Origin: Lentilactobacillus senioris DSM 24302 = JCM 17472
GTDB lineage: Bacteria > Bacillota > Bacilli > Lactobacillales > Lactobacillaceae
Direction: 5' to 3'
Assembly (NCBI RefSeq): GCF_001436555.1
Contig: NZ_AYZR01000007.1
Span: forward strand, 23,152 to 87,151
Length of the DNA: 64,000 nucleotides
Of the stretch, positions 1-64,000 are shown in pieces (positions within the stretch are counted from its first letter, which is position 1; every line of letters starts with the position of its first letter). Below the pieces are notes generated by a model. The model searched no databases. It was given only the letters and a program-made list of their open reading frames with translations, and was not told the origin of the DNA. A program made the translations under genes and the position numbers.

Positions 1-1541
1 GTACGGACTAAAAAGCTATCTCCCTGCCCCACATCAAACATTGTCACTTCTCCATTAATCGGATAGTGAATACGAATAAAACTAGTGCTGTAAAAAACAA
101 GCAACAATAGAATTTCCAATTTAGTTCGTTTCTTAATGATAATCGCAACAGTTAAAGAAAACAACATCAAAGAAGTGATTAAACCAGGTTTTCCAAACGT
201 AATCATTCCTGGCAAACTACTAATAAAATTTAAGCCAGTATTAAACTCACGAATAATAAAATTAATTAATGTCACCCCTGGCAAATTAGCCCAGTTCAGC
301 ACAACTCCTAGCAAGACTAGCGGAATAATTAATATACTAAAAATTGGTAAAATTAAAATATTAACTAACAGCGACAAACAGTGCCACTCGAAAATATGTT
401 CTAAAATAATTGGCAAACTAAGCATGCTCAACCAAAATGATTTAGAAATGGTTCCCCGATTATGCAAAATAATAAGCCCAAAAGATAACGCATAGCTAAA
501 TTGACAGGCAAGCAAAAAACATGCCGCTGGAAAGATAATAAGGTTAATTATCAAAGTAACACTCCATACGTCTAGCATACTTATCTGCCAGTTAAATAAA
601 CGACCTAAAATCTTAATTTCCGCACTCAATACTGCTCTTAACAGCCCCACACTTGCTCCAGCGAATATGAAATAAATAATTAACATTACGGCTTCTAACA
701 CTGATCGCAACTTATCCGGTAACCATTTTAATCCCCACTCAACTAACATCAATAAATAGGTTACGTGCATTCCAGAAATACTAAACAGATGTAATAATCC
801 CAGTTGGGTTACCCCCGGAGTCATTTCATAAAAATCAGTTTCTCGATAGCCACTTATTAAACCCAATGCATAAACCTTCAAATGAGCTGGTAGCTTTTGA
901 CAGTAATGATTAAATTGGGTTCTAATAACATGAATTTTATCAACTATACTTAAAGCTTCCTTTATTTGGAAATAATTAACGTGCTGCACTATTAAGCGGT
1001 TAGAAATGCTTTGTACCCGATAAAAAAATTGCGAATCAAACTGATTAAAATTGGTCGGTTTCTTAACGGGCTCAATAACTCCAGTAACTTGTAATTGAAC
1101 CGGATGAGATTGAGATAACAGCCATTGTTGCTCTTTCAGACTTTCAATGGGGATTACCACCATCACCGTCTGATTTTGTGATTGAAAGCTAATATGAGCC
1201 CTTCCAGTTAATAAATCTCCCCTAATCTGATAATGATCTGGGTAAATATCTAATTTACCATTATATTCTCCTATCATTTGGTTCTGCTCAATTAAACGTT
1301 GATTAAAACAAAACGCAGCTCCAAGATACCCAATCGCTACCAATGCAATGAGTCCCCACATTTTGCTATCTCGCAAGCAAATTATTCTAATAAGGGTTAA
1401 TGAGACTAGTACCAAACCTAGTTTCCAGTTGCCAAATAATAACATGCTAATGGCTAATAAAAATAATCCCGGAAAAAACATGGTATTAGCAACGTATTTG
1501 CTTTTTATTTTGGGAGCTTTTCTGACTAGTTGTTTAGACAC
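1..1541 (-). CDS. comEC: ComEC DNA-uptake channel protein (partial, 3' end outside window)
   Basis: Inner-membrane channel that carries transforming single-stranded DNA into the cytoplasm. Reading the minus strand from a GTG at 1541 gives about 513 residues without a stop up to the window edge. An N-terminal hydrophobic pair is followed by a soluble OB-like part, then the competence core with the motif LFSISGMHV, then many membrane segments. The last visible residues (GEVTMFDVGQGDSF) begin the metallo-beta-lactamase-like domain, which is cut off. The GTG start overlaps the comEA stop by 8 bases and has an AAAGGA site about 9 bases upstream. It is cotranscribed with comEA and would share the competence-type promoter found there. 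No frameshift was seen, so the uptake channel looks intact as far as it can be read. Confidence 0.93.
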   Translation of the reverse strand, partial: MSKQLVRKAPKIKSKYVANTMFFPGLFLLAISMLLFGNWKLGLVLVSLTLIRIICLRDSKMWGLIALVAIGYLGAAFCFNQRLIEQNQMIGEYNGKLDIYPDHYQIRGDLLTGRAHISFQSQNQTVMVVIPIESLKEQQWLLSQSHPVQLQVTGVIEPVKKPTNFNQFDSQFFYRVQSISNRLIVQHVNYFQIKEALSIVDKIHVIRTQFNHYCQKLPAHLKVYALGLISGYRETDFYEMTPGVTQLGLLHLFSISGMHVTYLLMLVEWGLKWLPDKLRSVLEAVMLIIYFIFAGASVGLLRAVLSAEIKILGRLFNWQISMLDVWSVTLIINLIIFPAACFLLACQFSYALSFGLIILHNRGTISKSFWLSMLSLPIILEHIFEWHCLSLLVNILILPIFSILIIPLVLLGVVLNWANLPGVTLINFIIREFNTGLNFISSLPGMITFGKPGLITSLMLFSLTVAIIIKKRTKLEILLLLVFYSTSFIRIHYPINGEVTMFDVGQGDSFLVR

Positions 1542-2259
1542 AAATACTATCCTTTAAATTTTCAAACGTTTTATCACCAAATCCGGATACATTCTTTAAG
1601 TCTTCAATCTGCTTAAATTGTCCGGTAGATTCCCGGTAGGCAATAATTTGTTCAGCCTTCTTTTCTCCGATACCAGTTAGCTCCTGCAATTTATTCTTAT
1701 CAGCTGTATTCAGATTAATTTTTCCACTACTAGAATTAGTAACTGAGAAACTAGAAGAGTCGCTGGAAGTCTCGCTACTAACATTCGTGCTTTCACTAGC
1801 ATTCTGCGGTTCTTGAGGTGTAATTCCTTGTTTCAAAGCATTACCTTGTATTTCTCCCTTTAATGGAACATAGATGACCTGTTGATCAGCTAATTTGCCA
1901 GCTAAATTAATTTGCTTTTTGTCTGCTGACTTAGTAAACCCTCCTGCTAAGTTAACCGCATCCTGAGTTCGCATGTTCTTAGTTACCTGATAAACTCCTG
2001 GGCGCTTAACCGCTCCTTTAACATCTACATATAACTGTTCCGTTTCTTTGGCCGCCGGAGTGCTAGAACTGCTTTTAACTGACGGTTTGGTTTTCATTAA
2101 ATCACTTTTAGTAACCGAAGATGAGGGCAACGATCCACTAACATTTCGAGGATGATTATTAGTAATAATTAACCCGCCAATCAACAGTCCAATTATTACT
2201 AACATAATAAACAAAATATGGTACAGATACTCCTCCACCACTTCCTTAATTCGTTCCAT
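1534..2259 (-). CDS. comEA: ComEA DNA-binding competence protein
   Basis: Membrane-anchored DNA receptor for transformation that hands double-stranded DNA to the ComEC channel. The 241 residues contain one N-terminal membrane segment (about 12-33), a Ser/Thr-rich linker, an SLBB-type domain (about 76-132), a second Ser-rich linker, and a C-terminal helix-hairpin-helix pair (about 180-240) with GIGEKKA and GFGDKTF hairpins. This is the full Gram-positive ComEA architecture. The ATG has a strong AAAGGAG site. The stop overlaps the comEC start. A conserved 16-base motif lies 25 bases upstream of the start codon and recurs before coiA. Confidence 0.95.
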   Translation of the reverse strand: MERIKEVVEEYLYHILFIMLVIIGLLIGGLIITNNHPRNVSGSLPSSSVTKSDLMKTKPSVKSSSSTPAAKETEQLYVDVKGAVKRPGVYQVTKNMRTQDAVNLAGGFTKSADKKQINLAGKLADQQVIYVPLKGEIQGNALKQGITPQEPQNASESTNVSSETSSDSSSFSVTNSSSGKINLNTADKNKLQELTGIGEKKAEQIIAYRESTGQFKQIEDLKNVSGFGDKTFENLKDSICV

Positions 2260-2284
2260 AATTAATTCGCTCCTTTCTTAAATT

Positions 2285-2300
2285 TAAGTACGAAAAAAAG
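2285..2300 (-). promoter_or_regulatory. Putative competence promoter motif upstream of comEA
   Basis: The minus strand reads CTTTTTTTCGTACTTA, ending 25 bases before the comEA ATG. The same 16 bases occur before coiA at 59581-59596. A T-tract followed by a short conserved octamer resembles the layout of ComX/SigH-type competence promoters in streptococci, but the octamer is not the streptococcal TACGAATA. The role is inferred from sharing between two competence genes. Confidence 0.6.
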
Positions 2301-2323
2301 GATTAATTAAATTAATCCTTTTG
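2292..2323 (-). terminator. Rho-independent terminator after sepM
   Basis: A perfect AT-rich hairpin (AAAAGGATTAA with its complement) is followed on the minus strand by seven T residues. It overlaps the sepM stop codon, and its T-run is also the T-tract of the putative comEA promoter. Confidence 0.75.
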
Positions 2324-3355
2324 GTTTCTTAAGTATGAAACTGCCTGTTCAAAAGTACTGATAGGTACGACTTTCATATTAGGAGCGTATTTTTTAGCAG
2401 TTTTTTTAGCTAATTGATAATTGGTTAGATGATCAGGTTCAAATTTCAAAACTGATTTAGTTGGCTTAATATACGGTGCTAGGAAAATTTTAGCCCCACT
2501 ACGCTTGGCAGCAATAATCTTTTTATCTATTCCCCCAATTTCACCAACATTTCCTTCAGCATCTATGGTTCCTGTTCCTGCAATTTTTTGTCCATGACGA
2601 AGATCTTGGTTAGTCAGTTGACCATAAATTTGTAACGCAAACATTGTTCCACCTGATGGGCCGCCCACATCCCCAGGATTTACCTTAACGGGGATTTTAG
2701 TCTGGATTGTCATATTATCAGTCAAAATAATACCAATGCCTGCTCGCTGCTTGCTAATCTTAACTAATGGCTCTCTAGCCGTTTTATTAATTCCATTTCG
2801 TTCATAAGAAATCGTAACTTCTGTTCCAGCTTTTTTGCCTTTAATATAATTTACAAATCCGCTAGAGTTTTTAAAATGGTGGCCATCGATAGCGGTAACT
2901 ACATCACCAACTGCCAATTTTGACTTAAATTTAGAGTTTTTTTGAACGTCTAACACGTAGATACCATTGTACTTTCGTTCAACATCTTGGTGCGCAGATT
3001 TGTACGCAGTAAAAATGGCCTCATTAATGGAACTTTGCATATAAAATTTCTGCACTTGTTCGTACTGCACCATATTTTGTCCACTAGTGACATCATTTGC
3101 ATCTTCGATAGTGTAATACGGAACCATTTTAGCCCACAAATAGGTTAGCGGTCTGGCTTGAGATATTCCAACAGAAGTAAGCATAAAGGAACCTTTTCGT
3201 TTATCAGGATGATTTTTAATCTTCACGAAGTTATTAATGTCAGAAGCCTGACCAGGTCCTTCAATATATTTAGGAAGTGGCCAAAATAAAAACGCTGCTA
3301 ATAACAAGATGCCGATCAGCCACCAGAAAACAGATTTAGGCCATTTACGTTTCAT
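2312..3355 (-). CDS. sepM: SepM/YlbL-family PDZ-Lon membrane serine protease
   Basis: Membrane-anchored serine protease of the SepM/YlbL family, which processes extracytoplasmic peptides in streptococci. The 347 residues show one N-terminal membrane segment (about 9-26), a PDZ domain (about 130-195) and a C-terminal Lon-type protease domain. The catalytic dyad is visible as Ser234 in GGPSGGT and Lys279 in IGGIDKKI. The gene starts immediately after the coaD stop and ends in its own terminator, closing the ftsW-ylbG-rsmD-coaD-sepM operon. The natural substrate here is unknown. Confidence 0.9.
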   Translation of the reverse strand: MKRKWPKSVFWWLIGILLLAAFLFWPLPKYIEGPGQASDINNFVKIKNHPDKRKGSFMLTSVGISQARPLTYLWAKMVPYYTIEDANDVTSGQNMVQYEQVQKFYMQSSINEAIFTAYKSAHQDVERKYNGIYVLDVQKNSKFKSKLAVGDVVTAIDGHHFKNSSGFVNYIKGKKAGTEVTISYERNGINKTAREPLVKISKQRAGIGIILTDNMTIQTKIPVKVNPGDVGGPSGGTMFALQIYGQLTNQDLRHGQKIAGTGTIDAEGNVGEIGGIDKKIIAAKRSGAKIFLAPYIKPTKSVLKFEPDHLTNYQLAKKTAKKYAPNMKVVPISTFEQAVSYLRNQKD

Positions 3356-3844
3356 TTATTCTTGTTCCTCAAACTTTCGTTTAAAATCTTGAACAACGTT
3401 TTGGGGAACGAACTGGGTTACATCACCACCAAAACTAGCAATTTCTTTAATCATGCTAGAAGAAATTGCTCTGGTTTGAGAACTGGCCGGAATAAAAAGC
3501 GTTTGAATGCTCTCATCCAAGGTACTGTTTAATTCAGCAATTGCCATTTCACTCTCCAAATCAACGTTACCCCTGACCCCTCTAATTAGGTATTGAGCTT
3601 GCAACTCTTGAGCAGCTTGAACAGTCAAACGATCAGAAACAACTACCGAAACATTTTCGAATCGAGCTACAGCAGTAGCAATTTGTCTTTGACGTTCAGC
3701 GACCGTAAAAAGCCCCTTCTTTTGAGTATTTTGCGCAATAACTACATATAAATGATCAAATAATTTATGAGATTTCTCTATAACTTCTATGTGACCCAAA
3801 GTTATTGGATCAAAGCTACCTGCATAAACTGCATTTTTCATCAT
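3356..3844 (-). CDS. coaD: Phosphopantetheine adenylyltransferase
   Basis: Catalyses the fourth step of coenzyme A synthesis, transferring AMP from ATP to 4'-phosphopantetheine to give dephospho-CoA. The 162 residues match the normal family length. The nucleotidyltransferase signature is clear: GSFDPITLGH at residues 9-18 (TxGH at 15-18), with the C-terminal SSSMI segment matching the ISSTxVR region. The start overlaps the rsmD stop by four bases, indicating translational coupling. The adjacent rsmD-coaD pair is widespread in Firmicutes. Confidence 0.96.
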   Translation of the reverse strand: MMKNAVYAGSFDPITLGHIEVIEKSHKLFDHLYVVIAQNTQKKGLFTVAERQRQIATAVARFENVSVVVSDRLTVQAAQELQAQYLIRGVRGNVDLESEMAIAELNSTLDESIQTLFIPASSQTRAISSSMIKEIASFGGDVTQFVPQNVVQDFKRKFEEQE

Positions 3845-4398
3845 TTCACCTCAAATCGATAAAAGTTCAACCTAGTTAGCCCATATTCTTTTTGCTTAGT
3901 TCTCTTAAAATTAGCAAACTGCTCAGGTAATTCAGTTTCATTATCGGTTTCACAAATTACCGTTGCACCGTCCTCTAACAAGTTTAACTGCTGCAGTTGT
4001 TCCATCACTACCACCATTTTTTGTAATTTATATGGTGGATCCAAAAATACTATATCAAAGCGTTGACCTTCCGTTGCTAAATCAATCAACACTTTTTCAG
4101 CAGCACCCTTAATTACTCGAACCTGATCCTCTGCGTGTATCTTGGCTAAATTATCCTTAATGGTCTTAACGGCTTGATACTGACGATCAACTAAGACGGC
4201 GGAGTCCATACCTCGAGAGATAGCTTCCAACCCAACAGCTCCAGAGCCTGCATAAAGATCTAAAAAGCTGCCGCCGTCAAAATAAGCTCCTAGCATACTA
4301 AACAATGATTCTTTAACTTTATCAGTGGTGGGTCGGGTTTTATCTCCCTTTACTCCTTCTAAGCGAATACCACCAAATTTTCCGGATACAATTCTCAT
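3841..4398 (-). CDS. rsmD: 16S rRNA (guanine966-N2)-methyltransferase RsmD
   Basis: SAM-dependent methyltransferase that modifies G966 of 16S rRNA during small-subunit assembly. The 185-residue protein has the SAM-binding motif DLYAGSGA at 47-54 and the N6/N2-methylase signature DPPY at 120-123. It overlaps both neighbours: the ylbG stop lies inside its start region, and its stop overlaps the coaD start. This tight packing suggests one translationally coupled message. Confidence 0.95.
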   Translation of the reverse strand: MRIVSGKFGGIRLEGVKGDKTRPTTDKVKESLFSMLGAYFDGGSFLDLYAGSGAVGLEAISRGMDSAVLVDRQYQAVKTIKDNLAKIHAEDQVRVIKGAAEKVLIDLATEGQRFDIVFLDPPYKLQKMVVVMEQLQQLNLLEDGATVICETDNETELPEQFANFKRTKQKEYGLTRLNFYRFEVK

Positions 4399-4682
4399 GG
4401 TTCTTCCTCATCATCTCTTTTATCAAATTCAATCAAATCAGTTGCTGATCGTGAAATTAATTGTTCTCGCAGTTCAGACATATGAGAATCAATTACCTGT
4501 TTAACAAACCCCAACTCACTAATTTCTTCAACAATTTGTTGCTTGTTTTCTTTATCAACGTACATTACCACGTAACGCATTTTACGGGAAAAATAATAAA
4601 TGGTACCGTACTTACGCAGTTCTTTTAAATGTCTGGGCGTATGAACGTATACCACTAATCCACACCTTGTTGTATTATCCAT
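4395..4682 (-). CDS. ylbG: YlbG-family protein (UPF0298)
   Basis: Small cytosolic protein of 95 residues with the UPF0298/YlbG pattern (GLVVYVHTPRHLKELRKYG near the N-terminus, then MRYVVMYV). Biochemical function is unknown in the family. Its constant position beside rsmD and coaD is typical of Bacillales and Lactobacillales. The C-terminal tail is unusually acidic. It overlaps the start of rsmD by four bases. Confidence 0.85.
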   Translation of the reverse strand: MDNTTRCGLVVYVHTPRHLKELRKYGTIYYFSRKMRYVVMYVDKENKQQIVEEISELGFVKQVIDSHMSELREQLISRSATDLIEFDKRDDEEEP

Positions 4683-4690
4683 TACATTAA

Positions 4691-5860
4691 TTACTCCTTA
4701 ATCACTCGTTGACGTTCTTGACGCTGTTTATCACTAATGTTTAAGATAACTCCAATACATAAGGATAGTGTCAAAATACTTGATCCTCCGTAACTAATAA
4801 ACGGAAAGGTTACCCCAGTGATAGGAAGCGCACCGATTACACCACCAATGTTAAATAAGGATTGGACCGTTAAATAGGTAGCTCCTCCATAACATACTAA
4901 ACTTTGGAAAGTGTCGTTGCTGCGAATCCCTAGTAAAACACACCGGCAAACAATTACCATCAGCAAAAATAAGATCATAATCACCGTTAATACTCCGAGC
5001 TCTTCGCTTAAAATAGCCATGATGAAATCAGTATTAGGTTCAGGTAAATACCCAGTTTTTTGAATACTGTTGCCTAGCCCTACCCCAAACAAACCACCAT
5101 TACTAATTGCATAGTAGGAATTAACTAGTTGCTGACCAGTGCCGGTTGCATGACCAAAAGGATCCAAAAAAGCCACAAAACGTTGAATCCGATAAGAGGA
5201 TTTGGCAAAGTCCATTTTGGAAAGAGGTTCAATTACAAACATTAACGACAAGATGATAGCTAAAATAAAACCACCCAAAATAGTAACCGAACGACGCCAA
5301 GGAATACCACTGGCTAACAACATAATAGCTACAATCATAAAGTTAATAGCAAATCCACCAGAATCCGGTTGAGCCAAGACCAATAGCAACAAGAGCCCGG
5401 TTCTAATTAACGTCGGGCGCATAGTAAGCCACCAGGAATCATCAGGATCCATCAGTTCATCTTGTTTGAGGTCAACAAAATTAGCGATTCTGATAATCAA
5501 AAAGAACTTTAAAAATTCTGCTGGTTGTAAATTAACGGGCCCCAAATTAATCCAGCCAGAAGCTCCGTTAATTGATTGTCCAAACATCAACAGGTAGACT
5601 AACCCTATGTAAAAAGCAATTTCAATCCATTGCAAAAGTTTTTGATTTCTTAATTTATTTAAATTAAAAAACATCATAAAGGTGACAATAATTAAACTTA
5701 AGACTACAAAAACTGACTGCTTAATCAAATAACTTGTAGGGCTACCACCATTTTGGGTTCCGATATTAGCACTTGCCGAATAAACCATAATGATTCCAAT
5801 AATCGACATAATTAAATATGGAATTACGATAAAATAGTCCAATTTCTTTAAACGTTTCAT
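4691..5860 (-). CDS. ftsW: FtsW/RodA-family SEDS peptidoglycan polymerase, probably FtsW
   Basis: Polytopic SEDS-family glycosyltransferase that polymerises lipid II, acting with a class B penicillin-binding protein. About ten membrane segments are visible. The conserved QPAEFLK stretch and the C-terminal LPITGVTFPFISYGGSS region are intact. An in-frame TTG at 5875 is the first base of the GGAG ribosome site, so I place the start at ATG 5860 (389 residues). It is first in a five-gene operon behind its own extended -10 promoter. Location outside the dcw cluster is normal for lactobacilli. FtsW is preferred over RodA because of operon context. Confidence 0.88.
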   Translation of the reverse strand: MKRLKKLDYFIVIPYLIMSIIGIIMVYSASANIGTQNGGSPTSYLIKQSVFVVLSLIIVTFMMFFNLNKLRNQKLLQWIEIAFYIGLVYLLMFGQSINGASGWINLGPVNLQPAEFLKFFLIIRIANFVDLKQDELMDPDDSWWLTMRPTLIRTGLLLLLVLAQPDSGGFAINFMIVAIMLLASGIPWRRSVTILGGFILAIILSLMFVIEPLSKMDFAKSSYRIQRFVAFLDPFGHATGTGQQLVNSYYAISNGGLFGVGLGNSIQKTGYLPEPNTDFIMAILSEELGVLTVIMILFLLMVIVCRCVLLGIRSNDTFQSLVCYGGATYLTVQSLFNIGGVIGALPITGVTFPFISYGGSSILTLSLCIGVILNISDKQRQERQRVIKE

Positions 5861-5902
5861 TTTCTTACTCTCCAAGTTAAGACTTCAAACAAAAACAACT
5901 CT

Positions 5903-5908
5903 ATTATA
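5903..5908 (-). promoter_or_regulatory. Extended -10 promoter of ftsW operon
   Basis: The minus strand carries TGATATAAT, a perfect -10 with TGn extension, about 45 bases before the ftsW start and directly after the typA terminator. No good -35 hexamer is found at 17 bases. Confidence 0.6.
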
Positions 5909-5934
5909 TCATAGCGATTTTGCAATTTTTGCCA

Positions 5935-5973
5935 ATAAAAAAGCGAAGAACTTATACAGTTCTTCGCTTTTAA
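5935..5973 (-). terminator. Terminator after typA
   Basis: A 12-bp perfect stem (AAGCGAAGAACT with its complement) encloses a 5-base loop, followed on the minus strand by a run of T. It lies just beyond the typA stop codon. Confidence 0.85.
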
Positions 5974-5981
5974 AAAATATA

Positions 5982-7817
5982 TTAGTTACGCTTACGCTTT
6001 TTAGCTTCTTTTTCACGAGCGCTAGTGTTTAAAGTCTTCTTTCGGAGACGAACAAAGTGAGGAGTAACTTCACATAATTCATCATCGTTAAGGAATTCAA
6101 GAGATTCTTCTAGAGTTAAGTGATCTGGAGTTTTGATCTTAGCCATATCATCTGAACCAGCAGCCCGGACGTTAGTTAAGTTCTTACCCTTAGTGATGTT
6201 AACAGTGATATCATTTTCACGACTGTTTTCACCAACGATCATTCCTTCATATACTTCAGTACCAGGATCGATCATCAAAGTACCACGACTTTCAATACCC
6301 ATCATTGCGTAAGTAGTAGCCTTACCTGCATTCATAGATACCAAAGTACCCTTTTGACGACCGGGGTTCCAGTTTTTAATTACTGGCATGTACTTTTCAA
6401 AGGTGTGGTTCATAATACCATAGCCACGAGTAATTGAAAGGAATTCAGTAGAATAACCAATCAAGCCACGAGAAGGTGCAAGGAATGTCAACCGAGTTTG
6501 GCCATTACCAACACTTTCCATGTTTTGCATTTCTGCTTTACGTTGTGACAAAGTATCAATGATTGAACCAGTATATTCATCTGGTGTATCAATTTGAACT
6601 GATTCGAATGGTTCACTGTTAACACCATCAATATCACGATAGATAACTTCTGGACGTGAAGCTTGTAATTCGTAACCTTCACGACGTAAAGTTTCAATCA
6701 AGATTGACAAATGAAGTTCCCCACGACCAGAAACAGTCCATGCACCTGGATCATCGGTATCTTCAACTCGAAGAGAAACATCGGTATGCAATTCTCGCTT
6801 AAGACGATCTTCAAGTTGACGAGAAGTAACAAACTTACCATCTTGACCAGCAAATGGTGATGTATTAGTTGCAAAAGTCATTTGCAAAGTAGGTTCATCA
6901 ATACGAAGTACTGGAAGTGGTTCTGGATGTTGAGCATCAGTAACAGTTTCACCAACACTGATTTCTTCCATCCCAGAAACGGCAATCAAGTCACCGGCTT
7001 TAGCTTCTTCAATATCTTCACGTTTAAGTCCGAAGAATCCCATTAATTTAGTAACACGGAAGTTTTTCTTTGAACCATCAAGCTTAAGAACTGAAACAGT
7101 GTCCCCAACTTTAATAGTTCCACGGAATACTCGGCCAATACCAATTCGACCAACGAAGTCGTTATAATCTAACAAAGCAACTTGGAATTGCAATGGTTCA
7201 TCAGAGTTATCAATTGGTGCTGGAATAGTCTTAACAATAGTGTCAAAGACTGGCTTCATAGTATGTTCTTGAGTATCAAGATCAGGATCATAACTTGAAG
7301 TTCCGTTCATAGCAGATGCGTAAACAACTGGGAAGTCTAATTGACTTTCATCCGCACCTAATTCAATAAATAAATCAAGAACTTCGTCCACTACTTCTTC
7401 AGGACGAGCACCCGGACGGTCAACCTTGTTGATTACTACGATTGGAGTTAAATGTTGTTCCAAAGCTTTTTTAAGAACAAATCGAGTTTGTGGCATGGTA
7501 CCTTCAAAGGCATCAACAACCAACAAAACACCGTCAACCATTCGCATAATTCGTTCTACTTCTCCACCGAAATCGGCATGTCCTGGGGTATCCAGGATAT
7601 TGATTTGGCGATCACCATAACGAACAGCGGTATTTTTGGAAAGAATCGTGATCCCACGTTCCTTTTCAATAGCGTTAGTATCCATGGCACGGTCTTCAAT
7701 TTGAACGTGTTCATCTAAAGTATCTGATTGTTTTAATAATTCGTTAACTAATGTGGTCTTACCATGATCGACATGGGCAATAATGGCAATGTTACGAATG
7801 TCATCTCTAGTTTTCAA
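5982..7817 (-). CDS. typA: Ribosome-associated GTPase TypA/BipA
   Basis: Translational GTPase related to EF-G/LepA that assists 50S assembly and stress growth. The 611 residues contain the G1 motif [10 protein letters not shown] (14-23), G3 DTPGHADF (76-83), G4 NKVD (130-133), beta-barrel domain II, EF-G-like domains and the BipA-specific C-terminal domain ending in a Lys/Arg-rich tail. Translation starts at a TTG (AGGAGG site 11 bases upstream); no ATG near the N-terminus fits. It is monocistronic, with a strong terminator. Confidence 0.96.
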
Positions 7818-7863
7818 GTTACTTGCTTCCTCCTAATTGGACTAATTTAGATAGCTTAATCAA

Positions 7864-7891
7864 TAAAAAAACTGTGACAACCGTCACAGTA
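7864..7891 (-). terminator. Terminator after inositol-phosphatase-like gene
   Basis: The ACTGTGAC stem with its complement and a 4-base loop is followed by seven T residues on the minus strand, four bases beyond the stop codon. Confidence 0.85.
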
Positions 7892-7894
7892 TGA

Positions 7895-8677
7895 CTATTG
7901 ACTTACTATTGTAAGAATGTCGCTATGCGCTCTTTTCGTTGCTATCAGCACTACGCCTGATGATAGCATATTTAACGGCTGGCCGTCAACCATTGTAAAT
8001 GACAAACCACAGCATTCTGCCAAGATTTTTCCAGCACCAAAATCCCAGGGGCGTAAATAAGAAATATAACCAACTAATTCTCCCTTTATAACCGCCATAA
8101 TCTCTAAACCAGCACTACCGTATATTCTCATCCCTAATGCGCTGTCCCCAATTGTTTGCATATTATACTCATTATGAACTAATAGCGGTCCACTTAAACC
8201 AATTAACCCTTCAGATAGCCCTTGATTTTCAATATTAGAAATTTCGGCTTGATTAAGTTTAATGCCGGTTAAGGGGCCTCCATGAAGTAATTCGCCAGTT
8301 ACCACATTCATAATATAACCCAGAATTGGTTCTTGATCCTTATAAACTCCAATCATAATTGCAAAATTATTTCGTTGCTTAACAAAATTCATAGTGCCAT
8401 CAATTGGGTCTACTATCCATATGATCCCATCGGTATTTTCATCTACCTTGTCGCCAAAGCCTTCTTCTCCAAGAATATGACTTTCTGGATACTGTGTTTT
8501 AATTTTATTAGTTAAAAATTGTTCCACTTGCTTATCAACGTTGGTCACTAAATCTTTTCGTCCACTTTTGGTTTCAACCGTTAGTTGAGAATTAAGTTCA
8601 CTAAGAACAATCTCCCTAGCTTCTCGCAACCACTGACAAACTTGTCTATCAATTTTTACATACTTAAGATCTTGCAT
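7895..8677 (-). CDS. Inositol monophosphatase-family phosphatase (SuhB-like)
   Basis: Mg-dependent sugar/inositol phosphatase of the FIG superfamily. With the ATG at 8677 (GAGG site six bases upstream) the protein has 260 residues. Metal ligands are in place: EE at 71-72, DPIDGT at 90-95 and WDFGAG at 211-216. The substrate in lactobacilli is not established; inositol-1-phosphate, other sugar phosphates or pAp-type nucleotides are possible. The reading frame can be extended to a GTG at 8689 overlapping the upstream stop. It follows the UPF0223 gene, as in other Lactobacillales. Confidence 0.88.
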   Translation of the reverse strand: MQDLKYVKIDRQVCQWLREAREIVLSELNSQLTVETKSGRKDLVTNVDKQVEQFLTNKIKTQYPESHILGEEGFGDKVDENTDGIIWIVDPIDGTMNFVKQRNNFAIMIGVYKDQEPILGYIMNVVTGELLHGGPLTGIKLNQAEISNIENQGLSEGLIGLSGPLLVHNEYNMQTIGDSALGMRIYGSAGLEIMAVIKGELVGYISYLRPWDFGAGKILAECCGLSFTMVDGQPLNMLSSGVVLIATKRAHSDILTIVSQ

Positions 8678-8685
8678 GTTTGGCC

Positions 8686-8964
8686 TCACATTTTAATATA
8701 CTTAGCTTCAGAATTTTTAGTTGCTTTAAAAACTTGGTAAGCATCATAAGTGGATACCGCTTTGAATTCTTTTTCTAATTGTTTTTGTTCCATTTTACTA
8801 GGGACAATATTAGTGAACTCCTTGTAAGCATTTAAAAATTCGCTTCGGGAAACTCCTTGAGAATTCTCATATGCTTGTTCCACTAGTTGATAAAAATTTA
8901 TTACCGCTAATAATTCAGATTGATTCCAGTCTTCCATAAGAGGATAAGAATAATTATTTTGCAT
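8686..8964 (-). CDS. UPF0223 family protein (YktA-like)
   Basis: Small helical cytosolic protein of 92 residues. I start it at ATG 8964 (GGAAG site seven bases upstream) because the family begins with a short YxYPL-x-xDW pattern, seen here as NYSYPLMEDW. A longer frame exists but has no homology-like N-terminus. Function is unknown. It is joined to the downstream phosphatase by a few bases, so both are expected on one transcript. Confidence 0.82.
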   Translation of the reverse strand: MQNNYSYPLMEDWNQSELLAVINFYQLVEQAYENSQGVSRSEFLNAYKEFTNIVPSKMEQKQLEKEFKAVSTYDAYQVFKATKNSEAKYIKM

Positions 8965-9030
8965 TATAATCTTCCATTCATTTAATTTCTCTACCTTATT
9001 AAGTATAACTAATTTTCTTCCAACAAACAA

Positions 9031-9056
9031 AAAAAGGCGAATAATTCGCCTTTTTT
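9031..9056 (-). terminator. Terminator after pdhD
   Basis: An AAAGGCGAATTATTCGCCTT hairpin with a 7-T tail on the minus strand closes the pyruvate dehydrogenase operon. Confidence 0.85.
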
Positions 9057-9059
9057 AGA

Positions 9060-10484
9060 TTAAATGTGAGTTGGGAATCCTAGAGCAATATCAGCTGCTT
9101 CTTGAATTGGTTCACTTAATGTTGGATGTGGGTGAATGGTCAAAGCAATATCTTCAACATTCATGCGACCATTAACTGCTAAGCTAAGTTCAGCAATTAG
9201 GTCACTGGCACCTGGGCCAACAACTTCCCCACCAAGAATAGTTTTATCATCCTTGGTGTAAATTAAACGAACAAATCCTTCAGCTTCATCCAAAGAAACT
9301 GCTCGAGCATTTCCGGCAAATGGGAATTTAGCAGTAGCTACTTCTAGTCCCTGTTCCTTAGCTTGTGATTCTGTTAAACCAACAGAAGCTAATTCTGGAT
9401 CTGAGAAGCAAACTGCTGGAACCCCAATATAGTCATTAGCAGTCTTTTCGCCAGAAATAGCACCAGCGGCTACTTTACCTTGGAAGAACGCTTTATGAGC
9501 AAGAGCAGGACCAGAAGCGATATCACCAATTGCAAAGATATGTTCAGAAGCAGTCCGACCTTGTTCGTCAGTCTTAACTAACCCACGATCAGTTAATTCT
9601 ACTTTTGTATATTCTAAGCCTAAATCGTCAGTATTTGGCTTCCGACCAACAGTTACCATGCAGTAATCTGCTTTAACATTTTCTTCCTTACCATCAACTT
9701 CATAAGTAACGGTAACACTGTTAGCATCTTGTGATGAAGTTTTAGCTTTGGCAGAGGTAATTACAGTTACCCCTTTCTTCTTCAATTGTTTAAGAACAAC
9801 TGCAACCATATCCTTGTCGAATCCGGCTAGGATAGAATCTGTACCTTCAATAATAGTTACGTGAGAACCTAAGTTAGCATATGCTCCCGCTAATTCAGTC
9901 CCAATATAACCGCCACCGATAACAACAAATTCTTTTGGAATTTCAGGAAGATTTAACCCACCGGTTGAATCAACAACGCGGTCTTTAAAACTAAATCCAG
10001 GAATTTCAATTGGCCGTGAGCCGCTAGCTATGATTAGATTATCGAATTCGATAACTTGACCATTATTGGCGGTCATAAATTGTTGTGGTCCTGTAGGCAT
10101 AACTCGAAGTTGAGTATCACTATCTAAGACAGCTTCACCGTTAATGACTTCAACATTGTGCTTCTTGAGCAACATGTTGACACCATTAGTCATTCGGTCA
10201 ACAACTTTATGTTGCTTCCAATCTTGAGTTTTAGCAAAGTCAATAGTTGCAGGTTGAGTAGCAATACCCCAAGTAGAACCATCGTTGGCTTCTTGAAGAC
10301 GATGTCCAGCAGCAATTAAAGCTTTTGAAGGCACACAGCCAACATTCAAACATACGCCACCAACTGTATCTGACTTTTCAATAACCGTTACTTTTTGTCC
10401 CAGTTCTGAAGCTCTGATGGCAGCAACGTACCCACCAGGACCTGCTCCGATAATCACTGTTTCTTTTTTTTCAGCTTCAGCCAT
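9060..10484 (-). CDS. pdhD: Dihydrolipoyl dehydrogenase, E3 of pyruvate dehydrogenase
   Basis: FAD/NAD-dependent flavoenzyme that reoxidises the dihydrolipoamide of E2 and produces NADH. The 474 residues show the FAD-binding GAGPGG (13-18), the redox-active CLNVGC (Cys45 and Cys50), an NAD-binding GGGYIG segment and the C-terminal active-site HPHPTLSE (about 451-458). No lipoyl domain is fused to it. It is the last gene of pdhA-B-C-D, eight bases after pdhC, and is followed by a strong terminator. Confidence 0.96.
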   Translation of the reverse strand: MAEAEKKETVIIGAGPGGYVAAIRASELGQKVTVIEKSDTVGGVCLNVGCVPSKALIAAGHRLQEANDGSTWGIATQPATIDFAKTQDWKQHKVVDRMTNGVNMLLKKHNVEVINGEAVLDSDTQLRVMPTGPQQFMTANNGQVIEFDNLIIASGSRPIEIPGFSFKDRVVDSTGGLNLPEIPKEFVVIGGGYIGTELAGAYANLGSHVTIIEGTDSILAGFDKDMVAVVLKQLKKKGVTVITSAKAKTSSQDANSVTVTYEVDGKEENVKADYCMVTVGRKPNTDDLGLEYTKVELTDRGLVKTDEQGRTASEHIFAIGDIASGPALAHKAFFQGKVAAGAISGEKTANDYIGVPAVCFSDPELASVGLTESQAKEQGLEVATAKFPFAGNARAVSLDEAEGFVRLIYTKDDKTILGGEVVGPGASDLIAELSLAVNGRMNVEDIALTIHPHPTLSEPIQEAADIALGFPTHI

Positions 10485-10491
10485 TTGAAAA

Positions 10492-11793
10492 TCATCCTTC
10501 CATCATTAACATTTCTGGATCGTGAAGTAATTTGGTCATCAAGTTTAATGCACGTTGAGCCAAAGCTCCATCAATCAATCTGTGATCGTAACTAAGTGAT
10601 AACTTAAGCATGTTACCCACTTTAATTTCACCATCTTCATCAACAAACGGTTCTTTTGCAATCTTACCAACACCTAAAATAGCAACTTCAGGTTGGTTAA
10701 TAACTGGGGTAAACCAGCCACCACCAATTGAGCCAACATTACTGATAGTAATTGAACCACCGCTCATTTGAGCTGCGCTTAGCTTGTTATCGTATGCTGC
10801 TTGACTATTTTCAGTGATTTCTTTAGCAATTTCAAACATACCTTTAGAATCTGCATTCTTAATGTTTGGAACGTAAAGACCATGATCAGTATCAGTTGCA
10901 ATACCAATGTTGTAGTAGTGTTTGTAAACAATTTCTTGAGTACTATCATCAATAGAAGCATTGAATTCTGGGTACTTTTTAAGAACTGCTACTAAAGCCT
11001 TAACAACATATGGTAAGAAAGTAAGATGAATATCTTCTTCAGCAGCAACTGCTTTGTACTTCTTCCGGTTAGCCATTAATGCTGTAACTTCAACATCTTG
11101 GAATGAAGTAACGTGTGGAGAAACATCTTTAGATGTCCGCATTGCATTAGCAATAACTTTTCTAACTGGTGACATTGGTTCTCTAGTTTCCATGTCAGCT
11201 TGAGCAGATGTGTAAGGTTTAATTGCCTGTCCACTAGCTTTAGCAGCTGGAGTTGCAGCAGAAGCAGTTGCTGAATTAGCAGCTGGAGCTGGGGCTGCAG
11301 AACCATCAAAGTTATCAACATCGCTCTTAGTTACTTGACCATGATTACCAGTAGCTGGAACCACAGTGATATCAACACCTTTGTCACGAGCGTATTGGCG
11401 TACAGATGGCATTGCTAGAACTAATTTATTAGGATCTGAAGCAGCTGGAATAGCACTGCTAGTTGCTGGAGCAGCTGTTTCTTCTTTAGGAGCTTCTGCT
11501 GGTGCAGCAGCTTCTTTTGATTCTGCAGGGGCTGCATCTTCAGGATCATCAGCTGATCCGTCATCAATTACAACTAAAACGTCACCAATTTCAGCAGTTT
11601 CCCCTTCTTGTTTTCTAATTTCTTTAATTGTACCGTCAACTGGTGAAGGTAATTCAGAAACTGATTTATCGTTTTGAATTTCAACCAAGATGTCGTCTTC
11701 TTTAACAGCATCTCCTGGCTTTACTAGCCATGAAGCTACTTCACCTTCGGCCATTCCTTCCCCAAGTTCTGGGAGTTTAAAGTTAAAAGCCAT
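10492..11793 (-). CDS. pdhC: Dihydrolipoamide acetyltransferase, E2 of pyruvate dehydrogenase
   Basis: Core of the pyruvate dehydrogenase complex; transfers the acetyl group from lipoamide to CoA. The 433 residues comprise one lipoyl domain with the lipoylation lysine at 43 (DKSVSE), an Ala/Pro/Glu linker (about 85-125), a peripheral subunit-binding domain (about 127-165), a second Ala-rich linker and the acetyltransferase domain ending in DHRLIDG (His404, Asp408). Only one lipoyl domain is present. No lipoate ligase gene is in the window, so lipoylation must be encoded elsewhere. Confidence 0.96.
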
Positions 11794-11831
11794 TACTTTT
11801 ACTTCCTTTCCAAAGTTACTATTTATTAAGC

Positions 11832-12809
11832 TTAATAATTTAAGATTTCACGTGCTTTTTCTTCGATATCGTTAGCATTTGGCAACCAGTCATTTTCAGC
11901 CATTGCAAATGGATAAACGCTATCTGGAGCAGCAACTCGACCAATTGGTGCATCTAATGACATAATCTTGTTTTCAGCAATTTCAGAAGCAACTACTGCA
12001 CCCACACCTGCCATCTTTTGAGCTTCTTGAACAACAACCACTTTGTGGGTCTTTTCAATAGAAGCAAAAATTGTGTCAGTATCAATTGGTGAAAGTGAAC
12101 GCAAATCAATAACTTCAGCAGAAATATTGTCTTCAGCAAGTTTTTCAGCGGCTTTTAATGATTCGTTAACTTCAGCACTGTAAGCAACAAGTGTAATATC
12201 TGAACCTTCGCGAACTACCTTAGCTTTATCAAGCGGAACAGTGTAATGACCTTCTGGAATTTCATCCTTCATTGAACGATATAATTTCAAGTTTTCCATG
12301 AACATAACCGGATCGTTATTTTCAACAGCAGAAATAATTAATCCTTTAGCATCATATGGATTACTTGGAGTAACTACACGTAAACCTGGAATATCAGTGA
12401 AGAAACTTTCCAAAGAGTCAGAATGCATTTCAGCAGTATGGGTACCACCACCAAATGGAGTCCGAATAGTAACAGGCATTGAAACAGTACCACCAAAGCG
12501 GAAACGGTTACGTGACATTTGTCCGGCAATTGAATCTACAGCTTCAAATGTGAATCCCATAAATTGAATTTCTGGAATTGGACGCCAACCGGTAAGAGCT
12601 AACCCAATTGACAAACCTAAAATACCAGATTCAGCTAAAGGAGTATCAAATACTCGGTCTTCACCATATTTATCTTGTAAGCCTTCGGTAGTTCGGAAAA
12701 CACCACCGTTTTTACCAACATCTTCACCAAAGATTAGTGTCTTAGGATCATCTTGTAATACTTGGTTCAATCCATCAGTAATTGCTTTAATATAAGTCAT
12801 CTTAGCCAT
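11832..12809 (-). CDS. pdhB: Pyruvate dehydrogenase E1 component, beta subunit
   Basis: Pairs with PdhA to form the thiamine-diphosphate-dependent E1 that decarboxylates pyruvate. The 325 residues match the family throughout, with [15 protein letters not shown] near residue 27, the PLAESGI segment and the C-terminal transketolase domain. The start follows the pdhA stop by two bases with a GGAG site inside pdhA, so translation is likely coupled. Confidence 0.96.
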
Positions 12810-12811
12810 GA

Positions 12812-13930
12812 TTACTTAGACTCCTTTGCTTCGAATTTTTTAATATCGCGAGCCACATTAGGGGTTGGTACTTCGAATGTGTCTTTCAAGAAATCAGAAA
12901 CTTTTTGCTTAGGTGCAGCTTCAGCTTTCTTCATAGCTTCCTTGAATTCACTCTTATATTGATCTACTAATTTATCTTCTTTTTCTTGTGACCAGAGACC
13001 CTTGTCACCTAAAACTTTTCTCATTCGAATTAATGGGTCACGATCGAACCAAGGTTTTTCTTCTTCTTTTGTCCGGTAACGACTAGGATCATCACCAGCT
13101 GAACTATGAGCACCGAACCGGTAAGTTAATGTTTCAATTAATGTTGGTCCGTTACCGTTAGCAGAATATTCGCGAGCTGTCTTAGCAACTAAGTAAGTAG
13201 CTAAAATATCCATACCGTCAACTTGAACGGATGGAACACCCATGGCCACAGCTTTTTGTGCCAAAGTTTCAGCAGCAGTTTGCTTATAACGAGGAACGGA
13301 AATGGCAAAACCATTGTTTTGAACAAAGAAGACAGCAGGTGCTTGGAATGCACTAGCAAAGTTAACACCTTCATAGAAGTCACCTTGTGAAGTACCACCA
13401 TCACCAGTGAATGAGTATGCTACAGCATCCTTTTCGCCATTCTTTTTAATACCCAAAGCAGCACCAGCGGCTTCTACGTATTGGGCACCAATAATGATTT
13501 GTGGGAACATTGCTCGAACGCCTTCAGCGTACATATTGCCGTTAACATGACCTTTTGACCATAAGAATCCTTGTTCTACAGTCATACCATGTTGGATAAG
13601 TTGAGGAAGATCACGATAAGCAGGGAAAATAAAGTCTTGCTTCTGCATTGCTGAAGCTATTCCCATTTCACTTGCTTCTTCACCAAAGGTAGGAGCATAA
13701 AATCCGAGACGTCCTTGACGAGAGAAACTCATTGTTTGTTCATGCAAGGTACGTTCCCAAACCATTTTTTCCATGAAATCAACTAATTGGTCATCGCTAA
13801 ATTGGTCAAACAATTCTTTGTTTACAATTTCGCCCTTTTCGTTAACGATTTGAACAGGTTTGTTATATGGATCGCTCATTGTTGATTTGATTTTGTCGAA
13901 ATCAACAATCTGCTTACTCTTTGCTGCCAT
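12812..13930 (-). CDS. pdhA: Pyruvate dehydrogenase E1 component, alpha subunit
   Basis: Thiamine-diphosphate-binding subunit of E1. The thiamine motif starts at GDG (176-178) and ends at NN (205-206), the normal spacing. I choose ATG 13930 (372 residues, AGGAAA site eight bases upstream) over a GTG nine bases earlier that lies too close to the site. It is the first gene of the operon. A sigma-A promoter with 17-bp spacing precedes it, and a cre-like site and an inverted repeat lie further upstream. A complete PDH complex would make acetyl-CoA plus NADH from pyruvate when an electron sink is available. Confidence 0.96.
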
Positions 13931-13998
13931 AAAAAACACTTTCCTTTCCTTTAAGCAAATTTAAGTAATGCTTTGCATCACTTCTTAACCACAACATC

Positions 13999-14027
13999 AA
14001 TTTAGCATCTTTTCAGAGTGTTTGCAA
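13999..14027 (-). promoter_or_regulatory. Promoter of the pdhABCD operon
   Basis: On the minus strand TTGCAA (14022-14027) and TAAATT (13999-14004) are separated by exactly 17 bases. The transcript would have a leader of about 60 bases before pdhA. Confidence 0.6.
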
Positions 14028-14039
14028 GCCCTTTCATTA

Positions 14040-14062
14040 TTGTGAAATGAACAATTTCTCAA
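14040..14062. promoter_or_regulatory. Inverted repeat upstream of the pdhA promoter
   Basis: TTGTGAA and TTCTCAA are separated by nine bases, 13 bp upstream of the pdhA -35. The half-site resembles a Rex half-site (TTGTGAA), but the gap is far longer than the four bases of a Rex operator. The binding protein is unknown. Confidence 0.35.
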
Positions 14063-14090
14063 ATATTGACAAAACCCTTGCCGCTCTAAA

Positions 14091-14104
14091 TGTTTGCGCT
14101 TTCA
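14091..14104 (-). promoter_or_regulatory. cre-like site (CcpA) in the pdhA/def intergenic region
   Basis: The minus strand reads TGAAAGCGCAAACA, matching 13 of 14 positions of TGWAANCGNTNWCA. It lies about 64 bp upstream of the pdhA -35, a placement more typical of CcpA activation than repression. Confidence 0.45.
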
Positions 14105-14183
14105 TAAAATTATTTTTGTGAATTTATGAGCTTCACTTTTCATTGAAAATATTGCATGATTAGTCTTTTTTTTAAATATACGG

Positions 14184-14189
14184 TAGAAT
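14184..14189 (+). promoter_or_regulatory. -10 element of the def promoter
   Basis: TAGAAT lies 41 bases before the def start codon. No convincing -35 hexamer is present; the upstream sequence is a T-run. Confidence 0.4.
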
Positions 14190-14229
14190 AAAGGTAACTA
14201 TTTAACTTTACTAATGGAGGAACTTAATC

Positions 14230-14790
14230 TTGTTTTTAATGAAAGATATTGTCCGAGACGGCGATCCAGTGCTACGCCAACAGGCTCAAAATGTATCGTT
14301 TCCTCTCTCGGAAGAAGACAAACAATTAGCTGCTGACCTAATGGAATACTTAGAAGTTAGTCAAAACCCAGAACTATGCGAAAAGTACCAACTAAGAGCT
14401 GGAGTAGGATTAGCTGCTCCGCAAGTTGGAGTATCCAAAATGATGGCTTCAGTATTGGTCCCAGCAGAAGACGAAAATGAAAAGCCAATTTTCAAAGATG
14501 TAATCATTAATCCCGTAATCGTGTCTAATTCTGTTCAACGAGGAGCATTAACCGAAGGCGAAGGTTGTCTATCAGTTGATAAAGAAATCCCTGGATATGT
14601 TCCTCGTGCAGCTAGAATTACACTAAAGTACCAAGATGTTGATGGTGTTGAGCATAAGGTTCGACTTAAGAACTATCCTGCCATTGTTTGCCAACATGAA
14701 ATCGACCACTTGCACGGAACTCTATTTTATGATCATATAAACAAAGATGATCCATTTCATAGAGAAGATGACGAAGTTTTTATCTACTAA
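14230..14790 (+). CDS. def: Peptide deformylase
   Basis: Removes the formyl group from the N-terminal methionine of nascent proteins. All three metal-site motifs are present: GVGLAAPQ (58-65), EGCLSV (Cys113) and HEIDH (His156, His160). The 186-residue length fits the type of enzyme common in lactobacilli. Translation probably begins at the TTG at 14230, nine bases after GGAGG; the ATG at 14239 is too far from it. The gene is monocistronic and divergent from pdhA. Confidence 0.95.
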
Positions 14791-14793
14791 AAT

Positions 14794-14826
14794 AAAAAGC
14801 ACCGGGCAAATAGCCCGGTGCTTTTT
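14794..14826. terminator. Bidirectional terminator between def and the convergent membrane-protein gene
   Basis: The hairpin AAAGCACCGGGC with its complement, a 5-base loop, and A/T runs on both sides serve both converging genes. It overlaps the stop codon of the minus-strand gene. Confidence 0.88.
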
Positions 14827-15295
14827 ATTCATCTAATCTTTTCAAATCTTCAACGTATTCTAAGGTTACCCGATTTCTTAAATAGGCAACGTCAAAATAT
14901 AATTGCGTTTCCATTAACCACATATCTGTAATGGCAAAATATTTGGAGGAATCAACGCTTTCTAAATCATTATCTATTCCGAATTGATTTAATGAACTTT
15001 CCAACTTTGATTTAACGATGGGCAAATCATTTTTTACTACGTTTACAGCATCCAAGTGATATTCAAAGGCCATTACTCCTCTTCCCCAAACACCAGCATT
15101 ATAACTAGATATAATTGTGGAATCGCTAGCAATCAACTTCTGCTGCTTAACAGCATAATTAGTAGCCGCGTCTACAATTGGTTGTGTCTTAAGACTTAAA
15201 CGTTTAGTCTGACGATTAACAACAAAATAATGAATTCCAAAATAAACTAACCCCGCTAAAATTAAACCAATGATCACTTCCGTAAATAGGTTCAT
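14825..15295 (-). CDS. Unknown membrane-anchored protein
   Basis: I do not recognise a named family. With ATG 15295 (a strong GGGGG site upstream) it has 156 residues: a single N-terminal membrane segment (about 6-26), a basic stretch (RQTKRLSLK), and a helical soluble part without cysteines or a catalytic signature. This looks like a type-II-anchored protein. An extended -10 (TGGTAGAAT) precedes it. It sits between def and rpoY and is transcribed alone. A longer frame starting at 15364 lacks a ribosome site. Confidence 0.65.
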   Translation of the reverse strand: MNLFTEVIIGLILAGLVYFGIHYFVVNRQTKRLSLKTQPIVDAATNYAVKQQKLIASDSTIISSYNAGVWGRGVMAFEYHLDAVNVVKNDLPIVKSKLESSLNQFGIDNDLESVDSSKYFAITDMWLMETQLYFDVAYLRNRVTLEYVEDLKRLDE

Positions 15296-15327
15296 CTTCT
15301 TGCCCCCTATTTCAATTATTATCAACC

Positions 15328-15333
15328 ATTCTA
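15328..15333 (-). promoter_or_regulatory. Extended -10 promoter of the membrane-protein gene
   Basis: The minus strand carries TGGTAGAAT about 33 bases before the start codon. No good -35 is seen. Confidence 0.45.
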
Positions 15334-15378
15334 CCATGTTATTTAGTAAAATAATTGCCAGCACGATTTCTATACTTA

Positions 15379-15407
15379 TTTACAACATTATGGTACAGTA
15401 TTACTAT
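15379..15407 (+). promoter_or_regulatory. Promoter of rpoY-rnjA
   Basis: TTTACA (15379-15384) and TACTAT (15402-15407) are separated by 17 bases, 64 bases before the rpoY start. Confidence 0.6.
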
Positions 15408-15470
15408 CAGTTGTGTTTTCACAACCACTCGAACGAACTGAAACTAATTAATTATTAAAGGAGCTACACC

Positions 15471-15686
15471 ATGATTTTCAAAGTATTATACCAAAAAGAC
15501 AAGATCGAAACTCCCCGTAGAGAAACTACCCTATCTTTATATTTAGAAGCCGAAACAGAAGTAGACGCTAGAAGCATCGTTCAAGAAAATACCGATTATA
15601 ACATCGAATACATTGAACCTCTTCAAGGCAAACATTTAGAATATGAACAACAATCACCTGATTTTAAATTAACGGAGTTTAACTAA
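15471..15686 (+). CDS. rpoY: RNA polymerase epsilon subunit RpoY
   Basis: Small auxiliary subunit of Firmicutes RNA polymerase (formerly DUF1447/YkzG). The 71 residues begin MIFKVLYQ and contain the conserved TLSLYLEAE and [12 protein letters not shown] segments. A strong AAAGGAG site precedes the ATG. It is followed two bases later by rnjA, the same arrangement as in Bacillus and Streptococcus. Confidence 0.92.
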
Positions 15687-15688
15687 AC

Positions 15689-17380
15689 ATGAAAAAATTA
15701 AACGTCAAGAATAACGAAGCCGCAATTTACGGTGTCGGTGGCCTTGGCGAAATCGGAAAAAATACCTATGGGGTTCAATTTCAAGATGAAATTATCTTGA
15801 TTGATGCCGGAATTAAGTTTCCTGAAGATGACCTCTTAGGTGTTGATTACGTTATTCCAGATTATCAATACTTAGTTGATAATAAAGAAAAAATCAAAGC
15901 CTTAGTTATCACCCATGGTCATGAAGATCATATTGGGGGAGTTCCTTATTTACTAAAGACTTTAAACGTACCGATTTACGCCGGACCACTTGCGATGGCC
16001 TTAATCAAAAATAAATTAGAAGAACATGGTCTTTTAAATTCAGCCGAACTTCATGAAATTGGTGAAGATACGGTTCTTAAGTTCAGAAAGACCAAAGTCA
16101 CCTTCTTTAGAACTACCCACTCAATTCCAGATACCTTAGGAATTGCTGTTCATACGCCAGTTGGGGTGATTGTGGAAACTGGAGATTTTAAATTCGACTT
16201 AACCCCAGTAACCAATATGCCACCTAACCTTCAAGCAATGGCAAAGCTAGGTGAAGAAGGCGTTCTTTGTTTAATGTCTGATAGTACCAATGCTGAACGC
16301 CCTGTTTGGACTAAATCAGAAAAATGGGTAGCCAACTCTATTGAACGAATCTTTGATCAAATTGAAGATCGGATTATCTTTGCTACTTTTGCTTCTAATA
16401 TTTCTAGAATTAAAAGCGCTTGTGATAATGCCCTAGCTCATGGTAGAAAAATTGCGGTCTTTGGCCGAAGTATGGAAGCCGCCATTAATAACGGCTTAGA
16501 ATTAGGTTACCTAAGCATCCCGGCTGACGCTTTTGTAGATTCTTCTGATTTACAATCATTACCAGCCAACAAAACTATGATTTTATGTACTGGTTCTCAA
16601 GGTGAACCAATGGCTGCTTTATCTAGAATTGCTAACGGTACTCATCGCCAGATTACTATTCAACCTGGGGACACCGTTATTTTCTCAAGTAACCCAATCC
16701 CTGGAAACACTACCAGTGTTAACGCCGTTATCAATAAATTAGAAGAAGCCGGCGCTAACGTTATCCACGGTAAAGTAAATAACATTCATACTTCTGGTCA
16801 TGGTGGTCAAGAAGAACAAAAATTGATGTTGCGGTTGATGAAACCTAAGTTCTTCATGCCTATTCATGGTGAATACCGGATGCTTAAAATTCATACTGAA
16901 TTAGCTGAACAATGTGGAGTGCCTTTGGAAAACAGCTTCATCATGCAAAATGGTGATGTTCTTGCCCTTTCTAAAGACACCGCTCGAATTGCTGGTCATT
17001 TCCAGGCTGGCGATGTTTACATTGATGGTAACGGAATTGGTGATATTGGTAGTATTGTCCTTCATGATCGCCAATTGCTTTCTGAAGAAGGAATTGTCAT
17101 TGTAGTGGCAACTATTAATCTTGAAAATGAAGAAATTCAATCTGGACCTGATATTTTATCTCGCGGATTCGTTTATATGCGTGAATCTGGTGAATTATTA
17201 GATGAAGGTCGCCGACTTGTTTTCCGAACTATTCGTAAAGAAATGCATGCTAAAAAGCCTACTGAAGCATCTATTCGTAGCGCTATAATTGATGATTTAC
17301 AGGAATTTTTGTTTGACAAAACTGAGCGGCATCCGCTAATTTTACCAATGTTGATTATGAATAATCACGTTGCAAAATAG
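15689..17380 (+). CDS. rnjA: Ribonuclease J1
   Basis: Zn-dependent endo- and 5'-3' exoribonuclease central to mRNA decay and RNA processing in Firmicutes. The 563 residues contain a split metallo-beta-lactamase domain with HGHEDH (76-81), a beta-CASP insertion, the motif IHTSGHGGQEE in the RNase J core, and a C-terminal domain. RNase J1 is preferred to J2 because the active-site histidines are complete and rpoY precedes it. A strong terminator follows. Confidence 0.95.
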   Translation: MKKLNVKNNEAAIYGVGGLGEIGKNTYGVQFQDEIILIDAGIKFPEDDLLGVDYVIPDYQYLVDNKEKIKALVITHGHEDHIGGVPYLLKTLNVPIYAGPLAMALIKNKLEEHGLLNSAELHEIGEDTVLKFRKTKVTFFRTTHSIPDTLGIAVHTPVGVIVETGDFKFDLTPVTNMPPNLQAMAKLGEEGVLCLMSDSTNAERPVWTKSEKWVANSIERIFDQIEDRIIFATFASNISRIKSACDNALAHGRKIAVFGRSMEAAINNGLELGYLSIPADAFVDSSDLQSLPANKTMILCTGSQGEPMAALSRIANGTHRQITIQPGDTVIFSSNPIPGNTTSVNAVINKLEEAGANVIHGKVNNIHTSGHGGQEEQKLMLRLMKPKFFMPIHGEYRMLKIHTELAEQCGVPLENSFIMQNGDVLALSKDTARIAGHFQAGDVYIDGNGIGDIGSIVLHDRQLLSEEGIVIVVATINLENEEIQSGPDILSRGFVYMRESGELLDEGRRLVFRTIRKEMHAKKPTEASIRSAIIDDLQEFLFDKTERHPLILPMLIMNNHVAK

Positions 17381-17397
17381 TTATCATTTTAAGCTTT

Positions 17398-17440
17398 AAA
17401 AGCTGTTGAACATACTTTTGTTCTACAGCTTTTATTATTT
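17398..17440 (+). terminator. Terminator after rnjA
   Basis: A long hairpin (AAAAGCTGTTGAACA pairing with TGTTCTACAGCTTTT) with a 5-base loop and T-rich tail lies 18 bases after the stop codon. Confidence 0.85.
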
Positions 17441-17461
17441 TTATTAACGGAGGATGCGATA

Positions 17462-18415
17462 ATGCAAACTAAATTTTACATCATCGTAAATGAAGCTGCT
17501 GGTGGTGGTAAAGTCAAACAGGAATGGCCGCAAATTCAGTCCGAACTGAATTCTTTATCCGTAAACTACCAGTTTCAAAAAACTATCTATTCTGGTCATG
17601 CCATCAAACTAGCTCAAGAGTTATGTGCTGAATTAAAATCGGCTACCAATCAAGAAAATGTTATTCTAGCTGTTGGTGGTGACGGTACTCTCCATGAAAC
17701 TTTAACGGGAATGAAAAAATATTTTACAAATCACCCCGATGAAACTCCCATTCCGATTGCTTATCTGCCAATCGGCTCCGGCAATGATTTCGCCAGAGCG
17801 GCCGGCCTTTCTCTTAATTGGAAAACAGCCATTCAACAAATTCTAAGCTGTCATAGTGATAGACCCATTAGTATTGCTACTTTTGACAACCATCAAGACA
17901 AAGAATTAGGATATTTCGTCAATAACTTTGGGATTGGATTTGATGCAACCATTGTCTCTAAAGCCAATCACTCAAAAATTAAAAAACGACCATTTTTGGG
18001 ACAATTTAGTTATATTTTTGCAGTATTAGGAGTCTTGACATATTTTAAGGCTTTTCCTTTAAAATTGACTGTTGATGATAAGACTACTACCTATCAAAAA
18101 GCATTTTTAGTAACAACCTCTAATCACCCTTATTTTGGTGGTGGGGTTAAAATTTTGCCCCAAGCATCTATTTTTAATCAGCAGTTAGAGTTAATAATTG
18201 TTGAAAAACCATCGTTTCTTCAATTGATTTTATTTTTAATTATGTTACCTTTAAGAAAACACTTAAGTTTAAAGTATGTTCACCATTTAGTTAGTGATAA
18301 ATTTCGCTTAACTACCAGTAATCCTCAGTTTGGACAAATTGATGGTGAGGAAACCGGTGATCGGATTTTTGATATTTCTTTTGGAATTTCAACTTATCCT
18401 TTTTGGCTTAAATAA
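17462..18415 (+). CDS. Diacylglycerol/lipid kinase family protein (DagK catalytic domain)
   Basis: Soluble lipid kinase of the DgkB/YegS family, which phosphorylates diacylglycerol or a related lipid and recycles it during lipoteichoic acid synthesis. The 317 residues carry the ATP-binding GGDGT (72-76) followed by LPIGSGNDFARA, and the C-terminal GGGVKILPQASI segment. Substrate specificity cannot be read from sequence. The ATG has a GGAGG site. A downstream ADP-ribosylglycohydrolase 24 bases later is likely cotranscribed. Confidence 0.9.
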   Translation: MQTKFYIIVNEAAGGGKVKQEWPQIQSELNSLSVNYQFQKTIYSGHAIKLAQELCAELKSATNQENVILAVGGDGTLHETLTGMKKYFTNHPDETPIPIAYLPIGSGNDFARAAGLSLNWKTAIQQILSCHSDRPISIATFDNHQDKELGYFVNNFGIGFDATIVSKANHSKIKKRPFLGQFSYIFAVLGVLTYFKAFPLKLTVDDKTTTYQKAFLVTTSNHPYFGGGVKILPQASIFNQQLELIIVEKPSFLQLILFLIMLPLRKHLSLKYVHHLVSDKFRLTTSNPQFGQIDGEETGDRIFDISFGISTYPFWLK

Positions 18416-18439
18416 TCTGTAAACGAGGTATTTAGTATT

Positions 18440-19399
18440 ATGTATTCCACAAGATATTTACTATTTCAGTCTTTAACTGCAGTAGCCATTGGCGACGCTT
18501 TAGGAGTCCCCTATCAATTTAAGAACCGGGACTTTTTTGCAAAACACCCCGTTAGTCAAATGGAGGGGTACAAAACCTTTAACGTCCCAGCCGGCACTTG
18601 GTCGGATGATACCTCGTTAACCATTGCAGCCTTAATCAGTCTTTCTCTGGGGTTAAACTACTATGATATGATGTCTCGCTTTGCTCAATGGTACTATTTC
18701 GGAGATTATACCCCCTATGGCAAGTCATTCGATATTGGTAGAACTACTCAACGTTCTATTGAACGTTTTGCAGCTGGAGTGGACCCATTACTATGTGGTG
18801 GAACAGATGAATATGATAATGGCAATGGAGCTTTAATGCGTATCGTCCCCATCGCATTTTACATAGTTTCTCTTCCTGGAAACTATAAATTCGATGACCA
18901 AACGGCTAAAATTGTCCATGACTATTCCTCGTTAACCCATGGTCATCCTCGTAGTCTGGTAGCGGCCGGAATTTTGGCCAATGCTACTGTGAGATTAATT
19001 CAAAACCCGAATCAATACACTATGTTGGCAGCTATTAGAGAAGCTTTAAAATATTATCAAAACCAACCAAAGTTTAAAGATCAAGTTGACTACTTTACTC
19101 ACCTGGGAGAATTATCTTTTTATAAGCAGCCAGAATCAAAAATTCAAAGTTCTGGTTATGTAGTAGATACGTTAGATTCAGTTTTTTGGTGCTTAATGAA
19201 CTCAGAGCAGTTTTATGCCGCGGTAAAAAAAGCAGTTAATCTAGGAAACGATGCCGATACCATTGGCTCAATTACAGCTATGCTAGCATCATTATTATAT
19301 GCTCCGGTATCCTTTCCAACTAAATGGTTGGACATTCTTAAGGGTCGTAACCAAATCAAAAGTAGCGTTTCTATTGCCTTGCTATCACCTAATTTTTAA
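18440..19399 (+). CDS. ADP-ribosylglycohydrolase family protein
   Basis: Member of the DraG/ARH family, which hydrolyses ADP-ribose bonds using a binuclear Mg centre. The 319 residues carry the family metal ligands: GDALG (18-22), WSDDTS (Asp56, Asp57) and GNDADT (Asp271, Asp273) near the C-terminus. The length is typical. No ADP-ribosyltransferase or macrodomain gene is nearby, so the substrate is unknown; release of ADP-ribose from nucleic acid or protein, or hydrolysis of small molecules, is possible. An ADP-ribose-type Nudix gene lies 12 kb away at 31650-32195. Confidence 0.88.
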   Translation: MYSTRYLLFQSLTAVAIGDALGVPYQFKNRDFFAKHPVSQMEGYKTFNVPAGTWSDDTSLTIAALISLSLGLNYYDMMSRFAQWYYFGDYTPYGKSFDIGRTTQRSIERFAAGVDPLLCGGTDEYDNGNGALMRIVPIAFYIVSLPGNYKFDDQTAKIVHDYSSLTHGHPRSLVAAGILANATVRLIQNPNQYTMLAAIREALKYYQNQPKFKDQVDYFTHLGELSFYKQPESKIQSSGYVVDTLDSVFWCLMNSEQFYAAVKKAVNLGNDADTIGSITAMLASLLYAPVSFPTKWLDILKGRNQIKSSVSIALLSPNF

Positions 19400-19404
19400 C
19401 TAAC

Positions 19405-19443
19405 AAAAAAGGACTAACTTAATGAAAAGTTAGTCCTTTTTTA
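19405..19443. terminator. Bidirectional terminator
   Basis: AAAAAAGGACTAACTT pairs with its complement around a short loop, with A-run and T-run on the two sides. It separates the convergent glycohydrolase gene and the small gene to the right. Confidence 0.88.
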
Positions 19444-19653
19444 TTAGTCTTCAGAAGCCTCCATGGCTTCCAAAATCATATTTAATTGAGCACATTTTCT
19501 AGTCAATTCGTTCATCTCATCGCCAAATTGTGGTTGAATAACGATGGTTTCATCAGTCGCCGGACATGCCGATTGAGCCTCTTTAGACTTCAAATCATTA
19601 AGTTTATCGGTAGCTGCAACGTATTCTTCCAAAATTTCTGTTTTATTACTCAT
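19444..19653 (-). CDS. Small acidic protein of unknown function
   Basis: No family recognised. ATG 19653 (GGAG nine bases upstream) gives 69 residues: predicted mostly helical with heptad-like leucines, acidic, with cysteines in the ACP and RKCAQ segments. There is no membrane segment. It has its own well-formed promoter and a leader of about 95 bases with two possible hairpins, and it ends at a shared terminator, so it is a genuine independent gene rather than a chance frame. Confidence 0.7.
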   Translation of the reverse strand: MSNKTEILEEYVAATDKLNDLKSKEAQSACPATDETIVIQPQFGDEMNELTRKCAQLNMILEAMEASED

Positions 19654-19755
19654 TGTCATTTGCTCCCTTAAGTAAAATGAAGTTTTCTCACCTAAAAGAT
19701 AACACTTCCATTGATTTTTGTTAATTCTATTTTGTAGAACTAACTAACGACAAGA

Positions 19756-19784
19756 ATTCTATCAAATTGTTTCTCAGAATGCAA
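19756..19784 (-). promoter_or_regulatory. Promoter of the small unknown gene
   Basis: The minus strand carries TTGCAT (19779-19784) and TAGAAT (19756-19761) with 17-base spacing and a TGA extension. It lies immediately downstream of the rbsK stop. Confidence 0.65.
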
Positions 19785-19794
19785 CTAATAGTTT

Positions 19795-20715
19795 CTAATT
19801 TTTGTAAGTAGCATTAATTTGGTCAGTAGTAGGAATAGAAGGTAAAGCTCCCATTGATTGAACTGTGATGGATGAGGCCTTTTGAGCGTAAGTCAAAGCT
19901 TCAGCAATGTTGCTTAAATCACCACTCAATTGTGAGCAAAGAGCACCGATGAAAGTATCACCAGCAGCAGTGGTATCAACAGCGTCTACTTTAAATGCTG
20001 GTACAAAGCCGTGAGCAGCTTCTGTTGAATAGTAGGCACCTTTATCCCCAACGGTAATAATTAGGTTCTTAACGCCCATTTTTTGGAATTTAGCGGCATT
20101 AGCATCCATAGAAGCTTCATCAGTAACTTCAATACCAGTAAGAGTAGCACTTTCAGTTTCATTAGGAATAACTAAGTCAGTAACAGCTAATAATTCTGGC
20201 ATAATGGTTGCAGCAGGCGCTGGGTTCAATACGGTAACTACACCATTTTCCTTAGCAATCTTAAAAGCTTCTAAAGTCCGTTCTTGAGGAGTTTCAAATT
20301 GAGCCACAATAAAGTTAGCTGACTTGATAAGTTCTTCAGCTTGCTTAATTACAGCACTGCCCATACTTTGGTTAGCACCACCATATACCATAATACTATT
20401 TTGGCCGTTTTCATCTAATAAAATTACGGCAGATCCAGTACCTTGGTCTTCAACTATGTTAATGTGAGCAGTATCAATTCCGTTATCCTTTAAAGCTTTA
20501 ATCATCATTTGGCCGGATTGGTCATCGCCAACTTGTCCAATAAAACAAGTATCTGCATTTGAACGGGCAGCAGCAACCGCTTGGTTTGCTCCCTTACCAC
20601 CTGGAGAGCTAGTTTTACTTTGAGCTGAGATGGTTTCGCCAGGTTGAGGCATGTTAGCAACGTGTAAAGTAGTGTCAACGTTTAAACTTCCTAAAACAAC
20701 GACTTTATTTTTCAT
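19795..20715 (-). CDS. rbsK: Ribokinase
   Basis: PfkB-family kinase that phosphorylates D-ribose to ribose-5-phosphate. The 306 residues show GGKGANQAVAA at about 38-48, and the anion-hole and catalytic-base motif DTTAAGDTF at about residue 250. It is preceded by its own promoter with a LacI-type operator just downstream, and by a divergently named but co-oriented LacI-family regulator. No ribose transporter gene (rbsU or rbsD) is in the window, so uptake must be encoded elsewhere, or ribose may arise from nucleosides. Confidence 0.93.
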   Translation of the reverse strand: MKNKVVVLGSLNVDTTLHVANMPQPGETISAQSKTSSPGGKGANQAVAAARSNADTCFIGQVGDDQSGQMMIKALKDNGIDTAHINIVEDQGTGSAVILLDENGQNSIMVYGGANQSMGSAVIKQAEELIKSANFIVAQFETPQERTLEAFKIAKENGVVTVLNPAPAATIMPELLAVTDLVIPNETESATLTGIEVTDEASMDANAAKFQKMGVKNLIITVGDKGAYYSTEAAHGFVPAFKVDAVDTTAAGDTFIGALCSQLSGDLSNIAEALTYAQKASSITVQSMGALPSIPTTDQINATYKN

Positions 20716-20753
20716 AGAAATTATTCCTCTTTTGTATTCATCTTTAGTATTGA

Positions 20754-20761
20754 AAACGTTT
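20754..20761. promoter_or_regulatory. LacI-family operator before rbsK
   Basis: AAACGTTT is a perfect palindrome centred on CG, the core of LacI/GalR operators. It lies about 22-29 bases downstream of the rbsK -10 and so would block transcription. With flanks it also matches 12 of 14 cre positions, so RbsR or CcpA could bind. Confidence 0.55.
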
Positions 20762-20782
20762 AATTAAAACCTTTCACCTAAA

Positions 20783-20811
20783 ATTTTATCAGAATCGTGA
20801 AAAAGTTACAA
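20783..20811 (-). promoter_or_regulatory. Promoter of rbsK
   Basis: The minus strand shows TTGTAA (20806-20811), a 17-base spacer, and TGATAAAAT with a -10 at 20783-20788. It starts just beyond the regulator stop codon. Confidence 0.65.
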
Positions 20812-20820
20812 TCCCTCTTC

Positions 20821-21828
20821 TTATTTAATTTTTCGAACACTTTGCCGTTCAACCAAATTAATTGGCAACGTGACGTGCTGTGGCGCTTTATCTCGGTTTT
20901 TAATTCGCTCAATAATTAATTGGGCCGCCGTTTCTCCCATTTCAAATGCTGGTTGATTAATTGTAGTTAGTGCTGGAATCGTATATTCAGCCATGTCAAT
21001 ATTATCATAGCCCATAATAGAAATATCTTCTGGGACTTGTAATCCCATATCATTAAAGCCGCGGTTAAGGCCAATGGCAATTTCATCGTTAATTGCAAAC
21101 ACCACTGTTGGCTTAGCTTCCCAAATAGCTGCGCTAATATCAACACCACCCTGCTTAGACAATTGAGTCGTAAAAATTAATTCTTCCGGAACTGGAATTT
21201 GTAACTCCGTCATTCGTTCCATGAAGCCTGCTAAACGGTGTTCTAAATTAAGAGTTAATTCAGAAGTTATTACTACTGCCACTTTTTGATGTCCCATTTG
21301 GTGTAAATAATCAGCGACCATTTTACCACCCTGCTCATTTTGCATATCAACTTCGTCACCTTTTTCGGGACGACTTCTGTCAATCAATAGGTATGGTAAG
21401 CCATTTTGTTGTAACATGTGATCAATTTGGTTAACATCTTCCACCGCTGAAGCAATAATCATTCCATCAGCAGCTCTTCGGATGGCTTCTAACATATAAT
21501 GACCAGCGATCTCAGGACTATCATCAGAGCCAAAAATTAAGGGGGTGTATCCCTGGCTCATCCCATAAGCTTCAATTCCACGATTAAATTCCGCAAAAAA
21601 GGGGTTATTTAAGTTAGGAACCAATACTCCAATAGTTTGTCCGGATCTACGAATCAGGCTTTGAGCATTAAAGTCTGGGACATAACCCATTTCTTTTTGA
21701 AGTTCTTTTACTCTCGCTACCGTCTTGTCACTAAAACGTTCTTCTTTTCCATTTAGGATTTGAGAAACGGTAGTAACAGAAACGTTAGCTCGTTTTGCTA
21801 GGTCAGTAATGGTTACTTTTTTTATCAT
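20821..21828 (-). CDS. rbsR: LacI/GalR-family transcriptional regulator, probably RbsR
   Basis: Sugar-responsive repressor. ATG 21828 (GGAG eight bases upstream) gives 335 residues with an N-terminal LacI helix-turn-helix (TITDLAKRANVSVTTVSQIL, about 6-25) and a periplasmic-binding-protein-like effector domain. A longer frame to 21903 adds 25 unrelated residues. The neighbouring rbsK has a LacI-type operator, so a ribose regulator is the simplest reading, but effector identity is inferred only from context. Confidence 0.85.
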   Translation of the reverse strand: MIKKVTITDLAKRANVSVTTVSQILNGKEERFSDKTVARVKELQKEMGYVPDFNAQSLIRRSGQTIGVLVPNLNNPFFAEFNRGIEAYGMSQGYTPLIFGSDDSPEIAGHYMLEAIRRAADGMIIASAVEDVNQIDHMLQQNGLPYLLIDRSRPEKGDEVDMQNEQGGKMVADYLHQMGHQKVAVVITSELTLNLEHRLAGFMERMTELQIPVPEELIFTTQLSKQGGVDISAAIWEAKPTVVFAINDEIAIGLNRGFNDMGLQVPEDISIMGYDNIDMAEYTIPALTTINQPAFEMGETAAQLIIERIKNRDKAPQHVTLPINLVERQSVRKIK

Positions 21829-21862
21829 CTGGCATTCTCCGTTCAAAGAAATTCTTGTTAAC

Positions 21863-21868
21863 ATTATA
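21863..21868 (-). promoter_or_regulatory. Extended -10 promoter of the LacI-family gene
   Basis: The minus strand carries TGTTATAAT immediately downstream of the aldo-keto reductase terminator. No good -35 is present; the T-run of the terminator lies in the spacer. Confidence 0.5.
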
Positions 21869-21871
21869 ACA

Positions 21872-21920
21872 AAATAAAAAGACCGCAATTGATAAAAAAT
21901 CAATTTTACGGTCTTTTTCT
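21872..21920 (-). terminator. Terminator after the aldo-keto reductase gene
   Basis: AAAAAGACCG and a following AAATTGAT arm pair with their complements around a loop, with T-runs on both sides. Confidence 0.82.
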
Positions 21921-21936
21921 GTTCGAACTAATTTAA

Positions 21937-22926
21937 TTAGCCTAGTACAATCTTATCAATTGCTTCTAATTCATCTGAAGTAAAATCTAAATTTTCCATT
22001 GCTTTAATGTTGTCTTGAAGATGTTCTACCTTGGAAGCTCCAGTAACTACACTTACCACAGTAGGATCATTTAATAACCAGGCAGTGGCCATTTGGGCCA
22101 AAGATTGGCCACGATTTTGGGCAATATCATTTAATTGATTTAACTTAGCCTTTAAATCGTTGGCACCACCACTTAGTACACCACTATTAGTTGGATGTAA
22201 CTTCATGTCTGCTGGTAAATCATTGAGGTATTTGTTAGTTAATAGTCCTTCAGCTAAAGGTCCATAAGCAACAACAGCTTTCTGTTCTTCTCTAAGTAAG
22301 TCTACCACACCGTCTTCTTTAACATCCCGGTTAAGCATGTTGTAAGATAACTGGTTGACTGCAAATGGAGTATGCAATTCCTTAAAGTACTTGATCATTT
22401 CTGCGGTTTGTTCCTTATTGTAGTTAGAAATCCCAACATACAATGCCTTACCTGACTTAACAATATCATCTAAGGCCACTGCAGTTTCTTCCAAACTAGT
22501 ATTAGGATCAAATCGATGACTATAGAAGATATCAACATAATCAAGGTTCATACGTTCCAAGCTAACGTCGATAGCGTTCATCAACGTTTTACGACCAGAG
22601 AATGAACCATAAGGTCCAGGCCACATATGGTAACCGGCTTTAGTAGTAATCACTAATTCGTTTCTGTAAGGCTTTAAGTTAGCTTTATAAACCTCACCAA
22701 ACATTCTTTCAGCGGCTCCGGAACCGGGCCCATAATTATTAGCAAGATCAAAACTAAATATCCCAGAATCAAATGCATCTAAAATAACTCGTTCACTATC
22801 ACTATAGTTGGCGTCATCGCCAAAACTATGCCACATACCAAAGGAAATTCCTGGTAATTGAAGGCCCGTATTTCCTGCTCGACGAATAGTTGCTTTTTCA
22901 TAACGATCATCATTTGCTTTATACAT
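21937..22926 (-). CDS. Aldo-keto reductase, L-glyceraldehyde 3-phosphate reductase type (YghZ-like)
   Basis: NADPH-dependent aldo-keto reductase. ATG 22926 (GGAGG seven bases upstream) gives 329 residues starting MYKANDDRYEKATIRRAG, closely following the YghZ/Gpr N-terminal pattern. The active-site tetrad region is visible (Asp in FSFDLANNYG, catalytic Tyr, Lys in TTKAGY, His in FYSHRFD). YghZ reduces L-glyceraldehyde 3-phosphate and other aldehydes such as methylglyoxal. It follows prs by 22 bases and is probably cotranscribed with it; a functional link is not obvious. Confidence 0.88.
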   Translation of the reverse strand: MYKANDDRYEKATIRRAGNTGLQLPGISFGMWHSFGDDANYSDSERVILDAFDSGIFSFDLANNYGPGSGAAERMFGEVYKANLKPYRNELVITTKAGYHMWPGPYGSFSGRKTLMNAIDVSLERMNLDYVDIFYSHRFDPNTSLEETAVALDDIVKSGKALYVGISNYNKEQTAEMIKYFKELHTPFAVNQLSYNMLNRDVKEDGVVDLLREEQKAVVAYGPLAEGLLTNKYLNDLPADMKLHPTNSGVLSGGANDLKAKLNQLNDIAQNRGQSLAQMATAWLLNDPTVVSVVTGASKVEHLQDNIKAMENLDFTSDELEAIDKIVLG

Positions 22927-22948
22927 TTTATTTCCTCCGTTCATTTAA

Positions 22949-23920
22949 TTACTTAGTCCGGCCAAATAACTTCCCTACTGATTGCTGATTATGAATTAAA
23001 GTAATTGCTTCTCCAAATAATTCATCCACGGAAACAATTTCTAATTTGTCAAATCGCTTATTAGCTGGAATATCAATTGAATCAGTCACTACGGTTTTCT
23101 TAATTGGTGCTTCTTGGAGTCTTAAAGCCGCATCTCCAGAGAAAACTGCGTGTGTAGCCACTGCATAAACTTCTGTTGCTCCGGCTTCAATTAAGGTTTC
23201 AGCCGAAATTTGGAGCTTAATTCCAGTATCAATCATATCATCAACTAAAATTGCCCGCTTCCCCTTAACGTTACCAATTACGGATTCCGGAATAGTATGA
23301 ATATCTTCAGGTGCCCGGTTATCAATAATCGCAATCGGAGAATCTAATCGTTCGGCATATGCTCTGGCACGTGAAACACTAGCATGGTCAGGAGAGACAA
23401 CTACCACATCATCAGCATCCTTAAATCCAGCATCGGTAAAGTAGCCGGCTAATAGATCCTCTGCTCTTAAGTGATCAACTGGAATATCAAAGAAACCTTG
23501 AATTTGGTCAGCATGTAGATCAAGGGCAATTACCCGATCAACTCCGTCCATTTCTAAAAAGGACGCAATTAACTTAGCAGTGATTGGTTCACGCGAACGA
23601 GCTTTACGATCGGCCCGAGAATAACCATAATAAGGAATTACCACGTTGATAGCTCCGGCACTGGCACGTCTTAGAGCGTCTACCATAATTAATAATTGCA
23701 TCAAATTAGTATTTACCGGATCAGAAACGGATTGAATTACATACACTTCGTCTCCACGAATACTTTCATCAACGCTAATCTTAATTTCATCATCACTAAA
23801 TTTTTGAATGGTTGCCTTTCCTAATTCCACTCCCACTGCTTTGCTGATTTTTTCAGCTAAGGGACGGTTAGAATTAAGGGAAAAAATTTTTAAATTCGGG
23901 CTAGATTTTAGTTCGGCCAT
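22949..23920 (-). CDS. prs: Ribose-phosphate pyrophosphokinase (PRPP synthase)
   Basis: Makes phosphoribosyl pyrophosphate from ribose-5-phosphate and ATP for nucleotide, His and Trp synthesis. ATG 23920, five bases after GGAGG, gives 323 residues; a longer GTG frame would begin inside the ribosome site. The class I signatures are present: [18 protein letters not shown] flexible loop and the PRPP-binding VDDMIDTG. Its proximity to ribokinase is consistent with ribose feeding nucleotide synthesis. Lactobacilli often have two prs paralogues. Confidence 0.94.
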
Positions 23921-23949
23921 TTTGTCCTCCACAAATATTTATTATCAAA

Positions 23950-23955
23950 ATAATA
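23950..23955 (-). promoter_or_regulatory. Extended -10 promoter of prs
   Basis: The minus strand carries TGGTATTAT about 30 bases upstream of the prs start. A -35 match is poor. Confidence 0.45.
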
Positions 23956-23999
23956 CCATAAAATGGGGTCTTAACACCATTACACTTACTATTTTATCA

Positions 24000-26420
24000 T
24001 TATTTCATAAAATCATTCGGTTTCACTTTTTGCATCCCAATCATAGGATCAATTTGTTCGGTTTGAATCAGCTCAGCGGTCAATACGGTTGGTTGCTTAA
24101 CTTCATCAGGAGCAATATCTCCATCATTTTTAGAATCAATAGCGCTTGATTCTGCTGGTTCTAACACTTCCGCTAAACGCTGAATGAGGGTTGTTTTTCG
24201 GTTAACAGAATTATTTTCTACGCACATCTGATAAGCTACTGGGTCTCCTACCATAATTAAGAAATCACTGGCACGGGTTACAGCAGTATACAATAGATTT
24301 CTCTTAAGCATTTTAGAATAGCGTCTTACCAATGGCAAAATCACTAATTTAAACTCGCTTCCTTGGGCCTTATGAATGGAAGTACAGTACGCTAACGTAA
24401 ACTGATTCCAGTTACTACGATCATAAATTACCTGAGTTTCATCGAAATCAACCACAATTTTAGTAGGTTGTGTCTGCCCCTTTTGCTTTTCAATTCCGGT
24501 AATAATCCCTAGATCACCATTAAAGACATTTTCTTCCGGACTATTGATCAGCTGTAATACCTTATCCCCAATTCGATATAGATGATCTTTCACCGTTACT
24601 TCATTTTGGGGATTCGGATTTAATACGTTTTGAATTGTATCATTGATGGCATTGATACCAGCGGTGCCACGATACATTGGTGCTAAAACCTGAGTATCCA
24701 TTAACTCAAATCCCTTATCGTGAGCATGGGAAACCACTTGTTTAACCACTGACAATATTTGATTTTCGTTGCAGGCAATAAATGATCGGTCAGCCTGATT
24801 CTCAGTAAAGTCAGCTGGTAAAATTCCGTTATGAATATCATGAGCTAACTCAGTGATAGAAGATCCTTCATCTTGACGGTAAATACGTTCTAATTCAATT
24901 TTGGGTAAAGTATTGGAACTAATCAAATCATGAAATACTTGTCCCGGTCCCACTGATGGCAGTTGGTCCTGATCTCCTACTAAAATAACTTGCATGTGAT
25001 TAGGAACCGCCTTTAATAGGGTTTTGAAGAGATCCGTATCCACCATTGACATTTCATCAATAATCAATAATTGACCATCAATATCCTTAACACCACTAAA
25101 ATCAGCATCTTCTTGACCGTTAAGCCCTAGCAACCGGTGAATGGTACTAGCAGGTAACCCCGTCGACTCACTCATGTGTTTAGCTGCTCTTCCGGTTGGC
25201 GCCGCTAACACGATCGGAAAGGGTTTATCCTTATACGCATTAACGTCTAACGAATAATCATTAAGGTTTGCAAAAGTATGCACAATTCCATTAATAATAG
25301 TGGTTTTACCAGTTCCCGGTCCCCCAGTTAGAATAAAAATCGGTGACTTAAGGGCTTGTGCGATCGCTTCTTCTTGGAATTCATCATAATCAATACCATT
25401 TTGTTTTTCCACCGTTTTCATTTTCTTTCGCAAAAGCTCCGGCTTAAACTCGGTTAACTCCACGTTTGCCATAATTCGATGTAAATGTTCCGCAATTTGC
25501 TTTTCCGCCCAAAATAAACGAGAAAGATAGATTCGTTCTTCTTGTCCTACTACTCGGTTAGTTTTTGCTAATTCCACTAGTGCTGCCGCTAATTTATCTC
25601 CAGAGATTTGCCCTGGACGAGCCTCATTTAAGATCTTAAGGGTTTCATTAAGCAGGGGCTCTGACGTAGCGTACGTATCACCATTTTTTAAACTAAGTTC
25701 TGTTAAAGCAAATAATAATCCTGCTTCTAATCGTTGATCGGAATCAAATTCAATGCCTAATTCTGAAGCAATTGCATCTGCTTTTTTAAAACTGATTCCG
25801 TCAATATCTTCCATTAACTGATAAGGATTTTCCTGGATAACTTTCATGGCATCCTGGTGGTATTTTTGATAAATTTTTTCCGCTAATTGACTACCGAAGC
25901 CGTAACTATTTAAGCCCATAATAATTTGATCGACATCATTACCGATATCCAGATTGGAAACGATAGTTGCTTTTACCTTAGCAGAAATACCAATTTTATC
26001 TAGGACTTTGTTATCAGCATTAATTTGTTGAAGAGCATCAATTCCCAGAGAATCAACAATTTTTTCAGCCGTTTTTATCCCCACCCCAGGAAAATTATCA
26101 CCAGATAGGTACTTAACTACACCAGCACTAGTAGTTGCCATCTGCTTAGCATAATTACTAACCTGAAACTGAGTTCCATATTTAGGATGATCGACTATTT
26201 TGCCAATAAAATGATAGTTAGCTTCTTCGACTAACTCACCAAAATTACCAGTAACTACAATTTCACTTTCCTGCCAATCGGTATTAGTATCGTCTACCTT
26301 TACTAAGGCGACTTTATAAAAACTATCCGGACTCTCAAAAAAGATGGCCGCGACTTGGCCATCAATAAATTTTGCCTGATTATTATCTGCCTGTTGAAAC
26401 AAATTTACCGATTGTGCCAC
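24000..26420 (-). CDS. recD2: RecD2-family SF1B DNA helicase
   Basis: 5'-3' DNA helicase of the RecD2/YrrC family, acting in recombination and replication-fork repair without RecB/RecC. I start it at the GTG at 26420, six bases after GGAGG; the ATG at 26426 abuts the ribosome site. The 806 residues have an N-terminal OB-like region, tandem helix-hairpin-helix segments (about 95-215), Walker A GGPGTGKTT (about 355-365), Walker B DEMSMVD, and the C-terminal motif AYCTSIHKAQGSEF. The C-terminal tail after the helicase core is poorly conserved. Confidence 0.94.
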   Translation of the reverse strand: MAQSVNLFQQADNNQAKFIDGQVAAIFFESPDSFYKVALVKVDDTNTDWQESEIVVTGNFGELVEEANYHFIGKIVDHPKYGTQFQVSNYAKQMATTSAGVVKYLSGDNFPGVGIKTAEKIVDSLGIDALQQINADNKVLDKIGISAKVKATIVSNLDIGNDVDQIIMGLNSYGFGSQLAEKIYQKYHQDAMKVIQENPYQLMEDIDGISFKKADAIASELGIEFDSDQRLEAGLLFALTELSLKNGDTYATSEPLLNETLKILNEARPGQISGDKLAAALVELAKTNRVVGQEERIYLSRLFWAEKQIAEHLHRIMANVELTEFKPELLRKKMKTVEKQNGIDYDEFQEEAIAQALKSPIFILTGGPGTGKTTIINGIVHTFANLNDYSLDVNAYKDKPFPIVLAAPTGRAAKHMSESTGLPASTIHRLLGLNGQEDADFSGVKDIDGQLLIIDEMSMVDTDLFKTLLKAVPNHMQVILVGDQDQLPSVGPGQVFHDLISSNTLPKIELERIYRQDEGSSITELAHDIHNGILPADFTENQADRSFIACNENQILSVVKQVVSHAHDKGFELMDTQVLAPMYRGTAGINAINDTIQNVLNPNPQNEVTVKDHLYRIGDKVLQLINSPEENVFNGDLGIITGIEKQKGQTQPTKIVVDFDETQVIYDRSNWNQFTLAYCTSIHKAQGSEFKLVILPLVRRYSKMLKRNLLYTAVTRASDFLIMVGDPVAYQMCVENNSVNRKTTLIQRLAEVLEPAESSAIDSKNDGDIAPDEVKQPTVLTAELIQTEQIDPMIGMQKVKPNDFMK

Positions 26421-26431
26421 GGGCATCCTCC

Positions 26432-27109
26432 TTACTCTTGTTTGGTTTTCAAAAACTTTTCAATATCGGTGAGCTTTTGTTGACTCTTTTGAAAATAATC
26501 GGGATCTGTTTTCTTAGCCTTATCAAAGTAAATAGCATATGGTTCTGCCTGAACCATCGCCACTAATCCCCGATTAAAATTAGCCGGTCCGTTATCAGGA
26601 TCTACGGCTAAAGTTTGATCATAAAAGCTACCTGCCTGTTCAAAGTCCCCTAATGCCAATAAATTGTCTCCGATTAGGTTACTAATTTCTGGCTTCATTA
26701 TTTGCTTTCCTTGAGCTGTTAGTGCAAAAGCCATTGACCGCTTATTATCTCCTAATGCCAAATAACTTTGAGCTAACATCAAATATGCATCCGTTTTTAA
26801 TTGTTGACTAGTAATTTTTTCAAACCATTGAATAGCCTTGGGATATTCCTCAGCAGCATAATAAACATTGGCTAAACCATAAATCAGTTTATCCTTAACT
26901 GTCACTTCATCATTATCAAATAAGCCTAAAGCCTTCATTAATAGTTCTTCGGCCTGTTCATAATCATTACCATCTACCAACACTGTTGCCAAATCGTAAT
27001 AATTTTGTGGCTCTTCAGGATTTCGATCAATTTTTTGGACTAATTCATGGACTAATTGGTTCATTTTTTGTGTTTGTTGTTCTCGTTTGGTTGTCTTATT
27101 TTCAGTCAT
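26432..27109 (-). CDS. Tetratricopeptide-repeat protein
   Basis: Soluble 225-residue protein made of TPR units, with clear repeats near residues 37-70 (NYYDLATVLVDGNDYEQAEELLMKAL), 80-105, 110-140 and 150-195. These scaffolds bind protein partners; the partner is unknown. It lies between a phosphatase gene and recD2, an order shared with other Firmicutes (YrrB-YrrC in Bacillus), and its stop is six bases from recD2. Confidence 0.85.
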   Translation of the reverse strand: MTENKTTKREQQTQKMNQLVHELVQKIDRNPEEPQNYYDLATVLVDGNDYEQAEELLMKALGLFDNDEVTVKDKLIYGLANVYYAAEEYPKAIQWFEKITSQQLKTDAYLMLAQSYLALGDNKRSMAFALTAQGKQIMKPEISNLIGDNLLALGDFEQAGSFYDQTLAVDPDNGPANFNRGLVAMVQAEPYAIYFDKAKKTDPDYFQKSQQKLTDIEKFLKTKQE

Positions 27110-27117
27110 ACTCTCAC

Positions 27118-27777
27118 CTAAATTGTATCTGAATCAGTTAGTTGTCGTTGTAAATAACTAGTATCGTTCCATTTAACTAATTCATAGTGACCATTACCAT
27201 TAGTTTGTAACACAGTGGTACTAGTGTTAGCAATTCCACCTCGTTTACGTAAATCTGCTAACGGCACCCCAAGTAAAGAATTAATTTCCGCATTTAAAGC
27301 TGCCCCATGACTAACAATTAAGATATTAGCATCTAGACTGGCCGCCGCCACAATTTGTTCAATAGCGGGCGTCATTCGCGCAATCAATTCTGGAAATGAT
27401 TCTCCCCCAATTTTTTGGTGAGGATCGTAGCGTTCGGGATGATTACGAAAATCATCAAATTCCTTGGGAAACTGTTGAGCCACTTCGGTAAATAATTGGC
27501 CCTCCATCTTTCCCAAGTTAAATTCTTCTAGCCTACTAAGTAAACTAAGGGGGATATTTTGATCTAGTTGCTTTACAATCGTTTCTGCAGTAATTCTTGC
27601 CCGTTTGATTGGACTAGCATACGCATGCTCAAACTCAATCGGAGCTAAGTGACTAGCTAATTGAGCCATTTCTTCATAGCTTTCTGGAAGTAACGGCGAA
27701 TCCCCACCCGCTCCCTGGTAGCGACTTTCAAGATTCCATTCCGTTTTTCCGTGTCTAATAAAATATAAATTAACCAA
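27118..27777 (-). CDS. Histidine phosphatase family protein (phosphoglycerate mutase-like)
   Basis: Acid phosphatase or mutase of the histidine phosphatase superfamily, 219 residues. The catalytic RHG is at residues 8-10 (FIRHGKTEWN), with the second His in SHGAALN around residue 155. It lacks features that would separate a true glycolytic mutase from broad-specificity phosphatases such as PhoE or GpmB, so no symbol is given. It starts with TTG; a GAGGG site lies upstream. First gene of the TPR-recD2 operon. Confidence 0.85.
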   Translation of the reverse strand: MVNLYFIRHGKTEWNLESRYQGAGGDSPLLPESYEEMAQLASHLAPIEFEHAYASPIKRARITAETIVKQLDQNIPLSLLSRLEEFNLGKMEGQLFTEVAQQFPKEFDDFRNHPERYDPHQKIGGESFPELIARMTPAIEQIVAAASLDANILIVSHGAALNAEINSLLGVPLADLRKRGGIANTSTTVLQTNGNGHYELVKWNDTSYLQRQLTDSDTI

Positions 27778-27847
27778 AACGTCACCCTCGCTTTATTTCT
27801 TACTACAATATTATGACAGTTTGCCAATTAAAATTCAAAACTTTATC

Positions 27848-27876
27848 AAAAAAGGACGGCTCAATAGCCGTCCTTT
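27848..27876 (-). terminator. Terminator after mnmA
   Basis: The AAAGGACGGCT arm pairs with AGCCGTCCTTT around a 4-base loop and is followed by six T on the minus strand. Confidence 0.88.
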
Positions 27877-27880
27877 AGTT

Positions 27881-29020
<1,140 letters not shown>

Positions 29021-29025
29021 TCAAT

Positions 29026-29043
29026 TAGATTCTGGAGAATCTA
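29026..29043. repeat. 18-bp perfect palindrome in the mnmA leader
   Basis: TAGATTCT and AGAATCTA flank a central GG pair (plus strand). It begins 20 bases upstream of the mnmA ATG and lies about 30 bases downstream of its -10, so it could be a DNA operator or an RNA hairpin that affects translation. No T-run follows it. Confidence 0.6.
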
Positions 29044-29074
29044 CGAGTGAAGGTCGCAATTTCCAGTAATTAAT

Positions 29075-29103
29075 ATAATACCGCAAAATTGCAAAAAAGA
29101 CAA
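29075..29103 (-). promoter_or_regulatory. Promoter of mnmA
   Basis: The minus strand shows TTGTCT (29098-29103), 17 bases, then TATTAT (29075-29080). Confidence 0.55.
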
Positions 29104-29116
29104 TTAGTCATCATTA

Positions 29117-29470
29117 CTATTTACCTTGGTCATCTCTAACTAAAATATCACGACTCACCAAGTTATCCATAATAAAGTTATATTGAGTTACGTTGTCGGA
29201 TTTACTAGGGTCGTTAAAAATATTAACTGACTGCAAACCATTAGCCGTCGTAATTGCTAATTTAAACCCTGAAAAGTCTTTAGCAACCGTTACCTTTAAC
29301 TTGTAACCTTTTTCATAAGGTGAACTACCACTTAAGCTACGTTCTAAGGCAAAATTTCCCGCCTTAGTTACTATAAAGCCCACGTCAGTTAGTGCATAAC
29401 GTTTAATGGCTGGGCTAATTGCATAGTTATGCTTGTCTCCTGTTAACTTAACTTCCTTAGAAAATGCCAT
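29117..29470 (-). CDS. DUF1831 family protein
   Basis: Lactobacillales-specific 117-residue soluble protein of DUF1831, recognised from its MAFSKEVKLTGDKH-like start and its position two bases after the cysteine desulfurase. It has no cysteine. Function is unknown; the constant pairing with nifS and mnmA suggests a role in sulfur transfer or its control, but that is inference. Confidence 0.8.
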   Translation of the reverse strand: MAFSKEVKLTGDKHNYAISPAIKRYALTDVGFIVTKAGNFALERSLSGSSPYEKGYKLKVTVAKDFSGFKLAITTANGLQSVNIFNDPSKSDNVTQYNFIMDNLVSRDILVRDDQGK

Positions 29471-29472
29471 GA

Positions 29473-30630
29473 TTAAGCCTCCTTGCGCTTTAGTCGTTGA
29501 ACGGTTTTATCAATCGCATCAACCAATCTATCTAAGTCTTCCTTAGTATTTTCAATCCCAAAACTAATTCGAATAGATTCGCTAATTCGGGGACTGTCTT
29601 CACCAAACATTGCTGTTAAAACATGAGATGGCTCAATACTACCAGCAGTACATGCAGAACCACCCGACACTGCGATTCCAGCTAAATCTAAGTTGGTTTG
29701 CATCACGTAAGTCGAGATATCCTTTAGCCAAATATTAAAAACATGATTGAGCCCATCAGGATTTAATTCACCGTTAATCTCAAAATCAATTCCTCGCGCA
29801 GTTAGCTGTTCTACTAAATATTGTTTGAATTCAAAATACTTAGCTTGTCGTTCTTGCTTTACCTCTGGAGTAATATCAGCTACTGCACGAGCAAAACCAG
29901 CAATGGCTGGAACGTTTTCGGTTCCGGCCCGCCGCTTAGTTTCTTGGTCGCCACCCTTTACAAAACTGGTGAAGTTAATCCCATTTCGCTTATAAAGGAA
30001 TCCAATCATTTTGGGACCGTTAATTTTATGAGCCGAAGTAGATAATAAATCAATGTGATCATGTTGAACATCAATGTCTTTAAGACCATATGCTTGAACC
30101 GCATCCGTGTGAAACCAGGCCTGATGATCAGCCAAAATTTCACCAATCTCATGAATTGGCATTACCGTCCCCACTTCATTGTTACCACTCATAATGGTAA
30201 CCAAAATGGTATCATCTCGTAGAGCAGCCTTGAAATCATCAATAGACATATTACCATGTTCATCAACTGGTAAGTAGGTAACTTCAAACCCTAAGCCTTC
30301 CAAGTATTCCAATGGTTTTAACACGGCTTCGTGTTCAATAGCCGTAGTAATAATGTGCTTACCTAAACTTTGTCGAGCTAGCGCGGATTGAACGATTGCG
30401 GTATTATCACCTTCAGTTCCCCCACTAGTAAAAATAATATCATCTACATCAGCATTGATGCTTTTAGCAATTACTTCCCTTGAATTTTCCATTAGAGTAT
30501 GGGCTTCTCGTCCCAATCCATAAAGCGTTGACGCATTACCATAAACGTTTTTGTATTTATCCATCATTTCTTCATAGACGGACTGGGAAATAGGTGTGGT
30601 AGCCGCATTATCTAAATAAATTTCCTTCAA
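29473..30630 (-). CDS. Cysteine desulfurase (IscS/NifS family)
   Basis: PLP enzyme that takes sulfur from cysteine for tRNA thiolation or other uses. The 385 residues begin IYLDNAATTP, contain the Schiff-base lysine in STSAHKINGP (about residue 204) and the catalytic cysteine loop SGGSACTAGS (about 325). The long loop places it with group I enzymes. No iscU, sufB or other Fe-S assembly gene is adjacent, whereas DUF1831 and mnmA are, so a dedicated MnmA sulfur donor is likely. Confidence 0.93.
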   Translation of the reverse strand: MKEIYLDNAATTPISQSVYEEMMDKYKNVYGNASTLYGLGREAHTLMENSREVIAKSINADVDDIIFTSGGTEGDNTAIVQSALARQSLGKHIITTAIEHEAVLKPLEYLEGLGFEVTYLPVDEHGNMSIDDFKAALRDDTILVTIMSGNNEVGTVMPIHEIGEILADHQAWFHTDAVQAYGLKDIDVQHDHIDLLSTSAHKINGPKMIGFLYKRNGINFTSFVKGGDQETKRRAGTENVPAIAGFARAVADITPEVKQERQAKYFEFKQYLVEQLTARGIDFEINGELNPDGLNHVFNIWLKDISTYVMQTNLDLAGIAVSGGSACTAGSIEPSHVLTAMFGEDSPRISESIRISFGIENTKEDLDRLVDAIDKTVQRLKRKEA

Positions 30631-30648
30631 AATACTTCACTCCAATTA

Positions 30649-31338
30649 CTAATTTGACTGAAAAACATTCATCATCATTTCCGCAGAGCGTTTACCTGCT
30701 TCGATGATAAATTCATCAAAATTGGTGTTGGCATCTTCATCACCAACATCAGACATTGCCCGAATCACTACGTACGGAACATCAAAATCATATGCTACTT
30801 GACCAATTGCTGCGCCTTCCATTTCTACACATAAGGCATCACTGAAGTTATCCTTAATGTGGTCAATGACTTCTTTGCTAGCCACAAATTGGTCCCCAGA
30901 AACGATTAAGCCGGAATGAGTTTCTAAGTTAGCTGCTTCAGCTGCCTTAGTGATTTGTGCTTCTAAATCTCTAGAAGCTGGGAAACGAGCAGGACAATTA
31001 GGGAGTTGACCAATTTCATAACCCGCAGCAGTCACGTCAACATCGTGATAGGCAGTTTCGGTAGAAATTACTACGTCTCCAATTTTAAGGTCGGTGCCAA
31101 TTCCACCAGCTGAACCGGTATTTACAAGATAATCAATTTTAAAATTAGTTAGCATTAAAGCAGCCGTAATTCCTGCTTGGACTTTACCAATTCCAGATTT
31201 AACCAAAACAACATCTGAATTAGCAATTTGACCCTTAAAAAATTCAATAGGTCCTATTTTAGTAGTTGCTTCATTTTTTAAATTCGCTTTTAAAATCGCA
31301 ATTTCTTCGTCCATTGCGCAAATAATTCCATAAGTCAC
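30649..31338 (-). CDS. mtnN: 5'-methylthioadenosine/S-adenosylhomocysteine nucleosidase
   Basis: Cleaves adenine from methylthioadenosine and S-adenosylhomocysteine, clearing inhibitors of SAM-dependent reactions. A GTG at 31338 (AGGAGA seven bases upstream) gives 229 residues starting TYGIICAMDEEI, the family N-terminus; the frame extends further but into the upstream gene. The active-site segments AMDEE, SGDQF and VEMEGAAIGQV are conserved, as is the catalytic Asp in RAMSDVGDE. Confidence 0.93.
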   Translation of the reverse strand: MTYGIICAMDEEIAILKANLKNEATTKIGPIEFFKGQIANSDVVLVKSGIGKVQAGITAALMLTNFKIDYLVNTGSAGGIGTDLKIGDVVISTETAYHDVDVTAAGYEIGQLPNCPARFPASRDLEAQITKAAEAANLETHSGLIVSGDQFVASKEVIDHIKDNFSDALCVEMEGAAIGQVAYDFDVPYVVIRAMSDVGDEDANTNFDEFIIEAGKRSAEMMMNVFQSN

Positions 31339-31349
31339 GCTATCTCTCC

Positions 31350-31640
31350 TTAATTTACAAAAAACAAGATTAAATATACACCAATCAATAACACCGTTAA
31401 AATGCCAATTGCCCAAATTAAACGCGATCTAGTTTTACGCCACTGCGGAGTTTTATAGTCCGCTGTGTCAGTAGCGGTCTGCTCTGAGGGACTACCAGCT
31501 CTTCTATGCGTTTTAGCATATTCACGTTCCGCTTCTACTCGTTTTTTATCTCGCTGAGCAAATTCCGCTTCTTGTTGTTGCTGTTGCTTACGATATTCTT
31601 CTCTTGTCTTCGGGGTGTTATCAGAATCAGTCTCTGGCAT
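31350..31640 (-). CDS. Small tail-anchored protein of unknown function
   Basis: Unrecognised 96-residue protein. About 70 highly charged, Gln/Glu/Arg-rich residues (KQQQQQEAEFAQRDKKRVEAE) are followed by one membrane segment at about 73-94 and almost no tail, so it is probably anchored by its C-terminus with the charged region in the cytoplasm. It lies between nudF and mtnN with short gaps in one operon, a position seen in other lactobacilli. Confidence 0.7.
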   Translation of the reverse strand: MPETDSDNTPKTREEYRKQQQQQEAEFAQRDKKRVEAEREYAKTHRRAGSPSEQTATDTADYKTPQWRKTRSRLIWAIGILTVLLIGVYLILFFVN

Positions 31641-31649
31641 TTATCTCAC

Positions 31650-32195
31650 CTACTTAATTGTTTTCAGCTGCCAATACCAAATTGCCATGATTGTTTTAGC
31701 GTCTTCAATTTCGCCACTATCAACCATTGCCATTGCTTCTTCCAAGGTTTTTTCTTGAATTTCTAAAAATTCACCCTTATCCCGGGGTAACTCTTGGCCA
31801 ACGGGGTGTAAATCCGTTGCTAAATATAGTTCCATATATTCATCACTAAAACCAACTGAAGAATAAAAACCTGTAATTCGTTCTACGTTATTAGCCTCGT
31901 AGCGAATTTCTTCGTTAAGTTCTCGTTTTACCGCATCAACAAAATTACCATCCCGTCGATCTAATTTTCCAGCAGGAATTTCAATTGTTGGCTTTCTAAC
32001 TGGTTCTCGCCATTGTTTCTCTAAGATAATTTTATTATCGTTAGTAATTGCCAAAATTCCCACGGCATCCGCGTGGTGGACAATTTCTCGATGGGCAGTT
32101 TGCTTATCAGGTAGCTCCACTAATTCGCGTTCTACACTGATAATGGCTCCATTATAAATTGATTCAGATTTTAAGACACGTTCTTCTAAGTTCAT
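31650..32195 (-). CDS. nudF: Nudix hydrolase, ADP-ribose pyrophosphatase type
   Basis: Hydrolyses ADP-ribose or related sugar nucleotides to AMP and a phosphosugar. The 181 residues have the NudF N-terminal sheet and a Nudix box at about 76-99. The box is atypical: the first Glu is Asp (GKLDRRD), one residue is inserted before RELNEE, and the terminal Gly is Arg (IRY). The catalytic REL-x-EE is intact, so activity is expected. It opens the nudF-unknown-mtnN-nifS-DUF1831 operon. Confidence 0.87.
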   Translation of the reverse strand: MNLEERVLKSESIYNGAIISVERELVELPDKQTAHREIVHHADAVGILAITNDNKIILEKQWREPVRKPTIEIPAGKLDRRDGNFVDAVKRELNEEIRYEANNVERITGFYSSVGFSDEYMELYLATDLHPVGQELPRDKGEFLEIQEKTLEEAMAMVDSGEIEDAKTIMAIWYWQLKTIK

Positions 32196-32228
32196 AAGTT
32201 TCCATCCATAATTTTACTAATTAAATTC

Positions 32229-32257
32229 ATTTTAACGGTCTTGCTAGGTCAATGCAA
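32229..32257 (-). promoter_or_regulatory. Promoter of the nudF operon
   Basis: The minus strand shows TTGCAT (32252-32257), 17 bases, then TAAAAT (32229-32234). Confidence 0.58.
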
Positions 32258-32273
32258 TTATCGCTAGTAAACC

Positions 32274-32474
32274 TTAATCTATATAACTAATTTTAGCAGC
32301 TTGAGGACCCTTTTGCCCTTCCACAATTACATATTCTACCCGCTGACCAGGTTCTACAATATGATGATCTAGCAACCCCGTTTTAAAAAAGAAAAGATCT
32401 TTATTACCATTGTCTTGTTCAATAAAGCCAAAGGCGTTTTGGTTACTATATGATTTTACCGTTCCAGTTAACAT
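32274..32474 (-). CDS. Divergent cold-shock-domain protein
   Basis: Small nucleic-acid-binding protein of the CspA fold. ATG 32474 (GGAG six bases upstream) gives 66 residues, the normal length. RNP1 appears as NAFGFIEQ (13-20) instead of KGFGFI, and RNP2 as DLFFFKTG (26-33) instead of DVFVHFSA, so the usual Lys and His are lost although aromatics remain. It is probably a diverged paralogue and not the main cold-shock protein. A strong hairpin sits between ileS and this gene. Confidence 0.85.
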   Translation of the reverse strand: MLTGTVKSYSNQNAFGFIEQDNGNKDLFFFKTGLLDHHIVEPGQRVEYVIVEGQKGPQAAKISYID

Positions 32475-32490
32475 TACTTCTCCTATCGAA

Positions 32491-32520
32491 ATGACTCCCA
32501 TGGAAATCCATGAGAGTCAT
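32491..32520 (-). repeat. Strong hairpin between ileS and the cold-shock gene
   Basis: ATGACTC-N-CATGGA and its complement form a 14-bp near-perfect stem with a tiny loop. On the minus strand only three T follow, so it is a weak terminator at best. It ends 16 bases before the csp start codon and could be an ileS 3' processing or attenuation element. Confidence 0.6.
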
Positions 32521-32534
32521 TTACTTTATATTAA

Positions 32535-35336
32535 TTATTCTTCAAAACCTTCAGTAGCAGTTTCTGGAAATTCTGATCTAACAATATGAGCACATGAGGC
32601 ACATAGAGTTGGATAATCAGGATCAGCAGCAATATCTTTACGAACTAAACGACACCGTTCGCACACTTCTCCGGTAGCTCTAGCAACTAAAACAGCTAAA
32701 TTATCGTCAAAGCGTTCGCTATCATCACTAGCGTCAGCAATTGGTGCAATAGTTAATTCAGAAACCATCAAAATGGTAGCTAAATCAGTGTGTAAACTGT
32801 CTAACAATGCCTTTGTTTCGTCAGAAACATACAATGTTAATGCTGCTTCAGAAGATTTACCGATCAACTTAGCATCCCGAGCTTCTTCTAACGCCTTTAA
32901 AACGTTAACTCGTAATTCTAAGAATTGATCCCACTTGCTTAAGATCATAGCTTCATCGGCAAAATGGTTAACCTTAGGCATTTCAGCTAATTGTACAAAT
33001 TCTTCTGGTTCATTTAAGAACGTCCAAATTTCTTCAGTGGTATGTGGCAAAATTGGTGTCATTAACTTAGTTAAAGCTACCGCAATTGCGTACATAACTG
33101 TTTGCATAGAACGACGTTTATGACCGTCAGTACTATCAATGTAAACCACGTCCTTAGCAAAATCCAAGTAGAAGGCAGATAAATCGTTAGAAATAAAGCT
33201 CATTAACCGCTTATTCAATTCTAAGAAATTGTAATGATCGTATAAATCAGTGGCAGTTTCAATAAATTGGTTTAACCGAACTAACATGTATTGATCAGCA
33301 GCTTCTAAATCAGCAAAATCAATTGCGTTAGTTTTAGCATCAAAGTCAGAAGTATTAGCTAGCAAGTAACGCATTGTATTTCTGATCTTCTTGTACATAT
33401 CAGAAACCTTCTTGAAGCTTTCCATAGAAACCCGAACGTCAGCGGAAGTATCAACTGAAGTAACCCATAACCGGACGATTTCAGCACCCATTTGCTTGAT
33501 CACATCTTCAGGAGCAATGGTATTACCAAGGGACTTACTCATCTTATGGCCGTTACCATCTAACGTAAATCCTTGGGAAATAATTTCCTTGTAAGGAGCA
33601 TGGTTAGATACAGCAACACTGGTAATTAAACTAGAGTTGAACCAGCCACGGTATTGATCAGAACCTTCTAGGTTTAGATCAGCTGGGTAAGTGAGGTAAT
33701 CTCGTTGAGCTAATACGCCTTGGTGAGAAGTACCAGAATCAAACCACACATCCATAATGTCGTTTTCTTTAGTAAATTCACCATTAGGAGAATGTTCACT
33801 AGTGAATCCAGCTGGTAATAAGTCCTTAGCATCTTTTTCAAACCAAATGTCTGAACCGTGTTCTGCAAATAAATTAGCCACGTGTTCAATGGTTTCTGGA
33901 GTAATAATAGCAGTACCATCTTCTGCATAGAAAATTGGTAGTGGTACACCCCAAACCCGTTGCCGTGAAATAACCCAATCGCCACGACCTTTAATCATAT
34001 TAGCTAAACGACGGTTACCCCATTCTGGATGGAATTTAACGTCTTTTAAGGCCTCTAAAATTGGTTCCTTAATTTTATCCACTGAAGCAAACCATTGTGG
34101 AGTTGCCCGGAAAATGATTGGTTTTTTAGTTCGCCAATCAAATGGATAACTGTGTTCGTAAGGCATGTAGTGAAGTAACAATCCAGCTTCTTTTAATTTA
34201 TCCAAAGCGATTTGGTTAGCGTCTTCATAAAAGACACCAGCAAAATCAGGACCCGCTTCTTCAGTCATGTAGCCCTTATCGTCAACTGGTACAAAAATAT
34301 CTAGGCCGTATTGTTTTCCAACCCGGAAGTCATCTTCCCCAAATCCAGGAGCAGTATGAACTAAGCCAGTTCCGGCATCTAAGGTAACGTAATCACCAAG
34401 CATAGTTAATAGTTCTCGGGATTCATCCAATGGATGTTGAGCCACAATATATTCTAAGTCTTTACCAGTCACTACTTTAACTGTTTCGTAGTCATCCCAA
34501 CCAAACATATCGGTGACCTTATTTAGCATTTCGGTAGCTACTACGAATTGACGATCATCACCAGCCGGTTTAACCACTGAATAGTTAAAGTCAGGAGAGA
34601 CCACAATTCCTTCTGAACCTGGAATGGTCCAAGGAGTAGTAGTCCAAACTACCATGTAGGTATTGTCGTTATCTAAAACACCTTTTCCATCGATCACCTT
34701 TTCAGCATAAAACGCAGATGGTGAGGTAACATCGTGATATTCCACTTCAGCTTCTGCCAAAGCAGATTCAGATGACCAAGACCAAAATACTGGTTTTTTA
34801 CCACGGTAAATTAATCCTTGTTCAGCCATCGCACCAAAGGCACGGATTTGAGCTGCTTCAAATTCTGGTTGAAGGGTTAAGTATGGATTATCCCATTCCG
34901 CAGAAATTCCTAACCGCTTAAATTCTTCTTTTTGGCGTTCAACTTGTTTTAAAGCATATTCATGACAAAGTCGACGGAATTCGTTAATTCCCATCTTCTT
35001 TCGATCATAGCCCTCTTTTTTAAGTTGTTGTTCAATTGGTAAACCATGAGTATCCCAGCCAGGAACGAAAGGTGCTCTAAAGCCAGCCATAGATTTGAAA
35101 CGAACAATAATATCTTTAGAAATTTTGTTCATCGCATGCCCCATGTGAATGTCACCATTGGCATATGGAGGGCCATCATGTAATACAAATGAAGGTTTAC
35201 CTTCATTTAATTTTTGTCTTTGTTGGTACAAATCGTTTTCTTCCCAGGCCTTTTGCCGTTCTACTTCTTTAACGGGAAGATTGCCACGCATTTTAAATTT
35301 AGTTTTACCTAAGTTTAGCGTATCTTTAACTCGCAT
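32535..35336 (-). CDS. ileS: Isoleucyl-tRNA synthetase
   Basis: Charges tRNA-Ile, class I synthetase with editing domain. ATG 35336 after GGAAGG gives 933 residues; the longer frame runs into the leader RNA. HIGH appears as HMGH in [11 protein letters not shown] (about 57-67), KMSKS is HKMSKSLGN (about 593-601), and a C-terminal zinc site has two CxxC pairs (CERC and CASC). The gene follows divIVA, as in most Firmicutes, and is controlled by a T-box leader. Confidence 0.97.
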
Positions 35337-35339
35337 ATT

Positions 35340-35535
35340 TTCCTTCCTTTCTGAAAACAAAAAGACCCCGCCGCTAGGGACGAAGTCTTCGTGGTACCAC
35401 CCAATTTTAGAATGCAATGATTCTCTCGTTGTCCAGGATAAATAAGAGAGGTGATGGCGATTTTTTCGTTAACTACTGACCTTTCACTAATCGTCAGCTC
35501 GCTGCAGCAATAAAAAAATCGGTGCTGTCCTCATT
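35340..35535 (-). promoter_or_regulatory. T-box leader (tRNA-Ile riboswitch) of ileS
   Basis: The minus strand contains the T-box sequence TGGGTGGTACCACG (35390-35403) and a downstream terminator stem (35359-35387) with a T-run. Stem I can be drawn with a lower helix GAGG/CCTC and an upper helix CGATTTTTT/AAAAAATCG; the internal loop between them presents ATC (35453-35455), an isoleucine codon followed by A, as specifier. Uncharged tRNA-Ile would pair and allow ileS transcription. Confidence 0.93.
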
Positions 35536-35544
35536 ATCCTAATA

Positions 35545-36210
35545 TTATTTTTGATCACCGTCTGGATAAATAACAACTGTCTCAGACATGTCATCAGCAG
35601 CCACCGCATTTTCCACAATGTCTGCATCACTTCCTGAGTTTACGCTACTATCATTTGAATTGTCAAGTTGACTAACCGTTTTTTCGATTTCTTCATAACC
35701 ATTAGTAGTGTTATCGTCGTCTAATAAATTATCCCATTCCTTAGCCTTGATGACTTCCAACTGGCTTTCCAACATAACTTGAAGACGTTGCCGGAATACT
35801 CGAGTATTTTTCTTCAAATCGTCAGTTTCAACTGCTAACTTCTTAGCTTTTTTAGAAGCTTCTTGTAAAATTCGGTTAGCTTTTTCATTAGCAGAGTTAA
35901 CCACGTCAGCAGCCTGTTTTTGCGCTTCTTTGCTGGTAATTTCTGCTTCTTTTTTAGAATTAGATTTAACTTTATCAGCCGCTTCTTGAGCCACAATAAT
36001 TGACTGATTCAATGAATCCTTTAGATCATTAAAATATTTTAATTTATCTTGTGATTCATCCAGTTTAGTGTGTAAGTCATTATTTTCCTGTAATACGATT
36101 TGATAATCTTTAATAATTTGGTCCAAGAAATCATTAACTTCATCAACACTATAGCCCCGCATTTTTTGCGAAAACTCTTTGTTGTGAATATCTTGTGGAC
36201 TGAGTACCAT
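35545..36210 (-). CDS. divIVA: Cell-division initiation protein DivIVA
   Basis: Coiled-coil protein that binds curved membrane at septa and poles. The 221 residues begin with the DivIVA N-domain (SPQDIHNKEFSQKMRGYSVDEVNDFLD) including the membrane-binding segment, continue as a long coiled coil to about 150, and end in an acidic Asp/Asn/Ser-rich tail. Last gene of the division cluster, upstream of the ileS leader. Confidence 0.95.
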   Translation of the reverse strand: MVLSPQDIHNKEFSQKMRGYSVDEVNDFLDQIIKDYQIVLQENNDLHTKLDESQDKLKYFNDLKDSLNQSIIVAQEAADKVKSNSKKEAEITSKEAQKQAADVVNSANEKANRILQEASKKAKKLAVETDDLKKNTRVFRQRLQVMLESQLEVIKAKEWDNLLDDDNTTNGYEEIEKTVSQLDNSNDSSVNSGSDADIVENAVAADDMSETVVIYPDGDQK

Positions 36211-36221
36211 TGTAAATCCTC

Positions 36222-37013
36222 CTATTTATTGGGTTTAATCAAATTTAATGTCACTCTGATTTTATCTTTTTTAGTCATTCCGCCAATTTCTAGCAGGACA
36301 ATTCGGCCAAATCCCCGGACAGAAATAATATCCGAGACCCCTAATTCATAATCAGGACGCTGGTTTTCAGCCCAATTGACTCTAACTCTTCCGGTTTCTA
36401 CTAATTCCTTAGCATGGTGCCGTGAAATGTGAGCTCCTTCAGCTACCAATACATCCAATCTTAATGACGAAACCGTTGTAGTCACCGTTTCAAGTTCCTG
36501 GTTAGGATTCAATAAGTGATCTAGTGCCACTGGTTTTAACCTTACTTTGACTTTACCTACGTGGTCTAATTGACTAGCCACGTAATCCGCCATTTCTGCC
36601 TTAACCATAAACTGCCAATTAGTCCCATCAGTAATAATATCACCGATTACTTCTCGTTCAATTCCGCTACCCATTAATGATCCTAAAATTTGACCGTGAC
36701 TCAGTGTGGCAAATTTTTGCGGATAATCAATGTCATAAGCACTAACTTGAAAATAAGTCTGTTGAGGTTCGAAATAATCAGGATAAATTAAGGCTCGCTT
36801 CATTTCACTATCTTCAAAACCGCCAAAAAAGCGCAGTTTAACACCATCATACCGGTTAACCACAGTTTGTAAAATGAATTGTTGCCGTGGATTTAAAAAA
36901 TCCGTTAATAAATCTCGATATTCATTTTGAACCCTGCCGACTAAACTATCCATTGACTCTAAAAACGGAACTTCGTCAGAGCGAAAATGTTGTTCAATAT
37001 TTATATCAACCAT
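36222..37013 (-). CDS. ylmH: YlmH-family S4-domain RNA-binding protein
   Basis: S4-domain protein of the YlmH family, recently linked to rescue of stalled ribosomes in Bacillus. The 263 residues have an N-terminal YlmH-specific domain and a C-terminal S4 fold at about 180-245 (LRLDVLVAEGAHISRHHAKELVETGRV pattern). It sits between yggT and divIVA in the division cluster. Confidence 0.9.
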   Translation of the reverse strand: MVDINIEQHFRSDEVPFLESMDSLVGRVQNEYRDLLTDFLNPRQQFILQTVVNRYDGVKLRFFGGFEDSEMKRALIYPDYFEPQQTYFQVSAYDIDYPQKFATLSHGQILGSLMGSGIEREVIGDIITDGTNWQFMVKAEMADYVASQLDHVGKVKVRLKPVALDHLLNPNQELETVTTTVSSLRLDVLVAEGAHISRHHAKELVETGRVRVNWAENQRPDYELGVSDIISVRGFGRIVLLEIGGMTKKDKIRVTLNLIKPNK

Positions 37014-37027
37014 GTGTACCTTCTTAG

Positions 37028-37303
37028 TTAATACCCTACTAATAAATTACCTACATAGCGAATCCCAGTTTGAACAAATGATAAAACCACAACAGCAACA
37101 ATAGGAGCAAAGCTCACCATTCCTACCATTGCAAAACTAAATAGCTGTTCAAACGGCTCAACTATACTTCCTAAAAAGCGTCCAAGTCCTGAATTTAACC
37201 CGCCAGGAAACCAACTAAGTAGAGCATAAACAATGATTGCTAATATATAAATATCAATTGCGTTCGTTAATAGCCACACAATGAAATTAACAGTTTCAAT
37301 CAA
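37028..37303 (-). CDS. ylmG: YggT-family membrane protein
   Basis: Small integral membrane protein of 91 residues with two membrane segments (about 5-25 and 60-85) separated by the conserved LLSWFPGGLNSGLG-like loop. It belongs to the YGGT family, which affects division or cell shape in other bacteria. It follows ftsZ after only 29 bases. In many Firmicutes ylmE and sepF lie between them, and they are missing here. Confidence 0.9.
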   Translation of the reverse strand: MIETVNFIVWLLTNAIDIYILAIIVYALLSWFPGGLNSGLGRFLGSIVEPFEQLFSFAMVGMVSFAPIVAVVVLSFVQTGIRYVGNLLVGY

Positions 37304-37332
37304 TTAGTTTCCTCTTTCCCACTTAGTTAATT

Positions 37333-38595
37333 CTAATGACGGCGGAATCTAAAGAAAGGTGGTTCATCATCTTTATTGGTGTTGTTATTATCTTCTGGTG
37401 TTTCTGGAGCGCTGGTCTGGAAAGGATCGAAATCCTTTTTTTCAACATCGCTAAATTGATCGTCTTCACTTATGGGGTTCCGAGATCCGCCATCAGCACG
37501 AATGTCCCAATCATCAATTTGTTGATCAGAATTGTTTCTTGGCATATCCATTGGTTCTGGCTGGCTGCTTCTAGTTACTCGTGAGGGGTTATTGTTAACT
37601 GCTCGACGAGAAAGTCGACTTCCCCGCTTGTCGCCATCATCAAGATCAATTCCAGTAGCAATAACGGTTACCCGCACTTCGTCACCTAATGATTCATCGA
37701 TAGAAGTACCGAAGATAATGTTAACGTCACTAGTAGCTGCTTGGGCAACAATATCTGATGCATCTTGAGCTTCAAATAAGGAAAGATCTGGCCCACCAGT
37801 AATGTTTAACAATACTTGTTTGGCACCATCAATAGAAACTTCTAGTAATGGTGAAGAAATAGCCTTCTTAGTTGCGTCTGCAGTCCGATTTTCACCATTA
37901 GCAGTCCCGACTCCCATTAAAGCAGAGCCTTGATTTTCCATGGTTGTTTTAACATCGGCAAAATCCAAGTTAACGTAACCAGGGCTAGTAATCAAGTCAG
38001 AAATCCCTTGGACACCTTGACGTAAAACATTATCTGCTTCCTTAAAGGCATCCATCATTGGTGTCTTTTTATCAACCATTTCTAACAAACGGTTATTAGC
38101 AATGACGATCAAGGTATCAACGTTTTCCTTTAATTGAGCTACCCCTTCATCAGCAAACTTAGAACGTTTAGGGCCTTCAAAACTAAAGGGACGAGTTACC
38201 ACCCCAACAGTTAATGCCCCTTGCTGTTTAGCAATTTTGGCAACTACGGGAGCAGCACCGTTACCAGTTCCACCACCCATTCCGGCAGTGACAAAAACCA
38301 TGTCTGCACCAGATAGTGCATCGGCAATAGCTTCTTCACTTTCTTCAGCGGCTTTTTCCCCAATATCAGGGTTAGAACCAGCACCCAATCCTCTAGTTAA
38401 TTTAGGTCCTAATTGAATTCTAGTTTCAGCTTTAGAAGTTTCAAGTGCTTGAACATCCGTATTAGCAACGATGAATTCAACCCCTTGAACATCTTCATTA
38501 ATCATTTGGTTAACAGCATTACTACCACCACCACCAACACCAAAGACTTTAATCTTAGCTCCGTTGTTTTGGGCGGAATCTAATGAATATTGCAT
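37333..38595 (-). CDS. ftsZ: Cell-division GTPase FtsZ
   Basis: Tubulin-like GTPase that forms the division ring. The 420 residues have the GTP-binding tubulin signature GGGTGNG (107-113), the T7 loop [11 protein letters not shown], a variable acidic linker, and a C-terminal conserved peptide in the form [10 protein letters not shown], which docks to FtsA. Follows ftsA in the canonical order. Confidence 0.97.
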
Positions 38596-38621
38596 AATAT
38601 TACTTACCTCCGTTGCTATCG

Positions 38622-39941
38622 TTATTCGAAGAAATCATTGAAGAATTTTCGAATGCCTTCTCCACGTTTTTTCTTTTCTGTTTGGCGTTGTTTTTTGTCA
38701 GGTTTTGCATCGTTACGACTAACATCATTGTTACTTACTTCAGTTTGATCAGGAGAAGATTTTTTAACCACCGTCATGGATCCAGCTACGGCAGAGCGAG
38801 ATAACATATCTACCTCACTCATATCAGCATAGTAAGACACTAGTGACAAACCAGCAGAAAATGATGGATGCCGCATTCCCATTTGATCCGGAACGTAAAG
38901 TCTAACGTTAGTATTAAACTTTTCAGCGGCAAGGTCAACAATTCCAGGTAGTGCCGCAACACCACCGGTAATGATGATTCCCCCTGGCAAACTAAGAGCA
39001 TCAATGGCATCGAGCTGCCCTTTAATTCTACCAAAAATTTGATCGATTCGGGCTTCAACAATTTCCGCTAAATATTTTTCATCAATAATAGTCTGTTCGG
39101 ATTGACCAACGACGTCTACCGGAACATCTCGATCTTCTGAAGCTCTCAATGAATCTGCAGAACCATAATTACGTTTTAGTGATTCTGCATTTTCCATAGA
39201 AGTATTCAATACGATTGAAATATCTTTGGTGATGAATTCGCCACCCTCAGCATCAGTGGTTACATATTTAAGTTGGTGATCATGGGTAACTGAAGCAGTG
39301 GTTTGACCGCCACCCAGATCAATTAAAATGGTCCCAAAATCTTGTTCACCATCGTTTAAAATTTCATGACTTTCTGCTAGCGGAGTCAAAATCATAGAAA
39401 CAATGTTTAAGCCGGCTTTAGAAACTGCTTTAGCAATGTTATGCATAATGCCTTTGGCACCACTAATTACCTTGCCACGCATTTCTAATCGGACTCCAAC
39501 CATTCCCCTAGGATCCTTAATACCTTCAAAGCCATCAACAATGAATTCTTCAGGTTGGATATCAATAATTTCTCGTTCCTGCGGTAAATTAGTGATTAAC
39601 GCAGATGATGAGACATCATAAACATCTTGGTCTGTGATTTCTCTTGAAGATTCATCAATGGTAATTAAACCATTGCACGGTTCTATTTTTAACATGTTGG
39701 CAGGTACACCAACAATTACATCTTTAATTTCAATACTTGCTTTTTCTTGAGCTTGATCAACGGCGCTACGAATTGCATCAGCTGCTTGATCAATATCAAC
39801 AATGATCCCGCGACTGAGCCCTTTTGACCGTACATTCCCCACACCAATAACGTTTAATTGCCCTTTTACTTGTTCTGCAACGATAACTTTTATTGAGGTA
39901 GTTCCCATATCAAGTCCGACATACAAACCCGAATTATCCAT
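38622..39941 (-). CDS. ftsA: Cell-division protein FtsA
   Basis: Actin-like membrane tether of FtsZ. ATG 39941 gives 439 residues, the usual length; the GGAGG site is 13 bases upstream, rather far, but the frame before it is unlike the family. ATP-binding motifs [12 protein letters not shown] and [10 protein letters not shown] are present, as is a C-terminal amphipathic helix ([10 protein letters not shown]). With sepF not found in this cluster, FtsA may carry most of the tethering. Confidence 0.95.
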
Positions 39942-40019
39942 ATTATGTAAGGAACCTCCGTAATGTTTTTTGATTTTTTTATAGCTTAAGTTTAACACAA
40001 TCAAACAAGCCACAACAGC

Positions 40020-40898
40020 TTATTTCGATGCTTTGGTATTATTCTGTTTCCCTTTTTGCGAAATAGGATAAGAATATGCCCCAACTTCCATATCAATAAC
40101 ACTCTTTGTTTTTAACTTAGAAGTAATACTGGGGTAATAAGCCATCTTGGTGCCAAACGAATCTATATCAGCATAAACCTGGTTACCATCACTCATCTGG
40201 ATATAAATTCGATCCGGATTAGTGGAAGTAGGCGATGAACTAATTGAATTAATATTTGCTCGAATGGTTGGTCCAATTTTACGATATTGTTTAATTACCC
40301 GCTTTAATATACTGGCTTTTTTAAACTTTTTTAATACCGGATAACCATCTTTAGGATTTAATACCTTTGAATTCAAAATAGTTCCACTTTGTAGAATTTG
40401 TTGGTAACCACCATCTTTATAAAGATAACCAATTACCGGATACTCCTTCACCGTTAAAGTTAGTTGTTGTAAACCAGTTACTTTAGCAGCGGTGGATTGG
40501 ATTCTAGAATCATCTTTAGTAACCCGATTCGCAATTTGTTTAGTCTGACTTAATACTACTACCGTTTTTTGATTCATAGCCTGACTGCTCTTACGAATGG
40601 AGGCGGAACTAGTATAGCGATTACCACGAACTATCACGTTATTAACACTACTAATTGGCAATACTAAATACGTTAAAATCCCAATTAATAAAAGTAGACA
40701 AACCACAAAGGGCCATCCAATCTTAAGGTTCTGACGTTGGATGGCTGAAAGAAATTGTGTATTAGTAGTTTTTCGAGAATTTCGACTACGCTTTTTAAAC
40801 TGTGCTTTGCGCCGTCGCCTATTTCCCTTAGAAGAAGTTCCTTGGCTTGCTTGATGTGCTGCTTGCCATGGTGTTAATTGTTGATCATCTTTAGCCAA
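40020..40898 (-). CDS. ftsQ: Cell-division protein DivIB/FtsQ
   Basis: Bitopic division protein. The 292 residues show a basic cytoplasmic N-terminus (about 1-58), one membrane segment (about 59-78), a POTRA domain (SSVNNVIVRGNRYTSSASIR onward) and the FtsQ beta domain. It assembles with FtsL and DivIC. Located between murG and ftsA as usual in lactobacilli. Confidence 0.92.
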   Translation of the reverse strand: MAKDDQQLTPWQAAHQASQGTSSKGNRRRRKAQFKKRSRNSRKTTNTQFLSAIQRQNLKIGWPFVVCLLLLIGILTYLVLPISSVNNVIVRGNRYTSSASIRKSSQAMNQKTVVVLSQTKQIANRVTKDDSRIQSTAAKVTGLQQLTLTVKEYPVIGYLYKDGGYQQILQSGTILNSKVLNPKDGYPVLKKFKKASILKRVIKQYRKIGPTIRANINSISSSPTSTNPDRIYIQMSDGNQVYADIDSFGTKMAYYPSITSKLKTKSVIDMEVGAYSYPISQKGKQNNTKASK

Positions 40899-40915
40899 GT
40901 TCTCTCCTCCTTTTA

Positions 40916-42019
40916 CTACTTTTTAATCGATCGACCTAATGATAATACCCGATCACTTGCATCCGGAACCCCTAATTGCTTAGAGTTAGTAGCCATTTGC
41001 TTGCGCTTAGTATCATTAGTCATTAAGTCATCTACTACTTTCAATAGTGAATTCCCGTTTAACTCGTCTTCTTTGATCATGATCCCCGCTCCCGCGTTAA
41101 CCAAACTCATTGTATTTTTGGTTTGGTGATCAGCGGTTACGTAAGGACTAGGGATGAAAACCCCAGCAATTCCAAGTGCCGTAATTTCAGCAATGCTAGT
41201 CGCACCAGAACGGCCGACAATTACGTCTACTTTAGGTAGAACTGCTGGCATATTACTAATATATGGTAACACAGCAATATTATCGTTTAAATCAATTGTT
41301 GCCAACCGCTTCATAATATCAGTATACCGATTCTTACCGGTAACAAACACCACCTGATAATCTCGTTGATTAAATTCAGGCATTGCATCAACTACCGCAG
41401 AATTAATTTTCGGAGCTCCTTGGCTTCCCCCAAAAATTAAAATAGTTGGCTTCGTATCGACTAAACCATATTCAGTCCAAGAAAAATCACTGTGAATGTT
41501 AGCTACTTGTTGAGCCCTAGGATTGCCAGTAAAACTAACCTTGGCTTCCGGAAATTGTTCTTTGGCCTCTGGAAAGCCAATCGCGATTTTATCCACGTAG
41601 CGGCTCAAAAACTTATTAGTAAGTCCTACTACGCTATTTTGTTCATGGATCATGGATGGTACTTTGAGTTTTGCCGCAGCATAAACCACTGCGCCTGAAA
41701 CGTACCCACCAGTTCCGATAACCAAATCTGGCTTAAAATCTTTAATGATTCGCTTAGCTTCACGTACACTTTTCAAAAATAAACGTACGGTTTGTAAGTT
41801 ACTTTTAATGCCAGCGAATGACATTGAACGTTGAAAACCTTGAATCTCTAATGAAATAAAAGGAATATGTTGTTTTGGAACAATATCTCCTTCTAGTCCC
41901 CGCTTAGAACCAACGTATAATACTTCTGAATTAGGTTCTTGCTGCATTAGATCTTCAATAATCGCCAACGCCGGATAAATATGGCCTCCGGTCCCACCAC
42001 CGGATATAATCAAACGCAT
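40916..42019 (-). CDS. murG: UDP-GlcNAc transferase MurG
   Basis: Adds GlcNAc to lipid I to make lipid II at the inner face of the membrane. The 367 residues start with [13 protein letters not shown] (7-19), the family's glycine-rich loop, and contain the second nucleotide-binding motif GGSQGA and the donor-binding [11 protein letters not shown] segment. Its start is a few bases after the murD stop. Confidence 0.96.
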
Positions 42020-42024
42020 GGTTA

Positions 42025-43401
42025 CTAAACCCCCTTAGTTTGGGTAAATTGTTCTACCGCTTCAATAAATTGATCGCCCCGAACTTCAAAGTTAGGATAC
42101 TGATCCCAACTAGCATTAGCTGGACTTAATAAAATAATATCGCCAGCATCACTCATTGAATAAGCAACAGGGACAGCTGCTTTCACATCTGTCACCTTTT
42201 TAAAATTGGTAATTCCAGCTTGTTGTAAAGCATCAGCCAATAAGTCGGCAGTTTCTCCAAACAAAACGGCTCCTTTAACGTGATCTTTAAATTGTGGAAC
42301 CAAGCGTTCAAAGGTATAGCCTCGATCTAAACCGCCAGCTAAGAGAACAATAGGTTTATCAAATCCTTCTAATGCCATCTGAGTGGCTTCAATATCCGTA
42401 GCCTTAGAGTCATTATAGTAGCGACGACCATCAGCTTCTAATACAAATTGGGTACGATGTTTAACTCCGGTAAAGGTTTCTAATACGTTGGTAATTGCTA
42501 AATTAGATTTGCCCATTACCTTAGCCACTGCAATAGCTGCTAACGCATTTTCGACGTTTTGCTTACCAGGAACTTTGATATCATCAGCGTTCATGATGAA
42601 CTCATCATTATAATAGAGTTTACCGTTATTTTCGTATGCACCCTTGGTTATATCAGCAGTGCGACTAAATGGAATGACTTGCGCTTTACTGCGTTGACTT
42701 AAATTTTGCCACTCTTCATTATCAAAATTTACTACAAAATAATCATCAGCAGTTTGATTCATAGTGATTCGCATTTTGGCATTTACATAATTGTCACGAG
42801 TTTTATGATAGTCCAAGTGATTTTCAAAAATATTAGTTAATACTGCTACGTGAGGATGAAGTTGATCGATTCCCAATAGCATGAAGCTAGAAAGTTCCAT
42901 AACAATGGTATCATCCTTAGTTGCATTCATAGCAACTTGAGTAGCAGGGATACCGATATTACCGGCAGCATAAGCAGTTCCCTTTTCTCGTTCTTCGTTT
43001 AAAATTTTAGCGATCATCGTTGTAGTAGTAGTTTTTCCATTACTTCCCGTAACCGCAATAATTTCAGCATCCGTAATTTGGTAAGCTAATTCTACCTCAG
43101 TAATAATTTTGGTGTGGTTGGCTAATGCCCGTTGCACTACCGGATTATCATAAGGAATCCCAGGATTTTTAACCAATAAATCAAATTGAGCATTCAAAAT
43201 GGTATCTGGATGACCACCAGCTACCACTGTAATTCCCAATGATTCTAATTCGTCTAAGCCCTCTAATTCATTTTCTGGTTTAGCATCATTTAAAGTAACG
43301 GTAGCTCCAAGTTTTAACAATGTTTTTGCAGCATTAGTACCGCTTTTGCCGGCTCCTAATACTAAAATATTTTTGCCTTCGTAATCTGAAATTTTTTTCA
43401 T
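42025..43401 (-). CDS. murD: UDP-N-acetylmuramoylalanine--D-glutamate ligase
   Basis: Adds D-Glu to the peptidoglycan precursor in the cytoplasm. The 458 residues contain the ATP-binding [10 protein letters not shown] (about 117-126), the conserved ENHLDYH and DSKATD segments. Part of the continuous pbp-mraY-murD-murG run. Confidence 0.96.
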
Positions 43402-43446
43402 CTTTTTTCCTTCCTGAACTCTACTGAAATACTCTTGCGATCGTTT

Positions 43447-44409
43447 TTAATGAACTATTGAAAGTACTCCGGTAATAGCAGTTACTAAGCCAATCAACCA
43501 AAAAACAGTATCAACCTTCCATTCACTCCACCCTAGCATTTCGAAGTGGTGATGAATTGGAGTCATCTTAAAGATCCGTTTACCTGTAAGTTTAAAGGAA
43601 GCAACTTGTAACATAACGCTAGCTGTCTCACAAACAAAAATAATCCCAATCCATAGTAACGCTAATTCATGGTGTACTAGGATAGAAACAGTAGCTAAAG
43701 CGCCCCCCAAAGCTAGAGAACCCATGTCTCCCATAAAAATTTTAGCTGGTTTGTGGTTGAAAACAAAGAATGCTAATAATGCGCCAACAACGGAAAAACA
43801 AAACATTGCAACACTAGTTTGTGACTGAGCTAAAGCAATAATTCCGTAAGCTGAAAAGGCAATTACGGAAAGTCCAGATACCAAGCCGTCTAGCCCATCG
43901 GTTAAGTTAACGGCGTTAGAAAAACCAACTAGCCAAAAAACAATGAATAAAACGTAGCCATAGCCTAAATGTAAATCAGGACCAAAAGGTAATTTAATCG
44001 CTAACGGAAATCCCTCGTTAACGTACACTACCGCAAAAATTAAAGCCCCAATAATTTGAGCAGTCATTTTTTGCCAAGCCTTTAGACCTTCATTTTGGCG
44101 GTGAAATAATTTAATACTGTCGTCCCACATCCCTACTAATCCGTATAAAACTAAGATAAATAAGGAAATAAGTAGTGACGGCGTTAGGGCATGAAATACT
44201 ACTCCCCCAAGTAAATCAGCAATTAGAATTGCAACAATAAAGAGCAATCCTCCCATCGTAGGAGTTCCTGATTTTTTTTCGTGCCAACTAGGGCCCTCTT
44301 CTCTAATCATTTGCCCTTCTTTACGAGCACGAAAATAGTGAATCAAATTCGGCATAAATATCAACGTAATGAAAAAACTAATTACTGCGGGTACTATCCA
44401 ACTTAACAT
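43447..44409 (-). CDS. mraY: Phospho-N-acetylmuramoyl-pentapeptide transferase
   Basis: Integral membrane enzyme that makes lipid I. The 320 residues form about ten membrane segments, with the catalytic cytoplasmic motifs NLTDGLDGL and the His-rich loop [13 protein letters not shown]. Length and order in the cluster are typical. Confidence 0.96.
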
Positions 44410-44429
44410 CTATTAACCATCCTTATAAG

Positions 44430-46589
44430 TTATTCCAATTGTACTGTTAATGTATCTCCAGTGCTAATCGAGGCGCCAGCAGCAATGCTTTGTGAGTCTG
44501 CATAACCGCTACCACTAATTTTTAATTTTAAACCTGTCAATTTGCATAATTTTTTAATATCAGCTTTATTCCAACCATAAATTCGAGGCATAGTTGGTTT
44601 TCCATTAGCCAATAATATTAAGCGCTGGTTACCGGTAATCGTGGTATCAGCAGCTATAGATTGTTTAATAATTGTGTCACCAGACCCAACTACCGTAGTA
44701 TTAATTCCCTTTGCTGCTAAATCTGATTTAGCAGCACTAGTAGTTTTGTAGATAACACTTGGGACCTTAACCTTCACTTTATCGGCAGAAGAATTACTAT
44801 CTTGTAAGGCTCTAGCCATTACTGGTTTAAAGACTTCTGATAACAATTGCGTAGCTGTTTTGCTACCCGATAACGTAGGTTGCTTCATTGTAATATACAA
44901 CACATATTTAGGATTCTTGGCGGGTGCCATTCCAGCAACTGAGTACAAGTAACTATCATCACCAGATGCGTAACCACCACTGCCATTACTTACTTGGGCA
45001 GTACCCGTTTTAGCAGCAATCCTATAGCCACTAATTTTATAATTATGACCAATTCCGTAGCTCTTATAAACTACATCTTCCATGCGTTTTCGAACTTTCT
45101 TAGCTGTATCAGCTGAGATTGGCTTTCCCACTTCAGTAGTTCCATACTTTTTAATGGTTTTACCAGTATTTGGATCCACAATCTTAGAAAGAATATGTGG
45201 CTTAACCATTGTTCCATTATTAGAAATAGCAGTTAACCCTTGCATCATTTGCATTGCAGTAACTTCAATACCTTGACCAAACGAAGTATCAGCTTGTTCG
45301 ATTGGATAATTAAATTGTATTTGCCCATCGGTTTCTCCAGGCAATTCACTATTGGTACTTTGTTGCAAGTGGAATCTATTAATATAATCTTTCCAAGTGC
45401 TAGCTCCCATGCTTTGTTCTAGGTGAGCCATGGCTACGTTACTAGATAAAGCAAATCCTTTATCATAAGTAATATATCCCCAGCCATTAGTGTTCCAATC
45501 GGGAACCACTTTACCATCAATAGTGTATTTACCTGATTGATAGGTATCATTACCATTATAATGGCCACTATTAATGGCTGCTGCCATAGTAAAGATTTTC
45601 ATTGTTGATCCAGGTTCGTAGGAATCTTGGACCAAATTATCAGACCAAGAGTTTTTAATTCCGTCTAATGTGGATGCGTTAAAAGTTGGCCGTTGAGTGG
45701 CAGCTAATATTTCCCCCGTCTTAGCGTTCATCAATACCGCCGTCATGGATTTCGGATTAGCTTGCTTATAAACGGAATTCATAGCACTTTCCATTAACGT
45801 TTGTAAGCGAGAATCAATAGTGGTGTAAATATTATCACCATTCTTAACCTTTTTTTCTTTCTTCTTACTGCCGTTAATTTGGTAACCATACAGATCGTAT
45901 TGGCTATCTTGATAGCCATCCGATCCCTTTAACTGTTTGTTGAAAGCTTGTTCTAATCCCATTTGGCCTACTAAATTAGTAGTGCCCTTTTTTTCATTAT
46001 TTTGGGATAAAGCTACCCCAATAATATTAGAAGCAAAGATTCCATTAGGATATAGACGTGCTTGTTGTTGGACAAAATTAATTCCTGGCAAGTGCTCAGC
46101 TGCAATTGCTTTTTTGGTCATTAGCGAAATGTTGCTACCAGCACTGCCAAATTCTACTTGGAAAGTGTCCTTATTAGCTGGAGATAAAATTTTTTTAGCT
46201 TTTTTTTCTGAAATCGGTAAGTATTTAGCCAATACTTTAGCGGTTTTATTTTTGTTAACTACATACATTGGTTTTTTGTTAGTGCTTACCTGTTTCTTAT
46301 CTAAAACGGCATAAATGGAATAAGTACTAGTGTCTTCAGCAATCGGATTACCATTGGCATCGTAAATACTTCCCCGTTTGGCCTTAATAGTCTGGGTCTG
46401 GGTATACAGCTCTTTTGCCCGTTTATTTAAATTAACGTTTTTAACGTTTTTGCTAACTGCAATCACCGTAAATCTGGTAGCTAGTCCAGCAAAGACAATA
46501 ATGCACAAAAAAAAGAGCCATTTTCCGAAGGTTTTGGTATTTACTTTCCCATACTGACCACCTAGTAGCTTTTCGAAAAAGGTCTTCAT
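44430..46589 (-). CDS. pbpX: Class B penicillin-binding protein (PBP2X/FtsI), septal transpeptidase
   Basis: Septal peptidoglycan transpeptidase working with FtsW. The 719 residues have an N-terminal membrane anchor (about 24-46), a pedestal domain, and the transpeptidase domain with SxxK at Ser328-Lys331, SSN near residue 384, and KTG in AAKTGTAQV near residue 530. Two C-terminal PASTA domains (about 606-719) match the PBP2X type. The start overlaps the ftsL stop by four bases. Confidence 0.95.
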   Translation of the reverse strand: MKTFFEKLLGGQYGKVNTKTFGKWLFFLCIIVFAGLATRFTVIAVSKNVKNVNLNKRAKELYTQTQTIKAKRGSIYDANGNPIAEDTSTYSIYAVLDKKQVSTNKKPMYVVNKNKTAKVLAKYLPISEKKAKKILSPANKDTFQVEFGSAGSNISLMTKKAIAAEHLPGINFVQQQARLYPNGIFASNIIGVALSQNNEKKGTTNLVGQMGLEQAFNKQLKGSDGYQDSQYDLYGYQINGSKKKEKKVKNGDNIYTTIDSRLQTLMESAMNSVYKQANPKSMTAVLMNAKTGEILAATQRPTFNASTLDGIKNSWSDNLVQDSYEPGSTMKIFTMAAAINSGHYNGNDTYQSGKYTIDGKVVPDWNTNGWGYITYDKGFALSSNVAMAHLEQSMGASTWKDYINRFHLQQSTNSELPGETDGQIQFNYPIEQADTSFGQGIEVTAMQMMQGLTAISNNGTMVKPHILSKIVDPNTGKTIKKYGTTEVGKPISADTAKKVRKRMEDVVYKSYGIGHNYKISGYRIAAKTGTAQVSNGSGGYASGDDSYLYSVAGMAPAKNPKYVLYITMKQPTLSGSKTATQLLSEVFKPVMARALQDSNSSADKVKVKVPSVIYKTTSAAKSDLAAKGINTTVVGSGDTIIKQSIAADTTITGNQRLILLANGKPTMPRIYGWNKADIKKLCKLTGLKLKISGSGYADSQSIAAGASISTGDTLTVQLE

Positions 46590-46966
46590 TTTGTAACATT
46601 CCTTATACGTGAGTTTGAAAGGGACATACCATCTTTTTGAGCAATCGCTTCTAATCTAGTACTGCTTTGAAGTTCACTGATCTGTTGATCCAAGTTGGTA
46701 TTTTCGGTACTAATTTTGCTGCTTGTCGTTTGAAGTTGTTGTAGTTGATGTTCAGAATTGGTTAAAGCAATTTTAGAATTTACCACCAACACCATCAATA
46801 ACGCTACGACTAGAGTGCAGGCAACAATTAACAATTTTTCAAAGTTATTAACTTTTAATCGAGGAGTAGCTACCGGGGCAGCAACCGTCTTAGGCTTATT
46901 TGGAACAGAAATTGTTCTTTTACTAGGGACATCAATTAAATTTTCTGCTAAATTGTTTTGGGCCAT
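46586..46966 (-). CDS. ftsL: Cell-division protein FtsL
   Basis: Small bitopic division protein of 126 residues: cytoplasmic tail, one membrane segment (about 46-67) and an extracellular coiled coil (about 70-105) with a Gln/Leu heptad pattern. Sequence conservation is low in this family; identification rests on topology and its position between rsmH and the class B PBP, with translational overlap. Confidence 0.88.
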   Translation of the reverse strand: MAQNNLAENLIDVPSKRTISVPNKPKTVAAPVATPRLKVNNFEKLLIVACTLVVALLMVLVVNSKIALTNSEHQLQQLQTTSSKISTENTNLDQQISELQSSTRLEAIAQKDGMSLSNSRIRNVTK

Positions 46967-46983
46967 TTTTGTGCACTCCTTTA

Positions 46984-47928
46984 TTAATTAATTCGTTCGA
47001 TTACTCGTAGCTTTGCGCTGTGAGCTCGATTGTTATCTTCTAGTTCGTCATCCGTTGGCAAAATCGGTTTTCTGGTAACGGCCTTAAATTTGGGCTTTAA
47101 ATTGCTAGGAATTACCGGTAAATTAGGCGGTAATTCAGGCAAACTTGTTTGTTCTTTAAACATGGTTTTAACCAATCGATCTTCTAAAGATTGAAAAGTA
47201 ATTACACTAATTCTGCCATCTAAGTTAAGCAGGTCTAGTGCTTGTTCTAACGAATCTTCTAGTACAGTCAGTTCGTCATTAACTGCAATTCGAATTGCTT
47301 GGAAAGTTTTTTTGGCCGGATGCCCACCGTGCCTTCTAGCAGCTGCCGGAATCCCAGCCTTAATCACTTCCACTAATTCAAAAGTAGTGTCAATAGGCTT
47401 AACTGCCCGGTGTTGTTCAATTTGGCGAGCAATAGATTTAGCGAATTTTTCTTCTCCGTAACGATACAAAATTCTTACCAATTGTTCGTAAGACCAATTA
47501 TTAACAACCTGCCAAGCATCTAATTCTTGTTCCTGATTCATTCGCATATCTAGCCGAGCATCAAATCGGTAACTAAATCCACGCTTAGAATCATCAAACT
47601 GGGGCGAAGAAACACCCAAGTCGTAAACAATACCGTCAACATGATCGATTCCACGACTAGCTAGATTAGCTTTTAGGTTTCGGAAATTATCATGAACCAG
47701 CACTAGCTTATTTTCATCTATGTATTGCTTTAATTGTTCTTGATTGTAATTGATTGCCGTTAAATCTTGATCAAAAGAAAATAATTGTCCTTGATTTAAT
47801 TGCTCTACAATCTTGGTGGTGTGCCCTCCCCCACCTAGGGTGGCATCAACATAGATACCATCGGGATCGATATTTAACATATCTACTGCTTCATTAAGTA
47901 ATACAGTTACGTGATGAAAATCAGCCAT
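46984..47928 (-). CDS. rsmH: 16S rRNA (cytosine1402-N4)-methyltransferase RsmH
   Basis: SAM-dependent methyltransferase of 16S rRNA C1402 (MraW). The 314 residues start [14 protein letters not shown] and contain the SAM motif [10 protein letters not shown] (about 28-37), the [10 protein letters not shown] signature and the C-terminal [15 protein letters not shown]. Second gene of the division cluster after mraZ. Confidence 0.96.
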
Positions 47929-47954
47929 TACTTTCCGCCCTTAATCTTCTAATT

Positions 47955-48380
47955 TTAAAAATCAATCATATTTTCAGCAATTTCATTAAAGTTTTCTTCA
48001 GCTTCGGTACTAAAATCTTCCCATAGTTCTTCGCTCCAAATCTCGAAGCGGTTAGAGACTCCTACTACCACACATTTCTTGATAATTTTAGCGTATTGTA
48101 CCAATGTTTTAGGTAAATTAATTCTTCCCTGCTTATCTAATTCACACTCTACAGCTGCAGAAAAGAAAAACCGGGTAAACGCCCGAGAATCTTTTTTGCT
48201 AACCGGTAATTCATCTATTTTTTCCTGGACTTTTTCCCATTCAGTCATTGGATAACCAAATAAGCAACCATCCATCCCCCGGGTGATAACAAATTTAGGG
48301 CCTAACTCCGATCGAAATTTGGCCGGAATAATAATTCGGCCTTTCGAGTCGATCGAATGTTGAAATTCGCCCATAAACAC
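47955..48380 (-). CDS. mraZ: Transcriptional regulator MraZ
   Basis: AbrB-fold regulator of the dcw cluster. A GTG at 48380, eight bases after a GGGG site, gives 141 residues starting [21 protein letters not shown], the family N-terminus; an upstream ATG would be too close to the site. Two SpoVT/AbrB-like halves are visible (DSKGRI and DKQGRI). Three GTGG repeats at 10-bp steps, plus a partial fourth, overlap its promoter, indicating autorepression. Confidence 0.95.
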
Positions 48381-48410
48381 TGATATCACCCCTTAAATAA
48401 AGATTACATT

Positions 48411-48443
48411 CACATTCTACCACAATCCACCACTATCAACCAC
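48411..48443 (-). promoter_or_regulatory. MraZ-binding repeats overlapping the dcw promoter
   Basis: On the minus strand GTGG occurs at 48443, 48433 and 48423 (5' ends) with GTGA at 48413: an exact 10-bp period. A -10 element TAGAAT with TGG extension (48414-48419) lies between the last two copies. MraZ proteins are known to bind 10-bp-spaced direct repeats before their own gene. Confidence 0.78.
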
Positions 48444-48473
48444 ATCACTTTGGGATTTATGTTTTTTGTAAAC

Positions 48474-48520
48474 AAACAGGGCTCTACCATCTTTTTTTAA
48501 AGACGGTAAAGCCCTGTTTT
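48474..48520 (-). terminator. Terminator between DUF3397 gene and the dcw promoter
   Basis: A hairpin of about 20 bp (AAACAGGGCT arm with its complement) around an A-rich loop. The downstream T-run on the minus strand is short and interrupted. Confidence 0.7.
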
Positions 48521-48562
48521 ATTAGGTTTTATAAAATTAAAGTTTTAAGTGGGGGATTTTGG

Positions 48563-48919
48563 TTAAATTGTTAGCCCCACCACTATGATCCACATAATTG
48601 GAGTAAGTAAGTCTGAAACACGCCAGCTAGTTTTTAGTAACTTTAGTCGTGTAATCTGTTGCTTTCCAAATATTTTGATCACTACCACGATCAAAACCAC
48701 TACTGCCCAAACTAACAGGTAACCAAACATTAGTGACCACTTACCACTAAACATACTAAGGATGATTACATAGATTAAACTTAATACTGGTAAAAAATCT
48801 AACTCATTTATTTTTTTAAACCACTCACCAGTTGTTCGTTTTTTCATAAACCGAATACCACTAACCAGCCCTACCATTAATATAATTTGGGCCAAAATTA
48901 TTAGCATTAATTGCATCAT
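48563..48919 (-). CDS. DUF3397 family membrane protein
   Basis: Small integral membrane protein of 118 residues with four predicted membrane segments (about 3-22, 40-57, 62-84 and 100-117). It matches the DUF3397 pattern found next to mraZ in many lactobacilli. Function unknown; location suggests envelope or division context. Confidence 0.8.
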   Translation of the reverse strand: MMQLMLIILAQIILMVGLVSGIRFMKKRTTGEWFKKINELDFLPVLSLIYVIILSMFSGKWSLMFGYLLVWAVVVLIVVVIKIFGKQQITRLKLLKTSWRVSDLLTPIMWIIVVGLTI

Positions 48920-48946
48920 TCACCCCTCCGTTTTTTGTTAAGTCGC

Positions 48947-48975
48947 TTGCATTGCACCAAAATCAACGTTACACT
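48947..48975 (+). promoter_or_regulatory. Promoter of the DUF4044-like gene
   Basis: TTGCAT (48947-48952), 17 bases, TACACT (48970-48975), 36 bases before the start codon. Confidence 0.5.
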
Positions 48976-49010
48976 AGTCAGGTAATTCAACTCGGAAAGT
49001 GGTGCAACAA

Positions 49011-49127
49011 ATGGCGAAGAAGAAGTCTAAATTTCAAAAGATCACCATGGTTTTTGTATGGCTGATGATCATTGCAACCGTCAGTTCTCTGGTCTTATCC
49101 GCCGTGGTGACTTTACTACAAAACTAA
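49011..49127 (+). CDS. Very small membrane protein (DUF4044-like)
   Basis: A 38-residue protein beginning MAKKKSKFQKITMVFVW: a Lys-rich start followed by one membrane segment (about 12-34). This fits the DUF4044 family of lactobacilli and streptococci. It has its own promoter and a strong terminator directly after the stop, so it is a real transcription unit despite its size. Role unknown; it lies between DUF3397 and ftsK on the opposite strand. Confidence 0.78.
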   Translation: MAKKKSKFQKITMVFVWLMIIATVSSLVLSAVVTLLQN

Positions 49128-49138
49128 AAACAGGCTCT

Positions 49139-49171
49139 TAAACCGTTAGCTTTTGGCTGACGGTTTTTTTA
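49139..49171 (+). terminator. Terminator after the DUF4044-like gene
   Basis: AAACCGTTAGC pairs with GCTGACGGTTT around a 5-base loop and is followed by seven T on the plus strand. Confidence 0.85.
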
Positions 49172-51433
49172 TTCCTTGCTTTTAAATACTTGTCGAGGGC
49201 GACTCCCATCTTGAGGACCAATATAACCTCTTTGCTCCAATTCGTCGATTAACCGAGCAGCTCGATTATAACCAATTCGAAAATGCCGTTGTAGTAATGA
49301 AGTACTAGCTTTTTGTTGATCTACCACAAAATCTAAAGCGTCGTTGAACAGATCATCTTCTGCCTCATCTTGTTCTTCATTATTGATTTCTTCATCACTT
49401 ACCAACATAGATTCATCGTATTCTGCAGTTTGTTGCTTAGTAATAAAGTCAACCACTCGAACTACATCCTGATCCGGAATGAAGGCCCCTTGAACTCGCG
49501 CCGGAGTATTCTTATCAATTGGCAAAAACAACATATCCCCACGACCTAATAGTTTTTCAGCCCCATTAGTATCAATAATAGTACGAGAATCAATCCCACT
49601 AGAAACTGCAAATGCAATTCTAGATGGTACGTTGGCCTTAATTAACCCGGTAATAACGTCAACCGATGGTCGTTGAGTAGCTAAAATCATATGAATTCCG
49701 GCGGCTCTTCCCATCTGGGCTAATCTTATAATCGCTGCTTCAACATCATTAGAAACTGTCATCATTAAGTCTGCCAATTCATCAACAATAACTACGATAT
49801 AAGGCAACGGTGGAATTTTGACTTCGTTTTCTTGATTATTCTTAGCCACAAAGTCATTAAAGGTGCTAATTTTTCTTTGACCAAATTGAGCAAAAAGTTC
49901 GTAACGCCGTTCCATTTCACTAACTACCTTTTGCAGGGCCCGGGCAGCTTTTTTAGGCTCCGAGACTACCGGACTTAATAAGTGTGGAATGCCATTATAA
50001 ACTCCTAGCTCTACTCTCTTAGGGTCAATTAACATTAACTTCACCTGGCTAGGTTTGGCATTCAACAGCAAACTGGTAATAATACCGTTAATAGCAACCG
50101 ACTTACCACTACCTGTGGAACCGGCAATTAAAAGGTGCGGCATGTCAGCCAAATCAGCAGTAACCACATTACCGTTCACATCTTTACCTAATGGTACTTG
50201 TAACAAATGACCTTTATTATCCGGTTGAGATTCAACTACGTCTCGAAACGAAACTGTAGCAATTTCTTTATTAGGAACTTCAATTCCAATTAATGATTTA
50301 CCAGGAATGGGAGCTTCAATTCGAATATCCTTAGCAGCTAATGCCAAAGCAATATCATCAGCTAAGCTAACAATTTTACTAACCTTCACTCCAATAGCTG
50401 GGTGTAATTCATATTTGGTAACCGAAGGTCCTAAACTAACATGTTTGAGTTCTGCCTTGACTCCAAAACTATCCAAAGTCTGTTGTAATATTTTGGCGTT
50501 TTGGTCAATTGATTTTAATTCTTCTGACTGGTCATTTTGCGGTATTTCGGTAAGTAATTCAGAAGATGGCAATTGATAATCTTCGTCTGCCGGAGCATTA
50601 AACGTCATTGGTTCTGAAACCTCAGAGTCATTTGTTTCTACTGGTTGGTCCTGGACAACTGAACTTTCCTTAACCGGAGTAGCCATCCCTACTGATACAG
50701 AAATAGGTTGATCATTTTTAGGTTCAGGCTCTGGTGTCGGCTTTATTAGCTCAGAAGACTCTTTAACCGTTGGTTTAGCGGGTGAAGCTTGTTTTTTAGC
50801 CTCCAATTTTAATGCCCGACGTTGTGCTAGTTGACCAATTGCATGGGCCACAAATGTCCGTCCTACGTTAAACCACTGTTGAACTTGTTTTGCCTGAACA
50901 CCGAATAAAATTGCTAACCCGCTTAAAATACAAATAATAGCAACTAGGCTTACCCCAATATTGCCAATTAAGAAGTGGATGACCTGGTATTCATAGGCGC
51001 TGATAATTCCGCCACCCACATTTGAATTTAAATTACCAGAAGTAAAATCACCACTAATCCGTTGCCAAGTTACTGTTGGTAAAATAGCACTCAAATGATC
51101 TTCTCTAGCTTGTTGTAGACTCAAATATAATAAGATGCCATTTAATGTTAATAGGCCGCCACCCCACCAGCGAATGGCAATCTTAACTAACCGGCCTAAA
51201 ACTAAATAACTGCTCCCGATCGCCAAAACAATCAATAATGCTACCGCGTACAAATTTCCGGTAATAATACGGCAGATATTGCCAATGAAGATCCCAACAA
51301 TTCCCGCCTTAGCCAGTCCCAAAATAGCAATTAAGAGGAGAATAGCTCCACCAACGTTTTTTTGGTACTGGTTGGTCTTTTTCTTACTCTTTTTTCTCTT
51401 AGTTGTCCGTTTTTTAGTTGTTCGTTTGGCCAT
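49169..51433 (-). CDS. ftsK: DNA translocase FtsK/SpoIIIE
   Basis: ATP-driven DNA pump that clears chromosome termini from the closing septum. The 754 residues begin with a very basic stretch, have about four membrane segments (to about 185), an acidic Pro/Glu linker, the motor domain with Walker A GSTGSGKS (about 425-432), and a C-terminal gamma winged-helix domain ([22 protein letters not shown]) that reads KOPS/SRS sites. Last of the rlmA-trmL-ftsK group. Confidence 0.96.
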
Positions 51434-51452
51434 GGACTATCCTTTCTACAGT

Positions 51453-51965
51453 TTACTTTAGCTTATCGTTTTCGTAAGTATGGGTCTTTTCCAAATGATT
51501 AAAGTTTTGTTGTCTTAAGACTTCATAAATTACAATTGCCGCACTATTAGATAAGTTAAGGGCCCGAATATTACTATCGTCTTGAGGGATTCGGATCGCT
51601 TTTTCAGGGTTTTTGCGCATAAATGGTTCTGGCAATCCCGTTGTTTCCTTCCCAAATAAGAAATAATAATCTTGATTAGGATCACTATAGTCTGGATCTA
51701 CATAGGTTTGTTCAGCAAACTTAGAAACCAAAAATAAGTTTTTAGGGTTAGCAACCGTACTAATAAAGGTTGGTAAATCTTTATGCCGGTTAATTTGAAC
51801 TTTATCCCAGTAATCTAAACCAGCCCGTTTTAAATGCTTGTCATCAATAGTAAATCCTAATGGCTCAATTAAATCCAAGACCGTATCGGTTCCGGCACAG
51901 GTTCTAGCAATATTACCAGTGTTAGCTGGCATTAAAGGTTCAAATAATACAATGTGATTAGTCAT
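51453..51965 (-). CDS. trmL: tRNA (cytidine34/uridine34-2'-O)-methyltransferase TrmL
   Basis: SPOUT-fold methyltransferase that modifies the wobble base of certain Leu tRNAs. The 170 residues have MPANTGNIARTC near the start, the knot motifs LFGKETTGLP and IRALNLSNSAAI. Family length and motifs are complete. It lies between rlmA and ftsK. Confidence 0.93.
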   Translation of the reverse strand: MTNHIVLFEPLMPANTGNIARTCAGTDTVLDLIEPLGFTIDDKHLKRAGLDYWDKVQINRHKDLPTFISTVANPKNLFLVSKFAEQTYVDPDYSDPNQDYYFLFGKETTGLPEPFMRKNPEKAIRIPQDDSNIRALNLSNSAAIVIYEVLRQQNFNHLEKTHTYENDKLK

Positions 51966-51980
51966 TTTTTTCCTCGCTTT

Positions 51981-52829
51981 TTAAAATCGTTGCACTAACA
52001 TCGTGACGCTTACGGTAATCTGAGACAAACTATTCAACTTCTCAGCAGTTACCGGTTGGCTACCTTGTCCCCAATGAAGTGGCGTCATAATCAAAAGATC
52101 TTGATTAGCCACTTGGCTTAAATCAAATTGGTATGTAATTTGTTGTTGGGTACTGTTAGGATAGTGCTTTACAAACAAATCTACAACCTCCTTATTGGAG
52201 TAACTCTGATTTTTACTCCCCTCCGGATACAACAAATGGCGCAGTTCCATCAAGTAATCCGAATTAGGGATGATCTTAATCAATTGTCCTCCGGGCTTAA
52301 CCACTCGGTTAAATTCCCCATAAGCCGATGGTGAAAAGAGATCAAAAACCACATCCATCGAATGGTCGTTAAATGGTAATCTAGCCAAATCAGCCACGCA
52401 GAAAAAGGACGGTGTAGCTTGGTTATTAGCCAAATTAATCCCCGGCTTAGAAATATCAAACCCTACTCCGTAGTCCTGATTACCGCGTAGTTTAAGCAAT
52501 TTATTTAATGGTGTTCCCTCACCACAACCAACATCCAAAATAGCAGCATGGGAACTAGTAATTGTTTCAGCTACTTTAGCTAGGATTCCATCGAAGAGTC
52601 CGGCTTGAATGATCCGCTGCCGTGCAGCCAACATTTCCCCATCGTACTCGCCAGAAAACTTTTTGGCCAAAAAATACAGGGTTCCTTTTTTGTTTAAATC
52701 GAATTGATGACGATTAGGGCATAATAGTCCTTGTTCATCTGCCGTTACAAACGGTTGTTCACATACCGGACACCTAAACAATTCTAAATGATCAGTTAAA
52801 AACTGCCTTGCAATTTCAATTTTCTTCAT
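51981..52829 (-). CDS. rlmA: 23S rRNA (guanine-N1)-methyltransferase RlmA
   Basis: Methylates a loop guanine in 23S rRNA domain II (G745 or G748 type). ATG 52829, seven bases after GGAGG, gives 282 residues. An N-terminal zinc site (Cys20, Cys23, Cys37, His41) and the SAM motif DVGCGEGT near residue 95 are visible. Sub-type I or II cannot be decided; Gram-positives usually have type II, which with other methylation affects tylosin sensitivity. Confidence 0.9.
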   Translation of the reverse strand: MKKIEIARQFLTDHLELFRCPVCEQPFVTADEQGLLCPNRHQFDLNKKGTLYFLAKKFSGEYDGEMLAARQRIIQAGLFDGILAKVAETITSSHAAILDVGCGEGTPLNKLLKLRGNQDYGVGFDISKPGINLANNQATPSFFCVADLARLPFNDHSMDVVFDLFSPSAYGEFNRVVKPGGQLIKIIPNSDYLMELRHLLYPEGSKNQSYSNKEVVDLFVKHYPNSTQQQITYQFDLSQVANQDLLIMTPLHWGQGSQPVTAEKLNSLSQITVSVTMLVQRF

Positions 52830-52852
52830 TTTATCCTCCACAAACGCAATCC

Positions 52853-52858
52853 ATTATA
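52853..52858 (-). promoter_or_regulatory. Extended -10 promoter of rlmA-trmL-ftsK
   Basis: The minus strand carries TGATATAAT about 24 bases before the rlmA start. -35 is weak. Confidence 0.55.
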
Positions 52859-52884
52859 TCACGTTCACAGTCTTAAAAAGTTGG

Positions 52885-52890
52885 TATAAT
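52885..52890 (+). promoter_or_regulatory. Extended -10 promoter of the LOR-like gene
   Basis: TGGTATAAT lies 28 bases before the start codon at 52918 and opposite the rlmA promoter. Confidence 0.55.
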
Positions 52891-52917
52891 GAAACTATTA
52901 AATTCAAGGAGCTAGTT

Positions 52918-53409
52918 ATGGCAACCAAATTCAACATTTCAGTAGATGCATCATTTCGAGATAAATTTCAAATTTTTGATGAAAACGAACAACTGTTAGC
53001 CAAAATTCCTACTAATTTAGCTACTGATTTTTTCAATATTTTTTTAGGGTGGTTAATTAATCTCCCCCAAACCTTTACTTTTCATTTAAACCACCAAGTC
53101 GTAGCGGTTAATAATCATCCCAAATTCTTGGGTGCATCTGCTACCATTAACGTGGATCAGCAACCAGTTGCCCAGGTCCACCGGCAACGAAAAAATGTCC
53201 CTCCATTCACAGTTGAGTTGGCAGGGCAAACATTAACGGTTACCACCAATAGTGGTTACTTTTCCGTTCATGATTCTAATCGTAAACTAATTGTAGCCAA
53301 GCGTGGTACTCATAATCTCGACCGTTACTCCGTGGTAATTACAGATGAGATTACTCCCGAAGTTGGTTTAGGAATCACCATAGCCGTTTTAAGTGCTATC
53401 AAACACTAA
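52918..53409 (+). CDS. Unknown protein, possibly LURP-one-related/tubby-like fold
   Basis: 163 residues without signal peptide or membrane segment, rich in beta-strand pattern: repeated short segments such as FQIFDENEQLLAKI and YFSVHDSNRKLIVAKR resemble the two-layer repeats of LURP-one-related (YxjI-like) proteins. That assignment is tentative. Start is supported by an AAGGAG site and promoter. It is a single-gene unit ended by a bidirectional terminator. Confidence 0.6.
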   Translation: MATKFNISVDASFRDKFQIFDENEQLLAKIPTNLATDFFNIFLGWLINLPQTFTFHLNHQVVAVNNHPKFLGASATINVDQQPVAQVHRQRKNVPPFTVELAGQTLTVTTNSGYFSVHDSNRKLIVAKRGTHNLDRYSVVITDEITPEVGLGITIAVLSAIKH

Positions 53410-53412
53410 TCA

Positions 53413-53458
53413 TAAAAAGGTAGACCTAACACAATTCGTGTTAACGCCTACCTTTTTT
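53413..53458. terminator. Bidirectional terminator
   Basis: AAAAAGGTAG and an inner TAACAC arm pair with GTGTTA and CTACCTTTTT with small bulges. It serves the convergent LOR-like and rluD-like genes. Confidence 0.85.
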
Positions 53459-53463
53459 ATCAC

Positions 53464-54375
53464 TTAAACCTTAGTTACATCTACCTGATTAGCTCGTTTA
53501 ATCGCTAATTTCATATCTGCAGGTAACGGGGCCTGACAAGAAATAATTTTATTACTAAACGGATCATAAAACCTGACTTGAAAGCAGTGTAGCGCTTGCC
53601 GCTTCATTTGATGATTTGTCGGATTATATAGCCAATCTCCCAATAACGGATGGCCAAGAGCCGTCATGTGGACTCTAATTTGATGAGTTCTACCAGTGTG
53701 TAATTGAATTCTTACTAATTCCATCTGAGGCCAGTGTTGCTGCACCCAGAATTCAGTCATTGCCATTTTGCCATCGACAGCTACTCTGCGTTTAACAAAC
53801 GACTCTGGATCTCGACCAATTGGTAAATTAACTTCCACGTGTTCATGCTTGAAGTTACCAACTACAATGGCCAAGTATTCTTTTCTTAAAGTATGCTCTT
53901 TTAGTTGCTTATCCAATACCGAATGGGCCATATGATGCTTAGCAAAGATTACTAACCCACTAGTATCTCGATCTAAACGAGTAACTATGTGAACCCGTTG
54001 ATTTTCATAACGTTGTCGCTCGTAGTAGCCCTTAACCCGATTCACCAAAGAATCATTAGCATAAATATGGGCTGGCACAGATGCTACTCCTGCTGGTTTG
54101 TTAACTATTAGCCAGTTAGAATCTTCATAAACTATGTCTAAAGTCACATTAGAGGCAGGAACATGGTCATTACCTGGTTCTGGCGGTAACGTCACAGTCA
54201 CCACGTCTCCTTTAGTAACCATATAATTAGTTAGTTGCTCAGCGCCGTTAACTTTAATTTGCCCACCATGAAATTTAATTTGCTTTAACAAAGTTCTAGT
54301 AACTCCGTGAGCCATAATGACGGTTCTTAATTTTTGGGGATTTTTTTCAGTTACTTGCCATTCAAAACTAGTCAT
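53464..54375 (-). CDS. RluA/RluD-family pseudouridine synthase
   Basis: Isomerises uridines in 23S rRNA. ATG 54375, overlapping the nadK stop by eight bases, gives 303 residues. An S4-like N-terminal part (RTLLKQIKFHGGQIKVNG) is followed by the synthase core with the catalytic Asp in TRLDRDTSGL. The order relQ-nadK-this gene equals Bacillus yjbM-ppnK-yjbO. Exact target uridines cannot be told. Confidence 0.9.
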   Translation of the reverse strand: MTSFEWQVTEKNPQKLRTVIMAHGVTRTLLKQIKFHGGQIKVNGAEQLTNYMVTKGDVVTVTLPPEPGNDHVPASNVTLDIVYEDSNWLIVNKPAGVASVPAHIYANDSLVNRVKGYYERQRYENQRVHIVTRLDRDTSGLVIFAKHHMAHSVLDKQLKEHTLRKEYLAIVVGNFKHEHVEVNLPIGRDPESFVKRRVAVDGKMAMTEFWVQQHWPQMELVRIQLHTGRTHQIRVHMTALGHPLLGDWLYNPTNHQMKRQALHCFQVRFYDPFSNKIISCQAPLPADMKLAIKRANQVDVTKV

Positions 54376-55177
54376 CTTGAACCCCAATAAACGAATTGCT
54401 GACGCGTTGCCAGAAATGAGTATGGCGGTATTGAGCAAATGCTACTCGTTGTTTGGCAATTCTATATTCAATGGTTTTAATGGGCCTACCAGAAATGACT
54501 TGTTGATCACAAGTTAACACCGGTTGTCCGCCTTCTTCAGGGACAATTCGTACCCATTCTTCCGGCGGAATAATGATGGGTGACCCCAAAGTTCTAAAAA
54601 CGCGGTTATTGATGGAAGAAATTTCGGAAATTTGTAACGCATTCAACGCCGGATTAATAATGGCTCCGCCTACCGACTTATTATATGCGGTTGAGCCACT
54701 TGGGGTTGAAATACACAATCCATCTCCTCGAAAGCTTTCAAACTTTTGGTCTTTAATATACACATCAGCAGTTAAGGTACCACTCACCTGTTTAATCGTC
54801 GATTCATTTAACGCTAAGGCGTGATCGGCGCTACCTCCGTCTCGGTAATTAATCGTAATATCTAGTAACGGATAGGTCTCGCTTTGCCCATTATCGTTTT
54901 CTAAGCTAGCAATTAATTCATCTACCTCATAGTCTCGCCAATCAGTATAAAATCCCAGATGACCAGTATGAATTCCTACTAACCGAATTCGGTCACTAAT
55001 ATCTGCGTAGTGATGAAACGCTGAAAGTAACGTACCGTCTCCGCCCACTGATATGACAATTTCTGGATTTAGGCTGTCTAACACTAATTTTTCAGACTGA
55101 TCAATTTCTGCTTTCAAACGCTCCGCTACGTTATTTGATAATTGAACTAGATTACTATAAATCGCTACTCTCATCAT
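54368..55177 (-). CDS. nadK: NAD kinase
   Basis: Phosphorylates NAD to NADP. The 269 residues contain GGDGTLL (45-51) and the NAD-binding GDGLCISTPSGSTAYN. The pseudouridine synthase start lies within its last codons; relQ is 22 bases upstream. Confidence 0.95.
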   Translation of the reverse strand: MMRVAIYSNLVQLSNNVAERLKAEIDQSEKLVLDSLNPEIVISVGGDGTLLSAFHHYADISDRIRLVGIHTGHLGFYTDWRDYEVDELIASLENDNGQSETYPLLDITINYRDGGSADHALALNESTIKQVSGTLTADVYIKDQKFESFRGDGLCISTPSGSTAYNKSVGGAIINPALNALQISEISSINNRVFRTLGSPIIIPPEEWVRIVPEEGGQPVLTCDQQVISGRPIKTIEYRIAKQRVAFAQYRHTHFWQRVSNSFIGVQDD

Positions 55178-55199
55178 TTTGTTTCCTTTCCCGGTTTAA

Positions 55200-55817
55200 T
55201 TAATTTTCGGGATCATCATGTTGTTTAGTCTCTTGTAACTCTGCACGAATTTCCGACATTTCTTCGTCTAATTTAAATGCCGCTTCCGCTGAACTGCGTA
55301 AGCGTTCCGATAATCCTGCCGGAAAAGCACCATCATATTTATAATTGAGGGAATGCTCTACAGTTGCCCAGAAATTCATCGCTAATGTTCTTACCTGAAT
55401 TTCTGCTTTAATCACTTTTTCACCAGAAACCATTTGAACTGGATATTCAAACACGATATGATATGAACGATACCCACTCGGCTTTTTATTGTGAACGTAA
55501 TCGCGTTCCTCTAAAATATTAATATCAGTTCTTTTTCTAAGTAAGTCCACCACTTGATAGATATCGTCGACAAACTGGCACATAATTCTCAAGCCAGCAA
55601 TATCTTCCATATCTTGTTCTAATCGATCTTCAGAAATATGGCGTCTAACCATTTTCTCCTTGATACTAGCCACTGGCTTAACTCGACCAGTAACAAATTC
55701 AATTGGGCTACGACCATCCATTTCCATGAACTGCGTCCGAATACCCCTCAGCTTTACTTTTAGTTCGCTTACCGCTTGGTTATATGGAATTAAAAGTTTT
55801 TCCCAATTCTGTTCCAA
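55200..55817 (-). CDS. relQ: Small alarmone synthetase RelQ (GTP pyrophosphokinase)
   Basis: Makes (p)ppGpp from GTP/GDP and ATP; single-domain, without hydrolase. The 205 residues cover the RelA/SpoT synthetase fold, with the GLRIMCQFVDDIYQV and AEIQVRTLAMNFWATVEH segments. Starts with TTG seven bases after GGAAG. Forms an operon with nadK and the pseudouridine synthase. It is divergent from yjbH. Confidence 0.93.
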   Translation of the reverse strand: MEQNWEKLLIPYNQAVSELKVKLRGIRTQFMEMDGRSPIEFVTGRVKPVASIKEKMVRRHISEDRLEQDMEDIAGLRIMCQFVDDIYQVVDLLRKRTDINILEERDYVHNKKPSGYRSYHIVFEYPVQMVSGEKVIKAEIQVRTLAMNFWATVEHSLNYKYDGAFPAGLSERLRSSAEAAFKLDEEMSEIRAELQETKQHDDPEN

Positions 55818-55990
55818 TTCGTCACTTCCAATCTTTCAAGCACATTTGAATTTAACGTTCACTGTCTGATTTTAACACAATTCTGGATTCTTTCGATTCC
55901 CAGGCAAAAAAATTGTTTTTTACAGATATTTTGCTATTCTATTTGTTGTAGATAATAAAACTAGTTTAGTTGCGACTATGGAGGCTAACT

Positions 55991-56614
55991 TTGATTTTAG
56001 AAATGTATTTATTTATTGACCCGCTTAACTCTAGATGTTACGAAGCAGAGCAAGACGTGCTTTCAATCGCTTCTCAACTAGATACCAAGACTATCGTTCA
56101 TTTTATTCCGATGCTAAATATTCAAATTCTTCACGACTTTGCCAAAAACAATCCTACCGTGGTAGCTAACGAGGAATTACATTACAATATTATCTTAGAT
56201 TATCAAGCAGCTTCATTTCAAGGTAAAAACAAAGGCCGCCAATTTCTTTTAGAACTGCAAAAGGCCATTTTAACTAATCACCTTAAATATACCGCACAAC
56301 TTGTAAATCAAATCGTTACCAATGTGGGATTAGATAGCGAAATGTTTGAAGAAGATCGACGTTCCGAAATGACTAAGCAGGTCTTTCAAGAAGATCAGCA
56401 AACCGTTCACGAACTTAAGATTAAAGATCCTACTTCAGTAGTCATTTTTAATTCCGCTATTGAAGATAACGGATTATTATTGCGAGATTTTAATTACAAT
56501 TCTCTCTTCAACCTATGTCAGTACACTATCAAAACGCCACATCATATAGATTTAACCACAGTACCGGAACACACTGAAAATATTGCCGATTTTACAAATT
56601 ATCAAGCCAAATAA
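55991..56614 (+). CDS. yjbH: YjbH/SpxH-like adaptor (DsbA-fold) protein
   Basis: Thioredoxin/DsbA-fold adaptor that in Bacillus presents Spx to ClpXP. The TTG at 55991, six bases after GGAGG, gives 207 residues; an ATG twelve bases later is less well placed. The N-terminal FIDPLNSRC corresponds to FVDPLCPEC of Bacillus YjbH, with the first cysteine replaced by Asn13; only Cys16 remains, so a CxxC redox switch is not possible. It is adjacent to relQ and 4 kb from spxA. Confidence 0.83.
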   Translation: MILEMYLFIDPLNSRCYEAEQDVLSIASQLDTKTIVHFIPMLNIQILHDFAKNNPTVVANEELHYNIILDYQAASFQGKNKGRQFLLELQKAILTNHLKYTAQLVNQIVTNVGLDSEMFEEDRRSEMTKQVFQEDQQTVHELKIKDPTSVVIFNSAIEDNGLLLRDFNYNSLFNLCQYTIKTPHHIDLTTVPEHTENIADFTNYQAK

Positions 56615-56634
56615 AGAACCCCGCGGGGTTCTTT
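56613..56634. terminator. Terminator between yjbH and pepF
   Basis: AAAGAACCCCG meets its complement as a perfect 22-bp palindrome, followed by T-rich sequence on the plus strand and a short A/T stretch on the other side; it can serve both converging genes. Confidence 0.8.
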
Positions 56635-56640
56635 ATTTTT

Positions 56641-58446
56641 TTAGCCTTTAATTAGTTTTTCTAATTGATCTAGTCGTTGCTCAAAAATCTTAAAAGCATC
56701 CTTTAAGTATTCGGCTTGAGTCATATCCACTCCAGCTCGTTTCATAACGTTAATTGGTTGATCAGAACTACCAGCCTGTAAAAAGCTAAGATAATCAATC
56801 CGACCTTGATCACTAGCCTGAATTTTTTCAGCTAATGTGGTAGCTGCTGCAAAACCAGTTGCGTATTGGTATACATAAAAATCATAATAGAAATGTGGAA
56901 TTCGTGACCATTCTAATCTAATTTCTGGGTCAGAAATTACTGCTGGTCCATAATATTTTTGATTAAGCTTTAAGTATTCTTGATTCATAAAATCCGCAGT
57001 CAAAGGTACTCGGTTAGCATCTGCTTCATGGATCAAGCTTTCAAATTCAGCAAATTGCGTTTGTCTAAATACCGTCCCCTTAAAGCCATCTAAGTAGTAA
57101 TTCAAAACAAACTTAGTCATTTCTTCATCATCTGCAAATTTTTTCAACAGATAATCAGTTAAAATATTTTCGTTAGTTGTAGAAGCTATTTCAGCCACAA
57201 AAATGGAATAGTCACCATATTGGTATGGTTGAGCTTGATGAGAATAAAAGCTATGCATACTATGGCCCGTCTCGTGGATCAAGGTATAGAGATTATCCAA
57301 ATTATCTTGCCAATTTAACAAAATAAACGGATTAGTATCGTACATACCGGAAGAATAACCTCCACTACGTTTATATTGATTCTCTATTACATCAATCCAA
57401 CGACCATCAAATTCTTTTTGAACGGCGTTTACGTAATCTGGTCCCATGACTTCTAATGCAGCTAACGATAATTTTTGGGCTTGATCGTAAGTAATTTTAG
57501 GACTCTTGGTTTTCATTAACGGAGTATATAAATCGTACATGTGTAGATCAGTAACCCCTAAAATTTGCTTACGCAATTCCACGTATCGATGTAATAAATC
57601 TAAGTGATTGTTCACCTCGTCAATTAAAGTGGTAAATACCGCCGTTGGAATTTCATTTTCAGCTAGTGCCGCGTCGAGGGCACTATCATAGTGACGCAAG
57701 TTGGCACTTAAATTATGTGTCTTAACTGTAGCGGCTAACGTCGAGGCTAACGTGTGTTGAAATTGTTCATAAACTGAATATAGTTTCGTAAAAGCTTCTC
57801 TTCTAACTTTGACATCAGCTGACTCCAATAAGACGCTATAGACCCCTTGAGATAGTTGAACATCTTGTCCCGCGTCATTTTTAACTATTGGAAAACTAAG
57901 ATCAGTATTATCTAAAATACCGAATGTTTTAGCACTAGCTTCAAAAATATCACTAGCAGAAGCTAAAACTCCCTCGACTTCAGGACTCAATACGTGCGCT
58001 TTCTTAGCCATAATCACGTCTAAGAAACGTCGGTAATGTTCTAACTCGGGAACTTGCTGATAGAATTGATCCAATTTATCAGTGTCAATCAATAAAACCG
58101 CTGGTTCAAACCAGGCCGTTTTTTCAGCAAAACTAGTTAAAAGGGCTTCTGCTCGATCGTTTTGCACCTGACTATCATTATCATGAGTATCTTGATCGTT
58201 TTTTAGTTGTGCATATACTGCCAACTTTTCTACTTGCCGGCCTACTTCTAATAACATTTGGATTGCTTTTAGCAACTGATGGCCATCATTTAATTCATGG
58301 GCTTGCTGATCAATTAAGCCTAGATTTTCTTGAGCTACCTCAAAGGCTTTTTCAAAATCAGCCTCGTCCTTAAAAATCGTTGTTAAATCCCAAGTTAATT
58401 CTTCAGGAACCTCATTTCGTTGAGGAAGTTTCTTAACCATTGTCAT
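56641..58446 (-). CDS. pepF: Oligoendopeptidase F (M3 metallopeptidase)
   Basis: Cytosolic zinc peptidase that cleaves 7-17-residue peptides. ATG 58446, about ten bases after AGGAG, gives 601 residues; the more upstream GTG abuts the site. The zinc-binding HETGH is near residue 390, with a glutamate ligand about 25 residues later. It starts one base after the coiA stop and is cotranscribed with it, as in Bacillus and Streptococcus. Confidence 0.94.
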   Translation of the reverse strand: MTMVKKLPQRNEVPEELTWDLTTIFKDEADFEKAFEVAQENLGLIDQQAHELNDGHQLLKAIQMLLEVGRQVEKLAVYAQLKNDQDTHDNDSQVQNDRAEALLTSFAEKTAWFEPAVLLIDTDKLDQFYQQVPELEHYRRFLDVIMAKKAHVLSPEVEGVLASASDIFEASAKTFGILDNTDLSFPIVKNDAGQDVQLSQGVYSVLLESADVKVRREAFTKLYSVYEQFQHTLASTLAATVKTHNLSANLRHYDSALDAALAENEIPTAVFTTLIDEVNNHLDLLHRYVELRKQILGVTDLHMYDLYTPLMKTKSPKITYDQAQKLSLAALEVMGPDYVNAVQKEFDGRWIDVIENQYKRSGGYSSGMYDTNPFILLNWQDNLDNLYTLIHETGHSMHSFYSHQAQPYQYGDYSIFVAEIASTTNENILTDYLLKKFADDEEMTKFVLNYYLDGFKGTVFRQTQFAEFESLIHEADANRVPLTADFMNQEYLKLNQKYYGPAVISDPEIRLEWSRIPHFYYDFYVYQYATGFAAATTLAEKIQASDQGRIDYLSFLQAGSSDQPINVMKRAGVDMTQAEYLKDAFKIFEQRLDQLEKLIKG

Positions 58447-58447
58447 C

Positions 58448-59554
58448 TTAGGCACTCTCCTTTTTTCTCTCTTGCAACCAGAACCTTTTCTTTTGATCCC
58501 AATCTAAAAACCATTTCGGTCGCTTCGTAATAATTACTTTATCATAAGTTTGCTTTAAGTACCCATTAGTAGCTAATTCTTGAAGATATTGTAAAAAAGC
58601 TAACCGGTAAAATCGTTGACAATTAGGGATTTGGTGAAACATTATTCCATAAATTTCAACGGTTTCTTTGAAAATTAGATTGAGTTTTTGCTTAGTCAAC
58701 CAATCAGTTTTACCGCGAAAAATCTTTAAAACAACTAGAATTCGCCAAAATAACGTGTGACCCCCAAAGATTGGAAACTGTGCTTCTTTAGGATGACAAA
58801 TTATCGGACACGCTGGTAAAATTTTGCCATCTTGATAACATTGCGTCACCATAAAAATAAGGGTTTCTTTTTGGAGTTTAATTTGGCTATTAATAGATTC
58901 TAATTGCTTAATATGCTGGTTAATCGCAATTTGGGGCTGATGTAATTGACATTGCTGATGATACTGTTTTAATTCTTGATAAGTTTGGTGACTGGACTGC
59001 TGATACCTATAATGCCCTGCCACCTCTACAATATCAGTCCATAAAACAAAATGTCTTACTTTAGCATCCCAAAATAAAAGGTAAAATCCCCAATTAACAT
59101 CAAATCGAGCAAATTTAGCCAAAGTTTGGGTTGTTAACTTACGTTTTAAATAGGTATTGCCTAAAATCCAGATTACTTGCAGGCCAATTTGAAGATATCC
59201 TTGGGTCCGTTGCTGTAAACTAACCTGATCAATAGGACTACATTGATATTCCAATGCAATCTTCGCCGAAGGCAAGTAAACATCCGCACGCTGCTCAATG
59301 TCTGCAAATATCGTCTCTACTTGCGTATCTGGATAAAGTTCTTGAGCCATTTGCATTAACGCCAGCTTCCCACTTAAATGCAATTGACTTTCATTTTCGC
59401 TTAACTTATTACAATTAGCATTTTTATGGGCAAAATGGGCAACCTTAATTCCTCCACGCTTCAAAATTACCGGTTGATTACATCCCGGACAAGTAAATTG
59501 TTGCCCTACTTTCGCTTCATCAGCCAATACCAATACACCATTTCTTTTTGCCAT
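58448..59554 (-). CDS. coiA: Competence protein CoiA
   Basis: Late-competence protein that promotes recombination of incoming DNA. ATG 59554 gives 368 residues (a GTG two codons earlier is also possible). The N-terminal zinc-finger-like block has Cys22, Cys25, His43 and Cys48, followed by a nuclease-like domain with EYQCS (about 105-109), and a variable C-terminal half. The 16-base motif shared with comEA ends 26 bases upstream. Confidence 0.92.
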   Translation of the reverse strand: MAKRNGVLVLADEAKVGQQFTCPGCNQPVILKRGGIKVAHFAHKNANCNKLSENESQLHLSGKLALMQMAQELYPDTQVETIFADIEQRADVYLPSAKIALEYQCSPIDQVSLQQRTQGYLQIGLQVIWILGNTYLKRKLTTQTLAKFARFDVNWGFYLLFWDAKVRHFVLWTDIVEVAGHYRYQQSSHQTYQELKQYHQQCQLHQPQIAINQHIKQLESINSQIKLQKETLIFMVTQCYQDGKILPACPIICHPKEAQFPIFGGHTLFWRILVVLKIFRGKTDWLTKQKLNLIFKETVEIYGIMFHQIPNCQRFYRLAFLQYLQELATNGYLKQTYDKVIITKRPKWFLDWDQKKRFWLQERKKESA

Positions 59555-59580
59555 TAGCACTTAACCTCACCTCTAGAAAC

Positions 59581-59596
59581 TAAGTACGAAAAAAAG
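59581..59596 (-). promoter_or_regulatory. Putative competence promoter motif upstream of coiA
   Basis: The minus strand reads CTTTTTTTCGTACTTA, identical to 2285-2300 before comEA. It lies just downstream of the mecA terminator, where a new promoter is needed. Confidence 0.6.
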
Positions 59597-59608
59597 AAAT
59601 GATGAGAC

Positions 59609-59637
59609 TAAAAAAACACCCACTCAAGGGTGTTTTA
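59609..59637 (-). terminator. Terminator after mecA
   Basis: AAAACACCC and GGGTGTTTT form a stem around a 6-base loop with a following T-run. It overlaps the mecA stop codon and isolates coiA from mecA transcription. Confidence 0.85.
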
Positions 59638-60288
59638 AAGTTGAGTTCGACCAATTTGAAGGGCATTACCCGCCATTAATAAAGTACCATGCTCATGTAA
59701 AACATCAGCAGTTACCTTGGTCTTTTCAGCAAATTCACTAGCAATCGCCACCACATCACTGACACTCATATCAATATCAGAATCAGTATTTAACTTTAAT
59801 TCCAAGAAGAATTTATCCTGGAAACGATAGAGGTTTGCTAATCCGTTATCGATTTCTAACGCCCGACTCAGTGCCAAAAAATCAGCAAATGATTTAAAGG
59901 TTAAGATCGTTGTTGAAACAGTTGGTGCATATGGGTCATTTTTAGGTTCTGAACTAGTTGGATAGCTTGCTGGCTCTGCAGTTAGTGACTCACTATTTTT
60001 TAATAGATCGGAAACGTCGATTCCATCACTCTTATCATTTTGAGAAAATGGTGTGGCCTTACTGATAAACAGCTCCAGCCCATCTTGGTTGGGTAATACT
60101 TGGAAGGTTACCGCTTCATTATCTTGGAATTGGTGATTTTGGTCAACTTCTTCCAAAATACTATAAAAGAAACTTTCAATTTGTTTTTGGTTTCCTAACA
60201 AATCCAACATTCGAATTCCACGGGCATCAAGATCGTCATTATCAATCAAAACCCGAATCGTATCTTTGTTAATTCTTTCCATTTCCAT
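59635..60288 (-). CDS. mecA: Adaptor protein MecA
   Basis: ClpC adaptor that delivers substrates for degradation; in Bacillus ComK and in streptococci ComX. The 217 residues begin MEMERINKDTIRVLI and have the N-terminal substrate-binding domain (about 1-80), a Ser/Asp/Pro-rich linker and a C-terminal Clp-binding domain (from about 130). It sits between spxA and coiA, and its presence alongside com genes fits proteolytic control of competence. Confidence 0.93.
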   Translation of the reverse strand: MEMERINKDTIRVLIDNDDLDARGIRMLDLLGNQKQIESFFYSILEEVDQNHQFQDNEAVTFQVLPNQDGLELFISKATPFSQNDKSDGIDVSDLLKNSESLTAEPASYPTSSEPKNDPYAPTVSTTILTFKSFADFLALSRALEIDNGLANLYRFQDKFFLELKLNTDSDIDMSVSDVVAIASEFAEKTKVTADVLHEHGTLLMAGNALQIGRTQL

Positions 60289-60331
60289 TTCTAGCCACCC
60301 CTTTCAAATATCGGATACACTCGTACTCAAT

Positions 60332-60359
60332 ATTGTACCATGAATCTAACAGGTGTAAA
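60332..60359 (-). promoter_or_regulatory. Promoter of mecA
   Basis: The minus strand shows TTTACA (60354-60359), 16 bases, then TACAAT (60332-60337) with a TGG extension. Confidence 0.6.
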
Positions 60360-60389
60360 TCATTTGACTAGAAATGTCACCACTTTTCT

Positions 60390-60785
60390 TTAAGCGTCAG
60401 CGAGCATTCTTTCCAGGTCCAGTTTTCTAATTTTTCTAGGAAGGAAGCGGCGAATTTCATCGTCATTATAGCCTACTTGTAGTCTTCTAGTATCAATCAT
60501 AATTGGCCGACGAATCATTTCTGGATGTTTTACTAATAAATCTAGCAATTCATCTAAAGTAGCTTCTTGAATTTTTTTCTTAAATACCTTGTAAGTATCG
60601 GAACGGGTAGAAATTAAATCATCAGTCCCAGTTTCTGATAACCGCAAAATGTATTTTAATTCAGCCTTGGAAAGTGGATCCACAAAAATATTTCTTTCAG
60701 TATAGTCCACATCGTGTTCGTTTAACCAGGCTTTGGCTTTGCGACAGGAAGTACAGCTAGGGGTTGTTAAAAAATCAATAGTCAT
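60390..60785 (-). CDS. spxA: Transcriptional regulator Spx
   Basis: ArsC-fold regulator that binds the RNA polymerase alpha C-terminal domain and responds to thiol stress. The 131 residues contain the redox CxxC at Cys11/Cys14 (CTSCRKAKAWL) and the conserved LSETGTDDLISTRS and RRPIMIDTRRLQVGYN segments. A GGAGG site precedes the ATG. Bacillus spx regulates its own thiol stress regulon and is degraded through YjbH-ClpXP; a YjbH homologue lies in this window. Confidence 0.95.
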   Translation of the reverse strand: MTIDFLTTPSCTSCRKAKAWLNEHDVDYTERNIFVDPLSKAELKYILRLSETGTDDLISTRSDTYKVFKKKIQEATLDELLDLLVKHPEMIRRPIMIDTRRLQVGYNDDEIRRFLPRKIRKLDLERMLADA

Positions 60786-60887
60786 AATAAACTCCTCCTT
60801 ATATCTGTCTTGTTTATAAGAGTATACAACGAATGAGCTTAAAATTCAGCGATTTCATAAATTTAACTAATAAAGTCCATAATCTAT

Positions 60888-61628
60888 TTAAATATTCATA
60901 ATTAGCCCAAACTGGGCAGTTTCTACCTTCACCCCTTCACCAGCAACACTTTGAGCCTGGTTGCGAAGCAAGTTTAAGTCTCCTTCGGCCGGTAAATGAG
61001 TTAATAATAATTGATTAACATGGGCTTGGGCTGCAATTTTACCCGCTTCACTAGCAGTTAAATGCCAAGCTGGTCCGGTATGATCCGCAAAAAAGTTAGT
61101 ATCTGCTAATAAAATATCTGCATCTCGGGAAAATGGAATTAAATCAGCAAAATAACGAGTATCCGCAGTAAATACTAACGTTTTGCCCGTCTCTTTTTCT
61201 ACAATACGCATGGCAAAAGCATCTACCGGGTGTTCAGTTTTTAAAAAAGTAATTTTAAAAGGTCCTAATTCTAACGTCCGCTCAGGATCATAAGCATAAC
61301 CTTTACTAGCATTGGGCCAAGTTAAACTATTAAAATGTTCAGCATCCAAATAATGGCCATATATTGGCAATACAGGCTCTTTAGGTCGATTAACATGTAG
61401 TTGCCAATAATATTGTAAAACTCCCACGTCGGCAATATGATCAGCATGATAATGGGATAATATCACACTATCTAGTTGAAGCGGATCCATAATTTTTTCT
61501 AATGCTAACAGCCCCCCACTTCCACAATCTAGTAGTAAAGAATAACCGTTACTTTCCAGTAAATAACAGGAAGTAGCATCATTATGAGCGGGATAGCCAC
61601 CTAAAAATCCCAGTACAGTAATTTTCAT
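60888..61628 (-). CDS. Metallo-beta-lactamase-fold hydrolase (YhfI-like)
   Basis: Zinc-dependent hydrolase of the RNase Z-like branch. The 246 residues contain HYHADH (His59, His61, Asp63, His64), DCGSGG before it, and later ligands in TEHP, TADTRYF and LTHLP. It lacks the exosite insertion of a true RNase Z, and the substrate is unknown. The start has a strong AGGAGG. It is divergent from the ABM-like gene with overlapping promoters. Confidence 0.87.
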   Translation of the reverse strand: MKITVLGFLGGYPAHNDATSCYLLESNGYSLLLDCGSGGLLALEKIMDPLQLDSVILSHYHADHIADVGVLQYYWQLHVNRPKEPVLPIYGHYLDAEHFNSLTWPNASKGYAYDPERTLELGPFKITFLKTEHPVDAFAMRIVEKETGKTLVFTADTRYFADLIPFSRDADILLADTNFFADHTGPAWHLTASEAGKIAAQAHVNQLLLTHLPAEGDLNLLRNQAQSVAGEGVKVETAQFGLIMNI

Positions 61629-61659
61629 AAAAAACCTCCTTGTAAATTTTAATGCTCAA

Positions 61660-61688
61660 ATTATAGGTTAATCCTTTGGCATGGTCAA
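61660..61688 (-). promoter_or_regulatory. Promoter of the metallo-beta-lactamase-fold gene
   Basis: The minus strand shows TTGACC (61683-61688), 17 bases, TATAAT (61660-61665). Its -35 overlaps that of the divergent promoter. Confidence 0.7.
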
Positions 61689-61704
61689 TCAAAAAAAGTA
61701 TAAT
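61676..61704 (+). promoter_or_regulatory. Promoter of the ABM-like gene
   Basis: TTGGCA (61676-61681), 17 bases, TATAAT (61699-61704): a near-consensus sigma-A promoter. Confidence 0.72.
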
Positions 61705-61727
61705 GAAGATAGAAATGAGGTGTTCAT

Positions 61728-62228
61728 ATGATTTCACAAATTGCAATTACATTTGGTAGCGAAAAAATTCTAAGAGATATTATTGCTAAAAATCCAGACC
61801 GTAGTTTGTATTTGTATAGTAGTCAGGATGATAGCGGCAAATTAATGTTGCTTGACGCTAGCGGGTCTAAATCGATTTTTAATTCTCCAGTAATTTATGA
61901 TGTGCTAGGATATGCGGGAACTGACAAGTGGAATGGATTTGTTAATCTAACCACTATCGCTTTGGACTCCGACCAACAAAAAATTTTTGATGCTAAAATT
62001 AATCAAGTTATGGCGGCCTCACTTCCTGATGGAATGGGTTCTATTTATTCAATGAACTACCACAAGGACATTAATCAACGTGTGCTACTAACCACTTGGG
62101 ACAACTTTGATAGTTATAGTGTTTGGCAAGAAAGTATTGCTCTTAGTCAAAAATATCGAAATTCACCAAGTTTTTACATGAGTAATAGTAGTTTTGTCCC
62201 TGCTAAAGATAAAAAAGATAATAAGTAA
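61728..62228 (+). CDS. ABM-superfamily-like protein (HmoB/TRAP type)
   Basis: 166 residues with a C-terminal half (about 85-155) resembling an antibiotic-biosynthesis-monooxygenase fold as in HmoB heme-degrading or TRAP proteins; the segment LTTWDNFDSYSVWQESIAL fits the family's terminal helix. The N-terminal half is a variable alpha/beta region. Heme degradation cannot be claimed. A GAGG site and strong promoter precede it. Confidence 0.6.
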   Translation: MISQIAITFGSEKILRDIIAKNPDRSLYLYSSQDDSGKLMLLDASGSKSIFNSPVIYDVLGYAGTDKWNGFVNLTTIALDSDQQKIFDAKINQVMAASLPDGMGSIYSMNYHKDINQRVLLTTWDNFDSYSVWQESIALSQKYRNSPSFYMSNSSFVPAKDKKDNK

Positions 62229-62274
62229 AAGACTCCCAATAGTGACTCAGATCACTGGCGGAAGTCTTTTTTAT
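62226..62274. terminator. Bidirectional terminator between ABM-like gene and copY
   Basis: AAAAGACT and AGTCTTTT flank an inner AGTGA/TCACT stem with bulges, with T-rich sequence on the plus side. It overlaps the end of copY. Confidence 0.8.
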
Positions 62275-62684
62275 TTTATATTCATACAGTTACAAGCAAC
62301 TTCGGTAGGCGCCGTTTTCTTTTTAGCAGTTAATAAACTAATCAAGTCATCTATATCACTTTGCGAAATCGAATTATTCTCAATAACTTCTTTTAATACC
62401 GTTCCAATTTGCATGGCACAGACTTGTTCACTTAGTTGATCTCCAACATTAATAGAAGCTTCAGTTTCTGACATAGTTGCTTTATACACCTTGTGGTTTC
62501 CTTCAACTATTGCACTTAAAAAACCTTTTTTCTCTAATCGAGACAATAAAGTTTTAATTGTAGAAACACTCCACTGCATATCAGTTAGGGAATCAACTAC
62601 TTGCCGACTTGTAGCTTTACCGAGCGTCCAAATGATGCGCATCACTACTCGTTCTGAAGAGGTAATAGTTTGTTCTTTAACCAT
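62271..62684 (-). CDS. copY: CopY/BlaI-family repressor, CopY-like, without adjacent copper pump
   Basis: Winged-helix repressor of copper homeostasis. The 137 residues have an N-terminal winged helix (about 8-75, with SVSTIKTLLSRLEKKGFL as recognition and wing) and a dimerisation domain. The metal-binding tail usually reads CxCx4CxC; here only Cys131-Asn-Cys133 remains (ACNCMNIK). A perfect cop box lies 30 bases upstream. No copA, copB or copZ is next to it; the gene is followed by a terminator. Confidence 0.85.
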   Translation of the reverse strand: MVKEQTITSSERVVMRIIWTLGKATSRQVVDSLTDMQWSVSTIKTLLSRLEKKGFLSAIVEGNHKVYKATMSETEASINVGDQLSEQVCAMQIGTVLKEVIENNSISQSDIDDLISLLTAKKKTAPTEVACNCMNIK

Positions 62685-62714
62685 AGTTATATTGGACTCC
62701 TCTCAATTAATAGC

Positions 62715-62724
62715 TACAATTGTA
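62715..62724. promoter_or_regulatory. cop box operator of copY
   Basis: TACAATTGTA matches the TACAnnTGTA consensus exactly and extends to a 12-bp palindrome with flanking C and G. It lies between the tRNA terminator and the copY start, consistent with autoregulation. Confidence 0.8.
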
Positions 62725-62734
62725 GTCTATAAGC

Positions 62735-62766
62735 ACAAAAAAAACAAGCCATAACGACTTGTTTTA
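62735..62766 (-). terminator. Terminator of the tRNA cluster
   Basis: AAAACAAG and CTTGTTTT form a stem of up to 8 bp and are followed by a run of T on the minus strand, just after the last tRNA gene. Confidence 0.82.
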
Positions 62767-62770
62767 AGAA

Positions 62771-62845
62771 CGGTCCGTACGAGACTCGAACTCGTGATCT
62801 CCTGCGTGACAGGCAGGCGTCCTAAACCAACTAGACCAACGGACC
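62771..62845 (-). tRNA. tRNA-Asp(GTC), copy 1
   Basis: Acceptor GGTCCGT pairs with ACGGACC; anticodon loop CTGTCAC gives GTC; discriminator G. CCA is not encoded. Identical to the copy at 63371-63445. Last gene of the cluster. Confidence 0.96.
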
Positions 62846-62848
62846 AAA

Positions 62849-62922
<74 letters not shown>

Positions 62923-62946
62923 ATAATATTATATAAGTATGACCAA

Positions 62947-63018
62947 TGACCCGTACGGGATTCGAACCCATGTTACCGCCGTGAAAGGGCGGTGTCTTAA
63001 CCACTTGACCAACGGGTC
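62947..63018 (-). tRNA. tRNA-Glu(TTC)
   Basis: Acceptor GACCCGT with ACGGGTC, anticodon loop CTTTCAC, 72 bases. A target of MnmA thiolation. Confidence 0.95.
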
Positions 63019-63033
63019 ATATAAATTAAAAAA

Positions 63034-63121
63034 CGGAGAAGGAGAGATTCGAACTCTCGCGCCGCTTACGCGACCTACACCCTTAGCAGGGGCGCCTCTT
63101 CAGCCACTTGAGTACTTCTCC
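63034..63121 (-). tRNA. tRNA-Ser(GCT)
   Basis: 88 bases with a long variable arm; anticodon loop CTGCTAA gives GCT; discriminator G. Confidence 0.95.
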
Positions 63122-63123
63122 AA

Positions 63124-63197
<74 letters not shown>

Positions 63198-63202
63198 AAA
63201 AA

Positions 63203-63273
63203 AGCGGGTGACGAGAATCGAACTCGCGACAACAGCTTGGAAGGCTGTGGTTTTACCACTAAACTACACCCGC
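63203..63273 (-). tRNA. tRNA-Gly(TCC)
   Basis: 71 bases; acceptor GCGGGTG; anticodon loop TTCCAAG gives TCC; discriminator T. Confidence 0.95.
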
Positions 63274-63292
63274 AAAATATTATTATAAAAAG

Positions 63293-63365
63293 TGGCGCGG
63301 GACAGAATCGAACTGCCGACACATGGAGCTTCAATCCATTGCTCTACCGACTGAGCTACCGAGCC
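63293..63365 (-). tRNA. tRNA-Phe(GAA)
   Basis: 73 bases; anticodon loop TTGAAGC gives GAA. The acceptor stem GGCTCGG/CCGCGCC has a U-C mismatch at position 4-69. Confidence 0.93.
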
Positions 63366-63370
63366 AAAAC

Positions 63371-63445
63371 CGGTCCGTACGAGACTCGAACTCGTGATCT
63401 CCTGCGTGACAGGCAGGCGTCCTAAACCAACTAGACCAACGGACC
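63371..63445 (-). tRNA. tRNA-Asp(GTC), copy 2
   Basis: Same sequence as 62771-62845, exactly 600 bases away. Anticodon GTC. Confidence 0.96.
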
Positions 63446-63448
63446 AAA

Positions 63449-63522
<74 letters not shown>

Positions 63523-63528
63523 ATAATA

Positions 63529-63618
63529 AGGAGGATGAGAGATTCGAACTCTCGCGTGGTTTAACCCACCTGACGGTTTTCAAGACCGTTCCCTTCAGCC
63601 AGACTTGGGTAATCCTCC
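63529..63618 (-). tRNA. tRNA-Ser(TGA)
   Basis: 90 bases with long variable arm; anticodon loop CTTGAAA gives TGA. The discriminator position reads T, not the G seen in tRNA-Ser(GCT). Confidence 0.94.
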
Positions 63619-63666
63619 ATAATATATAAAAAGCAAAACCTACGGTCCATCATAAAGATGAATCAA

Positions 63667-63740
63667 TGGACCTTGTAGGACTCGAACCTACGACCGGACG
63701 GTTATGAGCCGTCTGCTCTAACCAACTGAGCTAAAGGTCC
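63667..63740 (-). tRNA. tRNA-Ile2(CAT), probable lysidine substrate
   Basis: Anticodon CAT but distinct from initiator and elongator Met. GGACCTT acceptor and GACGG anticodon stem match the Ile2 tRNA of Firmicutes, whose C34 becomes lysidine. It sits after Met as in Bacillus trnB. Confidence 0.8.
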
Positions 63741-63762
63741 AGTTTTAGGTTCAAGACCTATA

Positions 63763-63836
63763 TCGCGGCAGAGGGGATCGAACCCCCGACCTCCCGGGTA
63801 TGAACCGGACGCTCTAGCCAGCTGAGCTACACCGCG
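63763..63836 (-). tRNA. tRNA-Met(CAT), elongator
   Basis: Anticodon loop TTCATAC; acceptor CGCGGTG paired to TGCCGCG, fully paired at 1-72, unlike the initiator. Confidence 0.9.
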
Positions 63837-63865
63837 ATCAAGATAGCTAAAACAATATCTATCTA

Positions 63866-63939
63866 TCGGGAAGACAGGATTCGAACCTGCGACCCCCTGG
63901 TCCCAAACCAGGTGCTCTACCAAGCTGAGCTACTTCCCG
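63866..63939 (-). tRNA. tRNA-Pro(TGG)
   Basis: Acceptor CGGGAAG with CTTCCCG; anticodon loop TTTGGGA gives TGG; 74 bases. Confidence 0.95.
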
Positions 63940-63948
63940 TTAATAAAA

Positions 63949-64000
63949 TGCACCCAGTAGGAGTCGAACCTACAACCTTCTGATTCGTAGTCAGACACTC
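63949..64000 (-). tRNA. tRNA-Arg(ACG), partial at window edge
   Basis: The 3' 52 bases are present, including anticodon loop CTACGAA (ACG, read as ICG after deamination), the T arm and the 3' acceptor strand. The 5' part lies outside the window. Confidence 0.9.

Follow-up and report, generated by a model that had tools for sequence, protein, structure and literature searches.

A conserved CGTA-containing element upstream of competence genes in Lentilactobacillus senioris and its relatives, a candidate competence promoter box

Introduction

In Bacillus subtilis, promoters read by SigH carry a -35 element of the AGGA type and a GAAT-type -10 element. The streptococcal SigX/ComX box (also cin-box or com-box) has a T-rich -25 region, and in the boxes tabulated for Streptococcus mitis a T-tract is followed by the octamer TACGAATA, or something close to it, and then by the ATG (PMC6001120). 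Such boxes are tabulated before coiA, dprA, ssb, comGA, comFA, comEA, cinA and cilC, mostly at ~17–25 nt: at coiA and dprA the T-tract is joined directly to the octamer, 21–22 nt from the ATG; at comGA, comEA, cinA and radC it lies 8–10 nt upstream of the octamer; and at cilC the distance to the ATG is 7 nt (PMC6001120).

In Latilactobacillus sakei, overexpression of SigH raised comFA, comEA, comGC, comC and dprA 261- to 2163-fold as measured by qPCR, with ssb (1.2) and recA (2.7) hardly induced, and no transformation was observed; the same article describes Lactobacillales as being without a ComK homologue, and a term search of its main text found no named promoter motif (PMC3364868). A 2025 review regards natural transformation as feasible for just a small number of lactic acid bacteria (PMC12470161). 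Titles and abstracts of the open-licence literature, among the matches listed and supplements aside, described no SigH or ComX box for lactobacilli; PMC3616900 excludes sigma factors, and a term search of PMC10949432 matched no com terms. An earlier description of the box elsewhere is possible.

Here, we follow up an earlier note on a 64-kb stretch of Lentilactobacillus senioris DNA (the window), which had proposed a competence promoter from a 16-base motif shared by coiA and comEA. Computation establishes the position of the motif's core, its conservation and its specificity for competence genes.

Results

The window contains just two exact copies of the motif, CTTTTTTTCGTACTTA, one upstream of comEA and the other upstream of coiA, and both lie on the minus strand, the coding strand of these genes (Table 1). 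The claim of an identical 16-mer before the two genes therefore stands; with up to two mismatches allowed, the window holds no further match (0.12 expected), and none of 100 window shuffles had two. In the whole 1.57 Mb assembly, the 12-base TTTTCGTACTTA is found at these two positions only. The spacings given in the earlier note proved accurate as well: 25 nt lie between the comEA box and its ATG (2259) and 26 nt between the coiA box and its ATG (59554), the latter shrinking to 20 nt if an in-frame GTG at 59560 is the start. The octamer that had been put forward as the motif, CGTACTTA, is present at both sites, but represents a special case of a less strict core, CGTANNTA. Over the entire window this looser core is not enriched (28 observed vs 24.4 expected), so the signal resides in its position. 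The second gene of the comEA operon is presumably comEC, a name based on its place in the operon and on sequence features. A third window occurrence of TTTNCGTANNTA (51469–51480), which lies opposite the end of a 170-codon frame, was set aside by inspection.

Table 1. Features of the window around the two candidate boxes
Feature	Position	Strand	Evidence
Presumed comEC, following comEA in the operon, cut by the window edge	3..1541	-	771 codons open in the genome
comEA (SLBB and helix-hairpin-helix)	1534..2259	-	Pfam PF10531, PF12836
Candidate competence promoter box, comEA-comEC	2285..2300	-	exact CTTTTTTTCGTACTTA; core CGTACTTA 2285-2292, T-tract 2293-2299
Hairpin with the T-tract of the comEA box as its 3' tail	2296..2322	-	RNA fold -11.7 kcal/mol, z -4.2
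coiA	58448..59560	-	Pfam PF06054, 2e-28
Candidate competence promoter box, coiA	59581..59596	-	exact CTTTTTTTCGTACTTA; core CGTACTTA 59581-59588, T-tract upstream of core
Terminator-like hairpin between mecA and the coiA box	59613..59636	-	terminator scan, RNA fold
mecA, upstream neighbour of coiA	59635..60288	-	Pfam PF05389, 5.9e-49

Each box has a hairpin beside it. The one at comEA is likely the terminator of the upstream gene, which matches the Pfam families of a PDZ/Lon-type protease (PF13180, PF05362); a terminator scan requiring G-C pairs listed none at this hairpin. On the coiA side, the hairpin extends to 59613, with the motif starting 16 nt beyond it. The motif had been described as sitting just past or within the terminator of an unrelated gene. 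A hairpin is indeed found at both sites, but the gene before coiA cannot be called unrelated, because mecA belongs to a family of competence regulators. On the minus strand of 56641–60785 the gene order is spx-like, mecA, coiA and pepF-like; mecA, of a family of competence inhibitors, directly precedes coiA, with the terminator-like hairpin and the box in between. We take the gene near mecA to be spx-like, its Pfam match being to the ArsC family.

A sigma-70 promoter of the form TTGACA-16/18-TATAAT was found on the minus strand neither within 2200–2500 nor within 59500–59800, and a housekeeping promoter on the coding strand at the window boxes was rejected on this ground. The missing TTGACA/TATAAT pair also weighs against the idea that an unknown activator uses the box as its operator and works with the housekeeping sigma factor. 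A core that is short and fixed in place, with weakly shared A-rich and T-rich stretches farther upstream, would suit such an operator, but its location ~20 nt before the start, with the ribosome binding site right after it, is the place of a -10 element, and the core is by inspection not palindromic. Lactobacillales are, moreover, described as lacking ComK (PMC3364868), and we give the operator idea little credence.

Had the motif a role in competence, the earlier note reasoned, it should recur before comGA, comFA, comC, dprA, recA or ssb, and in this genome sites are present before comGA, dprA, comFA, comC and rpsF-ssb. They comprise TTTTTTCGTATGTA 19 nt before the ATG of comGA, TTTATCGTATTTA 21 nt before the start codon of dprA, TTCTTCGTATTTA 70 nt before that of comFA and TTTTTTTCGTATTTA 140 nt before that of rpsF-ssb, each differing from TTTTTCGTACTTA at 1 or 2 positions, as well as TTTTCGTATCTT 17 nt before the start of comC, which has 4 changes from TTTTTCGTACTTA, including one in its core (CGTATCTT). 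Boxes thus precede all five operon types induced in L. sakei (comFA, comE, comG, comC, dprA), and the likeness to that SigH regulon extends to the same late competence genes and the same sigma factor family (PMC3364868). Further sites lie 20 nt before tag (3-methyladenine glycosylase), 21 nt before a gene for an XerC-type recombinase and 24 nt before tlyA. These sites come from relaxed searches, one of them listed up to the first 100 of its 124 matches, and Pfam served to check family membership for CoiA, DprA, Tag, XerC-type, TlyA-type, ComC, ComEA, ComGA, S6, SSB and MecA, for the comFA-type helicase and for the CinA of one relative.

An exact TTTTTCGTAYNTA has 8 matches in this genome, compared with 1 for the backwards pattern; six of them precede comEA, coiA, comGA, rpsF, xerC and a 55-codon frame, and no fitting gene follows the remaining two (L005, L010). 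The looser TTYTTCGTAYTTA with one mismatch shows a small excess only (33 matches vs 19 for the backwards pattern). Upon inspection, L010, L047 and L208 were set aside as the apparent start of an opposite-strand gene, and L041 on account of a nearby TATAAT. The 55-codon frame, whose exact box (L028:1501-1513, minus strand; G000:C3:195811) ends 27 nt before it, is near an integrase-like gene and may be a mobile-element gene answering to competence.

Conservation was assessed at comEA, comGA, dprA and cinA loci of 24 genomes of the genus, picked by protein similarity and not by motif. CGTANNTA lies 10–60 nt before the start codon in 78/90 competence loci (comEA 20/23, comGA 18/22, dprA 22/24, cinA 18/21) as opposed to 1/194 other genes. 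Left out of the 90 were three cinA rows, namely the long forms of this genome (L303, with CGTATTTA ~94 nt before the likely ATG and hence outside the counted window) and of G014 (L305) and a short form in G002 (L304, no core in the locus); entered as misses, they give 18/24 for cinA and 78/93 in total. Likewise left out were the comEA of G023 (L091, a broken gene; the exact box is present in L188) and the comGA of G010 (no match) and of G023 (L326, a broken gene that carries CGTAATTA).

A stricter form, CGTAHNTA, separates competence loci from controls with Fisher P values of 6e-19 to 4e-24 per gene, is retained in 60/77 loci after upstream regions ≥75% alike are dropped, and stands 18–27 nt from the start codon in the comEA, comGA, dprA and cinA loci that carry it. 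Reversed, complemented or scrambled cores scored 0 in the competence sets, except for dprA (1/24), with 0–2 matches among the 194 controls. When words of six shapes were enumerated, one of these shapes fitting the motif already known, CGTANNTA had the highest count among the 25 words listed and ranked third by ratio (78 vs 1), the top two overlapping the same element. Anchoring on CGTA alone, which occurs at -45 to -15 in 13/194 controls, yielded 87 sites with T at +6 in 87/87 and A at +7 in 90%, two varying positions in between, and T at -4 to -2 in 78–85%. The core is missing from 12/90 loci, of which 9 keep CGTA and a near match; L248 and L250 are without a CGTA near match, and L279 has CGGA.

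How much of the box is terminator? A run of at least five T's before the core is found in comEA 23/23, comGA 4/20, dprA 11/23 and cinA 9/21, which makes the full T-run a rule in comEA only. A hairpin abuts the T-tract in 22/23 comEA loci, and T-run plus abutting hairpin occur elsewhere in comGA 3/20, dprA 2/23 and cinA 7/21; sharing of T-tract and terminator is consequently mainly a comEA trait, and a T-tract alone is not the box. These figures bear directly on the notion that the motif is an accident, a terminator remnant in which T-tracts happen to adjoin a random octamer. The near-universal comEA hairpin and the unenriched CGTANNTA across the window are in keeping with such an accident, but dprA, comGA and cinA keep the core despite seldom having a T-run with a hairpin, and by position the contrast is 78/90 against 1/194. 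The 194-gene control leads us to reject this notion, to which we assign a negligible chance. The box itself is real and common to the relatives.

Exact TTTTTCGTAYNTA occurs 96 times in the 24 genomes, compared with 21 for the backwards pattern. The DNA around all 96 matches was scanned, four stretches being cut by contig ends and one containing masked bases. By BLAST against the proteins of the present genome, a reference gene lies downstream of 38 matches (comEA 19, rpsF 6, coiA 4, comC 2, comGA 2, xerC 2, dprA 1, tag 1, the 55-codon frame 1), and five more stand before cinA, identified from the translation and by agreement in position with the CinA search. In all, 39/96 lie before canonical competence genes or ssb, and 53/96 have no assigned gene, several of them lying before varied genes or without a downstream frame. 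As a definition of the box the exact 13-mer was rejected as too strict, since in relatives the T-run is missing from many dprA, comGA and cinA sites that retain CGTANNTA. In three genomes (L165 in G010, L206 in G016, L220 in G021) an exact box stands 17–33 nt upstream of genes whose products look secreted; these may be additional members of the regulon, or the matches may be background.

A ComGA search of genome contigs gave 6 loci, 4 of them from lactobacilli, and the closest named ComGA was that of L. senioris, at 84% identity. Outside the genus, the set comprised 39 comGA and 6 comEA loci, with counts that are lower bounds, the start codon being doubtful in several rows (G024, G026, G030, G045, G058). 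Among comGA loci of the Lactobacillaceae type (family f1 and Ligilactobacillus), the full core is present in at least 7/16 and CGAAT in 0/16. Families f3, f5 and f6 have CGTA in 7/7 and the full CGTANNTA in at least 2/7; f2, f7, f8 and f9 together have, as lower bounds, CGTANNTA in 0/13 and CGAAT in 4/13. CGAAT is found in 3/3 comGA loci of family f4, a family of the same order, which from its sigma sequences and its box we read as probably streptococcal; its sigma gene presumably resembles ComX. For comEA, the core occurs in 1/3 f1 loci (a lower bound), and the single f4 locus reads TTTTTACGAATA, with the octamer TACGAATA.

Which sigma factor might read the box? The Pfam region-2 model detects RpoD and three smaller sigma-like genes in this genome, one of them below cut-off. 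A SigH-type gene is located at C3:40279-40821 (L053:1435-1980, without stop codon), flanked by what we take to be rlmB/yacP and, at its opposite side, rpmG, secE and nusG. Codon 51 is an in-frame TAA, and the gene is otherwise open. The ortholog is matched in 24/24 genomes of the genus and interrupted here and in G020, leaving 22 of the 23 other genomes with no stop in the match. Relative to the closest relative, dS/dN is 1.19/0.08 for sigH, 1.43/0.10 for comGA, 1.63/0.11 for dprA and 1.41/0.09 for the second sigma gene described below, dS being near saturation; sigH resembles the other three genes in this respect, and its ratio indicates that it was under selection until recently. The boxes and com genes checked in this genome are intact and, given this together with the purifying selection on sigH, the loss looks recent, or else the interruption may be an assembly error. 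Judged by eye, region 4 is apparently shortened in the SigH of the genus and in the f4 factors, which would fit the absence of a strong -35 element.

The second gene encodes a sigma-70-like protein of 185 aa (L055:1417-1974; G000:C8:394325-394879), and it may be this small factor, rather than SigH, that reads the box. Its gene is open in this genome, which has an interrupted sigH and window boxes in exact agreement with the consensus; the L055 type is matched in 20/24 genomes of the genus (in G002 and G007 only partially), and the four genomes without a match keep the core at 10/15 sites compared with 68/75 in the others. Those four are divided, however: G009 and G011 keep 3/8 sites, but G010 and G018 keep 7/7 without any L055 match. 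SigH, for its part, is matched in 24/24 genomes, and its overexpression turns on these very genes in L. sakei (PMC3364868). The preference for SigH comes from two sources only, the genomes G010 and G018 and the L. sakei experiment. We consider a reading by the L055 factor unlikely.

Discussion

How does the element relate to described promoters? In layout, place and gene set it is similar to the streptococcal SigX/ComX box, from which it differs in having CGTANNTA where that box has CGAATA, that is, CGTA for CGAA. The T-tract directly precedes the core in the genus sites, as in the tabulated S. mitis boxes of coiA and dprA and unlike those of comGA, comEA and cinA (PMC6001120). The streptococcal octamer TACGAATA is absent from both window sites, which carry CGTACTTA instead. 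The earlier note had stressed this difference; it exists, but is smaller than was claimed, because the streptococcal box is the CGAA form of a similar layout. B. subtilis SigH belongs, by gene neighbourhood, to the same sigma family as the factor considered here, but in contrast to its promoters the genus sites have neither a strongly conserved -35-like element nor GAAT. The element is therefore best called the CGTA form of the competence sigma box, a variant within a known promoter type.

We propose, with a probability of roughly 80%, that the motif is a -10-like element of SigH promoters which switches on genes for DNA uptake and recombination together. The competence-promoter interpretation of the earlier note draws support from the com-gene sites and from the genus test, with CGTANNTA as the only near-fixed part; the promoter role of the box and its reading by SigH are inferred. 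The best candidate reader would be the SigH ortholog, by analogy with L. sakei, where SigH drives the same genes (PMC3364868). The box would have roughly the form TTTnCGTANNTA, in which a T-rich stretch leads into the near-fixed core; ~20 nt that hold little beyond a ribosome binding site then separate the core from the start codon. Transcription would start a few nucleotides past the core, and it would be the SigH holoenzyme, and not another factor, that reads the box. In the present genome, the regulon would be silent or weak because sigH stops after 50 codons. Several observations run counter to the proposal: the 12 core misses among 90 loci and the short-form cinA of G002 with no core, the lower retention of the core in genomes with no L055 match, the long spacings at comFA and rpsF, the changed core of comC, the partial retention of the full core outside the genus, the scant induction of ssb and recA in L. 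sakei (PMC3364868), and the 53 exact matches with no assigned gene.

A broader version, to which we assign slightly less than an even chance, would make CGTANNTA after a T-tract the family-wide SigH element of Lactobacillaceae, arisen from the streptococcal CGAATA by an A-to-T switch that accompanied, inside a single order, the exchange of one sigma factor for another; the comEA T-tract would double as a terminator, tag, xerC and tlyA would belong to the regulon in this lineage, and this strain would retain its regulon intact after a very recent loss of the sigma gene. If true, the same bases at comEA would end one transcript and start the competence transcript.

A defined promoter element would offer a direct readout of the competence state and allow the regulon to be listed in any genome. 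It also allows a test of silent competence, in that the boxes are intact here and the sigma gene is interrupted, and the CGTA/CGAA split makes the co-evolution of sigma factor and promoter testable within one order. In-frame stops were seen in comGA (L241, L243, L244 and L326, from G021, G012, G018 and G023, respectively) and in dprA (L279, G009), from which it follows that competence genes decay repeatedly in the genus. On the minus strand of L054 (1234-1749), an ECF-type sigma factor gene (PF08281, PF04542) is followed by what may be, as we assume, a membrane-bound partner, and a presumed dnaB-like helicase gene, named by eye, lies nearby.
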